The notes under the pieces: model-generated
Told to the model about the DNA's origin: nothing
The model's input: the letters and a program-made list of their open reading frames with translations, nothing else
The model's database searches: none
Source: Aggregatilinea lenta
GTDB taxonomy: Bacteria; Chloroflexota; Anaerolineae; Aggregatilineales; Aggregatilineaceae
DNA length: 64,000 nt
Reading direction: 5' to 3'
Assembly (NCBI RefSeq): GCF_003569045.1
Contig: NZ_BFCB01000001.1
Coordinates: 465,189 to 529,188, forward strand
Program-made: the position numbers and the translations under genes
Shown here: one piece after another, positions 1-64,000 of the stretch
Layout: every line of letters begins with the position of its first letter
Position numbering within the stretch: position 1 is the stretch's first letter

Positions 1-1550
1 CCCTGGCCGATGATGCTCCGGTGCAGCACGTCTTCCATGCGCAGCAGCTTGTCGGCCTCGGTCTCCATCATCTGGCTGACCGGGATGCCGGTCCACTGGG
101 CGATGACTTCCGCGATGTCGTGCTCGTCCACGATCTCGTCGAGCGTGTTTTCCTGCTGCCATTCCATCCGCGCGTTGTCGTAGTCTTCTTCCAGCTTCAG
201 CCGGTCGGACTTGACGATGGCGGCCTGTTCGTAATCACGAGCGAGGCTGGCCTCTTCCTCGTCGGCTTCGAGCCGGTCCAGCTCGCGCTTCATGTCCTTC
301 AAATCGCCGGGCATAGAGTAGAGCGCGATGCGCAGCTTGGACGCGGCCTCATCCATCAGGTCGATGGCCTTGTCCGGCAGCTTGCGGTCAGTCACGTAAC
401 GCTGGCTGAGCTTGGCCGCCGCGATCAGGGCTGCGTCGGTGTACGTGATTTTGTGGTGCGCTTCGTAGCGGTCGCGCAGACCGCGCAGCATATCGATCGT
501 CTCGTCGATCGACGGCTCCTCGACGAAGACCGGCGCGAAACGGCGGTCCAGCGCGGAGTCCTTTTCGATGTGCTGGCGATACTCGTCCAGCGTGGTCGCG
601 CCGATACAGTTCAACTCGCCGCGTGCCAGTGCGGGCTTCATCATGTTGCTGGCGTCCAGCGCGCCGGAGGCTGCGCCCGCGCCGACGACCTGATGAAGCT
701 CGTCGATGAACAGGATGATCTCGCCTTCAGACCGCTGGATCTCTTCGATCGCGGCCTTGAGGCGCTCTTCGAACTCGCCACGGAAGCGGCTCCCGGCGAT
801 CATACCGCCGAGGTCCAGGCTGACCACGCGCTTGTTCGCCAGAATTTCGGGCACGTCGTCGCTGGCGATCTTCTGCGCCAGCCCTTCGACGATGGCGGTC
901 TTGCCCACGCCCGCCTCGCCGATCAGCACCGGGTTGTTCTTGGTGCGGCGGCTGAGGATCTGGATCACGCGCAGGATCTCGTCGTCACGCCCGATTACGG
1001 GATCGAGCTTGCCTTCCAGCGCCATCTGGGTCAGGTCGCGGCTGTACTTTTCGAGCGTGCGATAGCGTGCTTCGGCCTGGGGGTCGGTGACACGTTGGCC
1101 GCCGCGCACATCTTTGATCACTTCCAGCACGCGCTCTTTGGTCACGCCTGCTTCAGTCAAGATACGCGCGACCGCCGTGCGCCGCTCGCTGAGAATCGCC
1201 AGAAACAGGTGCTCGGTGCTGATGTACTCGTCTTTGAGCCGGTTGGCTTCTTCGTTGGCGATGTCGACCACGCGCTTGACGCGCGGCGTGATGAACACCT
1301 GGCCCGCACCGCCCCCGTAAATCGCGGCCTTAGGGCTGGCCTTCAGCACGTTATCCAACTGCTCGCGCATGGCGTCCTGATCGACGCTCATCTTTTCCAG
1401 CAGTTGGGGAATGACACCGCCGGGCTGTTCCAGCAGCGCGAGCAGCATATGCTCCGTATCGACCTGATTGTGCCCGTAGCGCTGCAAGATCTCGTACGCA
1501 CGTACGGCGGCATCTTGCGCCCGTTCGGTAAAACGGTCAAAACGCATCAT
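1..1550 (-). CDS. clpC: ATP-dependent Clp protease ATP-binding subunit ClpC (3' end outside window)
   Basis: This is the N-terminal part of a Hsp100/Clp AAA+ unfoldase that feeds substrates to a ClpP-type protease; it runs off the window edge after about 516 codons. It starts with an R-type Clp N-domain (two repeats, about residues 1-145). The first nucleotide-binding domain follows with Walker A GEAGVGKT, Walker B IILFIDE and the sensor stretch [13 protein letters not shown]. The middle region is short and carries a UVR-like segment ([18 protein letters not shown]) rather than the long ClpB coiled coil. That, together with the [10 protein letters not shown] linker, points to ClpC. Two ATGs stand in tandem; I chose the first because an AGGAC Shine-Dalgarno lies about 9 bases before it. 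A perfect inverted repeat lies about 45 bases upstream. The family call is secure; ClpC over ClpB is likely. Confidence 0.93.
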
Positions 1551-1576
1551 GGGGTTTTGTCCTCATACTACCAATA

Positions 1577-1630
1577 CACGGTTGTTCGGGGAACAAAGGC
1601 CGTTTGTGCCCGGCCTTTGTCACGGTTGTT
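1577..1630. promoter_or_regulatory. Perfect inverted repeat upstream of clpC, flanked by direct repeats
   Basis: Arms ACAAAGGCCG (1593-1602) and CGGCCTTTGT (1611-1620) are perfect 10-base complements around an 8-base spacer. CACGGTTGTT occurs as a direct repeat on both sides (1577-1586 and 1621-1630). The site lies 27 to 80 bases before the clpC start. It is neither a CIRCE element nor a CtsR tandem heptamer, so if it is an operator the regulator is not obvious. Confidence 0.45.
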
Positions 1631-1802
1631 TGACATTGACTTGAACTGATCCGGTACAGCCAGTTGGCCTGCCGATGGCTTCACTCTTCTGGCCGCGTAC
1701 AGCATGAAGTTTACACCGAAACCAACCACCGGGCTATCAGATTTATATTGGAAGTTGCCGGCCCCGGATGAACGCCTGATGCGCGACGGCGTCATCGAGC
1801 AG

Positions 1803-1846
1803 ACCTCATCCCCGCCCCCTCGCCAACTTGATTGGAGAGGGGGCGC
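1803..1846. repeat. Family D hairpin repeat
   Basis: Arms CGCCCCCTCGCCAA (1813-1826) and TTGGAGAGGGGGCG (1832-1845) pair with one mismatch around CTTGA. Related copies lie near 30.7, 34.06, 38.8, 42.8, 45.7, 54.5 and 61.3 kb, often next to the words CCTCACCCC or GGGGTGAGG. Confidence 0.75.
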
Positions 1847-1859
1847 AAAGCACGTTTCC

Positions 1860-1893
1860 GTAGGAGCGGAAGCTTGCTCCACCCGGCCTTTTT
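1860..1893. repeat. Family C repeat
   Basis: A degenerate copy of the 'GTAGGGGCGGGGCTTGCTCC...CCCGGTTTTT' family: GGAGCGGAAGCTTGCTCC followed by ACCCGGCCTTTTT. Confidence 0.65.
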
Positions 1894-1910
1894 CGGCGGT
1901 GACGAGTTTG

Positions 1911-1937
1911 GTAGAGGCGTATTGCGATACGCCCTAC
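1911..1937. repeat. Family A palindromic repeat
   Basis: Imperfect palindrome beginning GTAGAGGCGTATTGCG, of the same family as the copies at 23583, 33988 and 40434. Confidence 0.75.
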
Positions 1938-2011
1938 ACGCCATTCCCTATTCCCTGTCTTTGCCTTTGCTTTTGGCCAACCGCTAATCGCAAACGGCCA
2001 TCCGCTATTCG

Positions 2012-3280
2012 CTACCCGCTGCTCGCGGGCGGCAGGCGCTGCGCATAAAGATCCGCCTCCGCCTGCGCGATAAGCTGGTTGAGCAGGTCGAACACCTCGT
2101 TGAAGCCCGTGTCCGCCAGCCGGATGCGCCCATCGCGCGCTTCTTCGAGCAGTTCCAGACTGGTCCATGGATTCTCCCCCGACCCCTGGATCGTCGTCAG
2201 CAGCGCGGTCCCGGCCATCACCAGCGGCACGTAGACGTGCTCCAGGCCCAGCGGCAGGCGTCCGGTCAGCCCGGCGATGAGCTGCTGGACGTAATCGTGC
2301 TGCTCGGCCCCGCCGCCAAAGTTGACCTGAATGCGCGCCGCCACCAGCCGGAAGCCCGCCAGCGCCGCGTCGTGCACGGCGTTCGGATACAGCGCCTGCA
2401 CCAGCCGGTCGGGCGTTTTGGTCGCGTCGGGCTGGTGCGCCATCAGCCAGCACAACTGCTGGAACCAGCGCATGTGCGCCAGGATGCGTGTCTGCTGCTC
2501 GGTATATGAGGTCATGACGTGCACCAGCACACGCGTGATCGCCATCGCTTCGCCCAGATGCAGCGGCATGCCCGCGTGTCCGAACGCCTGGCGTGTATGG
2601 ACCAGCAGCACGGGAAAAAGCTGCTCCGGGGACAGGTTGCGGATGTAGGTCAGCGCCTCCCCCGCGATCTCTTTGGTGCGCGCCAGCTCCTGCTTGAAAT
2701 CGCGGATGGTCCACAGCGGCTCGTAGCGCGGCTCCGGCGCATCTTGGAGCGGGCTGGCGGACGTGGTCAGCACGCCGAACGGCACGGACAGATGGCCGCG
2801 CGCGTCGGTGCGCGCGGTGAAGCCAATCCCGCGCAGCACTTCCGCGCGGAAGGGCGAGATTGCCAGCAGGCTCGGCTTTTCGCCGCCATACAGCGGTCGC
2901 AGCGATTCATAGCGGGCGGGCGGCAGCACGTCGATCTCGACGCCGAAGCGGTAGCCGTCGCTGGTGGGGCTGTCGGGTTGGGGCGTCACGGGCAGGTGCA
3001 GCAGGCCGACTTCGGCGGGTGGCAGCACAACCGTCAGCCGGGGACGCGGCGTAGACAAATGGAGCCGCGCGCCGTGCAGATCCTGTTCCGGCAGGTGCAC
3101 GGTGACGTGCACGGTCAGGGCCTGATCCACCAGATTTTGCAGCAGCAGCAGCCCTTCCACCGGGCGACCCAGGATCGTCACGGTGGGGAAGACACCCAGC
3201 GCCGCCTGCACGATCCCGCCCACAGTCGCGCGCTCGTCGGTCAGCACGGTGAAAATATCGGGCAAAGATGGTGCATTCAT
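2012..3280 (-). CDS. Hypothetical protein, paralogue of the upstream gene
   Basis: I do not recognise this 422-residue protein. It has no signal peptide or clear membrane segment. Residues about 30-130 read as beta-rich (VTVHVTVHLPEQD, GLLHLPV), followed by a helical C-terminal half of about 220 residues. It aligns along its length with the protein 33 bases upstream (3314-4579): both have an 'LLLLQN'/'FLIQNA' strand, an 'LPPAEVGLLHLPV'/'LRPAEVGYLTLPV' block, an 'LWTIRDF'/'LWTIDDY' block, a 'PLHLGEA'/'PLHPPEA' block and 'LYPNAVHDAA'/'LYPDLAHDAA'. The two are therefore tandem duplicates in one operon and may form a hetero-oligomer; that is inference. The stop codon runs directly into a family E repeat tract. 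Confidence 0.85.
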   Translation of the reverse strand: MNAPSLPDIFTVLTDERATVGGIVQAALGVFPTVTILGRPVEGLLLLQNLVDQALTVHVTVHLPEQDLHGARLHLSTPRPRLTVVLPPAEVGLLHLPVTPQPDSPTSDGYRFGVEIDVLPPARYESLRPLYGGEKPSLLAISPFRAEVLRGIGFTARTDARGHLSVPFGVLTTSASPLQDAPEPRYEPLWTIRDFKQELARTKEIAGEALTYIRNLSPEQLFPVLLVHTRQAFGHAGMPLHLGEAMAITRVLVHVMTSYTEQQTRILAHMRWFQQLCWLMAHQPDATKTPDRLVQALYPNAVHDAALAGFRLVAARIQVNFGGGAEQHDYVQQLIAGLTGRLPLGLEHVYVPLVMAGTALLTTIQGSGENPWTSLELLEEARDGRIRLADTGFNEVFDLLNQLIAQAEADLYAQRLPPASSG

Positions 3281-3313
3281 GCGGGACTGGCTCCCTCGGC
3301 GCAGAGGTGCGGC

Positions 3314-4579
3314 TTACGCCGTTTCGAGCGCGCGTTCGATCAAGCGGTCGGCCAGATCAAAGACGAAAGCATTTTCGGCGGTCTGCGCCTGCCGCCGCAA
3401 ATCCAGCGCGCGCGCCAGCAGGTTGGCCGTGTCGCGGATCTGCTCGTTGGGCAGAGTCACGCGCGCGTTGGCGATCAACCCGCCCATGATCAGCGGCAGA
3501 TAGGCGCGGGTCAGGTCGAGCGGCTCGCTGTCCGCCAGCGCCTGCGACAGCGTATCAACGTAGGTGTCCATCTCGGCGGGCGTGCCAAACGTTTCGCCCG
3601 TCACGGTCTTGACCATCGCAAAGGCGTGGCGCGCCGCGTCATGGGCGAGGTCCGGGTACAGCAGCTGCGTAATCAGCCCCTCCGGTCGGGTCGCCAGCTC
3701 CGGCTCTTGCAGCAGCAGGTGGCACGCCCGGCTGTACCAGCGCGGCAGCGGCGCGCTGCCCTCGCCTGGCACCGGCGACTTCGTGCCCTGCTCCAGCAGC
3801 AGCGTCAGGATTTTGGCAATGAAGATCGCTTCGGGCGGGTGGAGCGGGCAGCCGCTGGCCTGGAAGCGCGCCTGCGTCGCCTTGAACAGCGGCATAAACA
3901 TCTTCTCGCGCGTGAGCCACGGCAGAATCTGCTCGATCTCGTGAGCGGCCTTGGCCGCGATTGCCGCGTCGTCGAGGTAATCGTCAATGGTCCACAGGCT
4001 GCTCCAGCCGGGCTTCAGCTCGCGCAGAGGGCTGAGCGTGGGCGGCAGGATCTTCACCCCGGCTTCGACGTAGTTTTTCCTACCACATGACTCGGCGGAA
4101 AAGGCCAGGGTACGCAGCCCGTCCATTTGCTGCTGCACGGCGGACGACAGCTCGCGCGCGTCGAACAGGCCGCCGCCCAGCGGGGCACGCACGCGCTGCG
4201 CCTTGCCCATGCGCTTGGCGGTCAGTTTCAGCCCGATGTTGTAGTCGGGGGATGGCGCGGTATTGGCCGAGGTCGAGACGGGCAGCGTCAGGTAGCCCAC
4301 CTCCGCCGGACGCAAGCCGATGCGCACGCGTTCGTTCTTGGTGAGGAAGCTGCGCCGCTGGTTGGCCGTATCACGGTCGGGCAGCGCCGGTTCGACCACC
4401 ACATCCACGTCGGCGTCGGACGCGTTCTGGATCAGGAAGACGATCTCGAAATAGCTCCCCGCCGCCACTTCCGGCGGGCGTGCCGCCAGCGCGCACTGCA
4501 CCACGTCCACGTTCAGCCGTGGTCCGCCCGTCACTGCGCCAAGCAGGTCCGGGTAATTCAACGCCACCTGATCGCTCAC
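3314..4579 (-). CDS. Hypothetical protein, paralogue of the downstream gene
   Basis: This protein has about 421 residues and no function I can assign. The GTG at 4579 is chosen as start for three reasons: GGAGG lies just upstream, it gives the same length as the paralogue downstream (422), and the earlier in-frame ATG near 4628 overlaps a perfect TATAAT -10 box and so cannot lie inside the transcript. An ATG ten residues upstream (MGFGGG) is the alternative. The fold reads as a beta domain (about residues 10-135, 'EIVFLIQNASDADVDVVVE') followed by a helical domain. The conserved 'PAEVGYLTLPV' block suggests an Ig-like or adhesion-like beta sandwich. It is the first gene of the pair. Confidence 0.82.
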   Translation of the reverse strand: MSDQVALNYPDLLGAVTGGPRLNVDVVQCALAARPPEVAAGSYFEIVFLIQNASDADVDVVVEPALPDRDTANQRRSFLTKNERVRIGLRPAEVGYLTLPVSTSANTAPSPDYNIGLKLTAKRMGKAQRVRAPLGGGLFDARELSSAVQQQMDGLRTLAFSAESCGRKNYVEAGVKILPPTLSPLRELKPGWSSLWTIDDYLDDAAIAAKAAHEIEQILPWLTREKMFMPLFKATQARFQASGCPLHPPEAIFIAKILTLLLEQGTKSPVPGEGSAPLPRWYSRACHLLLQEPELATRPEGLITQLLYPDLAHDAARHAFAMVKTVTGETFGTPAEMDTYVDTLSQALADSEPLDLTRAYLPLIMGGLIANARVTLPNEQIRDTANLLARALDLRRQAQTAENAFVFDLADRLIERALETA

Positions 4580-4625
4580 ACCGCCTCCAAAACCCATCCC
4601 CAAAATAACGCGCCTCTTTGTCCTC

Positions 4626-4631
4626 ATTATA
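4626..4631 (-). promoter_or_regulatory. -10 box for the paralogue pair
   Basis: Read on the minus strand this is a perfect TATAAT, 47 bases before the chosen GTG start. No good -35 hexamer lies 16 to 18 bases upstream. Confidence 0.45.
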
Positions 4632-4778
4632 GAGAAGTGCGGCGTCCGGTGAAAGCGCCGGGTAACCACCGACTGCGCGGTGGTCGGGTCCAGTTGGGGC
4701 CACGGGGATAGCCAAGCCCGCGATCCTGCGCGATACTGGGAGCACTTGCGCCCTTGTTTGTGGACGATGACACCGCCG

Positions 4779-5978
4779 ATGAACCTGCTGCACGTCATTC
4801 CCTACTTCGCGCCCGCCTGGGCCTATGGCGGCGTGGTGCGGGCCACAACCGACCTCACTCGCGCCCTGACGGAAGCCGGGCACAGCGTCGTGGTGGTCAC
4901 CACCGACACGCTCAGCCCATCGGAGCGCATCGACACCGAGGAAGAGATCATCGACGGCGTGCGCGTGATCCGGCTGCGCAACTGGAGCAACCTGCTGCGC
5001 GGCAAGCTGAATCTGTCCTCACCGCGTATGTTTACCACCACCATCCGCGACCTGATGGCCGAGCACCAGATCGAGGTCGTGCACTCCCACGAGATGCGCA
5101 CCACGGAGAATTTACGCCTGGCCGCGCTGACGAAAGAACTGGGCGTGCCGCTGGTGCTGTCGCCGCACGGCACGCTGCCGTACGAAACCGGGCGGCAGAC
5201 GGTCAAGCAGTTGTGGGATCGCGCCTTCGGGGCGCGGCTGCTGCCGCACTTTTCGCAGGTGATCGCGCTGACCGGGGCGGAAGCGGACGAGGCGCGTGCG
5301 GTGTGGTCGGCGTGCGGCGTGCCGCTGCCCGACGAGCGCATCAGCATCGTGCCGAACGGCATCCACCTGGACGACTTCGCCGTGCTGCCGCCTGCGGAGC
5401 CGTTCCGCGCACAGTGGAATTTGGGCGAGGGGCCGGTGGTGCTGTTCCTGGGGCGGCTCCAGGAGCGCAAGGGCGTGCAGTTCTTGATCCCCGCCTTCGC
5501 GCAGGCCGTCGAGACCGCGCCGGACGCCAAACTGCTGATCGTCGGGCCGGACGAGGGCATGCTCGCCACCGCGCAGGCGCAGGTCGAAGAATATGGATTG
5601 GGCGATCGCGTGGTGTTCACCGGCCTGCTGACCGGGCAGGATCGACTCGCGGCGCTGGCGGCGTCGGACGTGTTCGCCATGCCCGCCGTGGGCGAGGGGT
5701 TTTCGATGGCGGTGCTCGAAGCGATGGCGTGCGGGCTGCCCGCGCTGCTTACCCCCGGCTGCAACTTCCCCGAAGCGGCGGCGGAAGGAGCGGGGATCGT
5801 CGCCCCGCGCGAGGTTCCGGCGCTGGCGGACGCGCTGGCCACGCTTTTGACCGACTCCGATCAGCGCGCTAGTATGGGTCGCTGCGCGCAGGCGCTGATC
5901 CGCGAACGCTATACGTGGGCGCAGGTCGCCGCGCAGATGGACGCGGTGTATCGCCGGGTCGCCGCGCGGAAAAGATAG
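4779..5978 (+). CDS. Glycosyltransferase family 4
   Basis: This is a retaining GT-B glycosyltransferase of about 399 residues. It would transfer a sugar from a nucleotide donor onto a growing surface glycan at the inner face of the membrane. The N-terminal Rossmann domain opens MNLLHVIPYFAPAWAYGG, with the glycine-rich acceptor loop. The C-terminal donor domain carries VLFLGRLQERKGVQFLI and the E-x7-E type motif EGFSMAVLEAMACG. I start at 4779 because MNLLHVIPYF matches the usual family start; an in-frame ATG at 4767 adds four residues, and neither has a clear Shine-Dalgarno. It is the first gene of the polysaccharide cluster, divergent from the paralogue pair. The sugar and acceptor cannot be read from the sequence. 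Confidence 0.93.
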   Translation: MNLLHVIPYFAPAWAYGGVVRATTDLTRALTEAGHSVVVVTTDTLSPSERIDTEEEIIDGVRVIRLRNWSNLLRGKLNLSSPRMFTTTIRDLMAEHQIEVVHSHEMRTTENLRLAALTKELGVPLVLSPHGTLPYETGRQTVKQLWDRAFGARLLPHFSQVIALTGAEADEARAVWSACGVPLPDERISIVPNGIHLDDFAVLPPAEPFRAQWNLGEGPVVLFLGRLQERKGVQFLIPAFAQAVETAPDAKLLIVGPDEGMLATAQAQVEEYGLGDRVVFTGLLTGQDRLAALAASDVFAMPAVGEGFSMAVLEAMACGLPALLTPGCNFPEAAAEGAGIVAPREVPALADALATLLTDSDQRASMGRCAQALIRERYTWAQVAAQMDAVYRRVAARKR

Positions 5979-5989
5979 GTTGTACGTCT

Positions 5990-6343
5990 ATGGACGCAAA
6001 CCCGACGCGGGTCGAAATAGAAAAATCGATACTTGAGAAGGGCTACCGGGTATCGACCATTATTGATCGGCGCGACCCGGAAGCAAACTGGGGCCCTGGC
6101 AAAGAGTTTGAGAACTATATTGCAGCTTGGTACAAGCTTGGTAATTGGTACATGAGAAACGAAGATTCACAAATAAGTGTCGAAGTTTTGCAGGATTACC
6201 TTTCTCTATTTCGTACCGCAGCAGACTGCTTGGCGGGTGCTCCTCAAGACGCGCCTTATCGTGAAGAAATCGAGGAAATCCTCAACGACTTACGCGGATG
6301 CTTTTACGACATCTTCAAGTATGCGCAGCCTATTGACGATTAG
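5990..6343 (+). CDS. Small AT-rich hypothetical protein
   Basis: A 117-residue acidic, probably soluble protein that I do not recognise. It is rich in aromatic residues (YIAAWYKLGNWYMRN, GCFYDIFKYAQ) and reads as mainly alpha-helical. It lies 11 bases after the first glycosyltransferase and just before the flippase. It is clearly AT-richer than its neighbours and uses codons such as ATA, AGA and TTA that they avoid. This suggests recent acquisition into the cluster. No good Shine-Dalgarno is visible, so the start is provisional. The reading frame is intact. Confidence 0.6.
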   Translation: MDANPTRVEIEKSILEKGYRVSTIIDRRDPEANWGPGKEFENYIAAWYKLGNWYMRNEDSQISVEVLQDYLSLFRTAADCLAGAPQDAPYREEIEEILNDLRGCFYDIFKYAQPIDD

Positions 6344-6361
6344 CATACCGTACCGGTAAAT

Positions 6362-7918
6362 GTGAATCGAATGGAATCTCCTTCCACTCTGGAATCCCCC
6401 GCCGATCTGTCTGTGCCGACTGCCGAGGCCGCCACGGAAAGCACCACGCGCCGCGCCGCGCGCAACGCGACCGCGATGGCCCTCTCGCAAATTTCCGCCA
6501 AGGGACTGCTGTTCATCTGGCAGCTTATGCTGGCGCGCTGGCTGGGGGACGAGGGCTACGGCGTGTACGGCACCATCGGCGCGCTGCTGGCCGTGGGCGC
6601 GGTCCTGCCGGACTTCGGCATGGGCATGATCGTCGTGCGCGACGTGGCGAACCATCCCAAAGACGCCAGCCGCTACCTGAGCGCGTCGCTCACCATGCAG
6701 CCGGTGCTGGCGGTGGTTGGCTACGGCGTGCTGATGATCGCGGCGATCCTTTTCGGCTACGATTCAGAACTGCGCGCGCTGCTGGCCCTGGCCGGGGTCA
6801 GCCTGCTGGTCGATACGCTGGGCAACATCTGCCACAACCAACTGCTCGCCGCGGAGCGTATGGTCATCCCGGCGGTCATCTCGACGGCGCACGTGGGCAT
6901 TCTGGTGGTGTTGGCCGCGATTGCGCTCGGCCTTGGGGGTGGGCTGTGGGGGTTGTATGTCGCCACCATCACCGCCGGGGTGGCGCGTACGAGCGCCTAC
7001 TGGATCGCCCTGACGCGCGTCGGCACGCGGCCCCAGTTCCCGCTGGATCGGGGCGTCGCGCGCAGCATGCTGATCAACGGCGCGCCGCTGGCGATGGCCG
7101 CGTTTCTTGCGCAGGCATATAACCACGCCGACAAGCTGATCACGACGGCGGTGCTCGGCGCGGAAGGCACAGGCCAGCTCACCGCCGGGTTCGTGATCGT
7201 GTTCGGGGTGGTCGAGATCCTCAGCACGACGGTGCTCGTCGCCGTGTTCCCGTTGATGTCGCGCACGTACAGCAGCGGGCAGCGCGCCATGTTCGAGTTC
7301 ATGCTCGAAAAGCTGGCGTTCTTCAACCTGACGCTGAGCCTGCCCCTGGCGATTTACACGTCGCTGCTGGCCGTGCCGCTGTCGGGCTGGCTGTTCGGCC
7401 CGGAATTCACGCGTACGGCGGACGTGCTGAAGATTTTGATCTGGTACACCGTCGTGAACATGGTCGGCAACGTGTTCGCCCAGGCGCTGCTCACCCAGAA
7501 CCGCCAGCGCCGCCTGCTCGTGATCCGCGCGTCGGGGCTGGCCTTGAACATCGCGCTGCTGGCGGTGCTGCTGCCACGGGTGGGCGTGCAGGGTGCGGCC
7601 ATCGCCACGTTGATCGCGGAAACGACTATTCTGACCGGGATTCTCACGTCGTTCGATTTCCCCGCCGACTGGTGGGGGCGGGCGCGCAGCCATCTGTGGC
7701 GGCTCGGCCTCGCGGCGGCGGGCCTGATGATCATCGTGCTGCTGCTGCGGCGGGTGCATCCGCTGCTGGCCGGGATCATCGGGCTGCCCACGTATGCGGC
7801 GCTGGTCCTGGTGAGCGGCGCAGTCGCCCGCGACGACTGGGATCTGATCTACCGGCTGGCGACCGCGATGCCGGGCGGCGCGGTCGTCGCGCGCTACTGG
7901 AAAAGGAAATTGGCCTAA
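6362..7918 (+). CDS. Polysaccharide/oligosaccharide flippase (Wzx-like, MOP superfamily)
   Basis: This is an integral membrane protein of about 518 residues with some 12 to 14 hydrophobic helices starting near residue 45. It has the flippase opening ATAMALSQISAKGLLFIWQ and the family's characteristic GYGVYGTIGALLAVGAVLPD segment. The role inferred from the family is to move lipid-linked sugar units to the outer face of the membrane. The start is GTG at 6362 or ATG at 6371; neither has a strong Shine-Dalgarno. The gene lies among glycosyltransferases and is followed four bases later by asnB, which fits one operon for an exported glycan. Confidence 0.9.
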   Translation: MNRMESPSTLESPADLSVPTAEAATESTTRRAARNATAMALSQISAKGLLFIWQLMLARWLGDEGYGVYGTIGALLAVGAVLPDFGMGMIVVRDVANHPKDASRYLSASLTMQPVLAVVGYGVLMIAAILFGYDSELRALLALAGVSLLVDTLGNICHNQLLAAERMVIPAVISTAHVGILVVLAAIALGLGGGLWGLYVATITAGVARTSAYWIALTRVGTRPQFPLDRGVARSMLINGAPLAMAAFLAQAYNHADKLITTAVLGAEGTGQLTAGFVIVFGVVEILSTTVLVAVFPLMSRTYSSGQRAMFEFMLEKLAFFNLTLSLPLAIYTSLLAVPLSGWLFGPEFTRTADVLKILIWYTVVNMVGNVFAQALLTQNRQRRLLVIRASGLALNIALLAVLLPRVGVQGAAIATLIAETTILTGILTSFDFPADWWGRARSHLWRLGLAAAGLMIIVLLLRRVHPLLAGIIGLPTYAALVLVSGAVARDDWDLIYRLATAMPGGAVVARYWKRKLA

Positions 7919-7922
7919 CCTT

Positions 7923-9941
7923 ATGTGCGGCATTGTGGGCATTCTCGACCAAACACACACGGGCCGCGCGGATCCCGCGCTGGTGCGCGCCATGACGCAG
8001 ACCATCGCGCATCGCGGGCCGGACGGCGACGGCTTCTTCCACTGGCCGGAGTCCGATCCGACCGTCGCGCTGGGGATGCGCCGCCTGAGCATCATCGACC
8101 TGGATACCGGCGACCAGCCGATCTTCAACGAAGACGGCTCGATTGCGATCGTGTTCAACGGCGAGATTTACAACTACCTTGAGCTGCGCGCCGACCTCGA
8201 AGCGCGCGGCCACGTCTTCCGCACCCAGACCGACACCGAGACGATCGTGCACCTGTATGAAGAACACGGCCTGGACCTGTTCGGCCACCTGCGCGGTATG
8301 TACGGCTTTGCGCTGTGGGACCGGAACGCCGGGCGGCTGGTGCTGGCCGTCGATCACATCGGGATCAAGCCGCTGTATCTGGCCGAGCGCGACGGGCTGC
8401 TGCTGTTCGCGTCGGAAGTCAAGGCCCTGTTCGCCGATCCGAGCCTGCCGCGCCGCCTCAACCTGGACGTGCTGGATACCTACCTGACGTTCGGCTACAT
8501 GATCGGTACGGAGACGATGTACGCGGGCATACGGCGGCTGCCGCCGGGCCACGCGCTGATCGCGGAAAACGGCGCGACGCGTTTGATCCGGCACTGGACG
8601 ACGGACTACCCGCCGGAGGACGAGCGCCCCACCGACGAGGCGGCTATCATCGAGGAGGCGCGCACGCGTCTGGCCGAGTCGGTCCGGCTGCACCTGCGCA
8701 GCGACGTGCCGCTGGGCCTGTTTTTGAGCGGCGGCATCGACTCCGCGGCCCTGCTGGCGCTCATGGCGCAGATGGAACCGGGGCGCATCAAGACGTTTTC
8801 GGTGGGCTACGACGTGGGGCGCGGCGCCGCCAATCCTGACGACGAAACGCTGCACGCGCGGCGCATCGCGGCGCACTTCGGCACGGATCACCACGAGCGC
8901 ATCATTACCGCCGACGACTGGTGGCGCTTCCTGCTGGCCTATGCGTATTATCACGACGAGCCGAACGCCAACCCGTCGATCGTGTCGCTGCAAGCGCTGG
9001 CCGAAGTCACCGCGCAGCACGTCAAAGTTGTGCTCAACGGCACCGGCGGCGACGAGCTGTTCTGCGGCTATCCGTCCCACCGCCGTTTTCCGTGGGTGAT
9101 CCGGAATTCCGCGCGCCTGGACCGTGTGGTGCCCAACGGCCTGCGCACCCGGTTGATCGGCGCGCCGTGGCGCTCGCTGGAGGCGCTGTATCCGACGCTG
9201 CGCCGGGTGCGGATCATCGGCGCGCTGCCCGCCTACCTGCCCACGTGGCACGCGCTGTTTTTGCCGTTGAGTGACGGTTTGCGGCGGTTGGCGTCGTTCG
9301 AGGGGCTGGTGTTCTCGGAGCCGATGCGCCAGCGGTTGTATGGGCCTGATCTGCGCGCGGCGTGGGCGGCGGCACAGCACAAAGAGCGGACATATGCCGA
9401 CATCCTGGCGCGCGCCTGGGCGGACGACCCCGGCGACACGGCTCAAGCGCTGGCGCTGCATACGTGGCTGCCGGGCAACGGCCTGCTGGCGGTGGACAAG
9501 GTGACGATGGCCCATTCGCTCGAAGCGCGCGTGCCGTTCTTCGACCCGCAGTTGATGGACTTCGCCATGCGCGTGCCGTCCGCGATCCGGCTGCGGAGCA
9601 ATAAGTACGTGCTGCGCGAAGCGATGCGCGATGACCTGCCGGACTTCGCGCGGCAGCGGCCCAAACAGCCGTTTGGCACGCCGATCCTGCGCTGGTTCGA
9701 TACCGACCTGAGCGAACGGATCCAGTCCGTGCTGCTGGACGAGCACAGCCTGAGCCGCGGGTTGTTCGAGCAGGCCGCGCTAGAGCGCCTGCTGCGGCAG
9801 CATTTCGGCGGGCAGACCGAGCAGGTCGAGGTGGTGTTCCGGCTGCTGCTGCTGGAACTGTGGCAGAGGGCTACGCTCGATGCGCCGCCGCACATTCCGG
9901 AGCCGTCGAGCGAGGCCGTTCGCATTGTGGAGCCGCTATGA
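7923..9941 (+). CDS. asnB: Asparagine synthase (glutamine-hydrolysing)
   Basis: This 672-residue class II glutamine amidotransferase would convert aspartate, ATP and glutamine to asparagine, or amidate a related carboxylate. The sequence opens MCGIVGILDQ, so Cys2 is the processed N-terminal nucleophile. Glutaminase motifs FNGEIYNYLELR and MYGFALWD follow. The synthetase domain starts near residue 240 with the pyrophosphate loop LSGGIDSAALLAL (about residue 268) and NGTGGDELFCGYP further on. AsnB homologues inside polysaccharide clusters are common and may modify sugar carboxylates rather than make free asparagine. Its TGA overlaps the ATG of a truncated glycosyltransferase copy, the relic of a once-coupled gene pair. 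Confidence 0.95.
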   Translation: MCGIVGILDQTHTGRADPALVRAMTQTIAHRGPDGDGFFHWPESDPTVALGMRRLSIIDLDTGDQPIFNEDGSIAIVFNGEIYNYLELRADLEARGHVFRTQTDTETIVHLYEEHGLDLFGHLRGMYGFALWDRNAGRLVLAVDHIGIKPLYLAERDGLLLFASEVKALFADPSLPRRLNLDVLDTYLTFGYMIGTETMYAGIRRLPPGHALIAENGATRLIRHWTTDYPPEDERPTDEAAIIEEARTRLAESVRLHLRSDVPLGLFLSGGIDSAALLALMAQMEPGRIKTFSVGYDVGRGAANPDDETLHARRIAAHFGTDHHERIITADDWWRFLLAYAYYHDEPNANPSIVSLQALAEVTAQHVKVVLNGTGGDELFCGYPSHRRFPWVIRNSARLDRVVPNGLRTRLIGAPWRSLEALYPTLRRVRIIGALPAYLPTWHALFLPLSDGLRRLASFEGLVFSEPMRQRLYGPDLRAAWAAAQHKERTYADILARAWADDPGDTAQALALHTWLPGNGLLAVDKVTMAHSLEARVPFFDPQLMDFAMRVPSAIRLRSNKYVLREAMRDDLPDFARQRPKQPFGTPILRWFDTDLSERIQSVLLDEHSLSRGLFEQAALERLLRQHFGGQTEQVEVVFRLLLLELWQRATLDAPPHIPEPSSEAVRIVEPL

Positions 9942-10147
9942 GAATTTTGTTCGTCGCCTCGCTGCACCATCCTGACGTGCTCGAAGAGGCCAGGCGCAAC
10001 GCCCCGCCCGGCGAAGCGGCTAGAGCCTGTTATGAACTTATAGCCCCCATCCCCAGGGGAAAAATGGGCGGGCTGCAAACCTGCTACTCCGGGTCTTGGG
10101 GTGATGAGCGAGGGAGGAACCAATTTCATCGCTCGAAAAGCGCATAA
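9938..10147 (+). pseudogene. Truncated copy of the 5' end of the CgeB-like glycosyltransferase
   Basis: The ATG overlaps the asnB stop as ATGA. The first 26 codons (MRILFVASLHHPDVLEEARR and so on, to about 10016) match the start of the intact gene at 11409 with only two base differences. After that the frame runs into a small transposon-like element and ends at 10147. It is a broken duplicate that marks where the original operon junction was disrupted. Confidence 0.85.
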
Positions 10148-10156
10148 CACACTCTA
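10021..10156. mobile_element. Small non-autonomous transposon-like element (MITE)
   Basis: Terminal inverted repeats: GAGCCTGTTATGAACTT at the left (from 10023) and, read from the other strand, GAGTGTGTTATGCGCTT at the right (from 10154); 13 of 17 positions agree. Both ends are bordered by TA within CTAG (10020-10023 and 10154-10157), as expected for a TA target duplication. The interior of about 100 bases codes for nothing obvious. The ends resemble those of IS5-type (IS427-like) elements; that family name is from memory and needs a search. Confidence 0.6.
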
Positions 10157-10223
10157 GCAAACGATTTTCCCTGCCAGTGCACGATGCAGTATCAGCATAC
10201 CGAGCCGAAGGGAGAATAAATGC

Positions 10224-11303
10224 ATGAAGAAACTCGCAGTTGTCGGATTTTTAGTGCTTGCGGCCCTGCTTGCAGGCCCGGCGACAATCTTTGCTCAAGC
10301 TCCATCACCTCGCCCCTTACCGGCAGATCTGTTATTTGTGGGGCGTTCAGCCATAACTCACGACAACAGATATTTTGATGGCGTGTTTGTTGTCGATGCA
10401 AACACTATGAGAGCAAGTAAAATCCTGGAGGCTCCCGAAGGAACGATTGATGGCGCGTTTTGGTCGCCTGATGGGCAATATATTGCCGTTATTCACGGTC
10501 GCGGCTCATTTGAGGGCATCTGCGTTTACCATCCTGATGGCGAGGAAGTACGGTGCTGGGAGTTGAATGACCTGGTGCCTTGGAGAGATTTTCTGTTCTG
10601 GGAAGATAGTCGGGTTGTAGTTATTACGAGCAGAGAATCCGGTTATGAGTTCGTGGAATTGGACGTTTCGACCGGTGATGTATCTCGATCTCCATTTGAC
10701 GTTGGCGAAGCTTTATCGCTAGTGCAATTGTCGCCAACAGGCGACTATCTAGCATATCAGACGGTTCTAACAGAATCGGACTCGTCAGTTATATTGGGCG
10801 ACAAGCTCTATATATACAATCGTGACCAAATGTCTAAAAAACTAGTCACTTCAACCAGCACTGGTCAGTGTTTTTCTTGGTCACCAGACGGCCAAAAACT
10901 GGCCGTACGCCAGTATGGTGATACATCATTCGCATTTTTTGATCTTGAGGGCGTCAAAATCGGTGAAATACACCCTCAGTTTGAGGGCAAAGACATTAGC
11001 GGGTGTCCGGTTGCCTGGTCTCACGATGGGACGCGCTTGGCCTTTAACAGTTTATACCGTGAGGATCCTCGGACTTTAGGGCTATTTGTGACTGACATCG
11101 ATGAGCAGAAGACTTATCTGCTTGTAGACAGCTTTTATACATCCGTGTCGATCACATGGTCCCCCGATGATTCGTGTATTGTGACTGACGAGGTGCATGG
11201 TGGAGGATGGGGACAGATCGTTGTTGCCTCCATGGATGGGTGGGAGAAGTGGTACCATGTAGAGTCAGGCCGTTTTTTGGGGCCATCGTGGCGACCGGGA
11301 TAA
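10224..11303 (+). CDS. Secreted TolB/WD40-like beta-propeller protein
   Basis: A 359-residue exported protein. It opens with a signal peptide (MKKLAVVGFLVLAALLAGPA, cleavage near TIFA-QA). The rest is made of TolB-like blades whose strand-end motif recurs as SPDGQYIAV, SPTGDYLAYQ, SPDGQKLAVR, SHDGTRLAFN and SPDDSCIV. Such propellers bind ligands or partner proteins outside the cell; no catalytic residues are visible. GGGAG lies nine bases before the ATG. The gene is much AT-richer than the flanking glycosyltransferase genes, with ATA and AGA codons. It lies between a copied gene fragment plus a MITE and the intact gene copy, so it looks like cargo inserted into the operon. Its role in the glycan pathway is doubtful. 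Confidence 0.8.
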   Translation: MKKLAVVGFLVLAALLAGPATIFAQAPSPRPLPADLLFVGRSAITHDNRYFDGVFVVDANTMRASKILEAPEGTIDGAFWSPDGQYIAVIHGRGSFEGICVYHPDGEEVRCWELNDLVPWRDFLFWEDSRVVVITSRESGYEFVELDVSTGDVSRSPFDVGEALSLVQLSPTGDYLAYQTVLTESDSSVILGDKLYIYNRDQMSKKLVTSTSTGQCFSWSPDGQKLAVRQYGDTSFAFFDLEGVKIGEIHPQFEGKDISGCPVAWSHDGTRLAFNSLYREDPRTLGLFVTDIDEQKTYLLVDSFYTSVSITWSPDDSCIVTDEVHGGGWGQIVVASMDGWEKWYHVESGRFLGPSWRPG

Positions 11304-11354
11304 GTTCATTAAGCGGTTGGGCGTGGGCAGGTAATTCTCCCTTGAATCCAGTCC

Positions 11355-11408
11355 AGGCCAAATGCTGAAAACTGACCACTGGCTACTGTCCGCTAAAAGG
11401 ATAACGCC
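11355..11408. repeat. Family E low-complexity tract
   Basis: Contains CTGAAAACTGACCACTGGC and related words, like the tracts at 18.2, 18.5, 23.5, 52.9 and 61.4 kb. It abuts the TTG start of the displaced glycosyltransferase. Confidence 0.55.
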
Positions 11409-12551
11409 TTGAGAATTTTGTTCGTCGCCTCGCTGCACCATCCCGACGTGCTCGAAGAGGCCAAGCGCAACGCCCCGCCCGGCGAAGATCCGCTCTTTCC
11501 GCCGTCGCAGGGGCAGTATTTTTGGGTGAAGGCCCTGCGCAAGCTCGGCCATACGTGCGGCGTCTTCTGGCGATCCGAGAGCGCGATGCCGTGGGCCAAA
11601 CAGCGCCAGCTTCACATGACGCAGCGCCTCACGCCGGGGCGGGCGGTCAGCGCGGTGATGGCGCGCGTGCCGACGCTCAACCCCGACTACCGCCTGCGCA
11701 ACCGGCATTTGCTGGACGAGGCCGCTGCCTTTCAGCCGGATGTGATCGTGCTGCCCGGCGACAACACGGTGATCCTGCCGGAGACGCTGGCCGAACTGAA
11801 GCGACAGCATAACGCGACGCTGGTCTACGGCTGCGGCACATCGCCCATCGTGTTTTCGCGCCCGGTCGAGCGCGCCGCCGCCCCGCTGATCGACCTCGTG
11901 ATCGCCAACGACTACTACCACGCGATCCAATGGCGCGAGCTGGGAGCGAAGCGGGTCGTCGCGCTGCCGATGTCGGCCATCGACCCGGCGTTTCACCATC
12001 CCTACGAGCTGACCGACCAGGAGCAGGCGGAGTACGGCTGCGACGTGAGCTTCGTGGGCACGCTCGTGCCGGACAACCTCTACGGCGAGCGGATCGCCGC
12101 GCTCGAAGCGCTGGCCGACTTTGACCTGGGCATTTGGAGCGTGCACGAGGTTCCCGCCTCGCTGAAGCGTTTCTATCGCGGCCCCGCGCTGGGCGAGCAA
12201 ATGCTGCGCGTGACGTGCGGCGGTAAAATCGCACTCAATCCACACGGCGACTTCATGCGCTACGGCGGCAACATGCGCCTGTTCGAGGCGTGCGGCGTGG
12301 GGGCGTTCCAGATCGTGGACGACCGTCCCGGCGTGCACGAGTGGTTCCGCGTGGGCGAGCACCTCGTCACGTACCGCGATCCCGCGCACCTGCACAAGCT
12401 GGTGGCCTATTACCTGAGCCATGAGAACGAGCGCGCGCAGATCGCGGCGGCGGGACAGGCGCACGTCCGCGAGCAGCACACGTACGACCAGCGCATGGCG
12501 CGACTGGTCGAGCTGATCAACGAGATTCGAGCATCAGGCAGCAAACGGTAG
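11409..12551 (+). CDS. CgeB-like glycosyltransferase
   Basis: A protein of about 380 residues resembling the glycosyltransferase family that includes spore maturation protein CgeB. It opens with an MRILFVASLHHPDV-type Rossmann strand, although the first codon here is TTG. The C-terminal part has the family's typical donor-domain ending: YGGNMRLFEACGVGAFQIVD, then GEHLVTYRDPAHL and EQHTYDQRMARLVELI. Its 5' end is duplicated at 9939-10016 directly after asnB, where an ATG overlaps the asnB stop. The original order was therefore asnB-ATGA-glycosyltransferase, and this copy now uses TTG because homology begins one base after the old A of ATG. It has lost its translational coupling and may be weakly translated. 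Confidence 0.88.
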   Translation: MRILFVASLHHPDVLEEAKRNAPPGEDPLFPPSQGQYFWVKALRKLGHTCGVFWRSESAMPWAKQRQLHMTQRLTPGRAVSAVMARVPTLNPDYRLRNRHLLDEAAAFQPDVIVLPGDNTVILPETLAELKRQHNATLVYGCGTSPIVFSRPVERAAAPLIDLVIANDYYHAIQWRELGAKRVVALPMSAIDPAFHHPYELTDQEQAEYGCDVSFVGTLVPDNLYGERIAALEALADFDLGIWSVHEVPASLKRFYRGPALGEQMLRVTCGGKIALNPHGDFMRYGGNMRLFEACGVGAFQIVDDRPGVHEWFRVGEHLVTYRDPAHLHKLVAYYLSHENERAQIAAAGQAHVREQHTYDQRMARLVELINEIRASGSKR

Positions 12552-12558
12552 GGTATCC

Positions 12559-13326
12559 ATGAGCGATCTATACGACAGCACCCGCGAGTCGTGGGAAGAT
12601 ATCTGGCAGGATGCCAGCGTCGAGTTCGAGCTGCAAGCCATCGAGCAGCCGCGCGCCTATGAAACGCTCGGCGTGTACACCGGCTACCTCGACAAAGAAG
12701 GCATCATTCTGGAGGCGGGCAGCGGTCTGGGTGCGGTGCTGTTCAAGCTACGCACGCTGGGCTTCAACGTGATCGGGCTGGACTACGCCGAAAACGCGCT
12801 GCACACCGTGCACGACTACGATCCGACCATGCGCATGCAGGTCGGGGACGTGCACGCGCTGCCCTACCGCGACAACTCGCTGCACGGCTACCTGTCGTTC
12901 GGCGTGCTGGAACATTTCCAGCAGGGCGTGCTGCCCGCGCTGCTAGAAGCCAACCGCGTGCTGGCTCCCGGCGGCACGCTGGTGCTGACCATCCCCTATC
13001 CCAACGTGGTGTATAAGCTGGTCCAGCTCAAGCGGCGGCTGTTGAAGCGCGGCGCGCTCACCGACGAGGAATTTTTCGAGAGCACCTATACCCAGCACCA
13101 GCTCGTTGCGGCGCTGCAAGAGGCGGGCTTCGAGGTGGCGCTGGTCCGCCCGACCAGCCACAGCTACACGCTGCGCGGCTTCGGTTGGCCGTTCAAGGCG
13201 AAGGGCTATTACCGCACGACGTGGCTGGCCGATAAGCTCGGCGCGGTGCTGCGCGTGGTCGCGCCGTGGCCGTTCAACTTCACGACCATGCTCGTTGCGC
13301 GCAAAGCGCGCCACGTCGGGCGCTGA
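12559..13326 (+). CDS. Class I SAM-dependent methyltransferase
   Basis: A 255-residue Rossmann methyltransferase. SAM-binding motif I reads ILEAGSGLGAVLFKL (about residues 51-65), the acidic end of strand 2 is VIGLDYAENAL, and motif II is VGDVHALPYRDNSL. The later GVLEHFQQG and LAPGGTLVLTIPYPN blocks are typical of Methyltransf_11/23 members. The substrate is probably a sugar or lipid-linked intermediate, judging only from its place seven bases after a glycosyltransferase and before a membrane-bound GT39 enzyme. ATG at 12559 is the natural start. Confidence 0.9.
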   Translation: MSDLYDSTRESWEDIWQDASVEFELQAIEQPRAYETLGVYTGYLDKEGIILEAGSGLGAVLFKLRTLGFNVIGLDYAENALHTVHDYDPTMRMQVGDVHALPYRDNSLHGYLSFGVLEHFQQGVLPALLEANRVLAPGGTLVLTIPYPNVVYKLVQLKRRLLKRGALTDEEFFESTYTQHQLVAALQEAGFEVALVRPTSHSYTLRGFGWPFKAKGYYRTTWLADKLGAVLRVVAPWPFNFTTMLVARKARHVGR

Positions 13327-13337
13327 TTCACAGCCGC

Positions 13338-14615
13338 ATGGTTAAGCACCCCGCCCGCACTCTGCTGCTCGTGTTCCTCGCCGCGCTGGCCGTGCGTCTG
13401 GTCTTCGTCGGCGCGCGCTATACGGACGACCTCAGCGCCTTCCAGACCGGCGACTACACGCTGTACTGGATCGGCGCGGATCACATCCTGTCGCAGGGGG
13501 ATCTGAGCAACAGCCTGTTTTTGCTGCGCCCGCCGCTGTTCGCCGCCGTGATCGCGGTGCTGGACCTGGACAACCTCGCGGTGCTGCTGTGCAACGTCGT
13601 ACTGGGGGCGCTGCTGGCGCCGCTCAGCGTGATCCTGGCGCGCCAGCTGACCCTCGGCAGCCGCGCCGCGCTGGTCGTCGGGCTGATCGTCGCGCTCGAT
13701 CCGGCCAGTGTCGTATATTCGGCCTTCCTGGGGCCGGAGCCGTTGGCGAACCTGACGTTTCTGGGCATGCCGATTATGCTGCTGCACGCCGTCCTGGTCT
13801 GCCGGGGCGGGCGCGCGCTGCTGTGGGGCAGCGTCGCGGGGCTGCTGCTGGCCCTGTCCACGCTGACCCGTCCCGCGCCGTACCTCGTCTGGATTCCGCT
13901 GGCGCTGTGGCTGCTGGTCTTTTACCGGGCGCAGTGGCGTACCGTGACCGTGTACGTGCTGGTCGGGCTGATCGGGATCGGCGCGTGGGTCGCGCACAAC
14001 GCGCGCGTGTTCGACAACCCCACCGTGTCGAGTGTCGGCGCGTACAGCATGCTCTACTACCGCGCTGCTTCGGTCGAGCACTGGGGCGCGGATCACGATA
14101 TGGACACGGTCTACACCGATCTCGCCCGCCGCGTCGAGGCACGGCTGGGGCACGACACGTCGCAGGTCAGCACCATGACCCGCCACTCGCACTACAGCGG
14201 GCCAGATACGCTGACGAACGCCATGACCGCCACCGCCCTGGACACGTTCCAGCGCTACCCCGCTGCGTACATCGCCACGCTGCCAGTCGGGCTGGCGCGC
14301 ATGTACGGCTATACCAGCGCGCTGCCGCGCTGGACGCGCGTGCTCGAAGTGCCCTGGAACCTCGCCCTGACGCTGGGCGCGCTGGCGGGCGTTGTCATCG
14401 CCGCGCGACGCCGCGCGTGGCTGCTGGCGATCGGGACCGCGCTGCCCGTGCTGTACTACACGGCGGGCACGCTGTTCGTGCAGACGTCCGGCATGGATAC
14501 GCGTATGCGCACGATGCTCACGCCGTTTCTGGCCGTGGGGCTGGTGGTTGCGGCGGGCTGGGTCGCGGCGTGGCGGTCGGGTCAGAGTGAGGATCGGGAC
14601 GTGCCGGCAGGGTAA
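13338..14615 (+). CDS. GT39-like membrane glycosyltransferase (GT-C fold)
   Basis: A polytopic membrane protein of about 425 residues. The first helix is LLLVFLAALAVRLVFV, and roughly 9 to 11 hydrophobic segments follow. Between the first two helices is the acidic loop RYTDDLSAFQTGDYTLYW, which fits the catalytic Asp loop of dolichol- or polyprenyl-phosphate-mannose-dependent GT-C enzymes. A second conserved-looking stretch is LRPPLFAAVIAVL. It would transfer sugars outside the cytoplasmic membrane from a polyprenyl-phosphate donor. ATG at 13338 lies 11 bases after the methyltransferase stop, which supports one operon. Confidence 0.82.
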   Translation: MVKHPARTLLLVFLAALAVRLVFVGARYTDDLSAFQTGDYTLYWIGADHILSQGDLSNSLFLLRPPLFAAVIAVLDLDNLAVLLCNVVLGALLAPLSVILARQLTLGSRAALVVGLIVALDPASVVYSAFLGPEPLANLTFLGMPIMLLHAVLVCRGGRALLWGSVAGLLLALSTLTRPAPYLVWIPLALWLLVFYRAQWRTVTVYVLVGLIGIGAWVAHNARVFDNPTVSSVGAYSMLYYRAASVEHWGADHDMDTVYTDLARRVEARLGHDTSQVSTMTRHSHYSGPDTLTNAMTATALDTFQRYPAAYIATLPVGLARMYGYTSALPRWTRVLEVPWNLALTLGALAGVVIAARRRAWLLAIGTALPVLYYTAGTLFVQTSGMDTRMRTMLTPFLAVGLVVAAGWVAAWRSGQSEDRDVPAG

Positions 14616-14679
14616 CACGCTGCCCGGCGTTTCCCCTGCATCCCCCCGCCGTACTGCTTCGCGGCGCTCCGATTTGCGC

Positions 14680-14685
14680 TATACT
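14680..14685 (+). promoter_or_regulatory. Possible -10 box before the GT2 gene
   Basis: TATACT stands 49 bases before the ATG at 14734 in a 118-base gap. No good -35 hexamer is seen. Confidence 0.3.
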
Positions 14686-14733
14686 CGTCTTCAGCCTCGT
14701 TGAGAGAACCTGTCACCCGGCGATAAACCGCTC

Positions 14734-15582
14734 ATGCAGCTTTCAACCGTCATCTGCAACTACAACACGCGCGATAAGCTCGCCCGGCTGCTGGACTCAC
14801 TGCTAGCGATTCCCGGCGACCCGGAACACGAGATCATCGTCGTGGACAACGCCTCACCGGATGGCAGCGCGGCGATGGTCCGCGAGCGCTTCCCGTCCGT
14901 GACGCTGATCGCCTCGCCCGAAAACCGCTGGTTCAGCGGTGGTAACAACCTCGGGCTGCGCGCGGCACGCGGCGACTTCGCGCTGATCCTCAACCCCGAT
15001 ACAGTCATTCCGCCCGATGCGCTGCAAACGCTGCTGGCCTACCTGGACGCGCACCCGCAGGTCGGCGCGGTGACGTGCCGCATGGTCTTCGCGGACGGGC
15101 GCGTACAGATGAACGGCTCGCGACTGGCGGATTACACCGACTTTCTGCTGAGCTATACGCTGCTGGGGGCGCTGGTCCCGCGCTGGCGCGACCGGCGGCG
15201 CGCGCGCATGTGGTACGCGGGGTGGGATCGCGGCAGCACGCAGCCCGTGGAGGTCGCGCCCGGTTCGTTCATCCTGGCGCGGCGCGCGCTGCTGGACCGG
15301 ATCGACTACTTCGACGAGCGGCTGAAGCTGTTCTTCACCGACGACGACCTGTGCCGTAAGCTGCTGGCGACCGGCGCGGCGATCCATTACGTCGCGGACG
15401 TGACGATTCTGCACGACGAGCACGCGAGTCTGGAGCAGGTGCCGCGCCTGACGCGCCAGATCTACTTCGAGGACCTGCTGGCCTACACGCGCAAGTATCA
15501 CGGGGCGCTGGCGGCGGGGCTGCTGGCGATCCTGCTGGTCCCCACGCGGCTGGTCATGCGGATCAAGGAGCGGCGGGTATGA
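14734..15582 (+). CDS. Glycosyltransferase family 2 (rhamnosyltransferase-like)
   Basis: A 282-residue inverting GT-A glycosyltransferase. Nucleotide-sugar motifs are visible: STVICNYNTRDKLARLLDSL at the start, EIIVVDNASPDGS, and the LILNPDTVIPP motif that provides metal-binding Asp residues. The C-terminal DERLKLFFTDDDLCRKL block matches the ED-type catalytic base region seen in WbbL-type rhamnosyltransferases. A hydrophobic C-terminal segment (LAAGLLAILLVPTRLVM) may anchor it to the membrane. The stop overlaps the ATG of the next GT4 gene, so the two are translationally coupled. The sugar assignment is inference. Confidence 0.92.
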   Translation: MQLSTVICNYNTRDKLARLLDSLLAIPGDPEHEIIVVDNASPDGSAAMVRERFPSVTLIASPENRWFSGGNNLGLRAARGDFALILNPDTVIPPDALQTLLAYLDAHPQVGAVTCRMVFADGRVQMNGSRLADYTDFLLSYTLLGALVPRWRDRRRARMWYAGWDRGSTQPVEVAPGSFILARRALLDRIDYFDERLKLFFTDDDLCRKLLATGAAIHYVADVTILHDEHASLEQVPRLTRQIYFEDLLAYTRKYHGALAAGLLAILLVPTRLVMRIKERRV

Positions 15583-16745
15583 ACGAGCCGCGCCGCGTGT
15601 TGTTCATCACGGCGTATACCGGCTTTGGCGGCGGGGAGCGCATCCAGTTGGAATTGTTGCGCGCGCTCGATCCGGCGCGCTACGTGCCGCATCTCGCCGT
15701 GCCGCGCGAAGGGCAGTTCGCCCAGGCCGCGCGCGAGGCCGGAGTAACCGTGCACCTGCTGCCCTTCCGTGCCGCGATGACGCCCTTCGTGCCGTGGTTA
15801 TGGGAGGGCTTCCCGGTCGTGACCCGGCTGGCCGCGCTGCTGCGTGACGCTCGCATCGACGCCGTGATCAGCGACTACCACGCGCTGCCCTACGCCGTCG
15901 CCGCCGGGCGCAAAGCGGGCGTGCCGGTGATCTGGCTGCTGCAGGGCTGGTGGTTCCCGGTGTTCCCCTGGCAGCGGCGCTTCTTCCGCGACGATGTGCC
16001 GCACATCGTCGCCGTGTCGCAAGTGGTGCGCGACCGCTGGCTGGCGCGCGCGCGCGTCCTCGTGCCGGACCGCATCCGCGTGCTGCTGCCCGGCGTCGAT
16101 ACGGCCTATTTCCATCCCGGCGTGGACGGCAGCCCGATCCGCGAGCGACTCGGCATCGGGCCGGGCGCGCCGCTGGTCGCGCTGCTGGCGCGCTTCCAGC
16201 GGGTCAAGGGCCACGACATTTTTCTGGACATGGCGCGCCTCGTCGCGGCCCAGATTCCCGACGTGCGCTTCGTCGTCGCGGGCGACAACATCTTCGAGGT
16301 GAGCAAAGACGAGCAATACAAGCGTGCGATCCTGGACCGCTGGCAAAGCGATCCTGTGCTGCACGAGCGCGTGACCTATCTGGGCCACCTGGACGATCCG
16401 CGCCCGGTGATGGCGGCGGCAGACGTGGTGGTGTGCCCGTCGCGCTTCGAGTCGCTGGGCATGGCGCTGGTCGAGGCGATGGCGATGGCCCGCCCAATCG
16501 TCAGCATGAACCGGGGCGGCCCGGCGGAAACGATCGTGGACGGCGCAACGGGCTTCCTCGTGCCGCCGGAAGATCCCGCCGGGCTGGCGGGATGCGTGAT
16601 CGCCCTGCTGCGCGACCCGGCCCAGCGAACGCGCATGGGTGAGGCGGGTCGCGCGCACGTCGTCGCGCAGCTCAGCGCCGAGCGTTACGCCGCGCAGATG
16701 GCCGATTTGCTGGACGCGGCGATCGAGCAGGGCGGGGCGCTATGA
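15579..16745 (+). CDS. Glycosyltransferase family 4
   Basis: A 388-residue GT-B enzyme coupled to the preceding GT2 gene through an ATGA overlap. The N-domain loop is ITAYTGFGGGERIQLELL. The donor domain has VALLARFQRVKGHDIFLD, and the E-x7-E motif reads ESLGMALVEAMAM, followed by GGPAETIVDGATGFLVPPED. These fit a retaining sugar transferase acting on cytoplasmic lipid-linked glycan. The next glycosyltransferase follows only after a 247-base gap filled with repeats, which may split the transcript. Confidence 0.93.
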   Translation: MNEPRRVLFITAYTGFGGGERIQLELLRALDPARYVPHLAVPREGQFAQAAREAGVTVHLLPFRAAMTPFVPWLWEGFPVVTRLAALLRDARIDAVISDYHALPYAVAAGRKAGVPVIWLLQGWWFPVFPWQRRFFRDDVPHIVAVSQVVRDRWLARARVLVPDRIRVLLPGVDTAYFHPGVDGSPIRERLGIGPGAPLVALLARFQRVKGHDIFLDMARLVAAQIPDVRFVVAGDNIFEVSKDEQYKRAILDRWQSDPVLHERVTYLGHLDDPRPVMAAADVVVCPSRFESLGMALVEAMAMARPIVSMNRGGPAETIVDGATGFLVPPEDPAGLAGCVIALLRDPAQRTRMGEAGRAHVVAQLSAERYAAQMADLLDAAIEQGGAL

Positions 16746-16777
16746 TGCAGCGCGTAGCTGTTCGGGCTTCTCGTTTG

Positions 16778-16803
16778 GCGGCAATTCATGAATTGCCCCT
16801 ACG
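16778..16803. repeat. Family B palindromic repeat
   Basis: GGCAATTCATGAATTGCC core followed by CCTAC; a full-length copy lies at 23631-23658. Confidence 0.75.
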
Positions 16804-16862
16804 GACTGCTACCCCCTATCCCCTGACCGCTTCCCCCACGCGAGCGGCGGGAAGGGGAAACG

Positions 16863-16898
16863 GCAAAAAAAACCGGGCGGAGCAAGCCCCGCCTCTAC
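16863..16898. repeat. Family C repeat, reverse orientation
   Basis: AAAAAACCGGGCGGAGCAAG followed by CCCCGCCTCTAC, the reverse complement of the copy at 34106. Confidence 0.75.
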
Positions 16899-16992
16899 GG
16901 ACTGCTGCCCGTGATCGCCGGGAATCATCCCCTGCTGCGGCAAGCCCGGCTCATGTTTACCCGTTCCACCGCATCCGCTCGGAGGCAACACG

Positions 16993-18192
16993 ATGGACCT
17001 CCTGCTGATCTCGCGCTGTCCTCCGTTCCCGCTGCACCTGGGCGACCGCCTGATCCCCTACCACATCGCGCGCGAGCTGGCGGCGCGGGGTCACCGGATC
17101 GACCTGCTGGCGTTTTACCAGCAGCCCGAAGACCTGGCCGACGTGCCGCGCTACCGCCACCTGTTCAATTCCGTGACGCTGCTGCGCGAGCCGCACCGCT
17201 CGCTGCTGGACTACCAGCGCCGCAGCAATCCGAAGGCGCGCTTCCCGCGCCGCGCCGATCAAAGCTGGTCGCCGGAGATGTGGGACGCCATCCAGCACGC
17301 GCTGCAAACCCGCCCTTACGACGCCGCGCACCTGTTCGGCGGGATTCATGTCTACGAATACCGCGAGCTGGCGCGCCAACTGCCCAACGTCATCGTACCT
17401 TACGAGTCGTACAGCCTGTGGCTCGACCGTGCGATCGCGCAGGAGCGGCGACCCGTGCCGCGCGCGGTGCTGCGGCTGCGGCGGATCATGGCGCGGCGCT
17501 TCGAAAGCTGGATGTTCGACGGCTACGACCGCGTGGTGGTGCTCACCGACGACGACGCCCAGGCGCTGAAGGCGCTCAATTCACAGACGCCGACGGTAGT
17601 GATCCCCAACGGGGTCGATCTCGACTATTTTTCGCCCACCGGCTACGAACCGAAGGACTCCGCGCTGCTGTTCACGGGTAACTACGACTACGCGCCTAAC
17701 GTGGATGCGGCCCTGCGGCTGGTGCGCGACATCTTCCCGCGCGTGAAGCGGGCCGTGCCGCGCGCGCGGGTGGTCATCGTGGGCGGCAATCCGCCCGCCG
17801 CGCTGAAGGCGCTGGCCTCGGAGGACGTCGAGATCACGGGGCGCGTGCCCGACATGCGTCCCTATTTCGAGTACTCGCAGATCTTCGTCTCTCCGCTGCG
17901 CATGGGCGCGGGTATCAAGAACAAGGTGCTTGAAGCAATGGCGATGGGCAAGCCGGTCGTCGCGACGCCGCTGAGCTGCGACGGCATCCCGGTCGTGCAG
18001 CGCCGCCACGTCATGCTCGGCATCAGCAACGAGGATCTGGTGACCGCGATCGTGGAGCTGGTCCAGACGCCCGCGCTGCGCCGCCAGATCGCAGCCAACG
18101 GGCGCGCCCTGATCGAGCAGCGGTTCACATGGCGGCGTGTCGCGGAACAGTACGAGGCGCTCTACGCGCAGGTCATCGCCGAGCGAAGGTAA
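16993..18192 (+). CDS. Glycosyltransferase family 4 (XrtA/TIGR03087-like)
   Basis: A 399-residue GT-B enzyme. It opens MDLLLISRCPPFPLHLGDRL, an N-terminus often seen in the glycosyltransferases of exosortase-linked polysaccharide clusters, and has VVIPNGVDLDYFSP at the domain hinge. The donor domain includes LLFTGNYDYAPNVDAALRL, the ITGRVPDMRPYF segment, and PLRMGAGIKNKVLEAMAMG in place of the E-x7-E motif. GGAGG lies nine bases before the ATG. It is the last gene of the cluster before a repeat-rich gap. The match to the exosortase-type subfamily is from memory of the family pattern. Confidence 0.92.
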   Translation: MDLLLISRCPPFPLHLGDRLIPYHIARELAARGHRIDLLAFYQQPEDLADVPRYRHLFNSVTLLREPHRSLLDYQRRSNPKARFPRRADQSWSPEMWDAIQHALQTRPYDAAHLFGGIHVYEYRELARQLPNVIVPYESYSLWLDRAIAQERRPVPRAVLRLRRIMARRFESWMFDGYDRVVVLTDDDAQALKALNSQTPTVVIPNGVDLDYFSPTGYEPKDSALLFTGNYDYAPNVDAALRLVRDIFPRVKRAVPRARVVIVGGNPPAALKALASEDVEITGRVPDMRPYFEYSQIFVSPLRMGAGIKNKVLEAMAMGKPVVATPLSCDGIPVVQRRHVMLGISNEDLVTAIVELVQTPALRRQIAANGRALIEQRFTWRRVAEQYEALYAQVIAERR

Positions 18193-18541
18193 AGAGCAGT
18201 TTTAGGTTGTTAGTCGTTAGTTGTTGGTTAAGGCGAGATCGCGGGTTGGGGTGAGAAGAGTGCGTGCCCCATACGTAGCAAGTTAACGGGCGTCAATATG
18301 TGCCTACGAGACCATTTTCTGTGAGTTGCCAGAGTTGATGGCCGTAGGGGTAGAGCTTGCTCTACCCGTTTTTCCCTTGACGGGCGATGCTTGCATCGCC
18401 CCTACGAAGAGCAGAATGTGCTTAACCTGGTGCACATGGGTGAGGTTGCGCACGCCCCAGCTTTTGCTTTTGGCCTTTACTACCGACTAGAAACTTTCAA
18501 CTAACAACTGCTCCTTGGTCCCACTTGGCCCTATACATGGT
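18193..18541. other. Repeat-rich intergenic region
   Basis: No gene is visible. It holds two family E tracts (about 18203-18250 and 18461-18510) and a compound family C repeat (18343-18405). Confidence 0.75.
18343..18405. repeat. Compound family C repeat, terminator-like
   Basis: GGTAGAGC TT GCTCTACC forms a perfect hairpin followed by CGTTTTT; a second hairpin GGGCGATGC TT GCATCGCCC follows. The copy lies after the last glycosyltransferase gene and could end its transcript. Confidence 0.7.
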
Positions 18542-18571
18542 ATCATGGTCCTGTTAGGATGGGACCATGAT
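18515..18571. promoter_or_regulatory. Candidate PdxR-like operator over the start codon
   Basis: Arms ATCATGGTCC (18542-18551) and GGACCATGAT (18562-18571) form a perfect 10-base inverted repeat with a 10-base spacer, and the right arm contains the ATG start. Just upstream are the direct half-sites TTGGTCC (18515) and TTGGCCC (18525). GntR/MocR regulators usually bind such repeats and control their own genes, so this fits autoregulation. Confidence 0.6.
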
Positions 18572-20054
18572 CAACACGACGTTTGCTGCCATCCCCATCG
18601 ACAAAGATTCGGTCGAGCCGATCTACCAGCAGCTTGCACGCCATTTCCGGCTGCAAATCGAAAGTGGCCGCCTGCTGCCCGGTGACCGCCTGCCCCCTAC
18701 GCGTGATCTGGCGCACGCACTGGGCATCGCGCGAATCAGCGTGGTCAACGCCTACACGCAGCTGCAAAGCGACGGGCTGATCGCGGCGCACGCCGGGCGC
18801 GGTACGTTCGTCACCGGCGGACGCCGGACGTCGGGCCGCAGCGTGCCGCCCTGGCCGCTGCCGGGATCGGTCAACATCAGCATGCGCGAAATGACGCGGC
18901 TCGCCCGCCAGCCGGATGTGATCGCGTTCAGCGAGGGCACACCGCCGGAAGAATTTCTGCCGGTCGAGGCGCTGCGGCAGGCGCTCAACACCGTGTTCGA
19001 CCGGGATGGCGCGGCAGCCGTAACGTATGAGGACACCGAAGGCTATGTTCCGCTGCGGCGGCAGGTCTCGGAGCATGTTACGTCGATGGGCATCCAGTGC
19101 CACCCGGACGACGTGCTGATCACGGGCGGGGCGCAGCAGGCGCTCGACCTCGTGGTGCAGACAGTGCTGGGCGAAGGCGACGTGCTGCTGACCAGCAACC
19201 CGACCTACCTGGGCATCCTCGACATCGCGCATGTGCGGCGCGTGATTCCGATTGGTGTGCCGATGGATCACCAGGGTCTGCGCCCGGAGGCGCTGGAAGC
19301 GGCCATCGTGGAGCACCGCCCCGGCCTGATCTACGTCACGCCCACCTACCACAACCCGACCGGGGCCGTCATGCCGCTGCATCGCCGCCGCCAACTGTTG
19401 GCGCTGGCCGCACAGTACAACATCCCCGTGCTGGAAGACGGCGTCTACCAGGAATTGAGCTATCACGGCACGCCGCCGCCGCCGCTGAAGGTGCTCGACG
19501 AGCACGGGCTGGTGCTTTACGCCAGCGGCTACTCGAAGATTCTGCTGCCCGGCACGCGCACCGGCTACCTGATCGTGGGCGGCGCGCTGCGCGACCGGAT
19601 CGTGCGCGTCAAGCAGGCGGCGGACGTCTGCGCGCCGGGGCTGAACCAGCGCGCGATGTATACCTACCTCGCCAGCGGCGCGCTGACGGGCCACCTGAAC
19701 CGCGTGCGGACCGAGCTACGCCTGCGCTGCGACGCGGCCATCGCCGCCGCCAAGCGCTATTTGCCGCCCGGATCGCACTGGGAAGCGCCGTCGGGCGGGC
19801 TATACTTGTGGGTCCGGCTGCCCGATGATGGGCCAACCGCCGCCGAGCTGTACGTCACAGCGATCCAGCACGGCGTAGCGTACGCCATCGGCACGCTGTT
19901 TTATACGGACGGAGACGGTCACCGCTATATCCGGCTGAACTTCTCAACCTACCCGCCCGCGAAGATCGAAGAGGGATTCCGGCGGTTGGGCGCGGCGTGG
20001 GAAGCGTGGCAAGAAACCTACCAGCCGTCACTGCGCCGGATGCCCGTGCTATAA
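18567..20054 (+). CDS. GntR/MocR-family regulator, PdxR-like (HTH-aminotransferase fusion)
   Basis: A 495-residue fusion. Residues about 15-85 form a GntR winged helix (EPIYQQLARHFRLQIESGRL, PTRDLAHALGIARISVVNAY, AGRGTFV). The rest is a fold-type I aminotransferase domain with the PLP lysine at about K324 (SGYSKILLPGTRTGY) and the TPTYHNPTG motif. In the MocR family this domain senses PLP instead of acting as an enzyme. PdxR members control pdxS/pdxT, and both genes lie downstream on the same strand (21846 and 22948). The start is ATG at 18567 with AGGA seven bases upstream; a perfect inverted repeat covers it. The regulator class is secure and the PdxR role is a strong inference from context. 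Confidence 0.88.
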   Translation: MINTTFAAIPIDKDSVEPIYQQLARHFRLQIESGRLLPGDRLPPTRDLAHALGIARISVVNAYTQLQSDGLIAAHAGRGTFVTGGRRTSGRSVPPWPLPGSVNISMREMTRLARQPDVIAFSEGTPPEEFLPVEALRQALNTVFDRDGAAAVTYEDTEGYVPLRRQVSEHVTSMGIQCHPDDVLITGGAQQALDLVVQTVLGEGDVLLTSNPTYLGILDIAHVRRVIPIGVPMDHQGLRPEALEAAIVEHRPGLIYVTPTYHNPTGAVMPLHRRRQLLALAAQYNIPVLEDGVYQELSYHGTPPPPLKVLDEHGLVLYASGYSKILLPGTRTGYLIVGGALRDRIVRVKQAADVCAPGLNQRAMYTYLASGALTGHLNRVRTELRLRCDAAIAAAKRYLPPGSHWEAPSGGLYLWVRLPDDGPTAAELYVTAIQHGVAYAIGTLFYTDGDGHRYIRLNFSTYPPAKIEEGFRRLGAAWEAWQETYQPSLRRMPVL

Positions 20055-20098
20055 GCAAGGGAACGTGTTGTTCCGCACCCGTACAAGGAGTCGTTGAG

Positions 20099-21793
20099 AT
20101 GTTCCGCATTTCCCGGCTGGTTCTGTGTGTGATGGTCGCGCTGATGGTCTTTCCTTCGGCGGCGCTGGCGCAGGGCACGCCTCCGGCAGACGACGATCTG
20201 CAAGCCGTCGCGCAGGCTGTGGTCGACAACATGATCGCAGGCGATTTCGAGGCCGCTGCCGCCGACTTTAACGACGCGATGCTGGCTGCGCTGCCTGCCG
20301 ACAAACTCAGCCAAACCTGGGACACGCTGCTGGCACAGGTCGGCGCGTTCGTGTCCCTGGACGACGAGGTCACGTCGCAGGTGCAGGACGACCTGACGAC
20401 TTACTTCTTCATCCTGCGCTTCGAAAAGCTGGCGCTTCAGACGTCGGTCACCGTCGATGCGGACGGGCAGGTCGTCGGGCTGTACTTCGCGCCCGCGCCG
20501 GAAACGCCCTTTGCCGAGGATCCGAACGCGGCCATCGCGCAGGCGCTGATCGACAATATGATTGCGGGGGATTTCGAGGCGGCCACGGCGGACTTCAACG
20601 ACGCGATGCTAGCTGCACTGCCCGCCGACACGCTGCAACAGACCTGGAACACGCTTCCGGCGCAGGTCGGCGCGTTCCAGTCCGTAGACGAGCAGGTTAC
20701 ATCCGAGTCGCGGGGCGACCAGACGACCTATTTCTTCGTGCTGCGGTTCGAGCAGATGGCGCTTCAGGCACAGGTCACCGTCAGCGCGGAGGGACAGGTC
20801 GCGGGGCTGTACTTCAGCCCACTCGAATCCGAACAGGCGGCAGCACCCGCTTACGAGCCGCCTGCGTACGCTGACGAGGCCGCCTTCACCGAGCAGGATA
20901 TCACGCTCAATCCCGGGACCGAGTGGGAACTGCCCGGCACGCTGACGCTGCCTGTGGGCGATGGCCCGTTCCCGGTCGTCGTGCTGGTGCACGGCTCCGG
21001 CCCCAACGATCGTGACGAGACGGTTGGCTCCAATAAGCCGTTCAAGGATCTGGCCTGGGGGCTGGCGTCGCAGGGCATCGCCGTGCTGCGCTACGACAAG
21101 CGCACCAACGTCTATGGTGCGCAGGTGGCCGCGCTGCCCGATTTCACCGTCGGCGAAGAGACAGTTGACGACGCCGTGGCCGCTGTCGAGCTGCTGCGCG
21201 ACACCGAGGGCATCGATCCGGGCCGGATCTACGTGCTCGGGCACAGCCAGGGCGGCTATCTCGCGCCGCGCATCGCGGTGCAGGCCGGGGATCTGGCCGG
21301 GGTGATCGTCATGGCGGGCAACACGCGTTCCCTACCCGATTTGATCATCGAGCAAACCGAGTATCTGCTCACCATCGACGACGGCACGTTCTCCGACGAC
21401 GATCAGGCGTACCTGGACGAGACGATGGCGACGGTCGAGGCGACGAAAAACGCCCAGTCCGGCGACGATCCGACAACGCTGTTGTTCCACGCGCCGCCCG
21501 CCTACTGGATCGACCTGAACGCGTACGATCCACTGGCGACCGTGCAGGAGGTCGCCGCGCCGATCCTGGTTTTGCAAGGCGAGCGTGACTATCAGGTGAC
21601 GCTGGACGATCTGGCGGGCTGGCAGACGGCGCTGGAAGGCCGCGACGATGTGACGTTCAAGACTTACGCTGATCTCAATCACCTGTTCCTCAGCGGCGAG
21701 GGCGATCCCAACCCGACGGAATACCAGATGCCGGGGCACATTCCCCAAACAGTAATCGACGACATCGCCGGTTGGATTACGGCACACTCTTAG
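20099..21793 (+). CDS. Secreted alpha/beta hydrolase with two DUF3887-like repeats
   Basis: A 564-residue exported protein. A signal peptide ([20 protein letters not shown]) leads into two repeats of about 100 residues (roughly 30-130 and 140-240). Both contain [11 protein letters not shown] and [14 protein letters not shown] and resemble DUF3887, a domain often placed before hydrolases. The C-terminal 300 residues are an alpha/beta hydrolase: oxyanion loop [15 protein letters not shown], nucleophile elbow VLGHSQGGY, late Asp in [10 protein letters not shown] and the catalytic His in [15 protein letters not shown] lies nine bases before the ATG. It sits between the PdxR-like gene and pdxS. 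A link to B6 metabolism is not shown; the substrate may be an ester or peptide outside the membrane. Confidence 0.87.
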
Positions 21794-21845
21794 GTCAGGG
21801 TTTAGGGCGCGGGTTTTTATACCCGGCGTCCATAAGGAGGCAGAC

Positions 21846-22766
<921 letters not shown>

Positions 22767-22785
22767 TTTCTCCTTGTACGATCCT

Positions 22786-22819
22786 CGGAGCACTCTGGAT
22801 AAGGGTGCTCCGTTTTTTC
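22786..22819 (+). terminator. Rho-independent terminator after pdxS
   Basis: CGGAGCAC (22786-22793) pairs perfectly with GTGCTCCG (22806-22813) around a 12-base loop; TTTTTT follows (22814-22819). Confidence 0.9.
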
Positions 22820-22836
22820 ACCCCTTCGCGCATTAG

Positions 22837-22907
22837 GTCCAAATGCACAAAAACGGGGCCAATAAGTCCAAAACCCCTTGAAGCGGCCCCGCCGGACGGG
22901 TAAGATG
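22837..22907 (+). promoter_or_regulatory. pdxT promoter with repeated half-sites upstream
   Basis: TTGAAG (22879-22884), a 17-base spacer and TAAGAT (22902-22907) form a sigma70-like promoter, 40 bases before the pdxT ATG. Just upstream are three spaced copies of one half-site: GGTCCAA (22837), GGGCCAA (22857) and AGTCCAA (22866). Read on the other strand they are TTGGACC, TTGGCCC and TTGGACT, like the TTGGTCC and TTGGCCC sites before the PdxR-like gene. The position suits an activator. Confidence 0.5.
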
Positions 22908-22947
22908 CGCGTATTGATTCACACAGACCCGAAAGTCAGGGAAGCGT

Positions 22948-23520
22948 ATGAACGTCGGCGTACTGGCGCTGCAAGGCGCATTCATCGAACACGAAAAAAC
23001 GTTGCGCAGCCTGGGCGCGACTCCGGTCGAGGTGCGGCTGCCGCACGACCTGGACGACCTCGACGCGCTGATCATCCCCGGCGGCGAAAGCACGACCATC
23101 GGTAAGCTGGCGAACACCTACGGGCTGATCGAGCCGCTGCGCGCCTTCGCGCAGGAAAAGCCGGTGTGGGGCACGTGCGCGGGCATGATCTTTCTGGCGA
23201 AGGATATCGGGCGCGACCAGCCGATCCTGGGGCTGATGGACATTCAGGTCAACCGCAACGCGTTCGGGCGGCAGGTGGACAGCTTCGAGACAGACCTGGA
23301 CGTGCCCGCGATCGGTGAGGCGCCGTTCCATGCGGTATTCATCCGCGCGCCGCTGGTGACGGGCGTCTTCGACGGCGTGCAGGTGCTTGCGGAACTGCCG
23401 GAGGGCGGCATCGTGGCGGTGCGGCAAAATCACCTACTGGCGACCGCGTTTCACCCCGAACTGACGCCGGACGACCGCTTCCACCGTTATTTTCTGGAGC
23501 ACGTAGCAGTGAGCCGCTAG
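22948..23520 (+). CDS. pdxT: Pyridoxal 5'-phosphate synthase glutaminase subunit PdxT
   Basis: A 190-residue class I glutamine amidotransferase that releases ammonia for PdxS. It opens MNVGVLALQGAFIEHEKTL. Conserved parts are IIPGGESTTIGKL, the nucleophile elbow WGTCAGMIFLA with the active Cys, and the His-Glu pair in TAFHPELTPDDRFH. The length is normal for the family. The gene lies 181 bases after pdxS behind a terminator and a separate promoter, so the two subunits may be expressed from distinct transcripts. A family E repeat tract overlaps its stop codon. Confidence 0.97.
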   Translation: MNVGVLALQGAFIEHEKTLRSLGATPVEVRLPHDLDDLDALIIPGGESTTIGKLANTYGLIEPLRAFAQEKPVWGTCAGMIFLAKDIGRDQPILGLMDIQVNRNAFGRQVDSFETDLDVPAIGEAPFHAVFIRAPLVTGVFDGVQVLAELPEGGIVAVRQNHLLATAFHPELTPDDRFHRYFLEHVAVSR

Positions 23521-23552
23521 CCGCTAGCGGTTAGCAAGAGCAAAAACAAAAA
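23515..23552. repeat. Family E tract at the pdxT stop
   Basis: GCCGCTAGCCGCTAGCGGTTAGC and an A-rich continuation overlap the TAG stop codon of pdxT. Confidence 0.5.
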
Positions 23553-23582
23553 TCCGCGCAGCACAGGCGCGGATCGGGACGT

Positions 23583-23610
23583 GTAGGGGCGTATTGCGAT
23601 ACGCCCCTAC
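23583..23610. repeat. Family A palindrome
   Basis: A perfect long palindrome beginning GTAGGGGCGTATTGCG and ending in CGCCCCTAC; GGTTTTG follows, so it could act as a terminator for pdxT. Confidence 0.8.
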
Positions 23611-23630
23611 GGTTTTGTGACATTAGGCCG

Positions 23631-23658
23631 GTAGGGGCAATTCATGAATTGCCCCTAC
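23631..23658. repeat. Family B palindrome
   Basis: A perfect palindrome: GTAGGGGCAATTCA and its complement TGAATTGCCCCTAC. It lies just after the 3' end of the convergent alpha-2-macroglobulin gene. Confidence 0.85.
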
Positions 23659-23677
23659 GCAACCTGTGTGTATGTGG

Positions 23678-26600
23678 TTACTCTTCTCCTTCGGCGGAGG
23701 TGACGGTGAACAGCGTACCCGCGCCGCGCCCGAAGACCTCCGGGAAGTAGAACGCATAGGCGTGGCTGGGCATGGTCTGGAACTCGCCCGGTACGCTCGC
23801 GCGCACCTGATAGGTGTAGACGTACGTGCCGCGCGGCAGGAAGTCCGCGTACAGATTTACCTGCTCGTCGCGCATCTCGGTGTGGTCGAACAGCCACCAG
23901 CCCCAGAACCAGTGCGGATCGTAGTCCGGGCGGATGCTCGGCCCCTGCGCGTTCTGCGTGGTCGTCAGCAGCGACGTATCGACCGGTTCCGTCCCGGCGG
24001 GCAGCGGATCTTCCAGCACGAAGTAGTACACGTCCTGCGGCAGCGTCATGGTGACGCGCACCGTGATCAGGTCGCCCACCTGGGCCTGCGCGATCGGGGC
24101 CGTCGGGTCGTTCTCACCGAAGTACTCGCGCGAGACGGTGATGCCCCGGCTGATCGGCTCGGCTTCGCTCGCCAGCAGGCGCAGGGATAGGTGCGCGGTG
24201 TAATACAACACGCCGTCGCCCTCGCCCCGAATGACTGTCAGGCGGTTGGCCTCGTCCAGCAGCAGATCCTTGACCGCCACCTGCAGCGTCTGGCCGTCGC
24301 GCACCGTCTCCGGCGTGACTGTGCCCTCGGTTTGCAGGTCGCCGTTGAGCGTCACCGCGTAGTCGTAGTTCCCTTCCAGCTCGCCGCTGGCCTTCATCCA
24401 GTCGGTGAGGCCCATCACGGCCCACGCCGTTTCCTGCGTGGTCTCCCAGTGATCTCCGTTCCGCGCGACCATCAGCCAGCGCACCACGTTGGGCAGCAGG
24501 TCATAGTCGGGCGTGACGCGCGTCAGCGCCGCCATCACGATGGCCGTGGAGCGCGTGTCGCTGCTCCAGTTCCACCAGTCCATGTCGGCTTCTTCCCAGT
24601 GCGCCCCGGTCGCGGAGACGATCGCGCTGCTCTGCAGGTCGCTGACCAGCGACGCGACGGCGGCGTTTTCAGGATCGAGCGCGTCGTAGGCCATCAGCAG
24701 GAAGCCGCGCGCCCAGAAGTCCATTTCCAGCCGCTGGGCCAGCAGCGCGTCCATCTCGTTCAGGACGGATTCGCCGTTACGCGCGAACACGTAGAGGTAG
24801 AACGCCTGCCGGTTGAGCTGCCACGCGGGTGTGTCGATGCCGGGCCGGATGAAGTCGCCGCGCACGAAGTTCAGCGCGCGGTCGAGCATGCTCGTGTCCA
24901 CGGCAAAGCCCGCGTCGCGCGCTTCGATCAGCCCCAGCGCCGCGTAGGACGTGATGTACGGGTTGCTTTCCATGCCGGTGAACCAGCCCCAGCCGCCGTC
25001 GGGATTCTGCTCGGCGGCCAGTTTCGTCAACGCATAGTCGAGCGCGGCTTTCAGACTTTCTTCCAGCGCCGGATCGTCGATGCCCAGGTCGCGCAGGGCG
25101 CGGTAGGTCATGACGTTGGGCAGGAAGCGGCTGACCGTCTGCTCGATGCACTGGTGCTGGTAGTTCTTCAGGTAGTTCAGCGCGTCGATGGTCGTCGCGG
25201 CCAGCGACGGATCGAGCTGCACCGTCAGCTCGCCCTGGTCCGCGTCGAGGCGCGGCGGCAGGCTGATCGCTTCCGTGCGCGATCCGTCCTCGCGCAGCAC
25301 GCCGCCCGTGCCGACCGTATCCGGCGCGGTGTAGCGGTAGACCGGGATCGTGCCGTCCGGCCCGGTCGCCAGCGTGGGCTTGGACGCGTCCTGGTAGCCG
25401 TCCGCGCCGATGGCGATAAAGGTCAGGTCCACGGCGGGCACGTCTTCGACCACGGCCACCCACTCGACGCGGGCGCGGCTCCCGGCCTCGATCGTTACCG
25501 ACTGCGTGGCGTCGCTTTCCAGCGTGACGCCCGTCGATTGCAGCGTCGCCTGGACCGTCTGCGCGGCGCTGGTGTTGTTGTTGATCACGCTCGCCAGGGT
25601 TACGTGGTCGCCCACCACCATGAAGCGCGGCGTCACCGGGCGCACCAGCAGCGGCAGGGTGCTCATGACGTCCAGCCCGGTATCGCCCACCAGGGTATCG
25701 GGCGTCAGGCCGCGCGCGTCGAGGTGCCACGTCGTCAGGTTGTCCGGCAGCGTCACCTCGACCGTGGCCGATCCGGTCTCGTCCGTGACTACGCGCGGGG
25801 CCCACAGCGGCGTTTGCTGGAAGTCCTCGCGGATCTCGACCTGCTGCTGCGCGGCTTCGTCCTCTGCGCCAAACGCTTCAGCGGCGGCTTCCATCACCAT
25901 CCCGTCGGCGTTCATTGCCGTCGCGGTGGGCATCGCCGCCATCGGAACCGCGCCCGCAGCGGCGTCACGCTGCTTCTGCTGTTCGAGGATCTCGTCGGTC
26001 ATCGAGTCCAGCAGGGAATCCAGCGCGACGGTGGTATACACCGCGTCGGACTGGTAGCCGTAGAACGTGTCTTCCAGCGAGATGCTGTTCGGCGGGGCCA
26101 GCGACAGGATCGCCTGATCCGTCAGCGTGACACCAACTTCCGCGCTCACCGGCTCGCCGTGCGCGTCGGTTGTTTTGACGTCGAACGACACCGTGTCGCC
26201 CGGCTGCGCCATCGTCGCGGACGGCGTGACCGTCACGTTCAGGCGGCGGCTGGCCGGATCGACTTCCAGCCCGATCGTGCCGCTGCGGTAGTCGGGGTTG
26301 GCGCTTTCCTCGTCCACGCCCTTGACCACCACCACCGAGACGAAGATCGTCGGCACGTGGTCTTCGGTGATCGGCAGCTCGTAGATCAGCGTCGATCCTT
26401 CGACCTTCCGCACTTCGTAGCTCTGCACGCCGTCGCGCTCGATGGTCACCAGCACGGTGGACGCGCCGCTGAAGGGGATCGGCACCAGGATTTGGGCCGT
26501 ATCGCCCACATTGTACAGTTCCTTGTCCGCCACGAGGTCGATCTGGCTGCTGGGCTGGCCCCACCACACGGTGCGGCTGCTGCCCGTGACCCAGATCTGC

Positions 26601-29590
26601 GTCGAAGCGGTGTTGAGGCGCTCGCGCCCGTCACGCACCTGCGCGCGGATCTGGAAGATACCCGCGTTGGGCGGCGTGAAGCTGTAGCTGGCCGTGCCGT
26701 CCTCGCCGGTGACGATCTCGTCGGTCTGGACTTCGATCTCGGTTTGCGTCCAGGTGTACTGCCCGAACTGCCCCTCGATGGGCGTGCGCTCCCAGCGCTT
26801 TTCGACCACCGTCAGGGCGATCTTCTGCCCGGCGATCGGGGCGCTGTCCGGCGTGACGGCGATCAGGTCCACGCCGACCGGCTGGCCTTCACGCCCGAAG
26901 TAGCGATCGGTGCGCAGGCCGACGTACGCCTCGGCGGGGTGCGCCAAAACGCTGGTGCGCCCGGCGATGTACTGGCCGCTCTCGTCGTAGACTTCGCCCT
27001 CGACGATGATGTTCATCGGGCGGGTGGCGGGGGCGGTGGTGTTTTCCAGGGTCACGATCACCTGCCCGTTGGCGTCGGTCTGTTCCGTCCCGCTGCCCAG
27101 GTCCACCCAGCTAAAGTAGTCCTGGTCGTAGTCGGTGAAGCTGTAGCGCCCCGGCCCGGTGTAGTTGAAGTAGGCCGGTTCGCCGTGCGCGGTCCAGGTC
27201 AGGCTGGCGTCGCTCACCGCGCCGCCGAAGTAATACGACGCAGCGGCCACCGCGTTCAGCGGATCGCCCTGGATGATGCGGTCGTAGTCCGGCGTCACCT
27301 CGACCTTGTATTCCGGCGTGCGGAATTCCGCGATGGTGAAGCCGATCTGGCCCAGGTTTTCGCCGCCCACGCTCATATAGATTGTGCCCTGGCCGATCTG
27401 CGCGTCGTCCGGCAGATCGACTTTGCCGTCGAACGTGCCGAACTCGGTCAGCGTCAGGTCGTCTTCGTACAGGATCTGCGATCCCCAGTTCACGTCGATG
27501 AGCACGTGCACCTGCTCGACCGAGGGACGCGTATAGGTCATGTCGTCGCGGGCGCGCAGCGCGCCGCGGAAGTAGACCGTCTGGCCGGGGCGGTAGATCG
27601 GGCGGTCGGTGTAGAGATACGTCTCCGTGTCGGAGGTGTACGGCTGGCTCCACGAATTCCACACGCCGTAGGCGTCGTCGCGCTGCGCGACCACGTAGAT
27701 GGCCTGGTCGCTGGCCCCGCGCAGATCGACCGGCAGGCGCAGCGCGCCATCGTCACCGGTGACGCCGTTCGCCAGTTCGACCCCGCCCGCGCCGTAGACC
27801 GTCACGGGGAGGTTGGCGACCGGATCGGCGCTGTTCATGTCGGTAGCCCAGATCAGGGCCTCGTCCGGCCCGCGCTTGACGGTGATGTTGGCCGTCACCA
27901 CGCCGATCGCCATGTACTGCGGGTAGTCCTGGTTGGGCACGTCCGCTTGCAGCAGATACACCCCGGTCGGAAGCTGCCCGCCCTCGTCCGAGGCCAGCAG
28001 GACTTCGTCCACGCCCCACGGCGTCGCGCCGGGATCGAGCCGCTGCGTCCAGCGCCGCACGAGGTTTTCGTCACGCGCGATGGGCGGGCGCTCGTCGTAG
28101 TAGTAATAACCGCGCGTCAGGTCGGCCAGATCGTCCGTCCCGGCGCGGTACAGTGTGAATTTGACTTCGGGCCGCGCGGTAACGCTCATGGCGATGCGCG
28201 TATCCTCGCGGTAGGCGTTGGTGATCATGAACTGGCCCTGCGCGGGCAGCGAGGCGTACGGTTCGAGCGCGGCGGTCGTGAAGGTAAACGTGTAGTCCGT
28301 CTCGATGGCGTTGCCGTACAGGTCTTCCGCCCCGGCTTTGACCGTGATCACGTAGGTCGTTTCCGGCATCACGGCGAAGTCCATGTATAGCGAGCGGTTG
28401 CCCTGCGCGACGGGCAGCCAGTCCACGCCCTCCGGCTGCACGATCACCACCTTGCCGTCGAGCGTGTCCATGTTCATCGGGCTGCGGAAGGTGATGCTCA
28501 CGCCGCTGCCCGGCTGGACGTCCTTTTCGTTGTTGCCGGGGTAGGTGCTGTCGATGCCGGGGCGCTTCACCGTGGTGAAGGTATATGTCACGCCCTGGCT
28601 GATCGTCGCCTCGCCGGACGCGCTGCGCGCGCTGTTGGCGAGGCTGAGCGAATACACCGACTCAATGTCGAGCAGGCCGTCCGCCTTAAACGTCAGTGTG
28701 CGGCTATCCTCCGACCATTCGAACGTCCCCGGCACGCGCTCACCGTCGTGCAGCAGCAGGAACGCTTCCTCGGTGCTGGCGTGATCCATCGGCTGGCTGA
28801 ACTGCACCGTGACCGGCGCGTCGAGCAGCACGTCGCTTTGATTCTGCTGCGGCGTGATGCTGAGGATCTCCGGCGCGAGTGTCTTGAACTGCCACGTATA
28901 CGTCTCTTGCAGCGTCGCATCGGTGACGTCTTCCAGCCCGGCGGGCACGGTGACGGTATAGGTCGTGCCGCCCTTCAGCGGCGCGGCGGGCGTAAACTGG
29001 TAGATCGAGGTATTGACCCACTCGCCCGTGCCTTCCACCGCCGGATCGAACACCAGCGGATCGGGCAGGTCGTCAAGCTGTTCGGTGGAGAGCAGCGGCA
29101 CGACGGGGCGGTCGAACGAGACGGTGATCGTCGCGTCCGCCATGACGCCTTCCGCGTCCGCCGCCGGGATCACCGCCGAAACTTCTAAGTAGCCAGTGGT
29201 CTGCACAAAAAAGGGATACGGATCTTCCAGCGCGAGGCCGTTCGCGGCCAGCGCGCCCGTGCCGATCTCGACAGTGATGCGCGTCGCACGCGGCCAGCCG
29301 CCGTCCGGCGCGAACTGCACCGTGCGCTCGTCCGTCCAGGTGAACGCGCCCGGCGTGGCCGGGTCGGTCTGCCATGCCGCTTCGACGCTGGCCGCGTTCA
29401 TTGGCTGGTCGAAGGTCACGGTCACGGCTTCATCCACCGGCACTTCCTCGCCGGGATAGGGCCACACGTCGATCACGTGCGGCGGCAGCGCCTCGTCACT
29501 CTGCGCGGCAGCCATCGCCGCCACGCCGAGTAAGCTGATGCCCGCTGCCAGCGCGGCAAGCCGGGGCAGCAGCGATAGTACTCGTCTCAT
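23678..29590 (-). CDS. Bacterial alpha-2-macroglobulin family protein
   Basis: A 1970-residue exported protease trap. After the signal peptide (LAALAAGISLLGVAAMAAA) come about four SbsA/Big_5-type Ig-like domains (roughly residues 36-440), each with a VxVTFDQPMN or similar motif. The macroglobulin domains then start; the typical YTDRPIYRPGQTVYFRG strand lies near residue 660. A long Ala/Met-rich acidic stretch near residue 1220 (AGAVPMAAMPTATAMNADGM) could be the bait region. The thioester motif CIEQ is intact near residue 1481 and is followed by the alpha-hairpin complement-like domain (NPDGGWGWF) and a receptor-binding-like C-terminus. There is no lipobox. Bacterial homologues often pair with PbpC; here the nearest class A PBP is 4.7 kb away. 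Confidence 0.94.
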   Translation of the reverse strand: MRRVLSLLPRLAALAAGISLLGVAAMAAAQSDEALPPHVIDVWPYPGEEVPVDEAVTVTFDQPMNAASVEAAWQTDPATPGAFTWTDERTVQFAPDGGWPRATRITVEIGTGALAANGLALEDPYPFFVQTTGYLEVSAVIPAADAEGVMADATITVSFDRPVVPLLSTEQLDDLPDPLVFDPAVEGTGEWVNTSIYQFTPAAPLKGGTTYTVTVPAGLEDVTDATLQETYTWQFKTLAPEILSITPQQNQSDVLLDAPVTVQFSQPMDHASTEEAFLLLHDGERVPGTFEWSEDSRTLTFKADGLLDIESVYSLSLANSARSASGEATISQGVTYTFTTVKRPGIDSTYPGNNEKDVQPGSGVSITFRSPMNMDTLDGKVVIVQPEGVDWLPVAQGNRSLYMDFAVMPETTYVITVKAGAEDLYGNAIETDYTFTFTTAALEPYASLPAQGQFMITNAYREDTRIAMSVTARPEVKFTLYRAGTDDLADLTRGYYYYDERPPIARDENLVRRWTQRLDPGATPWGVDEVLLASDEGGQLPTGVYLLQADVPNQDYPQYMAIGVVTANITVKRGPDEALIWATDMNSADPVANLPVTVYGAGGVELANGVTGDDGALRLPVDLRGASDQAIYVVAQRDDAYGVWNSWSQPYTSDTETYLYTDRPIYRPGQTVYFRGALRARDDMTYTRPSVEQVHVLIDVNWGSQILYEDDLTLTEFGTFDGKVDLPDDAQIGQGTIYMSVGGENLGQIGFTIAEFRTPEYKVEVTPDYDRIIQGDPLNAVAAASYYFGGAVSDASLTWTAHGEPAYFNYTGPGRYSFTDYDQDYFSWVDLGSGTEQTDANGQVIVTLENTTAPATRPMNIIVEGEVYDESGQYIAGRTSVLAHPAEAYVGLRTDRYFGREGQPVGVDLIAVTPDSAPIAGQKIALTVVEKRWERTPIEGQFGQYTWTQTEIEVQTDEIVTGEDGTASYSFTPPNAGIFQIRAQVRDGRERLNTASTQIWVTGSSRTVWWGQPSSQIDLVADKELYNVGDTAQILVPIPFSGASTVLVTIERDGVQSYEVRKVEGSTLIYELPITEDHVPTIFVSVVVVKGVDEESANPDYRSGTIGLEVDPASRRLNVTVTPSATMAQPGDTVSFDVKTTDAHGEPVSAEVGVTLTDQAILSLAPPNSISLEDTFYGYQSDAVYTTVALDSLLDSMTDEILEQQKQRDAAAGAVPMAAMPTATAMNADGMVMEAAAEAFGAEDEAAQQQVEIREDFQQTPLWAPRVVTDETGSATVEVTLPDNLTTWHLDARGLTPDTLVGDTGLDVMSTLPLLVRPVTPRFMVVGDHVTLASVINNNTSAAQTVQATLQSTGVTLESDATQSVTIEAGSRARVEWVAVVEDVPAVDLTFIAIGADGYQDASKPTLATGPDGTIPVYRYTAPDTVGTGGVLREDGSRTEAISLPPRLDADQGELTVQLDPSLAATTIDALNYLKNYQHQCIEQTVSRFLPNVMTYRALRDLGIDDPALEESLKAALDYALTKLAAEQNPDGGWGWFTGMESNPYITSYAALGLIEARDAGFAVDTSMLDRALNFVRGDFIRPGIDTPAWQLNRQAFYLYVFARNGESVLNEMDALLAQRLEMDFWARGFLLMAYDALDPENAAVASLVSDLQSSAIVSATGAHWEEADMDWWNWSSDTRSTAIVMAALTRVTPDYDLLPNVVRWLMVARNGDHWETTQETAWAVMGLTDWMKASGELEGNYDYAVTLNGDLQTEGTVTPETVRDGQTLQVAVKDLLLDEANRLTVIRGEGDGVLYYTAHLSLRLLASEAEPISRGITVSREYFGENDPTAPIAQAQVGDLITVRVTMTLPQDVYYFVLEDPLPAGTEPVDTSLLTTTQNAQGPSIRPDYDPHWFWGWWLFDHTEMRDEQVNLYADFLPRGTYVYTYQVRASVPGEFQTMPSHAYAFYFPEVFGRGAGTLFTVTSAEGEE

Positions 29591-29691
29591 GGGGTCCTCC
29601 TGTGCATCTTGGGCCAGTCGTCCATAGCACTAGGACGCGGCAGCCGCTCGATTTGTTCCGCCGCGTGGGAAAGTCGGTTGGATTTACGCGC

Positions 29692-29697
29692 ATTATA
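29692..29697 (-). promoter_or_regulatory. -10 box for the alpha-2-macroglobulin gene
   Basis: Perfect TATAAT on the minus strand, 102 bases before the ATG at 29590. No convincing -35 element is visible. Confidence 0.4.
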
Positions 29698-29785
29698 GGG
29701 GCGAACGGCGGGGCGGGATAGAACGGCGCGCCGGAGCGGGGTACACTCTGGCGACTCTGACGGCGCACCCTTCACCGGAGGCTTC

Positions 29786-30598
29786 ATGAGCGAGCTGACC
29801 CTGATCATCGACCCCGACCCTGACGAGATCGACGCGGCGGGCGTCTTCGTGGACGGGACCATTGCCGACCGTCCCTACCGCTTTTTGCTGGATACCGGCG
29901 CGGCCACGTCCAGCGTGGTCGAGGACGACACCACCGCCGTCTTCCCGCCCGCCGGGCAGCACCAATCTTCCGGCGTATTTGCGCCCAGCAGCAACGACCT
30001 GATCGCCGTGCCGCGCCTGACGGTCGGGCCGATCGAGCGCGCGCCCTTCACGCTGACGCGCACCCCGCGCGACGCGCCCGGCATCAGCAGTCTGATCGGG
30101 ATGGACGTGCTCAAGGATCACTGCTGCTACTTTCTGTTCGGGCAGAATCGCGTGCTGCTGGACGACGACACGGCCTTCAGCGCGGACGCGCCCCGGCACG
30201 ATCTGATGTTCGACAGCAAGTTTCACCCGTACCTCATGGTGGATTTCGAGGACGGCGTGCAGGCGCAAACGGTATGGGACACGGGCGCGGCGCTGACGGT
30301 GGCCGACGCGGCCTTCATCGCGGCGCATCCGGCGCTGTTCACGCCCGCCGGACGCTCGACCGGCACGGACTCCACCGGGACCGACGTCGAAACGCCGATG
30401 TACGTCATGGCGCGGTGCACCATCGGCGGCGAGACGTTCCCGGCGGTGCGCGTGGCGGGCGTCGATCTCGGCCCGGTCAACGCGATGATCGAGCGGCGTA
30501 TGGACATGATCCTGGGCTACAGCCTGATCCGGCACGCGGATTGGCTGTTCGACTTCCCGCGCCAGAAGTGGGCGGTGTTGAAGCGAGCCGAGGGTTAG
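29786..30598 (+). CDS. Retropepsin-like aspartic protease
   Basis: A 270-residue soluble protein with two aspartyl protease half-domains in one chain. The catalytic loops are FLLDTGAATS (D36) and VWDTGAALT (about D165); each begins a retropepsin-like beta barrel, and GMDVL and GYSLI stand where the later psi-loop Ile-Gly segments are expected. The tandem arrangement resembles an internal pseudo-dimer, as in pepsins, instead of the homodimer of retroviral proteases. No signal peptide is seen. It is divergent from the alpha-2-macroglobulin gene, which may be coincidence. The substrate is unknown. Confidence 0.85.
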   Translation: MSELTLIIDPDPDEIDAAGVFVDGTIADRPYRFLLDTGAATSSVVEDDTTAVFPPAGQHQSSGVFAPSSNDLIAVPRLTVGPIERAPFTLTRTPRDAPGISSLIGMDVLKDHCCYFLFGQNRVLLDDDTAFSADAPRHDLMFDSKFHPYLMVDFEDGVQAQTVWDTGAALTVADAAFIAAHPALFTPAGRSTGTDSTGTDVETPMYVMARCTIGGETFPAVRVAGVDLGPVNAMIERRMDMILGYSLIRHADWLFDFPRQKWAVLKRAEG

Positions 30599-30644
30599 CC
30601 AGGGGTTGTGGTTTTTTTGAATGGACAGGAACGCGGAAAGAGAA

Positions 30645-30715
30645 CCCTCACCCCTCCTCGCTAACGCTCGTTTCCCCCGTCTCAAATCCGATTGGAGACG
30701 GGGCAGGGGGTGAGG
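30645..30715. repeat. Family D repeat, long form
   Basis: CCCTCACCCC at the left pairs with GGGGGTGAGG at the right; inside, CCCCGTCTCAAA and ATTGGAGACGGGG form a nested hairpin. It lies between convergent genes. Confidence 0.75.
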
Positions 30716-30771
30716 TGCTCTTGACACAGCGCCATTTTGGCCCGTCATGGCGCGCAAGCGCGTTACGCGCT

Positions 30772-31392
30772 CTAGACCCGGTCCTCGTCGCCGGACAGCA
30801 CGATGTCCAAACTGTAGAGCAGCGAGATCGCTTCTGGCAGCGAGAACTTGGTCTTCTTGAGCGTGTTCAGCGTGGCGGAGATGGCGTAGCCGCTCGCCCC
30901 GGTGAAGTCCGCCTCGGTGAGATCGGTCTGCCAGAAGCGGCTGTCGGTCAGGTCCGTTCCGGTGAAGTCCGCTGACGTCAGCGTCGCCTCGGCAAAGTCG
31001 ACGTCGCGAGCGACGCACTTCGTCAGGCGCAGGCGCGGCATCTCCGTGGCGATGAATGTGGAGTAGTTCAGCGTGCACTCGACGAATGCCGCCGAGTTGA
31101 GCAGGCCCTGCTTGCGGCCCCATACGGCTTGGGTCCAGTCGATGCCAACCAGCTTCGACTTCTCGAACGTCACGCCGCGAAAGGTGCAGCCCGGCACCCG
31201 GGCCAGACTGAGGTCGCAGCCCTGGAAGGTGCAGTCGATGAACCGGCAGCGGTCGAACGTGGCTTCGGTAAAAACGCCGTCGATAAACTGGCACTCGTAA
31301 AACTCTTTTGCCTCCAACCGTTCGCCGGGGCACTGAATCTTCTTAAACGTCTGACTGCTGAATTCCTCGCCGTTCAATAGGCTGCATCCCAT
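30772..31392 (-). CDS. Pentapeptide-repeat protein (Qnr-like)
   Basis: A 206-residue protein built of pentapeptide repeats A(D/N)LXX, predicted to form a right-handed quadrilateral beta helix. The repeats are rich in Cys and Phe at the centre positions (FYECQFIDGVFTEATFDRCR, FIDCTFQGCDL). They break near residue 90 at a loop (WGRKQGLLNSAAF) and resume to residue 180 (ADFTGTDLTDSRFWQ). Size and layout resemble QnrB and MfpA proteins, which mimic DNA and bind gyrase; whether this one does cannot be told from sequence. It lies alone on the minus strand between plus-strand genes. Confidence 0.9.
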   Translation of the reverse strand: MGCSLLNGEEFSSQTFKKIQCPGERLEAKEFYECQFIDGVFTEATFDRCRFIDCTFQGCDLSLARVPGCTFRGVTFEKSKLVGIDWTQAVWGRKQGLLNSAAFVECTLNYSTFIATEMPRLRLTKCVARDVDFAEATLTSADFTGTDLTDSRFWQTDLTEADFTGASGYAISATLNTLKKTKFSLPEAISLLYSLDIVLSGDEDRV

Positions 31393-31706
31393 GCGCGCTG
31401 TTCTCTCCTTCGTTCTATCGTTGTAGCGTCTAACGTAAAATCAACTTGCGGCAAAAAGGAGCGTGCTTCAAGATGAAAACAAGTATAGGCGTTGCCGATG
31501 TGTTAACCACTATTTACGTGCTGGTTGATGATTGGCATCACGCCCAAGGACAACATGCCCACCTCGAAACCTCACGCAGCACGCAGCCTGACTGCACTGA
31601 CCCCTGCACCCCGGACATTGGCCTTTCGTTAACGCCAATGTTATGATGAGCGTCACGCATACGGCTTCTTAAGGCCGTGTGTTGGCAGCGTCCCAGGAGG
31701 CCCTCA
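31393..31706. other. Intergenic region with a transposase remnant
   Basis: Apart from a short transposase-like reading frame (31473-31646) and the Shine-Dalgarno AGGAGG (31695-31700) of the next gene, I see nothing in it. Confidence 0.6.
31473..31646 (+). pseudogene. Transposase N-terminal remnant
   Basis: The frame opens MKTSIGVADVLTTIYVLVDD then WHHAQGQ, which matches my memory of the start of transposases common in Chloroflexota and cyanobacteria ('TTIYVLVDDWY'). After about 28 codons the similarity ends and the frame is meaningless up to a stop at 31646. No terminal repeats are seen. It is probably the stump of a decayed insertion sequence. Confidence 0.5.
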
Positions 31707-32492
31707 ATGCAGCGATTCCGCGTATGGTGGAACAGCTTTAAAACGGTAGTCGTGCTGCTGTCGTTTGCGCTGAACATGATCTTGGTCGTGGTGACGCTCC
31801 TGCTGTTGATGCAGATCTTCGCCATCAAAAACGGCGTGCTGGAACCGCTCGTCGACGGGCTGCACGCCAGTTTCGTCGGCCTCGACAACGCCGTGATCGA
31901 GCGTTCGATCACGGTGGAAGACAGCATCCCGGTCGTGTTCACGCTGCCCGTGGACACCACCACCAACGTGGTGCTGACCGAGGATGTGCCGATTGTCGCC
32001 AACGCCAGCTTCACGCTGCCCGGCGGCGGGGGGGTGATCAATGGGCGCGTGGACCTCGTGCTGCCCACGGATCTGGTTCTACCTGTCCAGCTGAGCATCG
32101 AGGTGCCGGTCAACGCAGACGTGCCGATCAATCTGGATGTGCCGGTCAACATCCCGCTTAACGAGACGGAACTGCACGCGCCGTTCGTCCATCTGCGCGA
32201 CCTGCTGGAGCCGTACGTGCGCGTGCTGGATCACCTGCCGGACGGCTGGAGCGACACGCCCGACTTCGTGATCGACGTGCTACAAGGCAACGGCGTGGAT
32301 CTCGTCGCGCCGACCTACGACAGCGAGCATCCCTGGCCGCCGCCGGATCAGGCCCGTACGACGGAGACCACCGGCGCGGACACCGCGCCACTCTCGCTCG
32401 ATCTGACCACGTCGTCCGACGCGATCCCGGTCCAGGTCGCCGGTCCCACGGCGACATTCACGCCCTACCCGGCATTTACACCCGCATCCTGA
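31707..32492 (+). CDS. Membrane-anchored protein of unknown function with periodic beta motif
   Basis: A 261-residue protein with an uncleaved N-terminal membrane anchor (TVVVLLSFALNMILVVVTLLL). The outer part contains a remarkable run of short strands, each about 8 to 10 residues and carrying the pattern V-P-V/I-x-(N/D): IPVVFTLPVDT, LTEDVPIVANASF, VLPTDLVLPVQL, SIEVPVNADVPIN, LDVPVNIPLN. The C-terminus is rich in Thr, Asp and Pro and probably disordered. AGGAGG stands seven bases before the ATG. I do not know the family; the repeat suggests a small elongated beta structure against the membrane. The methyltransferase gene follows 16 bases later. Confidence 0.75.
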   Translation: MQRFRVWWNSFKTVVVLLSFALNMILVVVTLLLLMQIFAIKNGVLEPLVDGLHASFVGLDNAVIERSITVEDSIPVVFTLPVDTTTNVVLTEDVPIVANASFTLPGGGGVINGRVDLVLPTDLVLPVQLSIEVPVNADVPINLDVPVNIPLNETELHAPFVHLRDLLEPYVRVLDHLPDGWSDTPDFVIDVLQGNGVDLVAPTYDSEHPWPPPDQARTTETTGADTAPLSLDLTTSSDAIPVQVAGPTATFTPYPAFTPAS

Positions 32493-32508
32493 GGGAGTTT
32501 TAGAGGCA

Positions 32509-33432
32509 ATGACTGAACGCGAGACAGGTCCCGCCGACGACCGCGTGGCCGTGTGCGATTACGAAGGCTCCGGCTACCGCACCGAGTTTTGGGAGGGCCA
32601 GGGCCGCAACTACGAAGACATGGCCGAGCGCGCCGCGCTGCGCCATCTGCTGCCGCCGCATGGCCGCCGGGTGGTGCACCTGGGCGCGGGCTTCGGACGT
32701 ATGACCAACGAGTTGGGCGGCTACGAGCACGTCGTCGTGCTCGACTACTCGCGCACGATGCTGCGCGACGCTCAGGTGCGGTTGGGCACCGGGCCGCAGT
32801 TCACTTACGTCGCCGCCGACATCTACCACCTGCCGCTGGCCCCCGGCAGCTGCGACGCCGCCGTGATGGAGCGCGTCATTCACCACATGGCCGATGTGCC
32901 CGCCGCGCTGCGCCAGATCCGGTCGGCACTGGCCCCCGGCGCGCCGTTCGTGCTGGAATACGCCAACAAGCGCAACTTCAAGGCCATCGCGCGGCGCTGG
33001 ATGGGCCGCCAGGACTGGGACCCCTTCGACCGCGATCCAGTCGAGTTCGTCGCGCTCAACTTCGACTTCCACCCCGCGTACATGGCCGACTGCCTGCGCG
33101 AGGCCGGGTTCAGCACGGAGCGGCGGCTGGCCGTCTCCACCTTCCGGCTGGGCGCGCTCAAGCGCCACGTCCCGACCGGGCTGCTGGTCCTGCTCGACCG
33201 CCTGCTCCAGCCGACGGGCCAGATCGCGCCGCTGTCGCCGAGCGTATTCACGCTCAATCACGCCGTGGGCGACATGCCGCCGGATGCGGTCGACGGGCCG
33301 CTGTTTAAGTGCCCGACCTGCGGCGGATCGCTGCACCAGGACGGCGACGTGCTGACGTGCGACTCGTGCGGGGCGCAGTGGGCCGTGCGCGATGGGATCT
33401 ACGACTTCAAGGAGCCTTTGGGGTTATCATAG
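32509..33432 (+). CDS. SAM-dependent methyltransferase with C-terminal zinc ribbon
   Basis: A 307-residue protein. The SAM-binding fold has motif I RVVHLGAGFGRMTNEL (about residues 52-67), then VVVLDYSRTML and FTYVAADIYHLPLAPG, with the helix motif AVMERVIHHMADVP. The C-terminal 40 residues form a Trm112/YcaR-type zinc ribbon: CPTCGGSLHQDG then LTCDSCGAQWAVRDGIYDF, with four Cys in C-x2-C...C-x2-C order. Such tails occur on RlmA-like rRNA methyltransferases, though there at the N-terminus. The substrate is unknown. Confidence 0.88.
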   Translation: MTERETGPADDRVAVCDYEGSGYRTEFWEGQGRNYEDMAERAALRHLLPPHGRRVVHLGAGFGRMTNELGGYEHVVVLDYSRTMLRDAQVRLGTGPQFTYVAADIYHLPLAPGSCDAAVMERVIHHMADVPAALRQIRSALAPGAPFVLEYANKRNFKAIARRWMGRQDWDPFDRDPVEFVALNFDFHPAYMADCLREAGFSTERRLAVSTFRLGALKRHVPTGLLVLLDRLLQPTGQIAPLSPSVFTLNHAVGDMPPDAVDGPLFKCPTCGGSLHQDGDVLTCDSCGAQWAVRDGIYDFKEPLGLS

Positions 33433-33502
33433 TCGGGCGCTGTCCGGCCCACGCCGCGCGGCGCGCTCAAGAGACTCGCAAGCACACAAGAGGATTTTGA
33501 TC

Positions 33503-33991
33503 ATGGCAGAACTGACTCAAACCCAGCACGGGCTGTACTTTGAAGAGTTCGAAGAAGGACTGACGATCCAGACGCGAGGCCGCACCATCAGCGAGGCGGA
33601 CATCGTGAACTTCGCGGGCCTGTCGGGCGACTACAACCCGATGCACACCAACGCCGAATATGCCAAGAGCACACAGTTCGGGCAGCGCGTGGCGCACGGC
33701 TTGCTGGGCCTCTCGATCGCGAGCGGGCTGGCGTATCAGATGGGCTTTCTGGAAGGCACGGTGATCGCGTTCACCGGCATGGAGTGGAAGTTCCGCGCGC
33801 CGATCAAGATCGGTGACACGGTGCACACGGTCGTCAAGGTGACCAAGCGCCGCGAGATGAAGGCGCTCGGCGGCGGCTTCGTCACGTTCGATGTGCAGAT
33901 TCTTAACCAGGACGGTGCAGTCACGCAGAAGGGCGACTGGACCGTGCTGGTCGCCAGCCGCGCGGCAGCCGCGGCGGAAGGTGCGGAGTAG
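33503..33991 (+). CDS. MaoC-like hydratase (hotdog fold)
   Basis: A 162-residue single-hotdog protein that would hydrate enoyl thioesters or act as a related (R)-specific dehydratase. The catalytic motif is visible as FAGLSGDYNPMHTNAEYAKS, with the conserved Asp and His, followed by RVAHGLLGLSIASGL. The C-terminal strands EWKFRAPIKIGDTVHTVVKV are typical. The length fits MaoC domain proteins that work as dimers. Its stop codon lies inside a family A repeat. The start at 33503 is preceded by AGAGGA nine bases upstream. Confidence 0.93.
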   Translation: MAELTQTQHGLYFEEFEEGLTIQTRGRTISEADIVNFAGLSGDYNPMHTNAEYAKSTQFGQRVAHGLLGLSIASGLAYQMGFLEGTVIAFTGMEWKFRAPIKIGDTVHTVVKVTKRREMKALGGGFVTFDVQILNQDGAVTQKGDWTVLVASRAAAAAEGAE

Positions 33992-34017
33992 GGAGCGTAT
34001 TGGTATACGCCCCCTAC
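33988..34017. repeat. Family A palindrome at a stop codon
   Basis: Degenerate copy GTAGGGAGCGTATTGG...CGCCCCCTAC that contains the TAG stop of the MaoC gene. Confidence 0.7.
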
Positions 34018-34044
34018 AGTGAAGCATTCGGTTCCCGCAAAGAC

Positions 34045-34086
34045 CTCACCCCCGGCCCCTCTCCAATCAAGTTGGAGAGGAGAGAC
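34045..34086. repeat. Family D hairpin repeat
   Basis: CCTCTCCAA (34058-34066) pairs perfectly with TTGGAGAGG (34072-34080) around TCAAG; CCTCACCCCC stands on the left. Confidence 0.8.
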
Positions 34087-34105
34087 AAGCACGATCGCGC
34101 GATCC

Positions 34106-34137
34106 GTAGGGGCGGGGCTTGCTCCGCCCGGTTTTTA
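34106..34137. repeat. Family C repeat, terminator-like
   Basis: GGGGCGGGGCTTGCTCCGCCC then GGTTTTTATCC: a GGCGGGGC/GCTCCGCC stem and a T run. It lies after the MaoC gene and before the promoter of the PBP gene. Confidence 0.75.
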
Positions 34138-34207
34138 TCCTGCCGCCCAATCCTCCGGTGGCCTGGGAGATGGGGAAACCCGCCCTCGCGCCCGTCCGGT
34201 TTGAATT

Positions 34208-34216
34208 TGGTATAAT
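34208..34216 (+). promoter_or_regulatory. Extended -10 promoter of the PBP gene
   Basis: TGGTATAAT is a perfect extended -10 element (TGnTATAAT), 70 bases before the ATG at 34287. There is no usable -35, as expected for this class. Confidence 0.55.
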
Positions 34217-34286
34217 GCGCGCAGGAAATAGGCGTAGAATAAGTCAAGCACAAACCGCCGGATCCATTTATTAGAGAGCAACCGGT

Positions 34287-37200
34287 ATGGCCGATCAATC
34301 CGAACACACGGGGAGACAACCCGGCAGCCAGGCCCCGAAGGACGACAAGCCGAACGAGCAGCCGCCGACGCAGCCTGGCCCCGGCGGGTGGCACGAGCCA
34401 CCCATGCCGGAAGGCTCGTCGCGTCCCGTCGTCGTCAACGACTGGTTTGCGCCGGACAACGCGGCGACGCCGCCAACTCCCGATGATGAACATCCGCCTG
34501 CGGCACCCGAATCGCCGAGCGGCGACCCGCCGGAAGACGGCGCGACGAAACGCGCTGCGCCGCCGTCCCCGCCGCCGTCCCCCGACGTGACGCAGCCCAG
34601 TGCAGCGCCCGCCATGACCGGCGGGTGGTATAAGCCGCTGGATGCGAACATCGCCGCGCTGCTCTCCGAGGCCAGCAGCACGATCACCGAGCTGAACGCG
34701 CCGGAGGCCGAACCGCAGCCGCCGCTGATCCAGCCGCGTGCCGAGGCCGTGCCGGTACCGCCCACGTCGGGTGGCGATGGGCAGACCGCCGCCGAACCAG
34801 AAGCGTCCAGCGGTGACACGACCGACAACGCCGAAGCGACGCGCATTCTCGACGCAACCGGGAGCGACGTGTCCGCCGAGGGCGCGGGTATTACCGAGCC
34901 GAGCGCCCCCGCCGACAGCACGCCTGTCCCGCAGGCCACGCCGCCCAAGCCGCTGCACGGCCTGACCGACGCCGAAGCCGCATTCATGGCGCAGCAGCGC
35001 CGCAGTGACGCGCCGGAAGCGGACGCAAACGACGTGCAGTCGCCCTCGGACGAGGTCACACTTGACGACGTGCCGCAGGGGGTTGCCGCCACGGGCGCGA
35101 CCGAGCCGCCCTCGTCGACCGGAACAACGGAACCGCCCGCCTCGACCGGGTCCGTGCCCGCCGAACCGGACGCCTTCGAGCAGGTGGAGCGCAAGGTCAG
35201 CGCCTTGCGCGAGCGCTACGAGGCCGGGTCGCTGACGCGCGACGAGCTGCAAGCCGAGCTGCGCCACCTGATGATTCTGGACGACGACGGCCACTGGTGG
35301 ATGCTGGGGCTGGAGTCGAACCGCTGGTACTACTACGACGGGCGCGATTGGGTGGCCGCCACACCACCGGGTCGCAGCGTCGTGCGCGGCAGCGCGGTCC
35401 GCACCGAAACCGGGCTGCAAGAGGTGGTGCAGGACGGCCCGCTGAGCGTGTCGGCCCTGGACGCCACCAGTGTGCGTCCGATCGAGTTGGACGAAGAGGG
35501 CATGCCGCTGCCCCGCCGCGTGCCGATGGAAGATCCCGGCGCGACGATGGTGTCGGCCAGCGCGGCGTTCATCGAGCCGGTGCGCCGCTCCGAAGCCAAG
35601 ACGCAGCAGCGGACGCCGCAGATCGATGCGGACGCGGGCGCGACCATCGCCAGCCCGATCCCCAGCGTCGGCGGCACGTCCGACATGACGCTGCGTACCG
35701 AACCGGTCCGCACCGGGGACGGCGGCGACATGGGCGCGACCCTGCCCGGACGCACCCCGGCGGTCCCTGCTGGCGCGACCATCGCCGGAGCCGCTGCGGT
35801 GAGCAGCGAGGCGATCAGCAAGCCCAAGCCAAAGCTCGGCGAGTTTCCCCAGCCCGATTATGACGCCGCGCTCGCCCCGTCCCGCAACCGCGCCTGGTAC
35901 ATGAAGTGGGGCGTGCGTGCGGGTGTGGCTGCAATCATCGGCGGCATGCTGCTGACGCTGCTGGTGCTGGTCGGCATCATCGGCTACTACTTCTACGTCG
36001 TGTCGGAATACCGCGCCGAGGTGAGCACGCTCAGCGAGCGCGCGTCAAGCTTCGAGACAACTGAGATTTATAACGAGGGCGGCGACCTGCTGGCCGAGTT
36101 CAGCAACATGGAAAACGCCGATACCGGCGCGCGCAAAGAAGTGGACCTGGCCCATATCTCGCCGTGGGTGCTTCAGGCGACGATTGCCACCGAAAACGAG
36201 ACGTTCTACACCGATCCCGGCTTCAGCGTGTTCGCCATCGTGCGCGCGGTGGTCCAGAACGTCCAGGCGGGATCGACCGTCTCCGGCGCGAGCACGCTCA
36301 CGCAGCAGCTCGCCCGCGCGCTGGTGCTCGAATCCGACTACGCCTACGACGAGACGGTTCAGCGTAAGGTCAACGAGGTGATCGTTGCCTCGGAGATCAC
36401 GCGTAAGTACACCAAGAACGAGATCCTCGAGATCTACCTGAACGAGTTCTTCTACGGGAACTATTCCTACGGCATCGAGGCCGCGGCGGAAACCTACTTC
36501 GGCACTCCCGCCAGCGAGCTGAACCCGGCCCAGGCCGCGTTCCTGGCCGGGCTGCCGCAGTCGCCCGCCGCTTACGACCCCGTGCTCAACCACGAGGCCG
36601 CCATGCTGCGCATGAAGGACGTGCTGCGGCTGATGTCCGAGGCCAACGGCACGGGCTGCATCGCTATCCAGCACCAGGACCAGACCCAATGGCAGGTGCC
36701 CCAGGGCGGATCGCTGTGCATCATCGCTCAGAATGTGGGCAACGACGTGGTCTACTACTACCAGACGCCGAACATGGCCCAGCCGGAAGAATTGACGGTG
36801 GACATCGCGCTGGTCGAGACGGCGGACTACCAGCCGCCCGAATTCCGCGCCGAACACCCGCACTTCGTCAACTACGTCTGGCAGCAGCTCGAAGACACGT
36901 ACGGCTCGCAGGCAATTTACAACGCCGGGTTCCACGTCTACACCACGCTGGACGAAACCGTGCAGACCGCCGCCGAACAGGCCGTCACGCAGAATTTGAA
37001 TAACCTTCAGGCGGCAGGTAACGACGTGGAGAACGCCTCGGTCGTGGTGATGCGCCACGACGACGCGGCAGTGGTGGCGATGGTCGGCAGCGCGGACTAT
37101 TACAGCGAGGATATCGATGGGCAGGTCAACGTGGCCTTCACCGGCCAGCAGCCCGGCTCCTCGATCAAGCCGATCGTGTATCTCGCCGCGCTGACGCCCA

Positions 37201-38738
37201 ACGCGGACGGCCAGTACTGGACGCCCGCTACCGTGATCTGGGACGTACCGTCCGACTTCAGCGGCTACCAGCCCACCAACTACGACATGCTGTTCCACGG
37301 CCCGCAGACGCTGCGCAATGCCCTGGGCAACTCGCTGAACGTCCCGGCGGTCAAGGCGCTGAACTTCGTCGGCATGCAGCGCTTCACCGACTTCGCCGAA
37401 AAGGTTGGGCTGACCTTCCCGCTGGGCGATCCGGTCGAGCGCAACGCGGGCCTGACGACGGCGCTGGGCGCGGTCGAGGTGCGCCTGTTCGACATGGTCG
37501 GCGCCTATACCATGCTCGCCAACAACGGCGCGTACAAGGAACCGTATGCTATCAACCGCATCGAAGACAGCGACGGCAACGTGATCTTCCAGGCGCAGGC
37601 CAGCACGGCGGGCACGCAGGTCGTCCCGGCGGAATACGCCTACCTGATGACCAGCATCCTGTCCGACGCCGACGCGCGCGCCAACGAGTTTGGCTACGGC
37701 GCACCCATGCAGCTCAGCGGCAACCGCCCGGCGGCGATCAAGACCGGAACCACCAACGAAAACCGCGACATCTGGACCCTCGGCTACACCGCGCAGTACA
37801 CGGTGGGCGTGTGGGTCGGCAACACCGACAACCGTCCGATGTACGGCCTGACCGGTTACTATGGCGCGGCCCCGATCTGGAATCAGATCATGGAGACGAT
37901 CCATCAGGGCCTGCCCGTGCAGGAGTTCCCGCCGCCCGCCGGACTGGTGCAGGCCGAAGTCTGTAACGACTCCGGCACGCAGCCTTCGCCCGCCTGCGCG
38001 GGACGCACGCACGTCGAGATCTTCGCCGCCGCCGCGCCGCCGCCTGGCTCTGGCCAGGACATCTTCCAGCAGTTGGAAGTGGACACCTACACGGGCCTGC
38101 TGGCGAACGACAGCTGCCGCGACGAGACCGAGGTCCGCACGTTCCTGAAGCTCGATGATCCCACTGCGTATACGTGGATCAATAATACTGCCGAAGGCAA
38201 CCAATGGGCGTCCGCGCGCGGCGTCGAGGTGCCTGTCCAGCCGCCGCCGACCGAGCACTGCGATCCCAACGCGCCGCGCCCGTACGTCGTATTCAGTACG
38301 CCGCCCGAAAACGCGACCCTCGAAGGCACGATCCAGCTGCGCGGCGCGATCACCATGCCCGACTTCAACCGCTACGAGGTCCGCTTTGGCGTCTCGCGTG
38401 ATCCGGGGGCGTTCAGCCAGCCGTTCATCGTGGACACCAACCAACGCCCTGAAGGCGAGTCGATCCTGGGCGAGTGGGACACGCGCACGGTGGACAACGG
38501 CGAGTACACGCTGCGGCTGGTCGCCATCGACAACTTCGGGCGCAGCGTCTCGCGCGACGTGCACGTGACGGTCAACAACGCCGAGCCAACCGCGCTGCCG
38601 ACCTCTACGCTGGCCCCGACGCCGACGCCCGCCGCGCCGAATCCGGCGGAGCCGGTGCAGCCCGCTGTGGTCCTGCCTTCGCCGACGCTCGCGCCGACCC
38701 TGACGCCGACCTGGACGCTGACGCCTACGCCGCAGTAA
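34287..38738 (+). CDS. Class A penicillin-binding protein with very long cytoplasmic N-terminus
   Basis: A 1483-residue bifunctional peptidoglycan glycosyltransferase/transpeptidase. The first 540 residues are Pro/Thr/Glu-rich and cytoplasmic. They include a small helical plus WW/YF-rich module (about residues 300-365: LRERYEAGSLTRDEL, GHWWMLGLESNRWYYYDG) and four GAT motifs (T420, T453, T485, T498). One membrane helix lies at about 543-573. The GT51 domain has ATENETFYTDPG (about 630) and STLTQQLAR (about 668). The transpeptidase has SSIK (about 957), SLN in GNSLNVPAVK and KTGTT (about 1151). An Ig-like domain (about 1332-1432) and a Thr/Pro tail end the protein. AGAGAGCAACCGGT before the ATG gives only a weak Shine-Dalgarno. 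Confidence 0.95.
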   Translation: MADQSEHTGRQPGSQAPKDDKPNEQPPTQPGPGGWHEPPMPEGSSRPVVVNDWFAPDNAATPPTPDDEHPPAAPESPSGDPPEDGATKRAAPPSPPPSPDVTQPSAAPAMTGGWYKPLDANIAALLSEASSTITELNAPEAEPQPPLIQPRAEAVPVPPTSGGDGQTAAEPEASSGDTTDNAEATRILDATGSDVSAEGAGITEPSAPADSTPVPQATPPKPLHGLTDAEAAFMAQQRRSDAPEADANDVQSPSDEVTLDDVPQGVAATGATEPPSSTGTTEPPASTGSVPAEPDAFEQVERKVSALRERYEAGSLTRDELQAELRHLMILDDDGHWWMLGLESNRWYYYDGRDWVAATPPGRSVVRGSAVRTETGLQEVVQDGPLSVSALDATSVRPIELDEEGMPLPRRVPMEDPGATMVSASAAFIEPVRRSEAKTQQRTPQIDADAGATIASPIPSVGGTSDMTLRTEPVRTGDGGDMGATLPGRTPAVPAGATIAGAAAVSSEAISKPKPKLGEFPQPDYDAALAPSRNRAWYMKWGVRAGVAAIIGGMLLTLLVLVGIIGYYFYVVSEYRAEVSTLSERASSFETTEIYNEGGDLLAEFSNMENADTGARKEVDLAHISPWVLQATIATENETFYTDPGFSVFAIVRAVVQNVQAGSTVSGASTLTQQLARALVLESDYAYDETVQRKVNEVIVASEITRKYTKNEILEIYLNEFFYGNYSYGIEAAAETYFGTPASELNPAQAAFLAGLPQSPAAYDPVLNHEAAMLRMKDVLRLMSEANGTGCIAIQHQDQTQWQVPQGGSLCIIAQNVGNDVVYYYQTPNMAQPEELTVDIALVETADYQPPEFRAEHPHFVNYVWQQLEDTYGSQAIYNAGFHVYTTLDETVQTAAEQAVTQNLNNLQAAGNDVENASVVVMRHDDAAVVAMVGSADYYSEDIDGQVNVAFTGQQPGSSIKPIVYLAALTPNADGQYWTPATVIWDVPSDFSGYQPTNYDMLFHGPQTLRNALGNSLNVPAVKALNFVGMQRFTDFAEKVGLTFPLGDPVERNAGLTTALGAVEVRLFDMVGAYTMLANNGAYKEPYAINRIEDSDGNVIFQAQASTAGTQVVPAEYAYLMTSILSDADARANEFGYGAPMQLSGNRPAAIKTGTTNENRDIWTLGYTAQYTVGVWVGNTDNRPMYGLTGYYGAAPIWNQIMETIHQGLPVQEFPPPAGLVQAEVCNDSGTQPSPACAGRTHVEIFAAAAPPPGSGQDIFQQLEVDTYTGLLANDSCRDETEVRTFLKLDDPTAYTWINNTAEGNQWASARGVEVPVQPPPTEHCDPNAPRPYVVFSTPPENATLEGTIQLRGAITMPDFNRYEVRFGVSRDPGAFSQPFIVDTNQRPEGESILGEWDTRTVDNGEYTLRLVAIDNFGRSVSRDVHVTVNNAEPTALPTSTLAPTPTPAAPNPAEPVQPAVVLPSPTLAPTLTPTWTLTPTPQ

Positions 38739-38777
38739 TACGCGGCGCGCGCCCGGCGACTCACCCTGTACAAACGC

Positions 38778-38826
38778 ACCTCACCCCCTGACCCCTCCAA
38801 CCGGATGGGCGAGCGGGGGGTGAGGT
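38778..38826. repeat. Family D repeat
   Basis: ACCTCACCCCCTG on the left and GCGGGGGGTGAGGT on the right form the outer stem; the inner part CCTCCAACCGGATGGG is degenerate. Confidence 0.75.
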
Positions 38827-38878
38827 TTATGATCCGGATCAATCGTCCCTAATCGCACACCCCAGAGGCAAACCCACG

Positions 38879-39766
38879 ATGGACTGGCAGGATCGTTACC
38901 AACCCCGGCGCGAGCCGGACCCCGTGCTGCGACTCATGACCCCGGACGACGTCCCTGCTGCGGGCGAGATCCTGCGCAGCGTCGGCTGGACGCCGGACGA
39001 CCGCCGCTGGCAGCGCATTCTGGACTGGGAGCCGGACGGCTGCTTCGCCCTGGACGAGCCGGGTCGCGGCGTCATCGGCACGGTGAGCACCACGACCTAC
39101 GGCACGGCGCTGGGTTGGATCGGCATGATGGTCATCGCGGCGGACCGCCAGCGGCGCGGCTATGGCCGCCAGCTTATGCGCGCCGCGCTGGATTACCTGA
39201 TCGCGCGCGGCACGGAGCGCATCATGCTCGACGCCAGCGACAAGGGTCGCCCCCTGTACGAGAGCCTGAATTTCCGCACGCTGTACAAGTTCAATCGCTG
39301 GGAAGGCCGCGCCAGCACCTATCTCGGGCCGCGCGCGCGTCGCCTGGAGCCGGAGGACGTCGAGCCGGTGATCGCACTCGACACGCAGCTCTATGGCATC
39401 CCGCGCCCGCATATCCTGACCAGGCTGCTGGACGATTTTCCTGACACGGCATGGGTGGACGAGACGCGCGAGGGATTGCAGGGCTTTCTGCTGGCGCGGG
39501 AGGTCGCAGGCGGCGCTTACCTGGGGCCGTGGATGGCACGCTCGGCGGAATCGGCGGAGCGGCTGCTGCGTATGGCGCTGGAGCAATACCAGGGCCAGAC
39601 GGTGTCGATGAACGTCGCGGACATCAACGGGCGCGCGATGCAGATCGCGGAGCGGCACAACTTGCGGCGCGAAACCGGTCCCATTCGCATGATCTATGGG
39701 GATGCGTTCCCGGTCCAGGGGGAGCCGCTGGCGGAGCTGTCGATCACGTCCTACGCGACGGGCTGA
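38879..39766 (+). CDS. GNAT acetyltransferase, two-domain
   Basis: A 295-residue protein with an N-terminal GNAT domain: acetyl-CoA loop VIAADRQRRGYGRQLMRAAL (about residues 83-102) and DKGRPLYESLNF as motif B. A second, degenerate GNAT-like half follows from about residue 150 and ends AMQIAERHNLRRETGPIRM. Such tandem proteins usually have one working acetyl-CoA site. The acceptor substrate is unknown. It is convergent with the next gene, with only four bases between the two stops. Confidence 0.88.
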   Translation: MDWQDRYQPRREPDPVLRLMTPDDVPAAGEILRSVGWTPDDRRWQRILDWEPDGCFALDEPGRGVIGTVSTTTYGTALGWIGMMVIAADRQRRGYGRQLMRAALDYLIARGTERIMLDASDKGRPLYESLNFRTLYKFNRWEGRASTYLGPRARRLEPEDVEPVIALDTQLYGIPRPHILTRLLDDFPDTAWVDETREGLQGFLLAREVAGGAYLGPWMARSAESAERLLRMALEQYQGQTVSMNVADINGRAMQIAERHNLRRETGPIRMIYGDAFPVQGEPLAELSITSYATG

Positions 39767-39770
39767 GCCA

Positions 39771-40391
39771 TCAGCCCAGGCGTCCGCGTGTATCGGGCGC
39801 GAGCAGCGAGAGGTTTTCGAGCAGCAGCGGCAGCCCGACGACCGCGTGCCAGCCGCCTTCGTGCGGGGCGAGCGCCAGGGTGCAGTTCACCGACAGCTCG
39901 CTGACCATCGCGTGATGCAGGTAGTCCGCGTGGATCGAGTCCGCCAGCGCGATTACGGGATACGTCGCTTTGCGCGCGGCGGGCGCGTCCGCCGCCGGAT
40001 CGCGCGCAAACGGCGCGGCGCGCATCGCGTCCAGATCCGGCAGACTCGCATAACCGCGCGGCAGCAGCGAACCCTCGATCTCGGCGACGACCAGTTCGAT
40101 CTCGCCTGCCTCCAGCACGTGGATACGCTCCACGAAACCCGCCAGCGCTACCCGACCATCCCACGCAACCGGTTCTCCCGCGTGCCATACGGCCAGCGGC
40201 GGGCCGCCGGGACGTCCCCACACCAGCACAATCTTGTCCAACGCGGCGTCCAGCGCAAACTGCCCGTGTGGCCCGGTCGCCTGCGCGACCCGGTCACCGC
40301 CTTCGAGCCACAGCATGTCCTGCGCGTAGGCGGGCACACGCCACTCGCCGCCGTCAGGCACCAGCGTTCCGGTGGAGGGGGTCTGATTCAT
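39771..40391 (-). CDS. Hypothetical protein
   Basis: A 206-residue protein I do not recognise. It has no signal peptide or membrane segment. Strands alternate through the first 120 residues (FALDAALDKIVLVWG, IHVLEAGEIELVVAEI), and an Ala-rich helical part follows (ADAPAARKATYPVIALADSI). It ends close to the convergent acetyltransferase and is followed upstream by a family A repeat, so it is probably a single-gene transcript. Codon use matches its neighbours, which supports it being real. Confidence 0.7.
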   Translation of the reverse strand: MNQTPSTGTLVPDGGEWRVPAYAQDMLWLEGGDRVAQATGPHGQFALDAALDKIVLVWGRPGGPPLAVWHAGEPVAWDGRVALAGFVERIHVLEAGEIELVVAEIEGSLLPRGYASLPDLDAMRAAPFARDPAADAPAARKATYPVIALADSIHADYLHHAMVSELSVNCTLALAPHEGGWHAVVGLPLLLENLSLLAPDTRGRLG

Positions 40392-40433
40392 GAGAGATCC
40401 AATTCGGTAGGGTGGCGAGGTCAGGCGGTTTTG

Positions 40434-40461
40434 GTAGGGGCGTATTGCAATACGTCCCTAC
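40434..40461. repeat. Family A palindrome
   Basis: GTAGGGGCGTATTGCAATAC then GTCCCTAC, one mismatch from a perfect palindrome; it lies 15 bases after the stop of the kinase-regulator gene. Confidence 0.8.
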
Positions 40462-40475
40462 GCGGGTACGCCCAA

Positions 40476-42014
40476 TCAGCTAATGTTGTGCAAATCCTCA
40501 AGCGCGACCCAGCCCCGGCGCAGCGCGATCAAGGCCGCTTCCGTGCGCGAAGCCGTGCCCAGGCGCTCCAGCAACTCCAGCAGTTCTCCGGCGACGATCT
40601 GCGGATCGAGCTTCAGCCGCTCTGCGATCTCGTCGTTCGTCTGCCCGGCGGCGACCCCGGTCAGAATCGCGTGTTCCAGCGTGCTCAGCACGTTCGAGGT
40701 CACCTCAGAGCGGCCCACGAAGCCCTGTACCACGCGCTCGGCCACGCCGCGCCCCAGCACCAGGTTGCCCTGCGCTACGTCGCGCACAGCCTCCACCAAC
40801 GCGTCCTCGCCGATGGTCTTCAGCACGTACCCATGCGCCCCGGCGCGCAGCGCCCGCATGATGTAGACGTCTTCGTCGCGCCCGGTCAGCACCAGCACCT
40901 TGACATCCGGCCACGTCGCGCGAATCTGTGGCAGAATGTCCAATCCGCCCGCGCCGGGCATGTTCAGGTCGAGCAGCAGCACGTCCGGCAGTTGGTCCCG
41001 CACGACCTCCAGCGCCTGCTCGCCATTGTCCGCCTCGCCCACGATGGTGATGTCGTCGTTCACGTCGAGGAACATCGCCAGGCTGGTGCGCAGGATGCGG
41101 TGATCGTCGGCCAGTGCCACGCGGATCGGGCTGGCACGGCCTTCTTCGGGAGCGGATGGCGGTTCCGGTGCGGTCGCCTGGACCGCAGGCTGCACGGTCG
41201 AGCGCATGTTGGCGTCCCTCTCCAGGACGGCCAGGAGCGCTGCCGCCATCTCGCCCGCCGTGGCGAAGCGATTCTGCGGCTCCTTTTGCAGCGCCTTGAG
41301 AATCACTGCTTCCAGGTTGGGCGGGATTTCGGGTGCCAGCTCGCTCGGCGGCTTGGGCGTCTTCTTGACCTGCTGTAGCAGCAGCACACCGATGTCGTCC
41401 GCGTCGAAGGGCAGCACGCCCGTCGCCAGCTCATACAACACGATGCCCAACGAATACAGGTCGGTGCGCGTGTCGAGCGTGAGGCCCTGCGCCTGCTCCG
41501 GCGAGAGGTAGGCGGGCGTGCCGATGATGCGCCCCATCGCGGTCAGGCGTTTGCTGTCAGGCGTGATCGCCAGCCCGAAGTCCATGATCTTGACCTGCCC
41601 GGACGGCGTGATGTGAATGTTGGCGGGCTTGATGTCGCGATGGATCACGTTTCTCTGGTGCGCGTAGTCGAGCGCGAGGCAGATCTGCCGCCCGTATTCC
41701 GCGACGATCTGCGGCGGCGAGGGGATGAACGAGTATAGCGGCTCGCCCTCGACGTACTCGACGATGAGGTAGCTCTGCTCGTTCTCTTCCCCGACATCAT
41801 AAATGCCCATGATGTTGGGATGATTGAGCTGCGCCGCCGAAAACGCCTCACGCTGGAAGCGCTGGCGCGTGGTGCTGTCCACGTAGGGCAGCAGCAGCTT
41901 GATGCCCACCGTGCGCTGCAAGCGCAGGTCCAGGCCCCTGTATACGGCGGCGGTCGCACCTTCGCCGACCAGCGCCTGAACTTCGTAACGATCGTTCAGC
42001 TTACGTCCGAGCAT
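40476..42014 (-). CDS. Ser/Thr protein kinase fused to a NarL-type response regulator
   Basis: A 512-residue three-part protein. Residues 1-270 are a Hanks-type kinase: P-loop VGEGATAAVYRG, Lys39 in TVGIK, catalytic HRDIKPANI, DFGLA and GTPAYLSPEQ, all intact. A linker of about 45 residues leads to a receiver domain (about 315-435) with acidic pair ADDHR, phospho-acceptor Asp in LLLDLNMPG, Thr in VLTGRDE and Lys in YVLKT. The C-terminus is a LuxR/NarL helix-turn-helix (GVAAGQTNDEIAERLKLDPQ, RTEAALIALRRGW). There is no membrane segment. I start at ATG 42014 (MLGRKLNDRYEV), with GGGGAG about ten bases upstream; longer frames begin in noncoding DNA. The fusion implies direct regulation of a DNA-binding output by a kinase. 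Confidence 0.93.
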   Translation of the reverse strand: MLGRKLNDRYEVQALVGEGATAAVYRGLDLRLQRTVGIKLLLPYVDSTTRQRFQREAFSAAQLNHPNIMGIYDVGEENEQSYLIVEYVEGEPLYSFIPSPPQIVAEYGRQICLALDYAHQRNVIHRDIKPANIHITPSGQVKIMDFGLAITPDSKRLTAMGRIIGTPAYLSPEQAQGLTLDTRTDLYSLGIVLYELATGVLPFDADDIGVLLLQQVKKTPKPPSELAPEIPPNLEAVILKALQKEPQNRFATAGEMAAALLAVLERDANMRSTVQPAVQATAPEPPSAPEEGRASPIRVALADDHRILRTSLAMFLDVNDDITIVGEADNGEQALEVVRDQLPDVLLLDLNMPGAGGLDILPQIRATWPDVKVLVLTGRDEDVYIMRALRAGAHGYVLKTIGEDALVEAVRDVAQGNLVLGRGVAERVVQGFVGRSEVTSNVLSTLEHAILTGVAAGQTNDEIAERLKLDPQIVAGELLELLERLGTASRTEAALIALRRGWVALEDLHNIS

Positions 42015-42179
42015 ACCCGGCAGCTCCCCGACAGCATAAATCCGCAGTGAGTTTACAGGCGACGGAGGGGTTGCGCAAAACCCGTTGGGGCCTGGACGAA
42101 CTGAACAAACGGTACGCGCGCTGCGGGCGGTATACTGCGCCCAACAGCCGCCCGACGAAAGGCGCGAAGGAGACCCACC

Positions 42180-42686
42180 ATGACGCCAGATATCCGCATC
42201 CGTCCTGCCGAGCCGCGCGACGCGGACGCCATCGCCGCTATCTATAACGCGGGCATCCGGCGGCGCACGGCCACGTTCGAGACGCGCCCGCGTACCGGGA
42301 CCGATATCCTGGCGTGGCTGGGTGAGCCGCGCCATCCGGTGCTGGTAGCGGAGCAGGCGGTTGAGATCGCGGGCTGGGCGTCGGCTTTCCCCTACCGCCC
42401 ACGCGCGTGCTACGCCGGGATCGCGGAGATCTCGATTTACATCGCTGAAGACTGGCAGGGTCGGGGCATCGGCACACAACTCCTCCTGGCGTTTATCGAC
42501 GCGTGCGAGGTCGCCGGGCTGTGGAAGCTGGTATCGCGCATTTTCGTGGAGAACGCCGCGTCGCGGGCGCTGTGCCAGCGCTGCGGTTTCCGCGAAGTGG
42601 GGATTTACGAGAAGCACGGCCAGCTCGACGGCGTCTGGCGTGATGTGGTGATCGTCGAACGCCTGCTGCCGCGCAATCTGACGTGA
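42180..42686 (+). CDS. ArsN1/phosphinothricin-type N-acetyltransferase
   Basis: A 168-residue GNAT enzyme that uses acetyl-CoA to acetylate the amino group of small amino acid analogues; relatives inactivate phosphinothricin or arsinothricin. Visible family blocks: IRPAEPRDADAIAAIYNAGI, TATFETRPRT, WASAFPYRPRACYAGIAEIS, acetyl-CoA loop DWQGRGIGTQLLLAFI, and the C-terminal signature FREVGIYEKHGQLDGVWRDV. The length is normal. A TATACT box at 42131-42136 could be its -10. It is divergent from the kinase-regulator gene. The substrate cannot be stated from sequence alone. Confidence 0.9.
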   Translation: MTPDIRIRPAEPRDADAIAAIYNAGIRRRTATFETRPRTGTDILAWLGEPRHPVLVAEQAVEIAGWASAFPYRPRACYAGIAEISIYIAEDWQGRGIGTQLLLAFIDACEVAGLWKLVSRIFVENAASRALCQRCGFREVGIYEKHGQLDGVWRDVVIVERLLPRNLT

Positions 42687-42720
42687 CCGCATATCGGAAA
42701 CAAACGACATGTCGGGTTTC

Positions 42721-42784
42721 GTAGGGGTAGGGCTTGCCCTACCCGGTTTTTCTCCCCACGGGTGGAGCAAGCTCCGCTCCTACG
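42721..42784. repeat. Double family C repeat, terminator-like
   Basis: GGGTAGGGC TT GCCCTACCC is a perfect 9-base hairpin followed by GGTTTTT, 35 bases after the acetyltransferase stop. A second, reversed half copy GGTGGAGCAAGCTCC follows. Confidence 0.8.
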
Positions 42785-42804
42785 GATCGTGTGACCCTGT
42801 TTAT

Positions 42805-42846
42805 CTCCTCTCTCCAACCCAGATTGGAGAGGGGCCGGGGGTGAGG
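42805..42846. repeat. Family D hairpin repeat
   Basis: CTCTCCAA and TTGGAGAG arms around CCCAGA, then GGGGCCGGGGGTGAGG. Confidence 0.8.
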
Positions 42847-42868
42847 TCGCGTGGGTTGCCCGTCTCTC

Positions 42869-44728
42869 TCACAGCGCGGACATCTTGCGGTCGGAGCAGT
42901 CGAAGCGGTCCAGGTCGAGCTGGGGCGGCTCGGTCCCCTGGCTTACACCGTAGAAGAACGTATCCGCGCGGCAGACGTAGCGTGTCCACGCGAACGGATT
43001 GTCCCACTTCGACCCCTCGTGCTGGATCTCGTAACGCGTGCGGCGCACCTGCGCCAGCAGCGCTTTGAGGTGGAACACCGGGTCGTCGCGGTCCAGCAGT
43101 TTACCCTGCCCGCGCGACCAGCCGATCTTCAGCCGGGTGAGCAGCCCCGGTCCGCCCTCCCACGCGTCGTTGGGGTAGAGCCGCAGCATCACGCTCCACA
43201 TATGGTACACATAGTCCTGAATCGAGTTCGGGAAGCAGTCCGCCGCTTTGAGCGCCTCCGGGCGCAGCGGTGCGAGCAGGTCGCTGAGCGTCTGCCCGGA
43301 CGCGGCGCGGTCGGGTCGCAGTAAATGAGTCAGCGCCTGCGCGATCGCCAGCTCGATGCGCGCCAGGCTGTTGATCGCGCGACGCTGGTGGTCACGCTGT
43401 TTTTTGCTGGTCCCGCCCGGTCCCTTGGTGCCCGGCATAAAATAGTCCTCGCCCCACTGCATGCCGAACTCCTGCACCATCTCCAGCCAGAACAGGTCGT
43501 CGGTTTCCAGGTGATAGGTCGTCTCGTCCAGCCCGGCGTCCGGGCCAAAGTCCGGCTCGCGGCGCACGCCCCGGCAGCTTTGAGGCACCAGCCGCTCGAC
43601 CGGATCGGCGCTGAGCGGCGAAAGGCGATCCTCCACCTCCGGATCGGCGGCGACCCAGTCGGTGTTTTTCGGATCGCGGCCCGTGAAGCGCGCGCCGAAC
43701 TGCGCATCCCAGCGGCGGCCAAAGATGCGCTTGCCCTTCGCCAGCGATCCGATGGCGGCCAGCAGCTTCTCGATGATCGTCACGCGCGCGGACGTGGGGA
43801 TGCCCTCCGGCGCCCAGCCAAAGTAGGACGCCTGCGAGCCGCGCGCCACGTAAACGATGGGGCGGCCCGCGGCGGTGCGCTGCACGTCCTGCCACGCGCG
43901 GCGATAGCCATCCTCGTGCGAGGCGTAGCCTACGTCGCGCACGGCGCAGCTCCGCAGCAGCTCCTGCTCGCTGAGCACGCGCCCCGCCTCGACGGCCCAC
44001 GGCTCCAGGTCCAGCAGCAGCGTGATCGACTCCCAGTCGCCTTCGTGGCGGTTGGCCCAGTCGTCGTAGTAGTAGTGCATCCAGTATTGCAGCGCCACGC
44101 GCGAGCGGCGCACGTCGTAGGGGCCATAGGTCGAGGTCTGCGCGACTTCAGTCAGCGGCGATAGCTCCTCGCGGTCGAGCGGTGCCAGCCCCTGCAGAAG
44201 CCGCCCGTAGATCACCGAGCGGCGATCTTGCGGCGCTTCCGACTCCAAATACTCGAAGTACAGCCGCCAGTGCTTGAGGTTGTAGCCGCGAAAGCCCGGC
44301 AGATCCAGTCCCCGGACGCGCTGCGCCAGCCGCTGCTTGGCCAGTCGCGCCATCATCGCGGGACGGACCTGTGTCTCGTCCAGCCCGGCATAACGCGGAT
44401 CGACGCGGTGCTCGGCCATCGTCACGTGCAGATCCTCCGCCTGGATCGACTGGCGCGCGCGCTGAACCTCTTCCTGGTAAGACTTCGGATAAAACAGCAG
44501 GCTGGGGTTGCGCAGCAGCAGGCGGCGACGGTAACGGATGCGCGCGCGGGCCAGCGTCAGCTCAGCGGCGCGGGGATGGTAGCCGCTGCGCACGGTGTAG
44601 ATCGCGTCACCCTCGTCAGGATAGGGCGCGTGCGCGGGGTCCTCCGGGAACAGCACCAGCACCGGGGCATGCTGGCGGAGCAGGATCTGCCGCTCGGCAG
44701 GGACGAGGTAACCGTTGGCGTCGGGCAT
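42869..44728 (-). CDS. Large hypothetical protein with HEGDWE motif
   Basis: A 619-residue soluble protein. The core (about residues 190-300) has ALQYWMHYYYDDWANRHEGD followed by WESITLLLD, and later PIVYVARGSQASYFGW. These resemble the HxGDWE and GSHxSY blocks of the DUF946/Vps62-like and NPP1-like families; the catalytic His in the usual GSH is Gln here. The rest is helical and unrecognised (KKQRDHQRRAINSLARIELA). A longer frame exists, but I chose ATG 44728 (MPDANGYLVPAERQ) because GGGAGAG lies eight bases before it. There is no signal peptide. The function is unknown. Confidence 0.8.
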   Translation of the reverse strand: MPDANGYLVPAERQILLRQHAPVLVLFPEDPAHAPYPDEGDAIYTVRSGYHPRAAELTLARARIRYRRRLLLRNPSLLFYPKSYQEEVQRARQSIQAEDLHVTMAEHRVDPRYAGLDETQVRPAMMARLAKQRLAQRVRGLDLPGFRGYNLKHWRLYFEYLESEAPQDRRSVIYGRLLQGLAPLDREELSPLTEVAQTSTYGPYDVRRSRVALQYWMHYYYDDWANRHEGDWESITLLLDLEPWAVEAGRVLSEQELLRSCAVRDVGYASHEDGYRRAWQDVQRTAAGRPIVYVARGSQASYFGWAPEGIPTSARVTIIEKLLAAIGSLAKGKRIFGRRWDAQFGARFTGRDPKNTDWVAADPEVEDRLSPLSADPVERLVPQSCRGVRREPDFGPDAGLDETTYHLETDDLFWLEMVQEFGMQWGEDYFMPGTKGPGGTSKKQRDHQRRAINSLARIELAIAQALTHLLRPDRAASGQTLSDLLAPLRPEALKAADCFPNSIQDYVYHMWSVMLRLYPNDAWEGGPGLLTRLKIGWSRGQGKLLDRDDPVFHLKALLAQVRRTRYEIQHEGSKWDNPFAWTRYVCRADTFFYGVSQGTEPPQLDLDRFDCSDRKMSAL

Positions 44729-44926
44729 GTCGCGTCTCTCCCTGGGCTTCAAGAGCGGGCAAGCTGGTAACCTTTGTACACCTGCCTGCCCCAGCGTGCA
44801 AGCCACTCGCTAGGAGATGCATTGGCGCGCCGCCGACGGTGACATCCAGGCGCAACAAGACCAACAAGACAACGACACTCGTCGCGCGATGTGCCGTGAT
44901 GCGTGCCTCTTGGAAACCGGGCTGAT

Positions 44927-45445
44927 CTACAGGAGCGACCGGACCACATCCAGCGCCGCGTCGAAGTTCACTTCGTCGCTCATGACTGGTACGTACTCGG
45001 CGTAGCGCACGCTGTTGTCGCCGTCGAGCACGAACAGCGCCCGCTGGTTGATGCGCCACATTTCGTCGTACACGCCATAGTCTTTGGAAAACTGCATGTC
45101 GCGGTGTGTCGAGAGGTATTCGATGCGCGACGTGCCAGCATCTTCCGACCAGCGGCGCAGCGCGTAGGGCAGGTCCGCGCTGATGGTCAGGATCACGATG
45201 TTATCGGCGCCCAGCTCGATCCCTTCCGCCTCGAAGCGGCGGGTCTGTGCTGCGCACACGCTGGTGTCGATCGACGGCACGACGCTGAGGATCTTGATCT
45301 TGCTGCCGTAATCGGACAGGGATTTTTCCACCATCCCGATCCCGGCCAGCACAAAATTGGGGGCTGTGTCGCCTACTTGCAACATATCCCCGGTGATGGG
45401 ATGTTCGTTGGCACCAACACGCATTCCCGGACGAGCCGATCCCAT
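44927..45445 (-). CDS. tpx: Thiol peroxidase Tpx, resolving cysteine absent
   Basis: A 172-residue atypical peroxiredoxin that reduces lipid or hydrogen peroxides. The family blocks are clear: VGDTAPNFVLAG, the peroxidatic Cys64 in SVVPSIDTSVCAAQTRRF, then VILTISADLPYALRRW and YLSTHRDMQFSKDYGV, and the C-terminal AEYVPVMSDE. Most Tpx proteins have a resolving Cys right after the RRW block (RWCG or similar); here it is Ser100 (RRWSED), and the protein contains no second Cys. It must therefore act as a 1-Cys enzyme with an external thiol. I chose the ATG at 45445 because GGAGG is placed 5 bases before it. A TACAAT -10 lies at 45489-45494 on the minus strand. Confidence 0.93.
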   Translation of the reverse strand: MGSARPGMRVGANEHPITGDMLQVGDTAPNFVLAGIGMVEKSLSDYGSKIKILSVVPSIDTSVCAAQTRRFEAEGIELGADNIVILTISADLPYALRRWSEDAGTSRIEYLSTHRDMQFSKDYGVYDEMWRINQRALFVLDGDNSVRYAEYVPVMSDEVNFDAALDVVRSLL

Positions 45446-45752
45446 TCTTTCCTCCATTGCTTTCATCTGTGAAATGGTTCCCATAAAGATTGTAGCAGTG
45501 GGCCAAACGCTGCGACCAGGAATAAGCAGGCTAACACAGGCACATTTCAGGCGTGTAATGTGTCTCGGGCCAAAACGTATTGGTACGGTAGAAGCAACGA
45601 GGGTGGTATACGGCCCAAACCTGGGCGGTGTTTGCTCTACGAGGGAGGGGCGTAAAAACCTGTTTTTTCTCCATTCCCTCCTTGCGGGGGCAGGGCCGGG
45701 GTGAGGTCGCTTTGACGACCGAACCGCCCCTCCCCGCTCTCGCTCGCAGCAC
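45446..45752. other. Intergenic region between tpx and the feo operon
   Basis: It holds the possible tpx -10 box (minus-strand TACAAT, 45489-45494) and a degenerate family D repeat (45671-45706). No gene is seen. Confidence 0.65.
45671..45706. repeat. Degenerate family D repeat
   Basis: CCATTCCCTCCTTGCGGGGG then CAGGGCCGGGGTGAGG, like the right half of the other copies. Confidence 0.6.
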
Positions 45753-45778
45753 AAAAAAAGGGCAGCTTAGCGCTGCCC
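45753..45778 (-). terminator. Intrinsic terminator of the feo operon
   Basis: On the minus strand GGGCAGC GCTAA GCTGCCC is followed by TTTTTTT. The TAA stop codon of feoC (45767-45769) lies inside the loop, so the coding sequence and terminator overlap. Confidence 0.85.
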
Positions 45779-46084
45779 CATAGGTTCGAAGAACCGGACC
45801 GGAACCGGACCGGGCGGCGGCGCTGGCGCTTTTGCCAGCGCGTAGCGCCTGGGCATCCGCGCCACGAACGGGCAACCGCTCTTGACGTCGCAGCCGTGGC
45901 ACGAGGTGCAGTCCTGCGGCAGCGCGTCGCTGACTTCCTGAATGCGGCCCTTGCGGACCCAGTGCTGGATCATGCCGTCCAGCGTGCCCGGATCGATCCC
46001 AAGCTGGCGGCTGAGAGCGTCGATCCGGACGGTGGACCCGGCCTGCTCGAATGCCTGAAGCACCTGACGCAGCGTAACGGTCAT
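45767..46084 (-). CDS. feoC: FeoC-like [Fe-S] winged-helix regulator
   Basis: A 105-residue small protein, last in the feo operon. Residues 1-55 form a winged helix (LRQVLQAFEQAGSTVRIDAL, LDGMIQHWVRKGRI). A Cys cluster follows, CTSCHGCDVKSGCPF, spaced C-x2-C-x2-C-x5-C, as expected for the Fe-S or metal site of FeoC. FeoC proteins stabilise FeoB or sense oxygen and iron. GAGGAG lies six bases before the ATG, and the gene starts 11 bases after feoB. The stop codon is within the terminator loop. Confidence 0.87.
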   Translation of the reverse strand: MTVTLRQVLQAFEQAGSTVRIDALSRQLGIDPGTLDGMIQHWVRKGRIQEVSDALPQDCTSCHGCDVKSGCPFVARMPRRYALAKAPAPPPGPVPVRFFEPMGQR

Positions 46085-46095
46085 CGATGGCTCCT

Positions 46096-47844
46096 CTACC
46101 CCAGCCCCAGCAGGCTGCCCACCTGATACGTGAGCGTTGCGCCGAGCCACGCCACCAGCAGCATGTAGCCGACGTTGATCCACATCCAGCGGTTACCGAA
46201 TTCGTGGCGGAAAGCGGCAATCGCGGCCATGCAGGGCGTGTAGAGCAGGACGAAGACGGAGAAGGCGACGGCAGTCAGCGCCGAGAAATGGCCCTGCAGC
46301 GCGACTTCCAGCGCGGAGTTGTCCTCTTCTTCCGCCGCACCCATCAGGTTGACGCCGGGCACCAAGCTGACCGTGGCTTTGGCCGTGTCGAGCGTGGCCG
46401 TGCCGAAGCTGGTCACGATGTCGCGCGCGTCGTCGACGAAGGTCGTCGGTGCAGCGGCTTCTTCCTCGCCGCCGCCGGTCGCGTAGATCTGGCCCAGCGT
46501 GCTGACCACGATTTCCTTGGCGAGCAGCCCCGTTACCAGCGCGCCGGATGCTTCCCAGTTGCCGAACCCGGCAGGCTTGAACACCGGGGCGATGGTACGG
46601 CTCACGCCGCCGAATAGACTGTCTTCCAGCGCGGGCGGCTGGCCGTCGTGGTAGGGTACGTTCAGCAGCAGCCAGACGATGATCGAGGCGGCCATTAGCA
46701 CCGTCCACACGGCCTGCACGAACGCCCCGGTACGGGCGCGCACCTGCCGGAAGACGGTCTTCATCGAGGGGCGGCGGTAGGGTGGCAGCTCCATGACGAA
46801 GTACTGCGGCTCGCTCGACTTCAAAATGGTGCTGCGCAGCAGGAAGCCGGACAGCACCGCGACCGCGATGCCGACGAGATACATGGCGAAGACGAGGTTG
46901 CCGCTGTTCGCGCCGAAAAACGCCGTGCCGATCAGCACGTAGACGGGCAGGCGTGCCGCACAGCTCATGAACGGCACCAGCATGCCGGTCAGGATGCGGT
47001 CGCGCCGATCTTCCAGGGTGCGCGTGGCGTAGATGCCGGGCACCGAGCAGCCGAAGCCGACCAGCAGCGGGATGAAGCTCTTACCTTGCAGGCCCAGGCG
47101 CTGCATAAAGCGGTCCATGACGAAGGCGGCACGCGCCATGTAACCGGAATCTTCGAGTACGGCCAGGAAGAAATAGAGGAACAGCAGCACCGGCACGAAG
47201 ACCAGCATACCGCCCGCTCCCGCGATGACGCCGTCCACCAGAAGCGACTCGACCCACGAGCCGCCCAGGCCGAGCGTGTCCAGCACGGCCAGCGCCCAGG
47301 TCGAGATCGGCCCGGCGATCACGCCGTCGATCCAGTCCACGTAGTAGCTGGACACGTTGGCGGTCATCTGGAAGACGACCCACATCAGGATCAGAAAGAT
47401 CGGCACGCCCAGCCACGGATGCGTCGCGACGCGGTCCACCTGATCGGAATGGGTGATGCCGTCGCCCGCGGGCCGCGCAACCGCCCGGCCCACCAGATCG
47501 CCGACGAACGCGTAGCGCCGGTCCGCGATCAGCGTGTCGACGTCCTCACCGTAGGTTGCCGCCACACGCGCCGCGATTTGCTCGACATGGTCGAGCACGA
47601 TCAGTCCGCCGGGTACGGCGGCGACGCGCGCCGCGAGGTCGACGTCGCCTTCCAGCAGCGTAATCGCCAGCCAGCGCGGGACGTACTGCTCGGACAGCGC
47701 GGCGCTGGACTGGATCACCGATTGCAGCTCGGCGATTTCGGGTTCCAGGGCGGGGCCATAATCAAACAGCCGGGTGTTCGAACGAATGTCAGAGGTCGCA
47801 ATCATCTGTTGATCAGCCGCAGTTCGGGCAGCGGGGCGCGTCAT
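46096..47844 (-). CDS. feoB: FeoB membrane permease subunit (split FeoB)
   Basis: A 582-residue membrane protein corresponding to the transport half of FeoB, here on its own gene. About 10 to 12 helices are visible. The two gate motifs are VGFGCSVPGIYATRTL and GALVTGLLAKEIVVSTLG, and the FVPVLLFLYFFLAVLEDSGY helix is typical. The first 130 residues (ALEPEIAELQSVIQSS onward) match the helical spacer domain. It takes up Fe2+ through the cytoplasmic membrane with the separate GTPase. Its ATG at 47844 lies inside the last codons of that gene, in another frame (32-base overlap); an in-frame ATG near 47805 is the alternative. A split feoB is unusual but known. Confidence 0.92.
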   Translation of the reverse strand: MTRPAARTAADQQMIATSDIRSNTRLFDYGPALEPEIAELQSVIQSSAALSEQYVPRWLAITLLEGDVDLAARVAAVPGGLIVLDHVEQIAARVAATYGEDVDTLIADRRYAFVGDLVGRAVARPAGDGITHSDQVDRVATHPWLGVPIFLILMWVVFQMTANVSSYYVDWIDGVIAGPISTWALAVLDTLGLGGSWVESLLVDGVIAGAGGMLVFVPVLLFLYFFLAVLEDSGYMARAAFVMDRFMQRLGLQGKSFIPLLVGFGCSVPGIYATRTLEDRRDRILTGMLVPFMSCAARLPVYVLIGTAFFGANSGNLVFAMYLVGIAVAVLSGFLLRSTILKSSEPQYFVMELPPYRRPSMKTVFRQVRARTGAFVQAVWTVLMAASIIVWLLLNVPYHDGQPPALEDSLFGGVSRTIAPVFKPAGFGNWEASGALVTGLLAKEIVVSTLGQIYATGGGEEEAAAPTTFVDDARDIVTSFGTATLDTAKATVSLVPGVNLMGAAEEEDNSALEVALQGHFSALTAVAFSVFVLLYTPCMAAIAAFRHEFGNRWMWINVGYMLLVAWLGATLTYQVGSLLGLG

Positions 47845-48391
47845 TTTTAAACTCGACTCCAGTGGTAAGGGGGCGGTGAGGATGGTGCACGCCATTCTGA
47901 ATCGCCTGGGCGACGGCCTGCTTCAGTTCTTCGAGGCCCTCGCCGCGCGTGGCAATCGTGCGGATGACGGGCACGTTCAGACCCGCTGCCAGCCGGTCGG
48001 TATCGATCTTCAGCCCGCGCGATTCGGCTATGTCGGCCATGTTCAGCGCGACGACCAGCGGCACGCCGAGTTCCAGCATCTGCACGACGATGTACAGGTT
48101 GCGCTCCAGATTGGCCGCGTCCGCCACCGCGACGACGGCGTCCGGCTGGCCCTGCAGCAAAAAGTCGCGCGTGATTTTTTCTTCCATCGAGAAGGCGGTC
48201 AGGCTGTACGTACCGGGTAGATCAACCACGTTGAGCGTCATGCCACCGGCAGTGAACTTGCCTTCCTTACGCTCGACGGTTTTGCCCGGCCAGTTGCCGA
48301 CGTGCTGGTGCTCGCCGGTCAGCGCGTTAAAGATGGTGCTTTTGCCTGCGTTGGGGTTACCTACCAACGCCACGGTGGTACCTGGAGTCAT
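47813..48391 (-). CDS. feoB: FeoB G-domain protein (split FeoB) with CxxC tail
   Basis: A 192-residue GTPase, the regulatory half of FeoB. All five G motifs are present: G1 GNPNAGKS, G2 around HVGNWPGKTVE, G3 DLPGTYSL, G4 NMAD, G5 IATRGEG. The C-terminus adds an unusual tail, FKNDAPRCPNCG, whose CPNC resembles a zinc or redox knuckle. The membrane half starts inside this tail in another frame. GTP binding and hydrolysis would gate the separate permease. It lies 22 bases after feoA. Confidence 0.93.
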   Translation of the reverse strand: MTPGTTVALVGNPNAGKSTIFNALTGEHQHVGNWPGKTVERKEGKFTAGGMTLNVVDLPGTYSLTAFSMEEKITRDFLLQGQPDAVVAVADAANLERNLYIVVQMLELGVPLVVALNMADIAESRGLKIDTDRLAAGLNVPVIRTIATRGEGLEELKQAVAQAIQNGVHHPHRPLTTGVEFKNDAPRCPNCG

Positions 48392-48412
48392 GTGATGATT
48401 CCTTAATAAAGG

Positions 48413-48811
48413 CTACTCAACCAACCGGACGTGGATCTTGTTCGCCATGCCCCAGCCGAGCGCCAGGCGCGCATCATTCCTGATAGCTACAATCATCGGG
48501 CCAGACCCGTAAGAAGCGCGAAGCACGTGTAGCTCCATCCCGGTAGCCAGTCCAAGATCGGCCAGCCGCTTGCGAAAACGCTGACCCTCGTATACGCGGT
48601 CAACGACAGCCCGCTTACCGGCCTTGACCAGGCACAGCGGCAGCACCGGGCCGCCGGCCTCCTGGTTGGGGCAGTCCTTGCAGTCTACGTCCGGCACGCA
48701 CTGCTCAAGGGCACGCGCGCGCGGCGCATAGGACGGCTGCTCGACCAGCTCGACGTCAATTGGCGCTTTGGAAGCGAGGCGGGGTTCGGGTGGAAGGGTG
48801 GGCTTAGCCAT
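48413..48811 (-). CDS. feoA: FeoA with Cys-rich N-terminal extension
   Basis: A 132-residue protein; usual FeoA is about 75 residues. The SH3-like core fills residues about 60-132 (KAGKRAVVDRVYEGQRFRKR, LGLATGMELHVLRAS, NDARLALGWGMANKI). The N-terminal extension carries four Cys in the pattern C-x5-C-x2-C-x12-C (CVPDVDCKDCPNQ, PLC). This could bind Fe-S or zinc, which matches the Cys-rich tails on the other Feo proteins here. It is the first gene of the operon, behind a Fur-type palindrome; AGGTGA lies before the ATG. FeoA docks on FeoB and stimulates transport. Confidence 0.92.
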   Translation of the reverse strand: MAKPTLPPEPRLASKAPIDVELVEQPSYAPRARALEQCVPDVDCKDCPNQEAGGPVLPLCLVKAGKRAVVDRVYEGQRFRKRLADLGLATGMELHVLRASYGSGPMIVAIRNDARLALGWGMANKIHVRLVE

Positions 48812-48850
48812 AAATGTCACCTGACTTGATTGAGCTGCGCGCCGCACAAT

Positions 48851-48887
48851 TGCGAATCATTCTCATTGAGAATTAATCGCAATTATA
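48851..48887 (-). promoter_or_regulatory. Fur-type palindrome and -10 box of the feo operon
   Basis: Left arm TGCGAATCATTCTCA (48851-48865) and right arm TGAGAATTAATCGCA (48867-48881) mirror each other around one base with two mismatched pairs; the core AATCATTCTCATTGAGAAT resembles a Fur box. A perfect TATAAT (minus strand, 48882-48887) abuts it, so a bound repressor would block the promoter. The ATG of feoA lies 40 bases away. Confidence 0.75.
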
Positions 48888-48965
48888 GAGCACGGACGCC
48901 GAAGCCCTTAGTGAGGAATGGCGCAATCTCGTGTTACGAACGTCACAGCCGCCGCGCCGGGGCAG

Positions 48966-48994
48966 TTGACGGCCCCTTGCCTACTGAGTACACT
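48966..48994 (+). promoter_or_regulatory. Sigma70-type promoter of the patatin gene
   Basis: TTGACG (48966-48971), a 17-base spacer and TACACT (48989-48994), 33 bases before the ATG at 49028; spacing is ideal. Confidence 0.65.
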
Positions 48995-49027
48995 GCGGGC
49001 ATCGTTGGGCTGCTGTGAGGACCGTTG

Positions 49028-49909
49028 ATGTCGCACTGGTGGACAGGAATGAGACGGCGCACCCTGGAACGCGTGCGCGATCTACGAAAGCCGGAGCCGG
49101 GCCGCCCGGTGTTGGGGTTGGCCCTCAGCGGCGGCGGCGAGCGCGGCGTGGCGCACATCGGCATGATCTCCGTGCTGGAGGAACACGGCATCCGTGCGGA
49201 CGTGGTTGCCGGAACCAGCGCGGGATCGATTGCCGGGGTGCTGTACTGCGCCGGATGGGACAGCCAGCAAATGCTCGCTGCCGTGCGATCAATGAATCTG
49301 CGCCAGATCCGCCGCTTTAGCTGGTCGGACCGGCGCGGCATTTTGCGCAGCGAGGCCATCGAGGAATGGGTCGAGGCGATGCTCGGCCCCGGTGCCACCT
49401 TCGCGGACCTCGACACGCCGCTGACCATCGTCGCGGCGGACCTGCTGAAAGGCGCGGAGATCCTGTTCGACGACGGGCCGCTGGCGCTGGCGGTGCGCGC
49501 GAGCTGCGCCGTGCCGGGCATGTTCACGCCCTACGTCGACGTGGATGGGCGCGTGCTGGTAGACGGTGGGCTGGTCAACAACCTGCCGGTTGACATCGTG
49601 CGGCAGATGGGCGCGACGTTCACCATCGGCGTGGACGTCAGCCATCACGGTCTGGAAAACTGGCCCGACGAACCGCCGCACAACATGATCGACGTGCTGA
49701 GCATGGTTTATTACGTGCTGCGCCACAATACCGACCTGCTGCACAACGCGCCGGACTGCCTCGTTATCCCCACGCTGCCGTCAATCCGCATGTCAAAAGT
49801 GGTCGAATACGCCGATCAACTGTACGAAGCCGGGCGCGACGCGATGCTGGCAGCGCTGCCCAGGCTGATGGACGATCTGGAAAACACGCCCGCGCCACGC
49901 AGCGAGTGA
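49028..49909 (+). CDS. Patatin-like phospholipase (RssA-type)
   Basis: A 293-residue acyl hydrolase with a Ser-Asp dyad. Visible: oxyanion loop LALSGGGERGVAHIG (about residues 31-45), nucleophile elbow VAGTSAGS with Ser64, and the DGG motif LVDGGLVNNLPV with Asp about 179. Length and order match the bacterial RssA/YchK group. No signal peptide is present, so the substrate is probably membrane lipid reached from the cytoplasm. It has its own promoter and is followed 31 bases later by an aldo/keto reductase in the same direction. Confidence 0.93.
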   Translation: MSHWWTGMRRRTLERVRDLRKPEPGRPVLGLALSGGGERGVAHIGMISVLEEHGIRADVVAGTSAGSIAGVLYCAGWDSQQMLAAVRSMNLRQIRRFSWSDRRGILRSEAIEEWVEAMLGPGATFADLDTPLTIVAADLLKGAEILFDDGPLALAVRASCAVPGMFTPYVDVDGRVLVDGGLVNNLPVDIVRQMGATFTIGVDVSHHGLENWPDEPPHNMIDVLSMVYYVLRHNTDLLHNAPDCLVIPTLPSIRMSKVVEYADQLYEAGRDAMLAALPRLMDDLENTPAPRSE

Positions 49910-49940
49910 TCGAACAATCAGGGTAAAGGACAACATCATA

Positions 49941-50849
49941 ATGTATCCGTTCGACGGGATCGAAATGGGCCTGGGCACATGGTCGTGGGGCGATTCATGG
50001 TACTGGGGCTATGGGCGCACGCATACGTCGCAGGACGTTGACGAGGCGTTTCAGGCCGCGCTGGACGCCGGTATCGTGCTGTTCGACACGGCGGAAGTGT
50101 ACGGGCGGGGCGAATCCGAGCGGCTGCTGGGCCGTCTGGTCAAACAGGCGAACCAACCCGTGCGCATCGCCACGAAGTTCTTGCCCTTCCCGTGGCGCGT
50201 GCAGGCGGGCAGCTTGACCAAAGCGCTGCGCGCCAGCCTGGATCGCCTGCAGGTCGATCAGGTCGATCTCTACCAGATCCACGCGCCGCTGCCGTTCCGC
50301 TCCGTCGAAACGTGGATGGACGCCATGGCGGACGCGGTCGAGCAGGGGCTGGCGCGCGCCGTCGGCGTCTCGAACTACAACCTGGAACAAACGCAGCGCG
50401 CGCATCTGGCATTGGCCCGGCGCGGCATCCCGCTCGCCAGCAATCAGGTGGAATATCACCTGCTTGAGCGCGGGCCGGAGCGCAGCGGGCTGCTCGATTT
50501 TTGCCAGGCGAACGGCATCACGCTGATCGCCTACAGTCCGTTGGGCGGCGGGCTGCTCACGGGCAAGTATACGGCCCGCGTCGCGCCGTCGAGCCTTGTG
50601 CGCCGCCTGCGGACGTGGCGCACCCGGCGCAAGATCGGCCCGCTGGTCGCGCATCTTCACACCATCGGCGCAGCGCACGGCAAGACGCCCGCACAGGTCG
50701 CGCTGAACTGGGTCATTTGCAAGGGCGCTCTGCCCATTCCGGGCGCGAAAAATGCCCGGCAGGCCAGCCAGGACGCCGGGGGAACCGGCTGGCGGCTGAC
50801 GCCGGACGAGGTCGCCGCGCTGGACCGGGCCAGCGACGCGCTGAGCTAA
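49941..50849 (+). CDS. Aldo/keto reductase
   Basis: A 302-residue TIM-barrel NADPH oxidoreductase. The catalytic tetrad is partly visible: Asp and Tyr in GIVLFDTAEVYGRGESE, Lys in VRIATKF, and the His in LYQIHAP. The C-terminal cofactor part has YSPLGGGLLTGKYT and IPGAKNARQASQDAGG, the NADP-binding segment. The likely reaction is reduction of an aldehyde or ketone to the alcohol. It is probably cotranscribed with the patatin gene; a strong hairpin terminator lies directly after the stop. Confidence 0.93.
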   Translation: MYPFDGIEMGLGTWSWGDSWYWGYGRTHTSQDVDEAFQAALDAGIVLFDTAEVYGRGESERLLGRLVKQANQPVRIATKFLPFPWRVQAGSLTKALRASLDRLQVDQVDLYQIHAPLPFRSVETWMDAMADAVEQGLARAVGVSNYNLEQTQRAHLALARRGIPLASNQVEYHLLERGPERSGLLDFCQANGITLIAYSPLGGGLLTGKYTARVAPSSLVRRLRTWRTRRKIGPLVAHLHTIGAAHGKTPAQVALNWVICKGALPIPGAKNARQASQDAGGTGWRLTPDEVAALDRASDALS

Positions 50850-50854
50850 ACGAC

Positions 50855-50890
50855 AAGCGCCCCGGATCGTGCGATCCGGGGCGCTTGATT
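50855..50890. terminator. Bidirectional terminator
   Basis: AAGCGCCCCGGATCG (50855-50869) and CGATCCGGGGCGCTT (50872-50886) are perfect complements with two bases between them. The short GATTTGTT tail serves the plus-strand aldo/keto reductase; the convergent peptidase gene ends 29 bases further on. Confidence 0.85.
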
Positions 50891-50914
50891 TGTTACTGCA
50901 CGAAACCGGGTGCG

Positions 50915-52714
50915 TTACCCGATCTCGTTTATAAGCTGCTCCGCCTGCGCCACCAGCGCATCGATCTCGCGGATACCTTCCTGCCAGAAGGTCGGATCGG
51001 TCAGGTCCACGCCCATCGGCGCGAGCACCTTTTCCGGCCAGTCCGATCCGCCCATGCGCAGCACGTCGAGGTAGCGCGGCACGAAGTCCGCCCCTTCCTG
51101 GCGATAGCGCGCGAACAGCGCCAGCACCAGCAGCTCCCCGAACGCGTAGGCGTAGACATAGCCGGGCGTATGCAGGAAGTGCGGCACGTAGCTCCACCAC
51201 ACGCCGTAATCGTCGGTCATTTCCACGCTGCCCTCGAACATGGCGCGCTGCGTGCCCATCCAGATCTCGTTGATGCGGTCGCTGGTCAGCTCGCCCTCGT
51301 CGCGGCGCGCGTTGTGCAGGCCGTGCTCGAAGCGGTTCATGGACACTTGGCGGAACACCGTGGCGAACGTGTCCTCGATCTTGTGCGCCAGCATCGCCAG
51401 CCGCACGCGCGGATCGTCCTCGCGCTGCATCATGTCGGTGAAGATCAGCATTTCCCCAAACACCGACGCCATCTCGGCGGTGGTCAGCGGGGGATGGCCC
51501 TGCAGCATGCCCTGCTCGCGGTACATGTACTGGTGAATGCCGTGCCCCAGCTCGTGCGCCAGCGTCATGACGTCGCGGGCCGCGCCGGTATAGTTCATCA
51601 GGATGTACGGGTGCACCGACGGCACCGTCTGCGCGGAGAACGCGCCGCTGCGCTTGCCGGGCCGCAGCGCCGCATCGATCCAGTTGTCGTTGAAGAAGCG
51701 CCCCGCGACCTCGGCCATTGCCGGGCTGAAGCGCTGGTAGCCGTTGAGCACCACGCTGCGCGCCTCGTCCCACGAATAACTGCCTTCGGCGGCGGGCAGG
51801 GGGGCGTAGCGGTCGTAGTCGTAGAGCGTATCCAGGCCCAGCAGCTGGCCCTTGAGCTTATAGTAGCGTGCGACGATGCCGTAATTGGACGTGACCGTCT
51901 CGATCAGCGCATCCACCACGTCGTCGCTGACCTCGTTAGACAGGTTGCGCGCGGAGATCCAGGTCGGATAGTGGCGCAGACGGTCGTTGGAGGCTTTGTC
52001 CGCCGCCAGCGTATTGAAGATATAGGTCAGGGTGGGCAGCTTTTCGCGCAGCACGTCGGTGAACGCCGCCGCCGCGTGCCGGCGCAGCTCGCGGTCCGGC
52101 TCGTAGAGCTTGGCGAGGATCTGCGACTGGCTGAGCTGCTGGCCGTCCAGCGGATAGCGCATCGCGCCCATGAACTCGCTGAAGAAGCGCACCCACGCTT
52201 CGCTGCCGGTCACGGCCTTTTCCGCCAGGATCTTTTCTTCCGGCTCGGTCAGGCGGTGCGGCTGGTAACGGCGCGTCGTCTCCATCCAGTGACGGTAGTG
52301 CTGCAGCGTCGGGTTCTCGATCATCTTCGCGGCGTAGTCTTCCGGCGCGTTGGTCCATTCCAATTCGAAGAACACCAGCTTCTGGCTGAGCTGCGCGCCC
52401 CATTCGGTCATACGCTGGTTGAGCGCGCCGTACTTCGGATTGTTTGTATCGGTGGACCACAGCAAATGCGCGTAATAGGCCGCCTTGCTCGATTCTTCAT
52501 CGATCGCTTCGTACTCGTGGATGGCCTCGTACAGTTCTTCAGGATCGAGCGATGCGACCTTGCCGCGAAATTCAGCGCCGAACGCCTCGGCGCGCTGGTT
52601 GATCTGCTCGATGTCCCGTTCGATAGCCGGATCGTCGGGACTGGCATACAGATCGCTCAGGTCCCACGCGACGTTTTCCGCTCCGGTCAGCTTCGTTTGG
52701 GGTTCAGCTTCCAT
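50915..52714 (-). CDS. pepF: Oligoendopeptidase F (M3B metallopeptidase)
   Basis: A 599-residue cytoplasmic zinc peptidase that cuts short peptides. The zinc site is HELGHGIHQY near residue 387, with the third ligand Glu in the following ASVFGEML helix. Typical PepF blocks include WDLSDLYASPDDP at the N-terminus, RAYLDV-type helices, YDRYAPLP and PSVHPYILMNYTGAARDV, and YAYAFGELLVLALF near the end. The ATG at 52714 has GGAG six bases upstream; the longer TTG start is less likely. A possible A/T-rich -10 (TAATAAT) lies at 52743-52749 on the minus strand. Confidence 0.95.
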   Translation of the reverse strand: MEAEPQTKLTGAENVAWDLSDLYASPDDPAIERDIEQINQRAEAFGAEFRGKVASLDPEELYEAIHEYEAIDEESSKAAYYAHLLWSTDTNNPKYGALNQRMTEWGAQLSQKLVFFELEWTNAPEDYAAKMIENPTLQHYRHWMETTRRYQPHRLTEPEEKILAEKAVTGSEAWVRFFSEFMGAMRYPLDGQQLSQSQILAKLYEPDRELRRHAAAAFTDVLREKLPTLTYIFNTLAADKASNDRLRHYPTWISARNLSNEVSDDVVDALIETVTSNYGIVARYYKLKGQLLGLDTLYDYDRYAPLPAAEGSYSWDEARSVVLNGYQRFSPAMAEVAGRFFNDNWIDAALRPGKRSGAFSAQTVPSVHPYILMNYTGAARDVMTLAHELGHGIHQYMYREQGMLQGHPPLTTAEMASVFGEMLIFTDMMQREDDPRVRLAMLAHKIEDTFATVFRQVSMNRFEHGLHNARRDEGELTSDRINEIWMGTQRAMFEGSVEMTDDYGVWWSYVPHFLHTPGYVYAYAFGELLVLALFARYRQEGADFVPRYLDVLRMGGSDWPEKVLAPMGVDLTDPTFWQEGIREIDALVAQAEQLINEIG

Positions 52715-52844
52715 TCGGCGCTCCAATCGGTCTTCAAGGGGAATTATTACTCATCTTTTGTGTAAGCATAACAATCCCCTGCCAGGGAGACAACTCCACT
52801 GGTTATACGCGGCGGCGCGGGCGGAATGGCAGGCAGATGACATA

Positions 52845-52915
52845 CAGCCAAATCCCGCTTTTGCCCTTACTAACAACTGAAAACTGATGACTAACGACTG
52901 CTTTTCTGTGGCAAA
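52845..52915. repeat. Family E low-complexity tract
   Basis: Contains TAACAACTGAAAACTGATGA and CTAACGACTG words within a 276-base gap between divergent genes; nothing else is evident there. Confidence 0.6.
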
Positions 52916-52990
52916 CTTCCGCGCGGGCCTGTAGAATGTCACGCGTTCCGGCGGGTCGCAGCGTGCGCCCGCCCTGCTCACGACGCGATC

Positions 52991-54415
52991 ATGACTCTGA
53001 CGAACATCCTCGTCTTCATCGGTGCGGCGGCGCTCTACGTGGCGCTGCTGCCGGAGCGGCTGCGGCGCTGGGCGCTGTACGCGGGCAGCATCGTCGCTAT
53101 TTACTGGCTTCAGCCCGCGCTGCGCATCGAGAATCTGGACTTCATCTTCCCCACGGCGACGCTGGTCCTGGTCGTGCTCGGCTGGCTGTTGAGCCGCGCG
53201 CCGGAGCAGCGCTGGCAGCGCGAGGACACGATCAGCGCGGGTATCATGGTCGCGCTGGTGCTGGCGCTCTCGCTCGCGGGGCGGATGCTGGTCGAGTCGG
53301 TGCGTATCACGCCGTCCCGCCCGCCGTCGCCGGTCAGTCTGGCGGTGGTCGCCATCATCGCGGCGGCGCTGCTCGGCGGATTGAGCTGGATTGGGCATAA
53401 GCGGCGGCTGTTCGTCCCGGCGATCCTGCTGATCGTCGTCCTGTTCGTCATCCTGAAAACCACGCCGCTGGCCGAAGAAACGGCGCGCCTGCTGCGCGAG
53501 CGGACCGGGCAGCCGGCCAGCCTCGCCAGCGCGAGCGATCTGGGCTGGCTCGGCTTCTCGTACGTCGCGTTCCGGCTGATCCATACCCTGCGCGACCGGC
53601 AGATGGGCCGCTTCCCCGAACTCACGCTGCGCGAATACGTCACCTACGCGATCTTCTTCCCGGCGTTCACGGCAGGACCGATCGACCGCGCCGAGCGCTT
53701 CATTAAGGATCTGCGCGCGCTGCCGGGCCGGGAGCCAACGCACCTGACGGTGGGTCTAGGACGCATCGCGGCGGGCGTGCTCAAAAAGTTCGTCATCGCG
53801 GACAGCCTCGCGTATTTCGCGCTGGACGCGTCGAAGGCGGCGCAGGCCACCTCGACCGGCGAAACGTGGGTGCTACTCTACGCCTACGCGTTCCAGCTCT
53901 ATTTCGACTTCAGCGGCTATACGGACATCGCCATCGGCATCGGGCAGTTGTTCGGCATCACCCTGCCGGAAAATTTCCAGCGGCCCTATACGCGGCGCAA
54001 CATCACGCAGTTCTGGCAGAGTTGGCACATCACGCTCAGCAACTGGGTGCGGTTCTACGTCTTTTCGCCGCTCAGCCGCTATTTGCTGATGCGCAAGCAC
54101 AAGCCGTCCCCGACGGTGCTGGCGCTGATCGGCCAGATGGCGACGATGATCGTGATCGGCCTGTGGCACGGCGTGACGTGGCACTTCGTCGTGTGGGGCG
54201 TGTGGCATGGCGTGGGCCTGTTCATGCACAAGGTCTACAGCGACCGCACGCGCATGGCTTACATCCGGCTTCGTGACCGCCCGCGCCTGAACCAGTGGAT
54301 CGGCATCGCGGGCACAGTGGTCACGTTCCATTTCGTCGTGATCGGGTGGGTGTGGTTCGCCCTGCCGGACATGGCGACCAGTTGGGACGTGTTCCTGCGC
54401 CTGTTCGGGTTGTAG
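52991..54415 (+). CDS. MBOAT family O-acyltransferase (AlgI/DltB-like)
   Basis: A 474-residue polytopic membrane protein with about ten helices. The MBOAT core is intact: PAFTAGPIDRAERF, FQLYFDFSGYTDIAIGIG, RRNITQFWQSWHITLSNWVR, and the catalytic His in IGLWHGVTWHFVVWG. The family passes an acyl group across the membrane onto a polysaccharide or teichoic acid. The SGNH-like membrane-anchored gene that follows is the usual partner for such acylation. A family C/D repeat pair separates the two, so transcription may not be continuous. Confidence 0.93.
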   Translation: MTLTNILVFIGAAALYVALLPERLRRWALYAGSIVAIYWLQPALRIENLDFIFPTATLVLVVLGWLLSRAPEQRWQREDTISAGIMVALVLALSLAGRMLVESVRITPSRPPSPVSLAVVAIIAAALLGGLSWIGHKRRLFVPAILLIVVLFVILKTTPLAEETARLLRERTGQPASLASASDLGWLGFSYVAFRLIHTLRDRQMGRFPELTLREYVTYAIFFPAFTAGPIDRAERFIKDLRALPGREPTHLTVGLGRIAAGVLKKFVIADSLAYFALDASKAAQATSTGETWVLLYAYAFQLYFDFSGYTDIAIGIGQLFGITLPENFQRPYTRRNITQFWQSWHITLSNWVRFYVFSPLSRYLLMRKHKPSPTVLALIGQMATMIVIGLWHGVTWHFVVWGVWHGVGLFMHKVYSDRTRMAYIRLRDRPRLNQWIGIAGTVVTFHFVVIGWVWFALPDMATSWDVFLRLFGL

Positions 54416-54429
54416 CAGCGCAGGTTTTC

Positions 54430-54494
54430 GTAGGGGTAGGGCTTGCCCTACCCGGTTTTTGGGCGCAATGGGCGGAGCAAGCCCCGCCCCTACG
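54430..54494. repeat. Double family C repeat, terminator-like
   Basis: GGGTAGGGC TT GCCCTACCC then GGTTTTTGGG, 15 bases after the MBOAT stop, and a reversed half copy GGGCGGAGCAAGCCCCGCCC. Nearly identical to the copy at 42721. Confidence 0.8.
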
Positions 54495-54521
54495 GACTAT
54501 GGACTGTGGGGCTGTGCTTGT

Positions 54522-54562
54522 CTCCCCTCTCCAACTAGATTGGAGAGGGGCCGGGGGTGAGG
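54522..54562. repeat. Family D hairpin repeat
   Basis: CCCCTCTCCAA (54524-54534) pairs perfectly with TTGGAGAGGGG (54540-54550) around CTAGA; CCGGGGGTGAGG follows. Confidence 0.85.
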
Positions 54563-54644
54563 TGTGCTTTACGCTGCACCATGCCCCAGTCGCTCGCACT
54601 TTTCGGATACCTATCAACATGGCAGCGTAACCGGATTCCAGCCG

Positions 54645-55814
54645 ATGCAAACATGGAAGTGGCTCACCCAACCGACAAAGCCCTATACCTGGGGCTTCAT
54701 GGCGCGCGTCGTTGTCAAGGCGGCGGTGCTGTTCGCGCTTCTCAACGTGATCTTTGCGCTGGTGAACCCACTGCCTACGCTCGGCCACATGTCCGCCTAT
54801 AACACGCTGCTCACGGGCCGCGAGCGCCTGCCCTACGGCGAAAATCCCCCGGCCTCGTACAACCTCAGCCTGTACAACCTCCCGGCGATGGTCGAATCGC
54901 TCACGGTGGACACCGCACCCGCTGACGACGAATTCCGCGTGCTGCTGCTGGGCGATTCGTCGGTGTGGGGCATTCTGCTCGAACCGCAGGACACGCTCGC
55001 CGGGCAGATCAACCGGCTCGACCTGCGCACCGCCGATGGCCGCCGCGTGCGCGCGTACAACCTCGGCTATCCGACCATGTCGCTGACCAAAGACCTGATG
55101 CTGCTCGATTACGCACTGGAGCAGGCCCACCCGGACCTGATCGTGTGGCTGTTCACGCTCGAATCGTTCGCGCCGGACGCGCAGCTCGAACCGTCGTTCG
55201 TGCAGAACAACGCCGAGCGCGTGCAGGCGCTCATCCGCCGCTACGATCTCAGCAGCGATCCCGGCGATCCGCGCTTCGTGGAGCCGGACTTCTGGGAGAG
55301 CACCATCGTCGGGCAGCGGCGCGCGCTGGCGGACCTGCTGCGTTTGCAGCTTTACGGCGTGATGTGGTCGCTGACCGGCATCGACCAGGAATATCCCGAC
55401 GACTACACGCGGCGCTCGATCGACCTGGAAGCGGACGAGACGTGGCACGATTTCACCGATCCGCAGACATTTACGGCGGACGACCTCGCGTTCGACGTGC
55501 TGGCGGCGGGGGCGCAGCGCGTGGGGTCGATCCCGCTGCTGTTCGTCAACGAGCCGACCTTCATCAGCGAGGGCGAAAACAGCGACGTGCGCTATAATGC
55601 CTTTTATCCGCGTTGGGCCTACGACGAGTACCGCCGCGTGCTCGACGAGCAGACCGACTCCGCCGCATGGCCGCCCACGCTCGATCTGTGGGACCTGCTG
55701 CCCGACGCCGAGTGCTACACCGACAGCCCCGTGCACCTGACGCCCACGTGCGAAGCACAGTTCGCCGCCCAGGTCGGTGACGCGATCCTCGATTTGAGCG
55801 CGGCAGGCTCGTGA
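54645..55814 (+). CDS. SGNH-like membrane-anchored protein, partner of the MBOAT gene
   Basis: A 389-residue protein with one N-terminal membrane helix (VVVKAAVLFALLNVIFALV). The outer domain has the SGNH block I FRVLLLGDSSVWGILLEP (about residues 95-112, with Ser following Asp), and a C-terminal DSPVHLTPTCEAQFA in which Asp and His occupy the block V positions. The layout matches AlgX/DltD-like proteins that finish acyl transfer on the outside. I start at ATG 54645; the frame is open further upstream but through repeat DNA. The acceptor polymer could be the glycan made by the 5-18 kb cluster, but that is a guess. Confidence 0.82.
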   Translation: MQTWKWLTQPTKPYTWGFMARVVVKAAVLFALLNVIFALVNPLPTLGHMSAYNTLLTGRERLPYGENPPASYNLSLYNLPAMVESLTVDTAPADDEFRVLLLGDSSVWGILLEPQDTLAGQINRLDLRTADGRRVRAYNLGYPTMSLTKDLMLLDYALEQAHPDLIVWLFTLESFAPDAQLEPSFVQNNAERVQALIRRYDLSSDPGDPRFVEPDFWESTIVGQRRALADLLRLQLYGVMWSLTGIDQEYPDDYTRRSIDLEADETWHDFTDPQTFTADDLAFDVLAAGAQRVGSIPLLFVNEPTFISEGENSDVRYNAFYPRWAYDEYRRVLDEQTDSAAWPPTLDLWDLLPDAECYTDSPVHLTPTCEAQFAAQVGDAILDLSAAGS

Positions 55815-56120
55815 GGACCGCCGTCAAAGCCGCCAAATAAGATTGCATTTCCGTTATATCAATGCTTAAATAAGTTTTTAGAGTCTTTTCATAACCTTTT
55901 ATTTTCTCCTTCCTGTGATTGATTTCGCACGCCTGAATGAGGGCATTTTCGGCTAAACTGACACTGTAGCACGCCGTTGAGAAACCTCTCGCCCGCTTTT
56001 CAACCCTAAAAATTAAGCGTTTCCAACCGTCCTTCTGCAACGCAACCGCCCTGACACACGTACTAAGTTTCGGATGCTCACCCACTATCCAAGAGCCTGA
56101 CCCAAGGAGGCTTGATCCAC
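55815..56120. other. AT-rich intergenic region before the ABC operon
   Basis: No gene is convincing. The stretch 55838-55960 is much AT-richer than any other intergenic DNA here. It contains a weak promoter candidate, TTGCAT (55843-55848), 17 bases, TTAAAT (55866-55871). AAGGAGG of the next gene lies at 56104-56110. Confidence 0.6.
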
Positions 56121-56930
56121 ATGGCTGAACCGTTCATCCAAGTCCAGAACCTCGTCAAGACGTTCGACACCCCCGCCGGTCCGCTGAGCGTGCTGCGCGG
56201 TATCGACTTGACGATCAACAAGGGCGAGTTTGTGTCGCTGGTCGGCCCGTCCGGCAGCGGCAAAACCACGCTGCTGAACATGATCACCGGCATTGACAGC
56301 CCCACCGACGGCTCGGTCGTCGTCGATAACGTAAATGTCGTCAGTGCGCCTGAGAAGAAGCTGACGCGCTGGCGCGGGCGCAACGTCGGCATCGTCTTCC
56401 AGTTCTTCCAGCTGCTGCCGACCCTGACCGTGCTGGAGAACATCGTGATGCCGATGGACTTCTGCGGCGTGTACGAGCCGCGCGAGCGCAAGGACCGCGC
56501 GATGGCGCTGCTGGACCGCTTCGGCATCGCCAACCAGGCGTATAAGACGCCGGATATGCTGTCCGGTGGGCAGCAGCAGCGCGTGGCGATTGCCCGCGCC
56601 CTGGCCAACGACCCGCCGCTGATCGTGGGCGACGAGCCGACCGGTAACCTGGACCGCATGAGCGCGCAGAACGTCTTCAATACCTTCGGCGAGCTGGCCA
56701 GCCAGGGACGCACCATCATGGTCGTCACGCATGACCGCGAGCTGGCCGCGAGTGGCGTGGCCCGCCTGCTGGCCCTCACGGACGGCATGGTCGAGGCAAC
56801 CACGCTGGAAGCCGCCGCCCGCCGCCGCACGCAGGAACTAAACGCCATCCGCGTGCGGACTCAAGAACGGCACGCGATCAAAACCGCGTCGCAAGAAGCG
56901 CTCGCCGCAAAGCAGCAGAACCAGAAATAA
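56121..56930 (+). CDS. ABC transporter ATP-binding protein (MacB/LolD-type)
   Basis: A 269-residue ABC ATPase. Walker [11 protein letters not shown]-loop [16 protein letters not shown], signature [16 protein letters not shown], Walker [13 protein letters not shown] and switch His in VVTHDRELA are all intact. The last 40 residues are charged and helical. It is the first gene of a three-gene operon; AAGGAGG lies ten bases before the ATG. With the following FtsX-like permease it would drive export or extraction of lipids, lipoproteins or peptides, not import, since no binding protein is present. Confidence 0.94.
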
Positions 56931-56948
56931 CCAGGGGGATTCCATTCC

Positions 56949-59870
56949 ATGATCGGATCACGCATTCGCAAGATTCTGCGCGACGTGTGGGCACGTAAGG
57001 GCCGCACGTTCCTGGTGGCCACCGCGATTTTCATCGGCGTAACCGGCACCATTGCGCTGTTTTCGATGAGTGACATCCTCGTCGGCCAGCTCCGCACGGA
57101 CATCAAGGAAGACGAGCTGCCGATGGTTCAGGTGTCAATGTCTGCCGATCCTGACGCGCAGCTCGAAAACGAAGCCTACATGAAGGCGCTCGCAGACTAC
57201 CCGGACGTGACCACTGTCCAGGGCGGCTTCAGCGAAACGCCCATCTTCTTTAAGTCCAGCGAAGATGAGGATAGTTTCGAAGACGGCTTTGTGAAGGCTT
57301 ACGCCGTGCTCAACGAGCAGGGCGAGCTGGTTGACGCGCCGATGGACGCGCCCGCTGTCATCGACCCGTACCGCGTCGTGGCGGGCACGCTGCCCGCGCC
57401 GGGCGCGAACGAACTCTCCGTCGAGACGCGCATGGCGGACGAGTACGGCCTGAGCGTCGGCGACACGCTCTACGTGCGCGCGCTCAGCCCGTCCCGCGAT
57501 CCCGCCACGAACGGGCAGACCGGCACGACTGAGGCCTGGACGATCACGGCGATCGTGTTTGACCCATACGCGTTCACGCCTAAGACGACCATCTACACCG
57601 ACGTCGCCAACGCCGACTACCTGGCCGGACGCACGGGCTTCAACGATTTCTGGCTGCGCTTCACCAGCTATGACATCGCCGACGAGCAGTTCGAGGAGAT
57701 CCAGAGCTTCATCGCCGAGAACACGCCCTATACCGTCGCCTTCGCGCAGACGGAAGATCCGGCGCAGAGCCAGCTCATCACCGGTGCGCAGACCATCAGC
57801 AACCTGATGGGCGTGCTGGCGCTGGTGGCGCTGATTGTGTCCGGCTTCCTGGTGATCAACGTCATCTCGTCGCTGGTGGTCGAGCAGAAGCGCCAGATCG
57901 GCGTGATGAAGTCACTGGGCGCGACGCGCGGCGACAACTTCAAGATCTATTCGGGCATCGCCTTCATGTACGGGCTGATCGGCGTCATTCCGGGTGTGAT
58001 CCTGGGCATCCCCGCCGGGAACGCTGCCGCCCATGCGCTGGCGCCGGAAGTGAACACGATCATCACCGGTTTCCGCACCTCCACCTTCTCCATCGTCCTG
58101 GGCGTCGTCGTGGGTCTGGCCGTGCCGGTGCTCGCGTCGATCATCCCGGTGTGGGGCGGCACGCGGGTACGCATCCTGGAAGCGATGACCGACCTGGGCA
58201 TCGACGCCAACTACGGCACCGGCCCGCTGGCGCGCATCATCAACAAGCTGCCGATCCCGATCACCATCCGTCAGGGCCTGAGCAACATCAGCCTGAAGAA
58301 GAGCCGCCTGACCTTCACCGTCATCACGCTGTCGATCGCCGTGGGCGCGTTCATGGGCATCTTCGCCATCTTCGAATCGCTGACGAGCGGCATCAACCTG
58401 TTCATCGACAGCTTCAACATCGACATCGGCGTCTTTCCCAGCGAGCCGCGCGACCCGGACGAGGTCACCACGCTGATCCAGGATAACTTCGCCGACGACA
58501 TCCAGACGATGGAACCGGGCTTCCAGATCCAGGTGAACTTCAAGGGCTACGAGCCGGAACTCGGCGTGGCTGGCCCTCCCGGTATCTTCGGCTATGGCTA
58601 TGACGTGACCAGCGACACCCCGGCCTTCAAGTTCGAAATCAGCGAAGGTGAAAAGCTGACGGCAGAAAACGCCAGCAACGGGATCGTGCTTTCGAGCCTG
58701 CTGGCCGCCAACATGGACAAGACCGTGGGCGACACTGTGGTGCTGCAGGTGCCCGGCAACGAGATGGAAATGAACGTCGTCGGCATCGCGGACTTCCCGC
58801 TCGAACAGGCCTGGGCCGACTGGCACACGCTGGCGAACATCGCCGGATACACGTTCGATACCATCGTGCCCGGCACGCCGCTGCCGGAAGACGCCATCCC
58901 CGCGGAAGTCCAGGGCTTCCTCAGCCAGGCGGGCAGCTTCATCAAGTATTCGACTGTGGTCGGCATTGAAGACTACGCCGGGTCCATGCCCAACGATCAG
59001 GTACTCGCGCTGGGCCTGACGCCCGCCGTCGCACCCTACCTCACCTTCGATGAGGGGTCCTTCCCCGGCGACAGCGGAGGCGATACGCCGGGCGTGATCA
59101 TCAGCAGCGATCTGGCCAGCCAGCTTGGGCTGAGCGTAGGCGACACGCTCCCGGTCATCGCGCGCACCGCCGATGGCTCGCAGGGGCTGCCCGTCGTCGG
59201 CATCTTCAGCCTGCCGCCCATGCTGCAAAGCGGGATGTCGGCTGACTTCATCGGCATGTTCTGGCGCGACCTGGCGACCCTCGACGGCGCAACGATCCAG
59301 TCCGAGCCGCTGCCGCAGGGCTGGTTCATCATCACACCCATCCAGGACCCGACCGCCGACGAGCTGCAAACCATCCTGGACGACATGAATGACACGCTGA
59401 TCGAAGCGGGCGTGCCGACCTTCTCGCTGAACTTTGTGGAGCTGACCGACCAGATCAGCAGCGGGTTCGCTACCTTCCAGGCCATCCTGAGCGCGGTCGC
59501 CGGTCTGATCGCCGTCGTCGGTGCGCTGGGCCTGCTTACCACTCTGTCGATGAGTGTGTTCGAGCGCCAGAAGGAAATCGGCGTGATGCGCTCCATCGGC
59601 GCGGGATCGGGCACCATCGCGGGCCAGTTCCTCACCGAAGGGCTGGTGGTCGGCATCATCGCGTGGATCGTGGGCCTGCCGATGATGGTCCTGCTCCAGA
59701 AGGTACTGCTCTCGGTCACCGGCTTCGACGAGACGTTCCCGTTCGAACTCTCGTACACCGCGATGATCGTGGGCCTGGTCGGGATGCTGATCATCACCGC
59801 CCTGGCGAGCCTCGGCCCGTCGCTGGGTGCCGCGCGCAAGACCGTGTCTGACATTCTGCGCTACCAGTAA
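56949..59870 (+). CDS. FtsX/MacB-type ABC transporter permease
   Basis: A 973-residue membrane protein with two FtsX modules. The first helix is GRTFLVATAIFIGVTGTIALF (about residues 17-37); a periplasmic-type domain of about 200 residues follows. Helices near 280-300 (VLALVALIVSGFLVINVIS), 335-360 and 375-400 make the first FtsX domain. A second N-helix (LTFTVITLSIAVGAFMGIFA, about 455) starts the second module, with another large outer domain and final helices (ILSAVAGLIAVVGALGLL onward). GVMKSLGATRGD and IGVMRSIGAGSG mark the coupling helices. It is one gene with two fused permease halves, flanked by an ATPase gene on each side. Confidence 0.93.
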   Translation: MIGSRIRKILRDVWARKGRTFLVATAIFIGVTGTIALFSMSDILVGQLRTDIKEDELPMVQVSMSADPDAQLENEAYMKALADYPDVTTVQGGFSETPIFFKSSEDEDSFEDGFVKAYAVLNEQGELVDAPMDAPAVIDPYRVVAGTLPAPGANELSVETRMADEYGLSVGDTLYVRALSPSRDPATNGQTGTTEAWTITAIVFDPYAFTPKTTIYTDVANADYLAGRTGFNDFWLRFTSYDIADEQFEEIQSFIAENTPYTVAFAQTEDPAQSQLITGAQTISNLMGVLALVALIVSGFLVINVISSLVVEQKRQIGVMKSLGATRGDNFKIYSGIAFMYGLIGVIPGVILGIPAGNAAAHALAPEVNTIITGFRTSTFSIVLGVVVGLAVPVLASIIPVWGGTRVRILEAMTDLGIDANYGTGPLARIINKLPIPITIRQGLSNISLKKSRLTFTVITLSIAVGAFMGIFAIFESLTSGINLFIDSFNIDIGVFPSEPRDPDEVTTLIQDNFADDIQTMEPGFQIQVNFKGYEPELGVAGPPGIFGYGYDVTSDTPAFKFEISEGEKLTAENASNGIVLSSLLAANMDKTVGDTVVLQVPGNEMEMNVVGIADFPLEQAWADWHTLANIAGYTFDTIVPGTPLPEDAIPAEVQGFLSQAGSFIKYSTVVGIEDYAGSMPNDQVLALGLTPAVAPYLTFDEGSFPGDSGGDTPGVIISSDLASQLGLSVGDTLPVIARTADGSQGLPVVGIFSLPPMLQSGMSADFIGMFWRDLATLDGATIQSEPLPQGWFIITPIQDPTADELQTILDDMNDTLIEAGVPTFSLNFVELTDQISSGFATFQAILSAVAGLIAVVGALGLLTTLSMSVFERQKEIGVMRSIGAGSGTIAGQFLTEGLVVGIIAWIVGLPMMVLLQKVLLSVTGFDETFPFELSYTAMIVGLVGMLIITALASLGPSLGAARKTVSDILRYQ

Positions 59871-59888
59871 GCGCTTGGAGGAAGCATC

Positions 59889-60611
59889 ATGAATACTGCA
59901 AACAAGCCGCTCGTGTCGCTGGAAAACGTCGACAAGGTCTACAAGACGAAGGCCGGGCCGCTCAAGGCGCTCAACGGCGTCAGCCTGACCATCAACAAAG
60001 GCGAGTTCGTCGCCGTCGTGGGGCCGTCGGGCAGTGGCAAGTCTACTCTGATCAACATGATCACCGGCATCGACCGCCCGACCACCGGCGAGGTGTTCGT
60101 CGCGGGCCAGCGCCTGACCAACCTGAGCGAAAACAAGGTCGCGAAGTGGCGCGGCAGGAACGTGGGCGTCGTGTTCCAGTTCTTCCAACTGCTGCCGACC
60201 CTGACCGTGATGGAAAACGTGATGATGCCCATGAACTACGTGGGCACCTACAAGGGGCACCGCCGCGAGCGCGCGATGGAGCTGCTGGAACTGGTGGACC
60301 TGCCCGACGTGGCGCACAAGTACCCCAGCCAGATCTCTGGCGGCCAGCAGCAGCGCGCGGCCATCGCCCGCGCCCTGGCCAACGACCCGGTGCTGCTGAT
60401 CGGCGACGAGCCGACGGGTAACCTCGACACCGTCTCGGCGGGCCTCATGTTCGGCCTGTTCGAGGACCTGGTGGACCAGGGTAAGACGATCGTCATGGTC
60501 ACGCACGACCGCGACATTGCCGGGCAGATCCCGCGCGTGGAAGAAGTGCGCGACGGCAAGCTGGTTTCCGCCGAGGAAATCGACCAGCGGCTGGTTGGCT
60601 CGGCGAGCTAG
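59889..60611 (+). CDS. Second ABC transporter ATP-binding protein (LolD-type)
   Basis: A 240-residue ABC ATPase closely related to the one at 56121: Walker [26 protein letters not shown], signature [16 protein letters not shown], Walker [13 protein letters not shown] and VTHDRDIA. It follows the permease by 18 bases with TTGGAGGAAG as Shine-Dalgarno. The two ATPases probably form a heterodimer, each serving one half of the double permease, or arose by duplication. It ends the operon. No other substrate clue is present. Confidence 0.94.
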
Positions 60612-60645
60612 CGCACAGCCCCCGCGCCGGAAAACACAGACGTCC

Positions 60646-60668
60646 AGGGGCGGAGCTTGCTCTGCCCC
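60646..60668. repeat. Short family C repeat
   Basis: AGGGGCGGAGCTTGCTCTGCCCC, a hairpin-forming half copy between the ABC operon and the STAS gene. Confidence 0.65.
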
Positions 60669-60736
60669 ATCGTCACTTTTCTGGCGGTAAGACGCGCAAC
60701 TTGGACGGTTGTCTTCCGCGCTGTCGTTAATCGGTC

Positions 60737-60742
60737 TACAAT
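60737..60742 (+). promoter_or_regulatory. -10 box of the STAS gene
   Basis: TACAAT, 43 bases before the ATG at 60785; the -35 at 17 bases (TTCCGC) is poor. Confidence 0.4.
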
Positions 60743-60784
60743 AGAGACATAAGCGCAGCGTGAACTGTTGAGGAGACAGGAAGC

Positions 60785-61117
60785 ATGAATATCACGGAGC
60801 GTGATCAGAACGGAGTGACTGTCTTTGTGCTCGACGGTCGCGTCGACAGCGAAGGCGCAGTCGATCTTGACATGGCCCTGCGCAGCGCGATGGACGAAGG
60901 CAAGCACAAAATGATCCTGGATATGGCCCAGGTGCGCTACATCAACAGCGCCGGGCTTCGCACTCTGGCCGATATCCTCACCGAAAACCGCGCCGCAGGC
61001 GGCGACCTGCGCCTGGTCGATCTGAATCCGAAGGTGCGCCGCATCTTCCAGATCATCGGGTTCGACCGCTTCTTCGACATCGACAGCACGGTCGAGGAAG
61101 CGCTCGCCGCGTTCTAG
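60785..61117 (+). CDS. Anti-sigma factor antagonist (STAS domain)
   Basis: A 110-residue STAS protein like SpoIIAA or RsbV. It has VTVFVLDGRVDSEGAVDLDM and the phospho-acceptor block MAQVRYINSAGLRTLADIL, with the Ser in NSAGLR. Its dephosphorylated form would bind an anti-sigma kinase and free the sigma factor. The gene to its right codes for a protein with both an anti-sigma-type ATPase and a PP2C phosphatase, which would set the phosphorylation state of this Ser. AGGAGACAGG lies before the ATG; an intrinsic terminator follows the gene. Confidence 0.94.
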   Translation: MNITERDQNGVTVFVLDGRVDSEGAVDLDMALRSAMDEGKHKMILDMAQVRYINSAGLRTLADILTENRAAGGDLRLVDLNPKVRRIFQIIGFDRFFDIDSTVEEALAAF

Positions 61118-61154
61118 CGGAGTTCCCGTTAGCGCCGGTGTTTCGTCGTTGGTG

Positions 61155-61184
61155 ACAGCCCCCTTCTCAGGGGGCTGTTGTTTG
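61155..61184 (+). terminator. Rho-independent terminator after the STAS gene
   Basis: ACAGCCCCC (61155-61163) and GGGGGCTGT (61170-61178) form a perfect stem with a six-base loop, followed by TGTTTG. Confidence 0.8.
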
Positions 61185-61425
61185 CACCGTTGTTAAGCGG
61201 GTTTGAAGAGGTCACAGCCGCCAACATATGCTACAGTGTTAGGTGAGATGGGAGTTGATGCGGGCACAACTTCAGCGGTAGGCGCCGGGGGTGAGGTCTC
61301 TGTTTTTGCTCTCGCTGAAAACCGATCACCGACCGCTAAAAACTGCGTTTGCGTTTAACTTTGCCTTTACGAACGACTGAAAACGGAAAACGAACGACTG
61401 CTTTGGACCGGCACCATTCAAGGAT
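61185..61425. other. Intergenic region with D and E repeat sequence
   Basis: A partial family D copy (61285-61297) and a long family E tract (61301-61405, words such as CTGAAAACCG and AACGACTGAAAACGG) fill the gap; no gene is seen. Confidence 0.65.
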
Positions 61426-63141
61426 ATGCCCTTTATGAGCTTCATAGGTGAGCTTCGCGTCGATGCCACCCACGCCAACCTGATCGTCATCTCGCACTTC
61501 GTGCACGGCATCGCGCACCAACTGTCCCTGTCCGACAAGCTGGTTTTCGAGCTGGAACTGGCCGTCGAAGAAGCGGCGACCAATATCATCGATCACGCCT
61601 ACCAGGCGCAGGGCCAGGGCCAGATCGTGATCGAGGCATCCACCATCGGCGAGCAGGTCGTGATCGAGCTGACCGACTGGGGCACGCCGCTCAACCCGGC
61701 GGACGTCAAGCCCTTCGACATCACCGCGCCGATCGAGACGCGCATCCAGGGCGGCATGGGGCTGCACTTCATCCACACGCTGATGGATCACGTCGAGCGC
61801 AGCACGGCGCCCAGCACCGGCGAGTCGAACGTCCTGCGCCTGTATAAGCGCATCGAGCGAGAATCCGCCGACGCGCGCGCCGCCAGCCCCATGCAGGAGC
61901 TGAACGCGGTCCGCACCATCAGCGAGGTGATGACCAGCCGCATCAACCTGGACGAGCTGCTCAACCTGATCCTGAACAAGCTGGTGACGACGATCAACGC
62001 CGAGCGCGGCACGCTGTTCCTGATCGACGAGGCGCGCAAGGAACTGTGGTCGCGCGTGCTGCTCGACGACCTCGGCCCGCTGTCGGAGATCCGCATGAAG
62101 ATCGGCGAGGGCATCGCCGGGCAGGTCGCCGCGACGGGCCACGTACTCAATATTCCCGATGCCTACGCCGATCCGCGCTTCAACACGGCGGTCGATCAGG
62201 CCAGCGGCTTCCGTACGCGCTCGATTCTGGCCGCGCCGCTGGTCAACCCGCAGCAGACCATCATTGGCGTGGTGCAGGTGCTCAACAAGCGCGACGGCGT
62301 TTTCACCGCGCGCGACGAGCGGCTGCTGGCGGCGCTGGCTTCGCAGGCAGCGATCAGTATCGAGAACGCGCGGCTGTACCAGCAGGAGATCCAGCAGCGC
62401 GTGCTCCAGCGCGAGCTGGAAATGGCGCATAACATCCAGGCCAGCTTTCTGCCGGACCAGCTCCCGCACGTCGAGGGCTGGGAGATCTGCGACTTCTGGG
62501 AACCGGTGCGCGGCGTGGCGGGGGACTTCTACGACTTCTACCACCTGGAAGACGGGCGGCTGGCGCTGACCATCGCGGACGTGTCGGGCAAGGGCGTGCC
62601 CGCCGCGCTGTTCATGGCGCTCAGCGTGACGGTGCTGCGCTTTGGCGTCAGCCTGCATCTGCCGCCCGCCGAGGTGATCCGCCGCGCAAACGAGTCGATC
62701 ATCGCGTCGCAGCGCTCGCGCATGTTCGCTACCGTGCTGCTCGGCTATTTGGAACCGGAAACGGGCGCGCTCGAATTTGCCTCGGCGGGGCACAATCCCG
62801 GCCTGCTCTACCGCGCCGCCGAACACCGCTGCGAGTACATCTCGGCATCGGGCGTGGCGGTCGGTGTGTTTCCCAACGTGGATTATGACGGCGGCAGCGC
62901 ACAGATCGATCCCGGCGATATTCTCGTGCTCTACACGGACGGCATCACCGAGGCGACCAATGACGACGAGGACGAGTTTGGCGAAGATCGGCTCGAAGCG
63001 CTGCTGATGCAGCACTGCGATATGCCCGCCGGGGAGCTGTGCGGCACGATCGTCGAGGCGGTCAGTGCCTTCGCGGGCGGCCAACTGCTGACCGATGACG
63101 CAACGCTGGTCGTCATCAAGCGTCTGGAATCCGGCGTGTAA
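61426..63141 (+). CDS. Anti-sigma-type ATPase - GAF - PP2C phosphatase fusion
   Basis: A 571-residue regulator. Residues about 1-145 form a HATPase_c domain of the RsbW/SpoIIAB type: LVFELELAVEEAATNIIDHA (N-box), ELTDWGTPL (G1) and GGMGLHFIHTLMD (G2). A GAF domain follows (about 165-320: RGTLFLIDEARKELWSR, GEGIAGQVAATGHVLNIPDA). The C-terminal 230 residues are a PP2C/SpoIIE domain with metal-binding VAGDFYDFY, IADVSGKGVPAAL and LYTDGITEA. The fusion joins the two opposing activities of a partner switch: a possible kinase for the STAS Ser and its phosphatase. The ATG is at 61426 or 61435. It lies 308 bases after the STAS gene, behind a terminator and repeats. Confidence 0.95.
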   Translation: MPFMSFIGELRVDATHANLIVISHFVHGIAHQLSLSDKLVFELELAVEEAATNIIDHAYQAQGQGQIVIEASTIGEQVVIELTDWGTPLNPADVKPFDITAPIETRIQGGMGLHFIHTLMDHVERSTAPSTGESNVLRLYKRIERESADARAASPMQELNAVRTISEVMTSRINLDELLNLILNKLVTTINAERGTLFLIDEARKELWSRVLLDDLGPLSEIRMKIGEGIAGQVAATGHVLNIPDAYADPRFNTAVDQASGFRTRSILAAPLVNPQQTIIGVVQVLNKRDGVFTARDERLLAALASQAAISIENARLYQQEIQQRVLQRELEMAHNIQASFLPDQLPHVEGWEICDFWEPVRGVAGDFYDFYHLEDGRLALTIADVSGKGVPAALFMALSVTVLRFGVSLHLPPAEVIRRANESIIASQRSRMFATVLLGYLEPETGALEFASAGHNPGLLYRAAEHRCEYISASGVAVGVFPNVDYDGGSAQIDPGDILVLYTDGITEATNDDEDEFGEDRLEALLMQHCDMPAGELCGTIVEAVSAFAGGQLLTDDATLVVIKRLESGV

Positions 63142-63254
63142 ACCCCAGATTAAGGGGCCGACAAAATCGTTGACATAAGTTAAAATAAGCACATTCTTTC
63201 GCGTCCACCCAACGACGTGAAGCAAACAATTCATGAGGTGCTAGCCACAGCATC

Positions 63255-64000
63255 ATGGCAACATCGCTTCCGCCTGGCCTAGAACCGCTACTCTCCTCCA
63301 TAGTCAGCATGATCCAGACGCTGGGCTGGCATGATGCGGCCATCGTTCTGCGCGATGACCCCGGCGGCCCGCTGCGCAGCGTCGCTGCTGCAGGCGATCC
63401 GCCGCCGTTCGATCCCGATTTTGACTCGAAATCTCATTCGCAGCTCAGCCGCTCCGTCCTGATCGTGCCGGACGTGTCCGCCGCCGACCCGCGCTGGCAG
63501 GTTGCCATACCGCTGGCCGCCGAGGGTATCACGCTGGGCTGGCTGATCGTGGGCGGGTCGGAGCCAGACGAGGCACGCGTCACGGCGCTGGAAACTCACG
63601 CGGACCTGATCGCGGCGGCGCTCTTCCAGACGCGGCAGGCCGCCGCCATGCACGACGAGGCCGCGCGCCAGAAACTGCTCAACCGCATCGCGCGGATCGT
63701 GTCGCAACACCTGACCGTGCAGGACCTGTGCCGGGCCATCACGCACGAGCTGCGCGCGACTATCCCCTTCCAACGCGCCACCCTGATGTTTCATGGACAG
63801 AGCGGAGCGCAGGAAAGCGCCGTTCTGGACGCGGACGGCACGCCGCTGCCGGAGCGGGACCCGCTGGCCGCGATCGCGCAGGCATGGCTCGCCGCGCCGG
63901 GCGACAAGATACTGACAACGTCGTTGGACGAGGCCGCCGCGTCGCCGGAAACCCGGCGTGCCCTGAGCGACGCCGGGCTGCACAGCGTCGCCGTCGTGGC
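63255..64000 (+). CDS. GAF-domain signalling protein (3' end outside window)
   Basis: The first 248 codons of a cytoplasmic sensor protein. It opens MATSLPPGLEPLLSSIVSMI; a first GAF-like module spans about residues 1-125 (AIPLAAEGITLGWLIVGGSE) and a second begins near 135 (LLNRIARIVSQHLTVQDLCR, TIPFQRATLMFHG). Tandem GAFs before a kinase, a cyclase or another PP2C domain are the expected layout, but the output lies outside the window. Its position 114 bases after the fusion phosphatase suggests a role in the same pathway. Confidence 0.8.
   Translation, partial: MATSLPPGLEPLLSSIVSMIQTLGWHDAAIVLRDDPGGPLRSVAAAGDPPPFDPDFDSKSHSQLSRSVLIVPDVSAADPRWQVAIPLAAEGITLGWLIVGGSEPDEARVTALETHADLIAAALFQTRQAAAMHDEAARQKLLNRIARIVSQHLTVQDLCRAITHELRATIPFQRATLMFHGQSGAQESAVLDADGTPLPERDPLAAIAQAWLAAPGDKILTTSLDEAAASPETRRALSDAGLHSVAVV

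What the first reader, a model, noticed from the sequence alone, without database searches (positions are those of the whole stretch)
9938..11411. Operon junction broken by a gene insertion that left a partial duplicate of the downstream gene start
The first 78 bases of the CgeB-like glycosyltransferase occur twice, at 9939-10016 and 11410-11487, with two differences. The first copy keeps the ATGA overlap with asnB; the second begins with TTG. Between them lie a MITE-like element, an AT-rich secreted beta-propeller gene and a repeat tract. A 78-base duplication is far longer than a normal transposon target duplication, so a replication slip, recombination or an unusual element may be responsible. 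The intact gene seems to have lost its ATG and its coupling.
Basis: partly seen in the sequence, partly recalled or inferred. Interest (0 to 1): 0.7.

Follow-up and report, generated by a model that had tools for sequence, protein, structure and literature searches.

The report
One-off insertion splitting a sugar-gene operon
A stray gene was pasted between two sugar-coat genes in this bacterium, leaving behind a broken copy of the start of the second gene; it looks like a rare accident of DNA recombination of a kind already described elsewhere, not a new mobile element.

Summary
A 78-base direct repeat (76 of 78 identical) lies at 9939-10016 and 11410-11487. Between the copies are a 132-bp MITE, a PD40/beta-propeller gene and a short intergenic tract. 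In the same family, 3 of 12 readable loci keep an uninterrupted asnB-ATGA-glycosyltransferase junction, and the inserted gene was found in none of 29 loci fetched from other genomes. The MITE is a separate TA-target insertion and did not cause the duplication. The repeat starts exactly at the start codon, and the DNA before the second copy is a native-type leader with AAGGA 7 nt before TTG. This fits a donor fragment carrying propeller-leader-glycosyltransferase that joined by homology in the gene start on one side and by an illegitimate joint at base 78 on the other; single crossover of a recircularised fragment gave such products in E. coli (PMC3240628). [quoted passage not shown] pylori) by break and fill-in; the two cannot be separated without a closer strain, and no donor was seen. 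No similar repeat pair was found in 800 kb (13%) sampled from the genome. Ordinary genome evolution, cleanly preserved; low interest.

The parts
7923..9941 (+). asnB-like gene (asparagine synthase family), 672 aa, upstream partner of the broken junction
   Evidence: ORF; PF00733 E 1.1e-83, PF13537 E 2.9e-45; 74-78% identical gene directly before the glycosyltransferase in L012, L014, L018
9939..10016 (+). repeat copy 1: truncated 5' end of the glycosyltransferase gene, still in ATGA overlap with asnB (ATG at 9938)
   Evidence: 76 of 78 identical to copy 2
9938..10147 (+). 69-codon chimeric frame: remnant of the glycosyltransferase start running into the MITE; probably without function (inferred)
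   Evidence: in frame inside the 9860-10147 ORF; no Pfam match above cut-off
10023..10154 (.). MITE, 132 bp, ends GAGCCTGTTATG / CATAACACACTC, TA at 10021-10022 and 10155-10156; separate insertion
   Evidence: related elements elsewhere in the genome; coordinates
10224..11303 (+). inserted gene: 359-aa protein with a signal-peptide-like start (by eye) and PD40 beta-propeller repeats, 49% G+C
   Evidence: ORF; PF07676 E 2.2e-11; G+C
11304..11408 (+). leader-like tract before the intact gene; motif CTGACCACTGGCTACTG at 11372-11388, AAGGA at 11397-11401, 7 nt before TTG
   Evidence: motif 15 times in the genome with up to 2 mismatches, 3 for the reversed control; similar leader 18 nt before a biotin carboxylase gene in L117
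11410..11487 (+). repeat copy 2: 5' end of the intact glycosyltransferase gene
11409..12551 (+). intact CgeB-like glycosyltransferase, 380 aa, TTG start (start inferred)
   Evidence: ORF; PF13524 E 4.9e-29; up to 78% identical relatives, aligned from residue 1
12559..13326 (+). methyltransferase gene, frequent downstream partner of the glycosyltransferase
   Evidence: PF08241 E 2.9e-15; found downstream in the fetched DNA of 10 of 25 oriented relative loci (in L027 about 770 bp away, and several loci end before it could be seen)

Best explanation
A lineage-specific recombination accident split a conserved asnB-glycosyltransferase junction. The most likely course: a donor DNA fragment (from the same or a very close strain, or from a former arrangement of this genome) carried the beta-propeller gene, then a leader with a ribosome-binding site, then a glycosyltransferase gene starting with TTG. 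It paired with the resident gene within its first bases (homologous side) and was closed on the other side by an illegitimate joint after base 78 of the gene. A single crossover of a fragment circularised at that joint, or one-sided homologous plus one-sided illegitimate joining of a linear fragment, gives exactly the observed product: resident asnB-ATG-78 bases, joint, propeller, leader, TTG and a full gene. A MITE inserted at a TA near the joint as a separate event. The glycosyltransferase stays intact but is now started from its own leader instead of by coupling to asnB. Shown: the repeat, the ancestral-type junction in relatives, the MITE boundaries, the recurrence of the leader motif. Inferred: the donor, the circle, and translation from TTG.
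For: Uninterrupted asnB-ATGA-glycosyltransferase in L012, L014, L018; the propeller gene in none of 29 loci from other genomes (not all hold full upstream DNA). The repeat starts at the start codon itself (ATG/TTG differ in base 1 only), which is where two gene copies with different upstream contexts would begin to agree. The DNA before copy 2 is of a native leader type: motif 15 times against 3 for the reversed control; in 5 of 9 other loci read it stands 11-164 nt before a same-strand gene (ArgRS, TIR protein, Hsp20, shikimate kinase, biotin carboxylase); the biotin carboxylase leader aligns with the tract up to the start codon (score 39; 500 letter shuffles mean 20.0, maximum 34). The upstream neighbour of this glycosyltransferase varies within the family: asnB 3, flippase-like 4, other 5 of 12, so other contexts exist. 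Precedent: in E. coli, the PCR diagnostic for a partial duplication of the homologous locus was positive in 56 of 60 clones, 14 sequenced clones had duplications of 109-950 bp, and the authors concluded single crossover of a circular molecule (PMC3240628, section 12 read). A ComEC-type protein is present.
Against: No donor with the propeller-leader-glycosyltransferase order was found, though no other species of the genus was among the genomes searched, so a close donor could not have been seen. 78 bp is short for RecA-dependent pairing (recalled) and below the 109-950 bp of the E. coli case. In 4 of 9 other loci the motif is not before a recognised gene start, and L117 was picked through the motif, so part of its alignment score is built in. 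The pattern of about one change on each copy fits this and the rivals alike. ComEC is widespread (10 of 14 control genomes) and proves no competence. Textbook homology-facilitated illegitimate recombination gave deletions in the E. coli study, so the linear variant is the weaker half of this explanation.
Confidence: 0.5

Rival explanations
1. Insertion with long target duplication: two staggered single-strand breaks 78 bp apart opened the site, an unrelated fragment was captured, and fill-in copied the 78 bp on both sides.
For: Would produce flanking direct repeats without an element-coded enzyme. The pattern has a name and a bacterial precedent, frequently with restriction-modification genes in H. 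pylori (PMC1643837 passages; PMC4978471 passages). About one change on each copy fits identity at birth.
Against: The repeat begins precisely at the start codon and a fitting leader with AAGGA abuts it, a coincidence under random breaks (inference). Ku, central to the known bacterial end-joining pathway (recalled), was not found; Ku-independent joining was not tested.
Confidence: 0.27
2. Two nearby glycosyltransferase copies once existed (asnB-copy 1 ... propeller-leader-copy 2), and a deletion removed the 3' part of copy 1 and what followed it.
For: Explains the start-codon boundary, the leader and the truncation by a simple deletion; two copies would be near-identical after a recent duplication.
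Against: No second long copy of the gene remains in the genome, and no family genome shows two full-length copies at E <= 1e-40 (the second match in G015 overlaps the first piece and completes one broken gene).
Confidence: 0.13
3. A mobile element with a site-specific recombinase whose ~78-bp attachment core was duplicated.
For: Attachment cores of such length exist (recalled, not checked).
Against: No recombinase among the insert's frames of >=50 aa given to Pfam; no second insert in the genome; no similar repeat pair in 800 kb sampled; no match to the propeller gene in the phage, plasmid or viral collections.
Confidence: 0.05
4. Assembly error or strain mixture.
For: Contamination estimate 4.66%; a repeat could mislead an assembler.
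Against: No N in the window; contig of 907 kb; the two copies differ; the insert carries a complete MITE and an intact gene. No reads were available.
Confidence: 0.05

Closest known systems
Insertion with long target duplication (Nobusato et al. 2000, H. pylori; known here only through passages in PMC1643837 and PMC4978471)
   Same: A gene lies between two long direct copies of host sequence, and a comparison genome has the uninterrupted site.
   Different: There frequently restriction-modification genes and two strains of one species; here a PD40 beta-propeller gene and only genus-level relatives. Here the repeat starts at a start codon behind a native-type leader.
Single crossover of a recircularised fragment, and homology-facilitated illegitimate recombination (PMC3240628, section 12 read and passages; PMC5361080, passages)
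   Same: Homology on one side and an illegitimate joint on the other; single crossover left a 109-950 bp partial duplication of the homologous gene.
   Different: Those are selected laboratory events in E. coli lacZ and a model for Vibrio; here the event is inferred from anatomy and the homology is 78 bp.
Transposed Arabidopsis genes with flanking repeats (PMC2869330, passages)
   Same: Genes that moved are flanked by direct repeats of host sequence (>30 bp in 18 of 126 transposed against 2 of 102 control genes), often also present at the orthologous target site.
   Different: A plant genome; the authors favour excision and reinsertion of circles through the repeats.
TA-target MITEs
   Same: Terminal inverted repeats (GAGNNTGTTATG), TA on both sides, several copies in the genome, no recognisable gene.
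   Different: The transposase family that moves them was not looked for.

Membership tests
Insertion with long target duplication | Long direct repeats of host sequence flank the insert | tested here: met
   78 bp, 76 identical
[quoted passage not shown]
   L012, L014, L018; these are other genera, not the same species
Insertion with long target duplication | Both copies derive from the one resident target rather than from a donor copy | tested here: inconclusive
   about one change on each copy fits both; the start-codon boundary and leader favour a donor copy
Single-crossover insertion of a circularised donor fragment | A donor locus carrying the insert joined to the homologous gene | tested here: inconclusive
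   none found in the own genome or 60 relatives, but no congeneric genome was available; kept as 'works like', not as membership
Single-crossover insertion of a circularised donor fragment | The left repeat boundary is where donor and resident upstream contexts diverge | tested here: met
   boundary at base 2 of the start codon, with little likeness further upstream
Transposon insertion causing the 78-bp repeat | Element ends abut the repeat and its target duplication equals the repeat | tested here: not met
   MITE ends lie inside the insert and carry a 2-bp TA duplication
TA-target MITE | Inverted ends, TA on both sides, several copies | tested here: met
   8 of 10 elements paired have TA on both sides; the search pattern contained TA (one mismatch allowed), so this count is partly built in
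Ku-dependent end joining | Ku gene in the genome | tested here: not met
   PF02735 not found in the own genome (98.38% complete; the control rang in B. subtilis)

The most novel reading that the evidence does not exclude
An undescribed cassette system in this lineage places leader-carrying genes into operon junctions by copying 70-90 bp of the downstream gene start, so that the downstream gene keeps its reading frame and gains its own leader.
Probability: 0.04. Interest if true: 0.6.

Novelty: new member of a known kind. Interest (0 to 1): 0.22.

Why it matters
It is a clean, still readable example of how a gene can enter a polysaccharide operon without a recognisable transposase or integrase, and of how translation coupling can be lost while the downstream gene stays intact behind a new leader. 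It adds a probable case from another lineage to a pattern that the papers seen here describe from H. pylori. The lineage may be Anaerolineae (two of the three weak hits are Anaerolineae records, the third is Kordiimonadaceae; no taxonomy was established). It does not change any general view.

Tried and rejected
Rejected: MITE-caused duplication (its TA duplication is intact and lies inside the insert). Rejected: simple tandem duplication of a larger unit holding the propeller (no second copy of the propeller in the genome; the other matches are 25-33% identical). Disfavoured: Ku-type end joining. Led nowhere: origin of the propeller gene (three 21-25% hits in genome contigs; in the other 60 genomes the best-scoring match is 30% identical at E 1.0e-12, with shorter, weaker matches up to 37%; none in plasmids, phages, viral contigs). 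RNA family, promoter or terminator in the junction: searches gave nothing beyond their controls. Placing the leader motif with a simple ORF caller picked wrong-strand frames in this GC-rich DNA and was dropped in favour.

Sixteen repeat pairs outside the window passed the filter (11 in the first 400 kb; 5 in the second). None was 40-200 bp with at least 95% identity. Eight of the 16 were read by eye: most look like dispersed intergenic hairpin or MITE-like repeats or coding repeats, one (L133) was not classified. The other eight were judged from length, spacing and identity only. Repeats that cross the edge of a 20-kb stretch were missed.

Literature: searches; passages read and one section. 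Nobusato et al. 2000 was seen only as cited in other papers.

Full report
What is there. The window lies in a 6.2-Mb genome of 5 contigs (G000:C1:465189-529188). An asnB-like gene (7923-9941) ends in an ATGA overlap with a frame that opens like a CgeB-type glycosyltransferase but departs from it after 78 bases. The same 78 bases open the intact glycosyltransferase at 11409-12551, 1471 bp downstream, with two differences. Allowing mismatches, the match extends five bases further upstream (83 nt, 95%). The DNA between (10017-11409) is 50% G+C against 65% for the window, and the beta-propeller gene is 49% G+C; 0.8% of 739 windows of the same length in a 400-kb sample of the genome are that low.

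Contents of the insert. A 132-bp MITE (10023-10154) carries inverted ends GAG..TGTTATG and TA on both sides. The pattern CTAGAGNNTGTTATG with up to one mismatch occurs 43 times in the genome against 5 for the reversed control. Of ten elements that could be paired in the fetched loci, eight show TA on both sides, although the search pattern itself contained TA. The MITE thus has its own 2-bp target duplication inside the insert and is not the cause of the 78-bp repeat. The gene at 10224-11303 encodes 359 aa with PD40 repeats (PF07676, E 2.2e-11) and a signal-peptide-like start (read by eye). It has no close relative in what was searched: other matches in its own genome are 25-33% identical; in the other 60 genomes the best-scoring match is 30% identical (E 1.0e-12), with weaker, shorter ones up to 37%; three genome-contig loci reach 21-25%; none in plasmids, phages or viral contigs. 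Seven further frames of 52-235 aa in or across the insert gave no Pfam match at E <= 0.01.

The junction in relatives. 44 of 61 genomes, own included, hold a match to the glycosyltransferase at E <= 0.001, and 14 of 18 family genomes, own included, at E <= 1e-40. One of the 13 other family genomes lacks the gene start on its contig (L017); the other 12 loci were read. The upstream neighbour is asnB in 3 (L012, L014, L018), a flippase-like gene in 4 (L007, L008, L015, L016; relatives of window 6362-7918, which matches PF13440 at E 3.9e-19) and something else in 5 (L009, L010, L011, L013, L107; L011 has only 136 nt upstream). All three asnB loci show the ATGA overlap, as do two flippase loci (L008, L015). 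All 12 start with ATG. None of the 29 loci from other genomes searched with the propeller protein encodes it, though not all hold full upstream DNA. So the uninterrupted junction exists, and the insert was seen in this genome only. No other species of the genus was among the genomes searched, so the event can be dated only as probably younger than the split from other genera. At the two differing sites the relatives favour the base of copy 2 at the first (C in 8, G in 3, T in 1 of 12) and of copy 1 at the second (G in 11, A in 1 of 12), that is about one change on each copy.

What the boundary says. The repeat begins at base 2 of the start codon: ATG in the coupled copy, TTG in the intact gene. 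Upstream of the TTG lies AAGGA with 7 nt spacing and, 20 nt before the TTG, the motif CTGACCACTGGCTACTG. That motif (two mismatches allowed) occurs 15 times in the genome against 3 for the reversed control. In 5 of the 9 other loci read it stands 11-164 nt before a gene on the same strand: ArgRS, TIR protein, Hsp20, shikimate kinase, biotin carboxylase; in the other 4 no recognised gene start follows. The biotin carboxylase leader aligns to the window's tract as far as the start codon (score 39; 500 letter shuffles of the tract gave a mean of 20.0 and a maximum of 34), but that locus was picked through the motif, so part of the score is built in. The right-hand end of the 'insert' therefore looks more like a natural leader of this lineage already joined to a gene start than like a random fragment end. 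This is an inference, not a proof.

Mechanism. The simplest reading is that copy 2 with its leader came as a unit from a donor arrangement propeller-leader-glycosyltransferase, and that copy 1 is what remains of the resident gene up to an illegitimate joint after base 78. A single crossover between the resident gene and a fragment circularised at that joint gives this product in one homologous step. In E. coli conjugation experiments, 56 of 60 Lac- clones were positive in the PCR diagnostic for a partial duplication of the homologous locus; 14 sequenced clones had duplications of 109-950 bp; the authors attributed them to single crossover of a circular molecule that had lost part of the homology, while 4 of 60 appeared to be homology-facilitated illegitimate recombination, with deletions (PMC3240628, section 12 read). 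The 78 bp here is shorter, and the donor has not been seen. The genome has a ComEC-type protein, as have 10 of 14 control genomes. [quoted passage not shown] pylori strains (Nobusato et al. 2000, known from passages in PMC1643837 and PMC4978471), if it arises by staggered breaks and fill-in. Ku was not found and the start-codon boundary would be a coincidence, but it cannot be excluded. A deletion between two neighbouring gene copies is also possible.

Is it a recurring system? In the window this pair alone passed a BLAST filter of >=40 bp, >=85% identity, <=8 kb spacing. In 800 kb sampled from three contigs, 16 pairs passed and none was 40-200 bp with >=95% identity. Eight were read by eye and do not resemble it. 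The insert shows no recombinase and no second copy in the genome. The sample is 13% of the genome, so rare further cases could have been missed.

Consequence. asnB-coupled translation would now run into a 69-codon chimeric frame ending in the MITE (9938-10147). The glycosyltransferase is intact, up to 78% identical to relatives from its first residue, and TTG is the start that preserves the N-terminus shared with them. That it is translated from TTG is inferred.

Verdict. Observation confirmed; interpretation partly supported. It is most likely a one-off recombination insertion of a known kind, with low interest.

Noticed in passing
window 10023-10154; L002-L004, L045, L049, L050, L056, L060, L062: A MITE family with ends GAGNNTGTTATG, mostly TA on both sides and about 130-270 bp long, is spread through the genome; its transposase was not looked for.
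   Followed up: partly
window 11372-11388; L109, L110, L111, L114, L117: A CTGACCACTGRCTACTG-type tract recurs before unrelated genes (ArgRS, TIR protein, Hsp20, shikimate kinase, biotin carboxylase); function unknown.
   Followed up: partly
L125:7721-7843 and 10359-10482; L098:13622-13740 and 13980-14096: A second MITE-like family of about 120 bp with ends close to GTGTACGGAAACC / GTATGGAAA in inverted order, present in several copies.
   Followed up: no
window 18337-18374, 34099-34136, 42714-42751, 54423-54460: Four copies of a 38-nt hairpin-like repeat (76-97% identical to the reference copy, which holds CGTAGGGGTAGGGCTTGCCCTACCCGGTTTTT).
   Followed up: no
window 20204-20815: A 285-bp segment repeated at 78% identity, 327 bp apart; it reads like a duplicated protein domain.
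   Followed up: no
family loci L007, L008, L012, L014, L015, L016, L018: The same glycosyltransferase follows either asnB or a flippase-like gene in different genera, with an ATGA overlap in 5 of these 7.
   Followed up: partly
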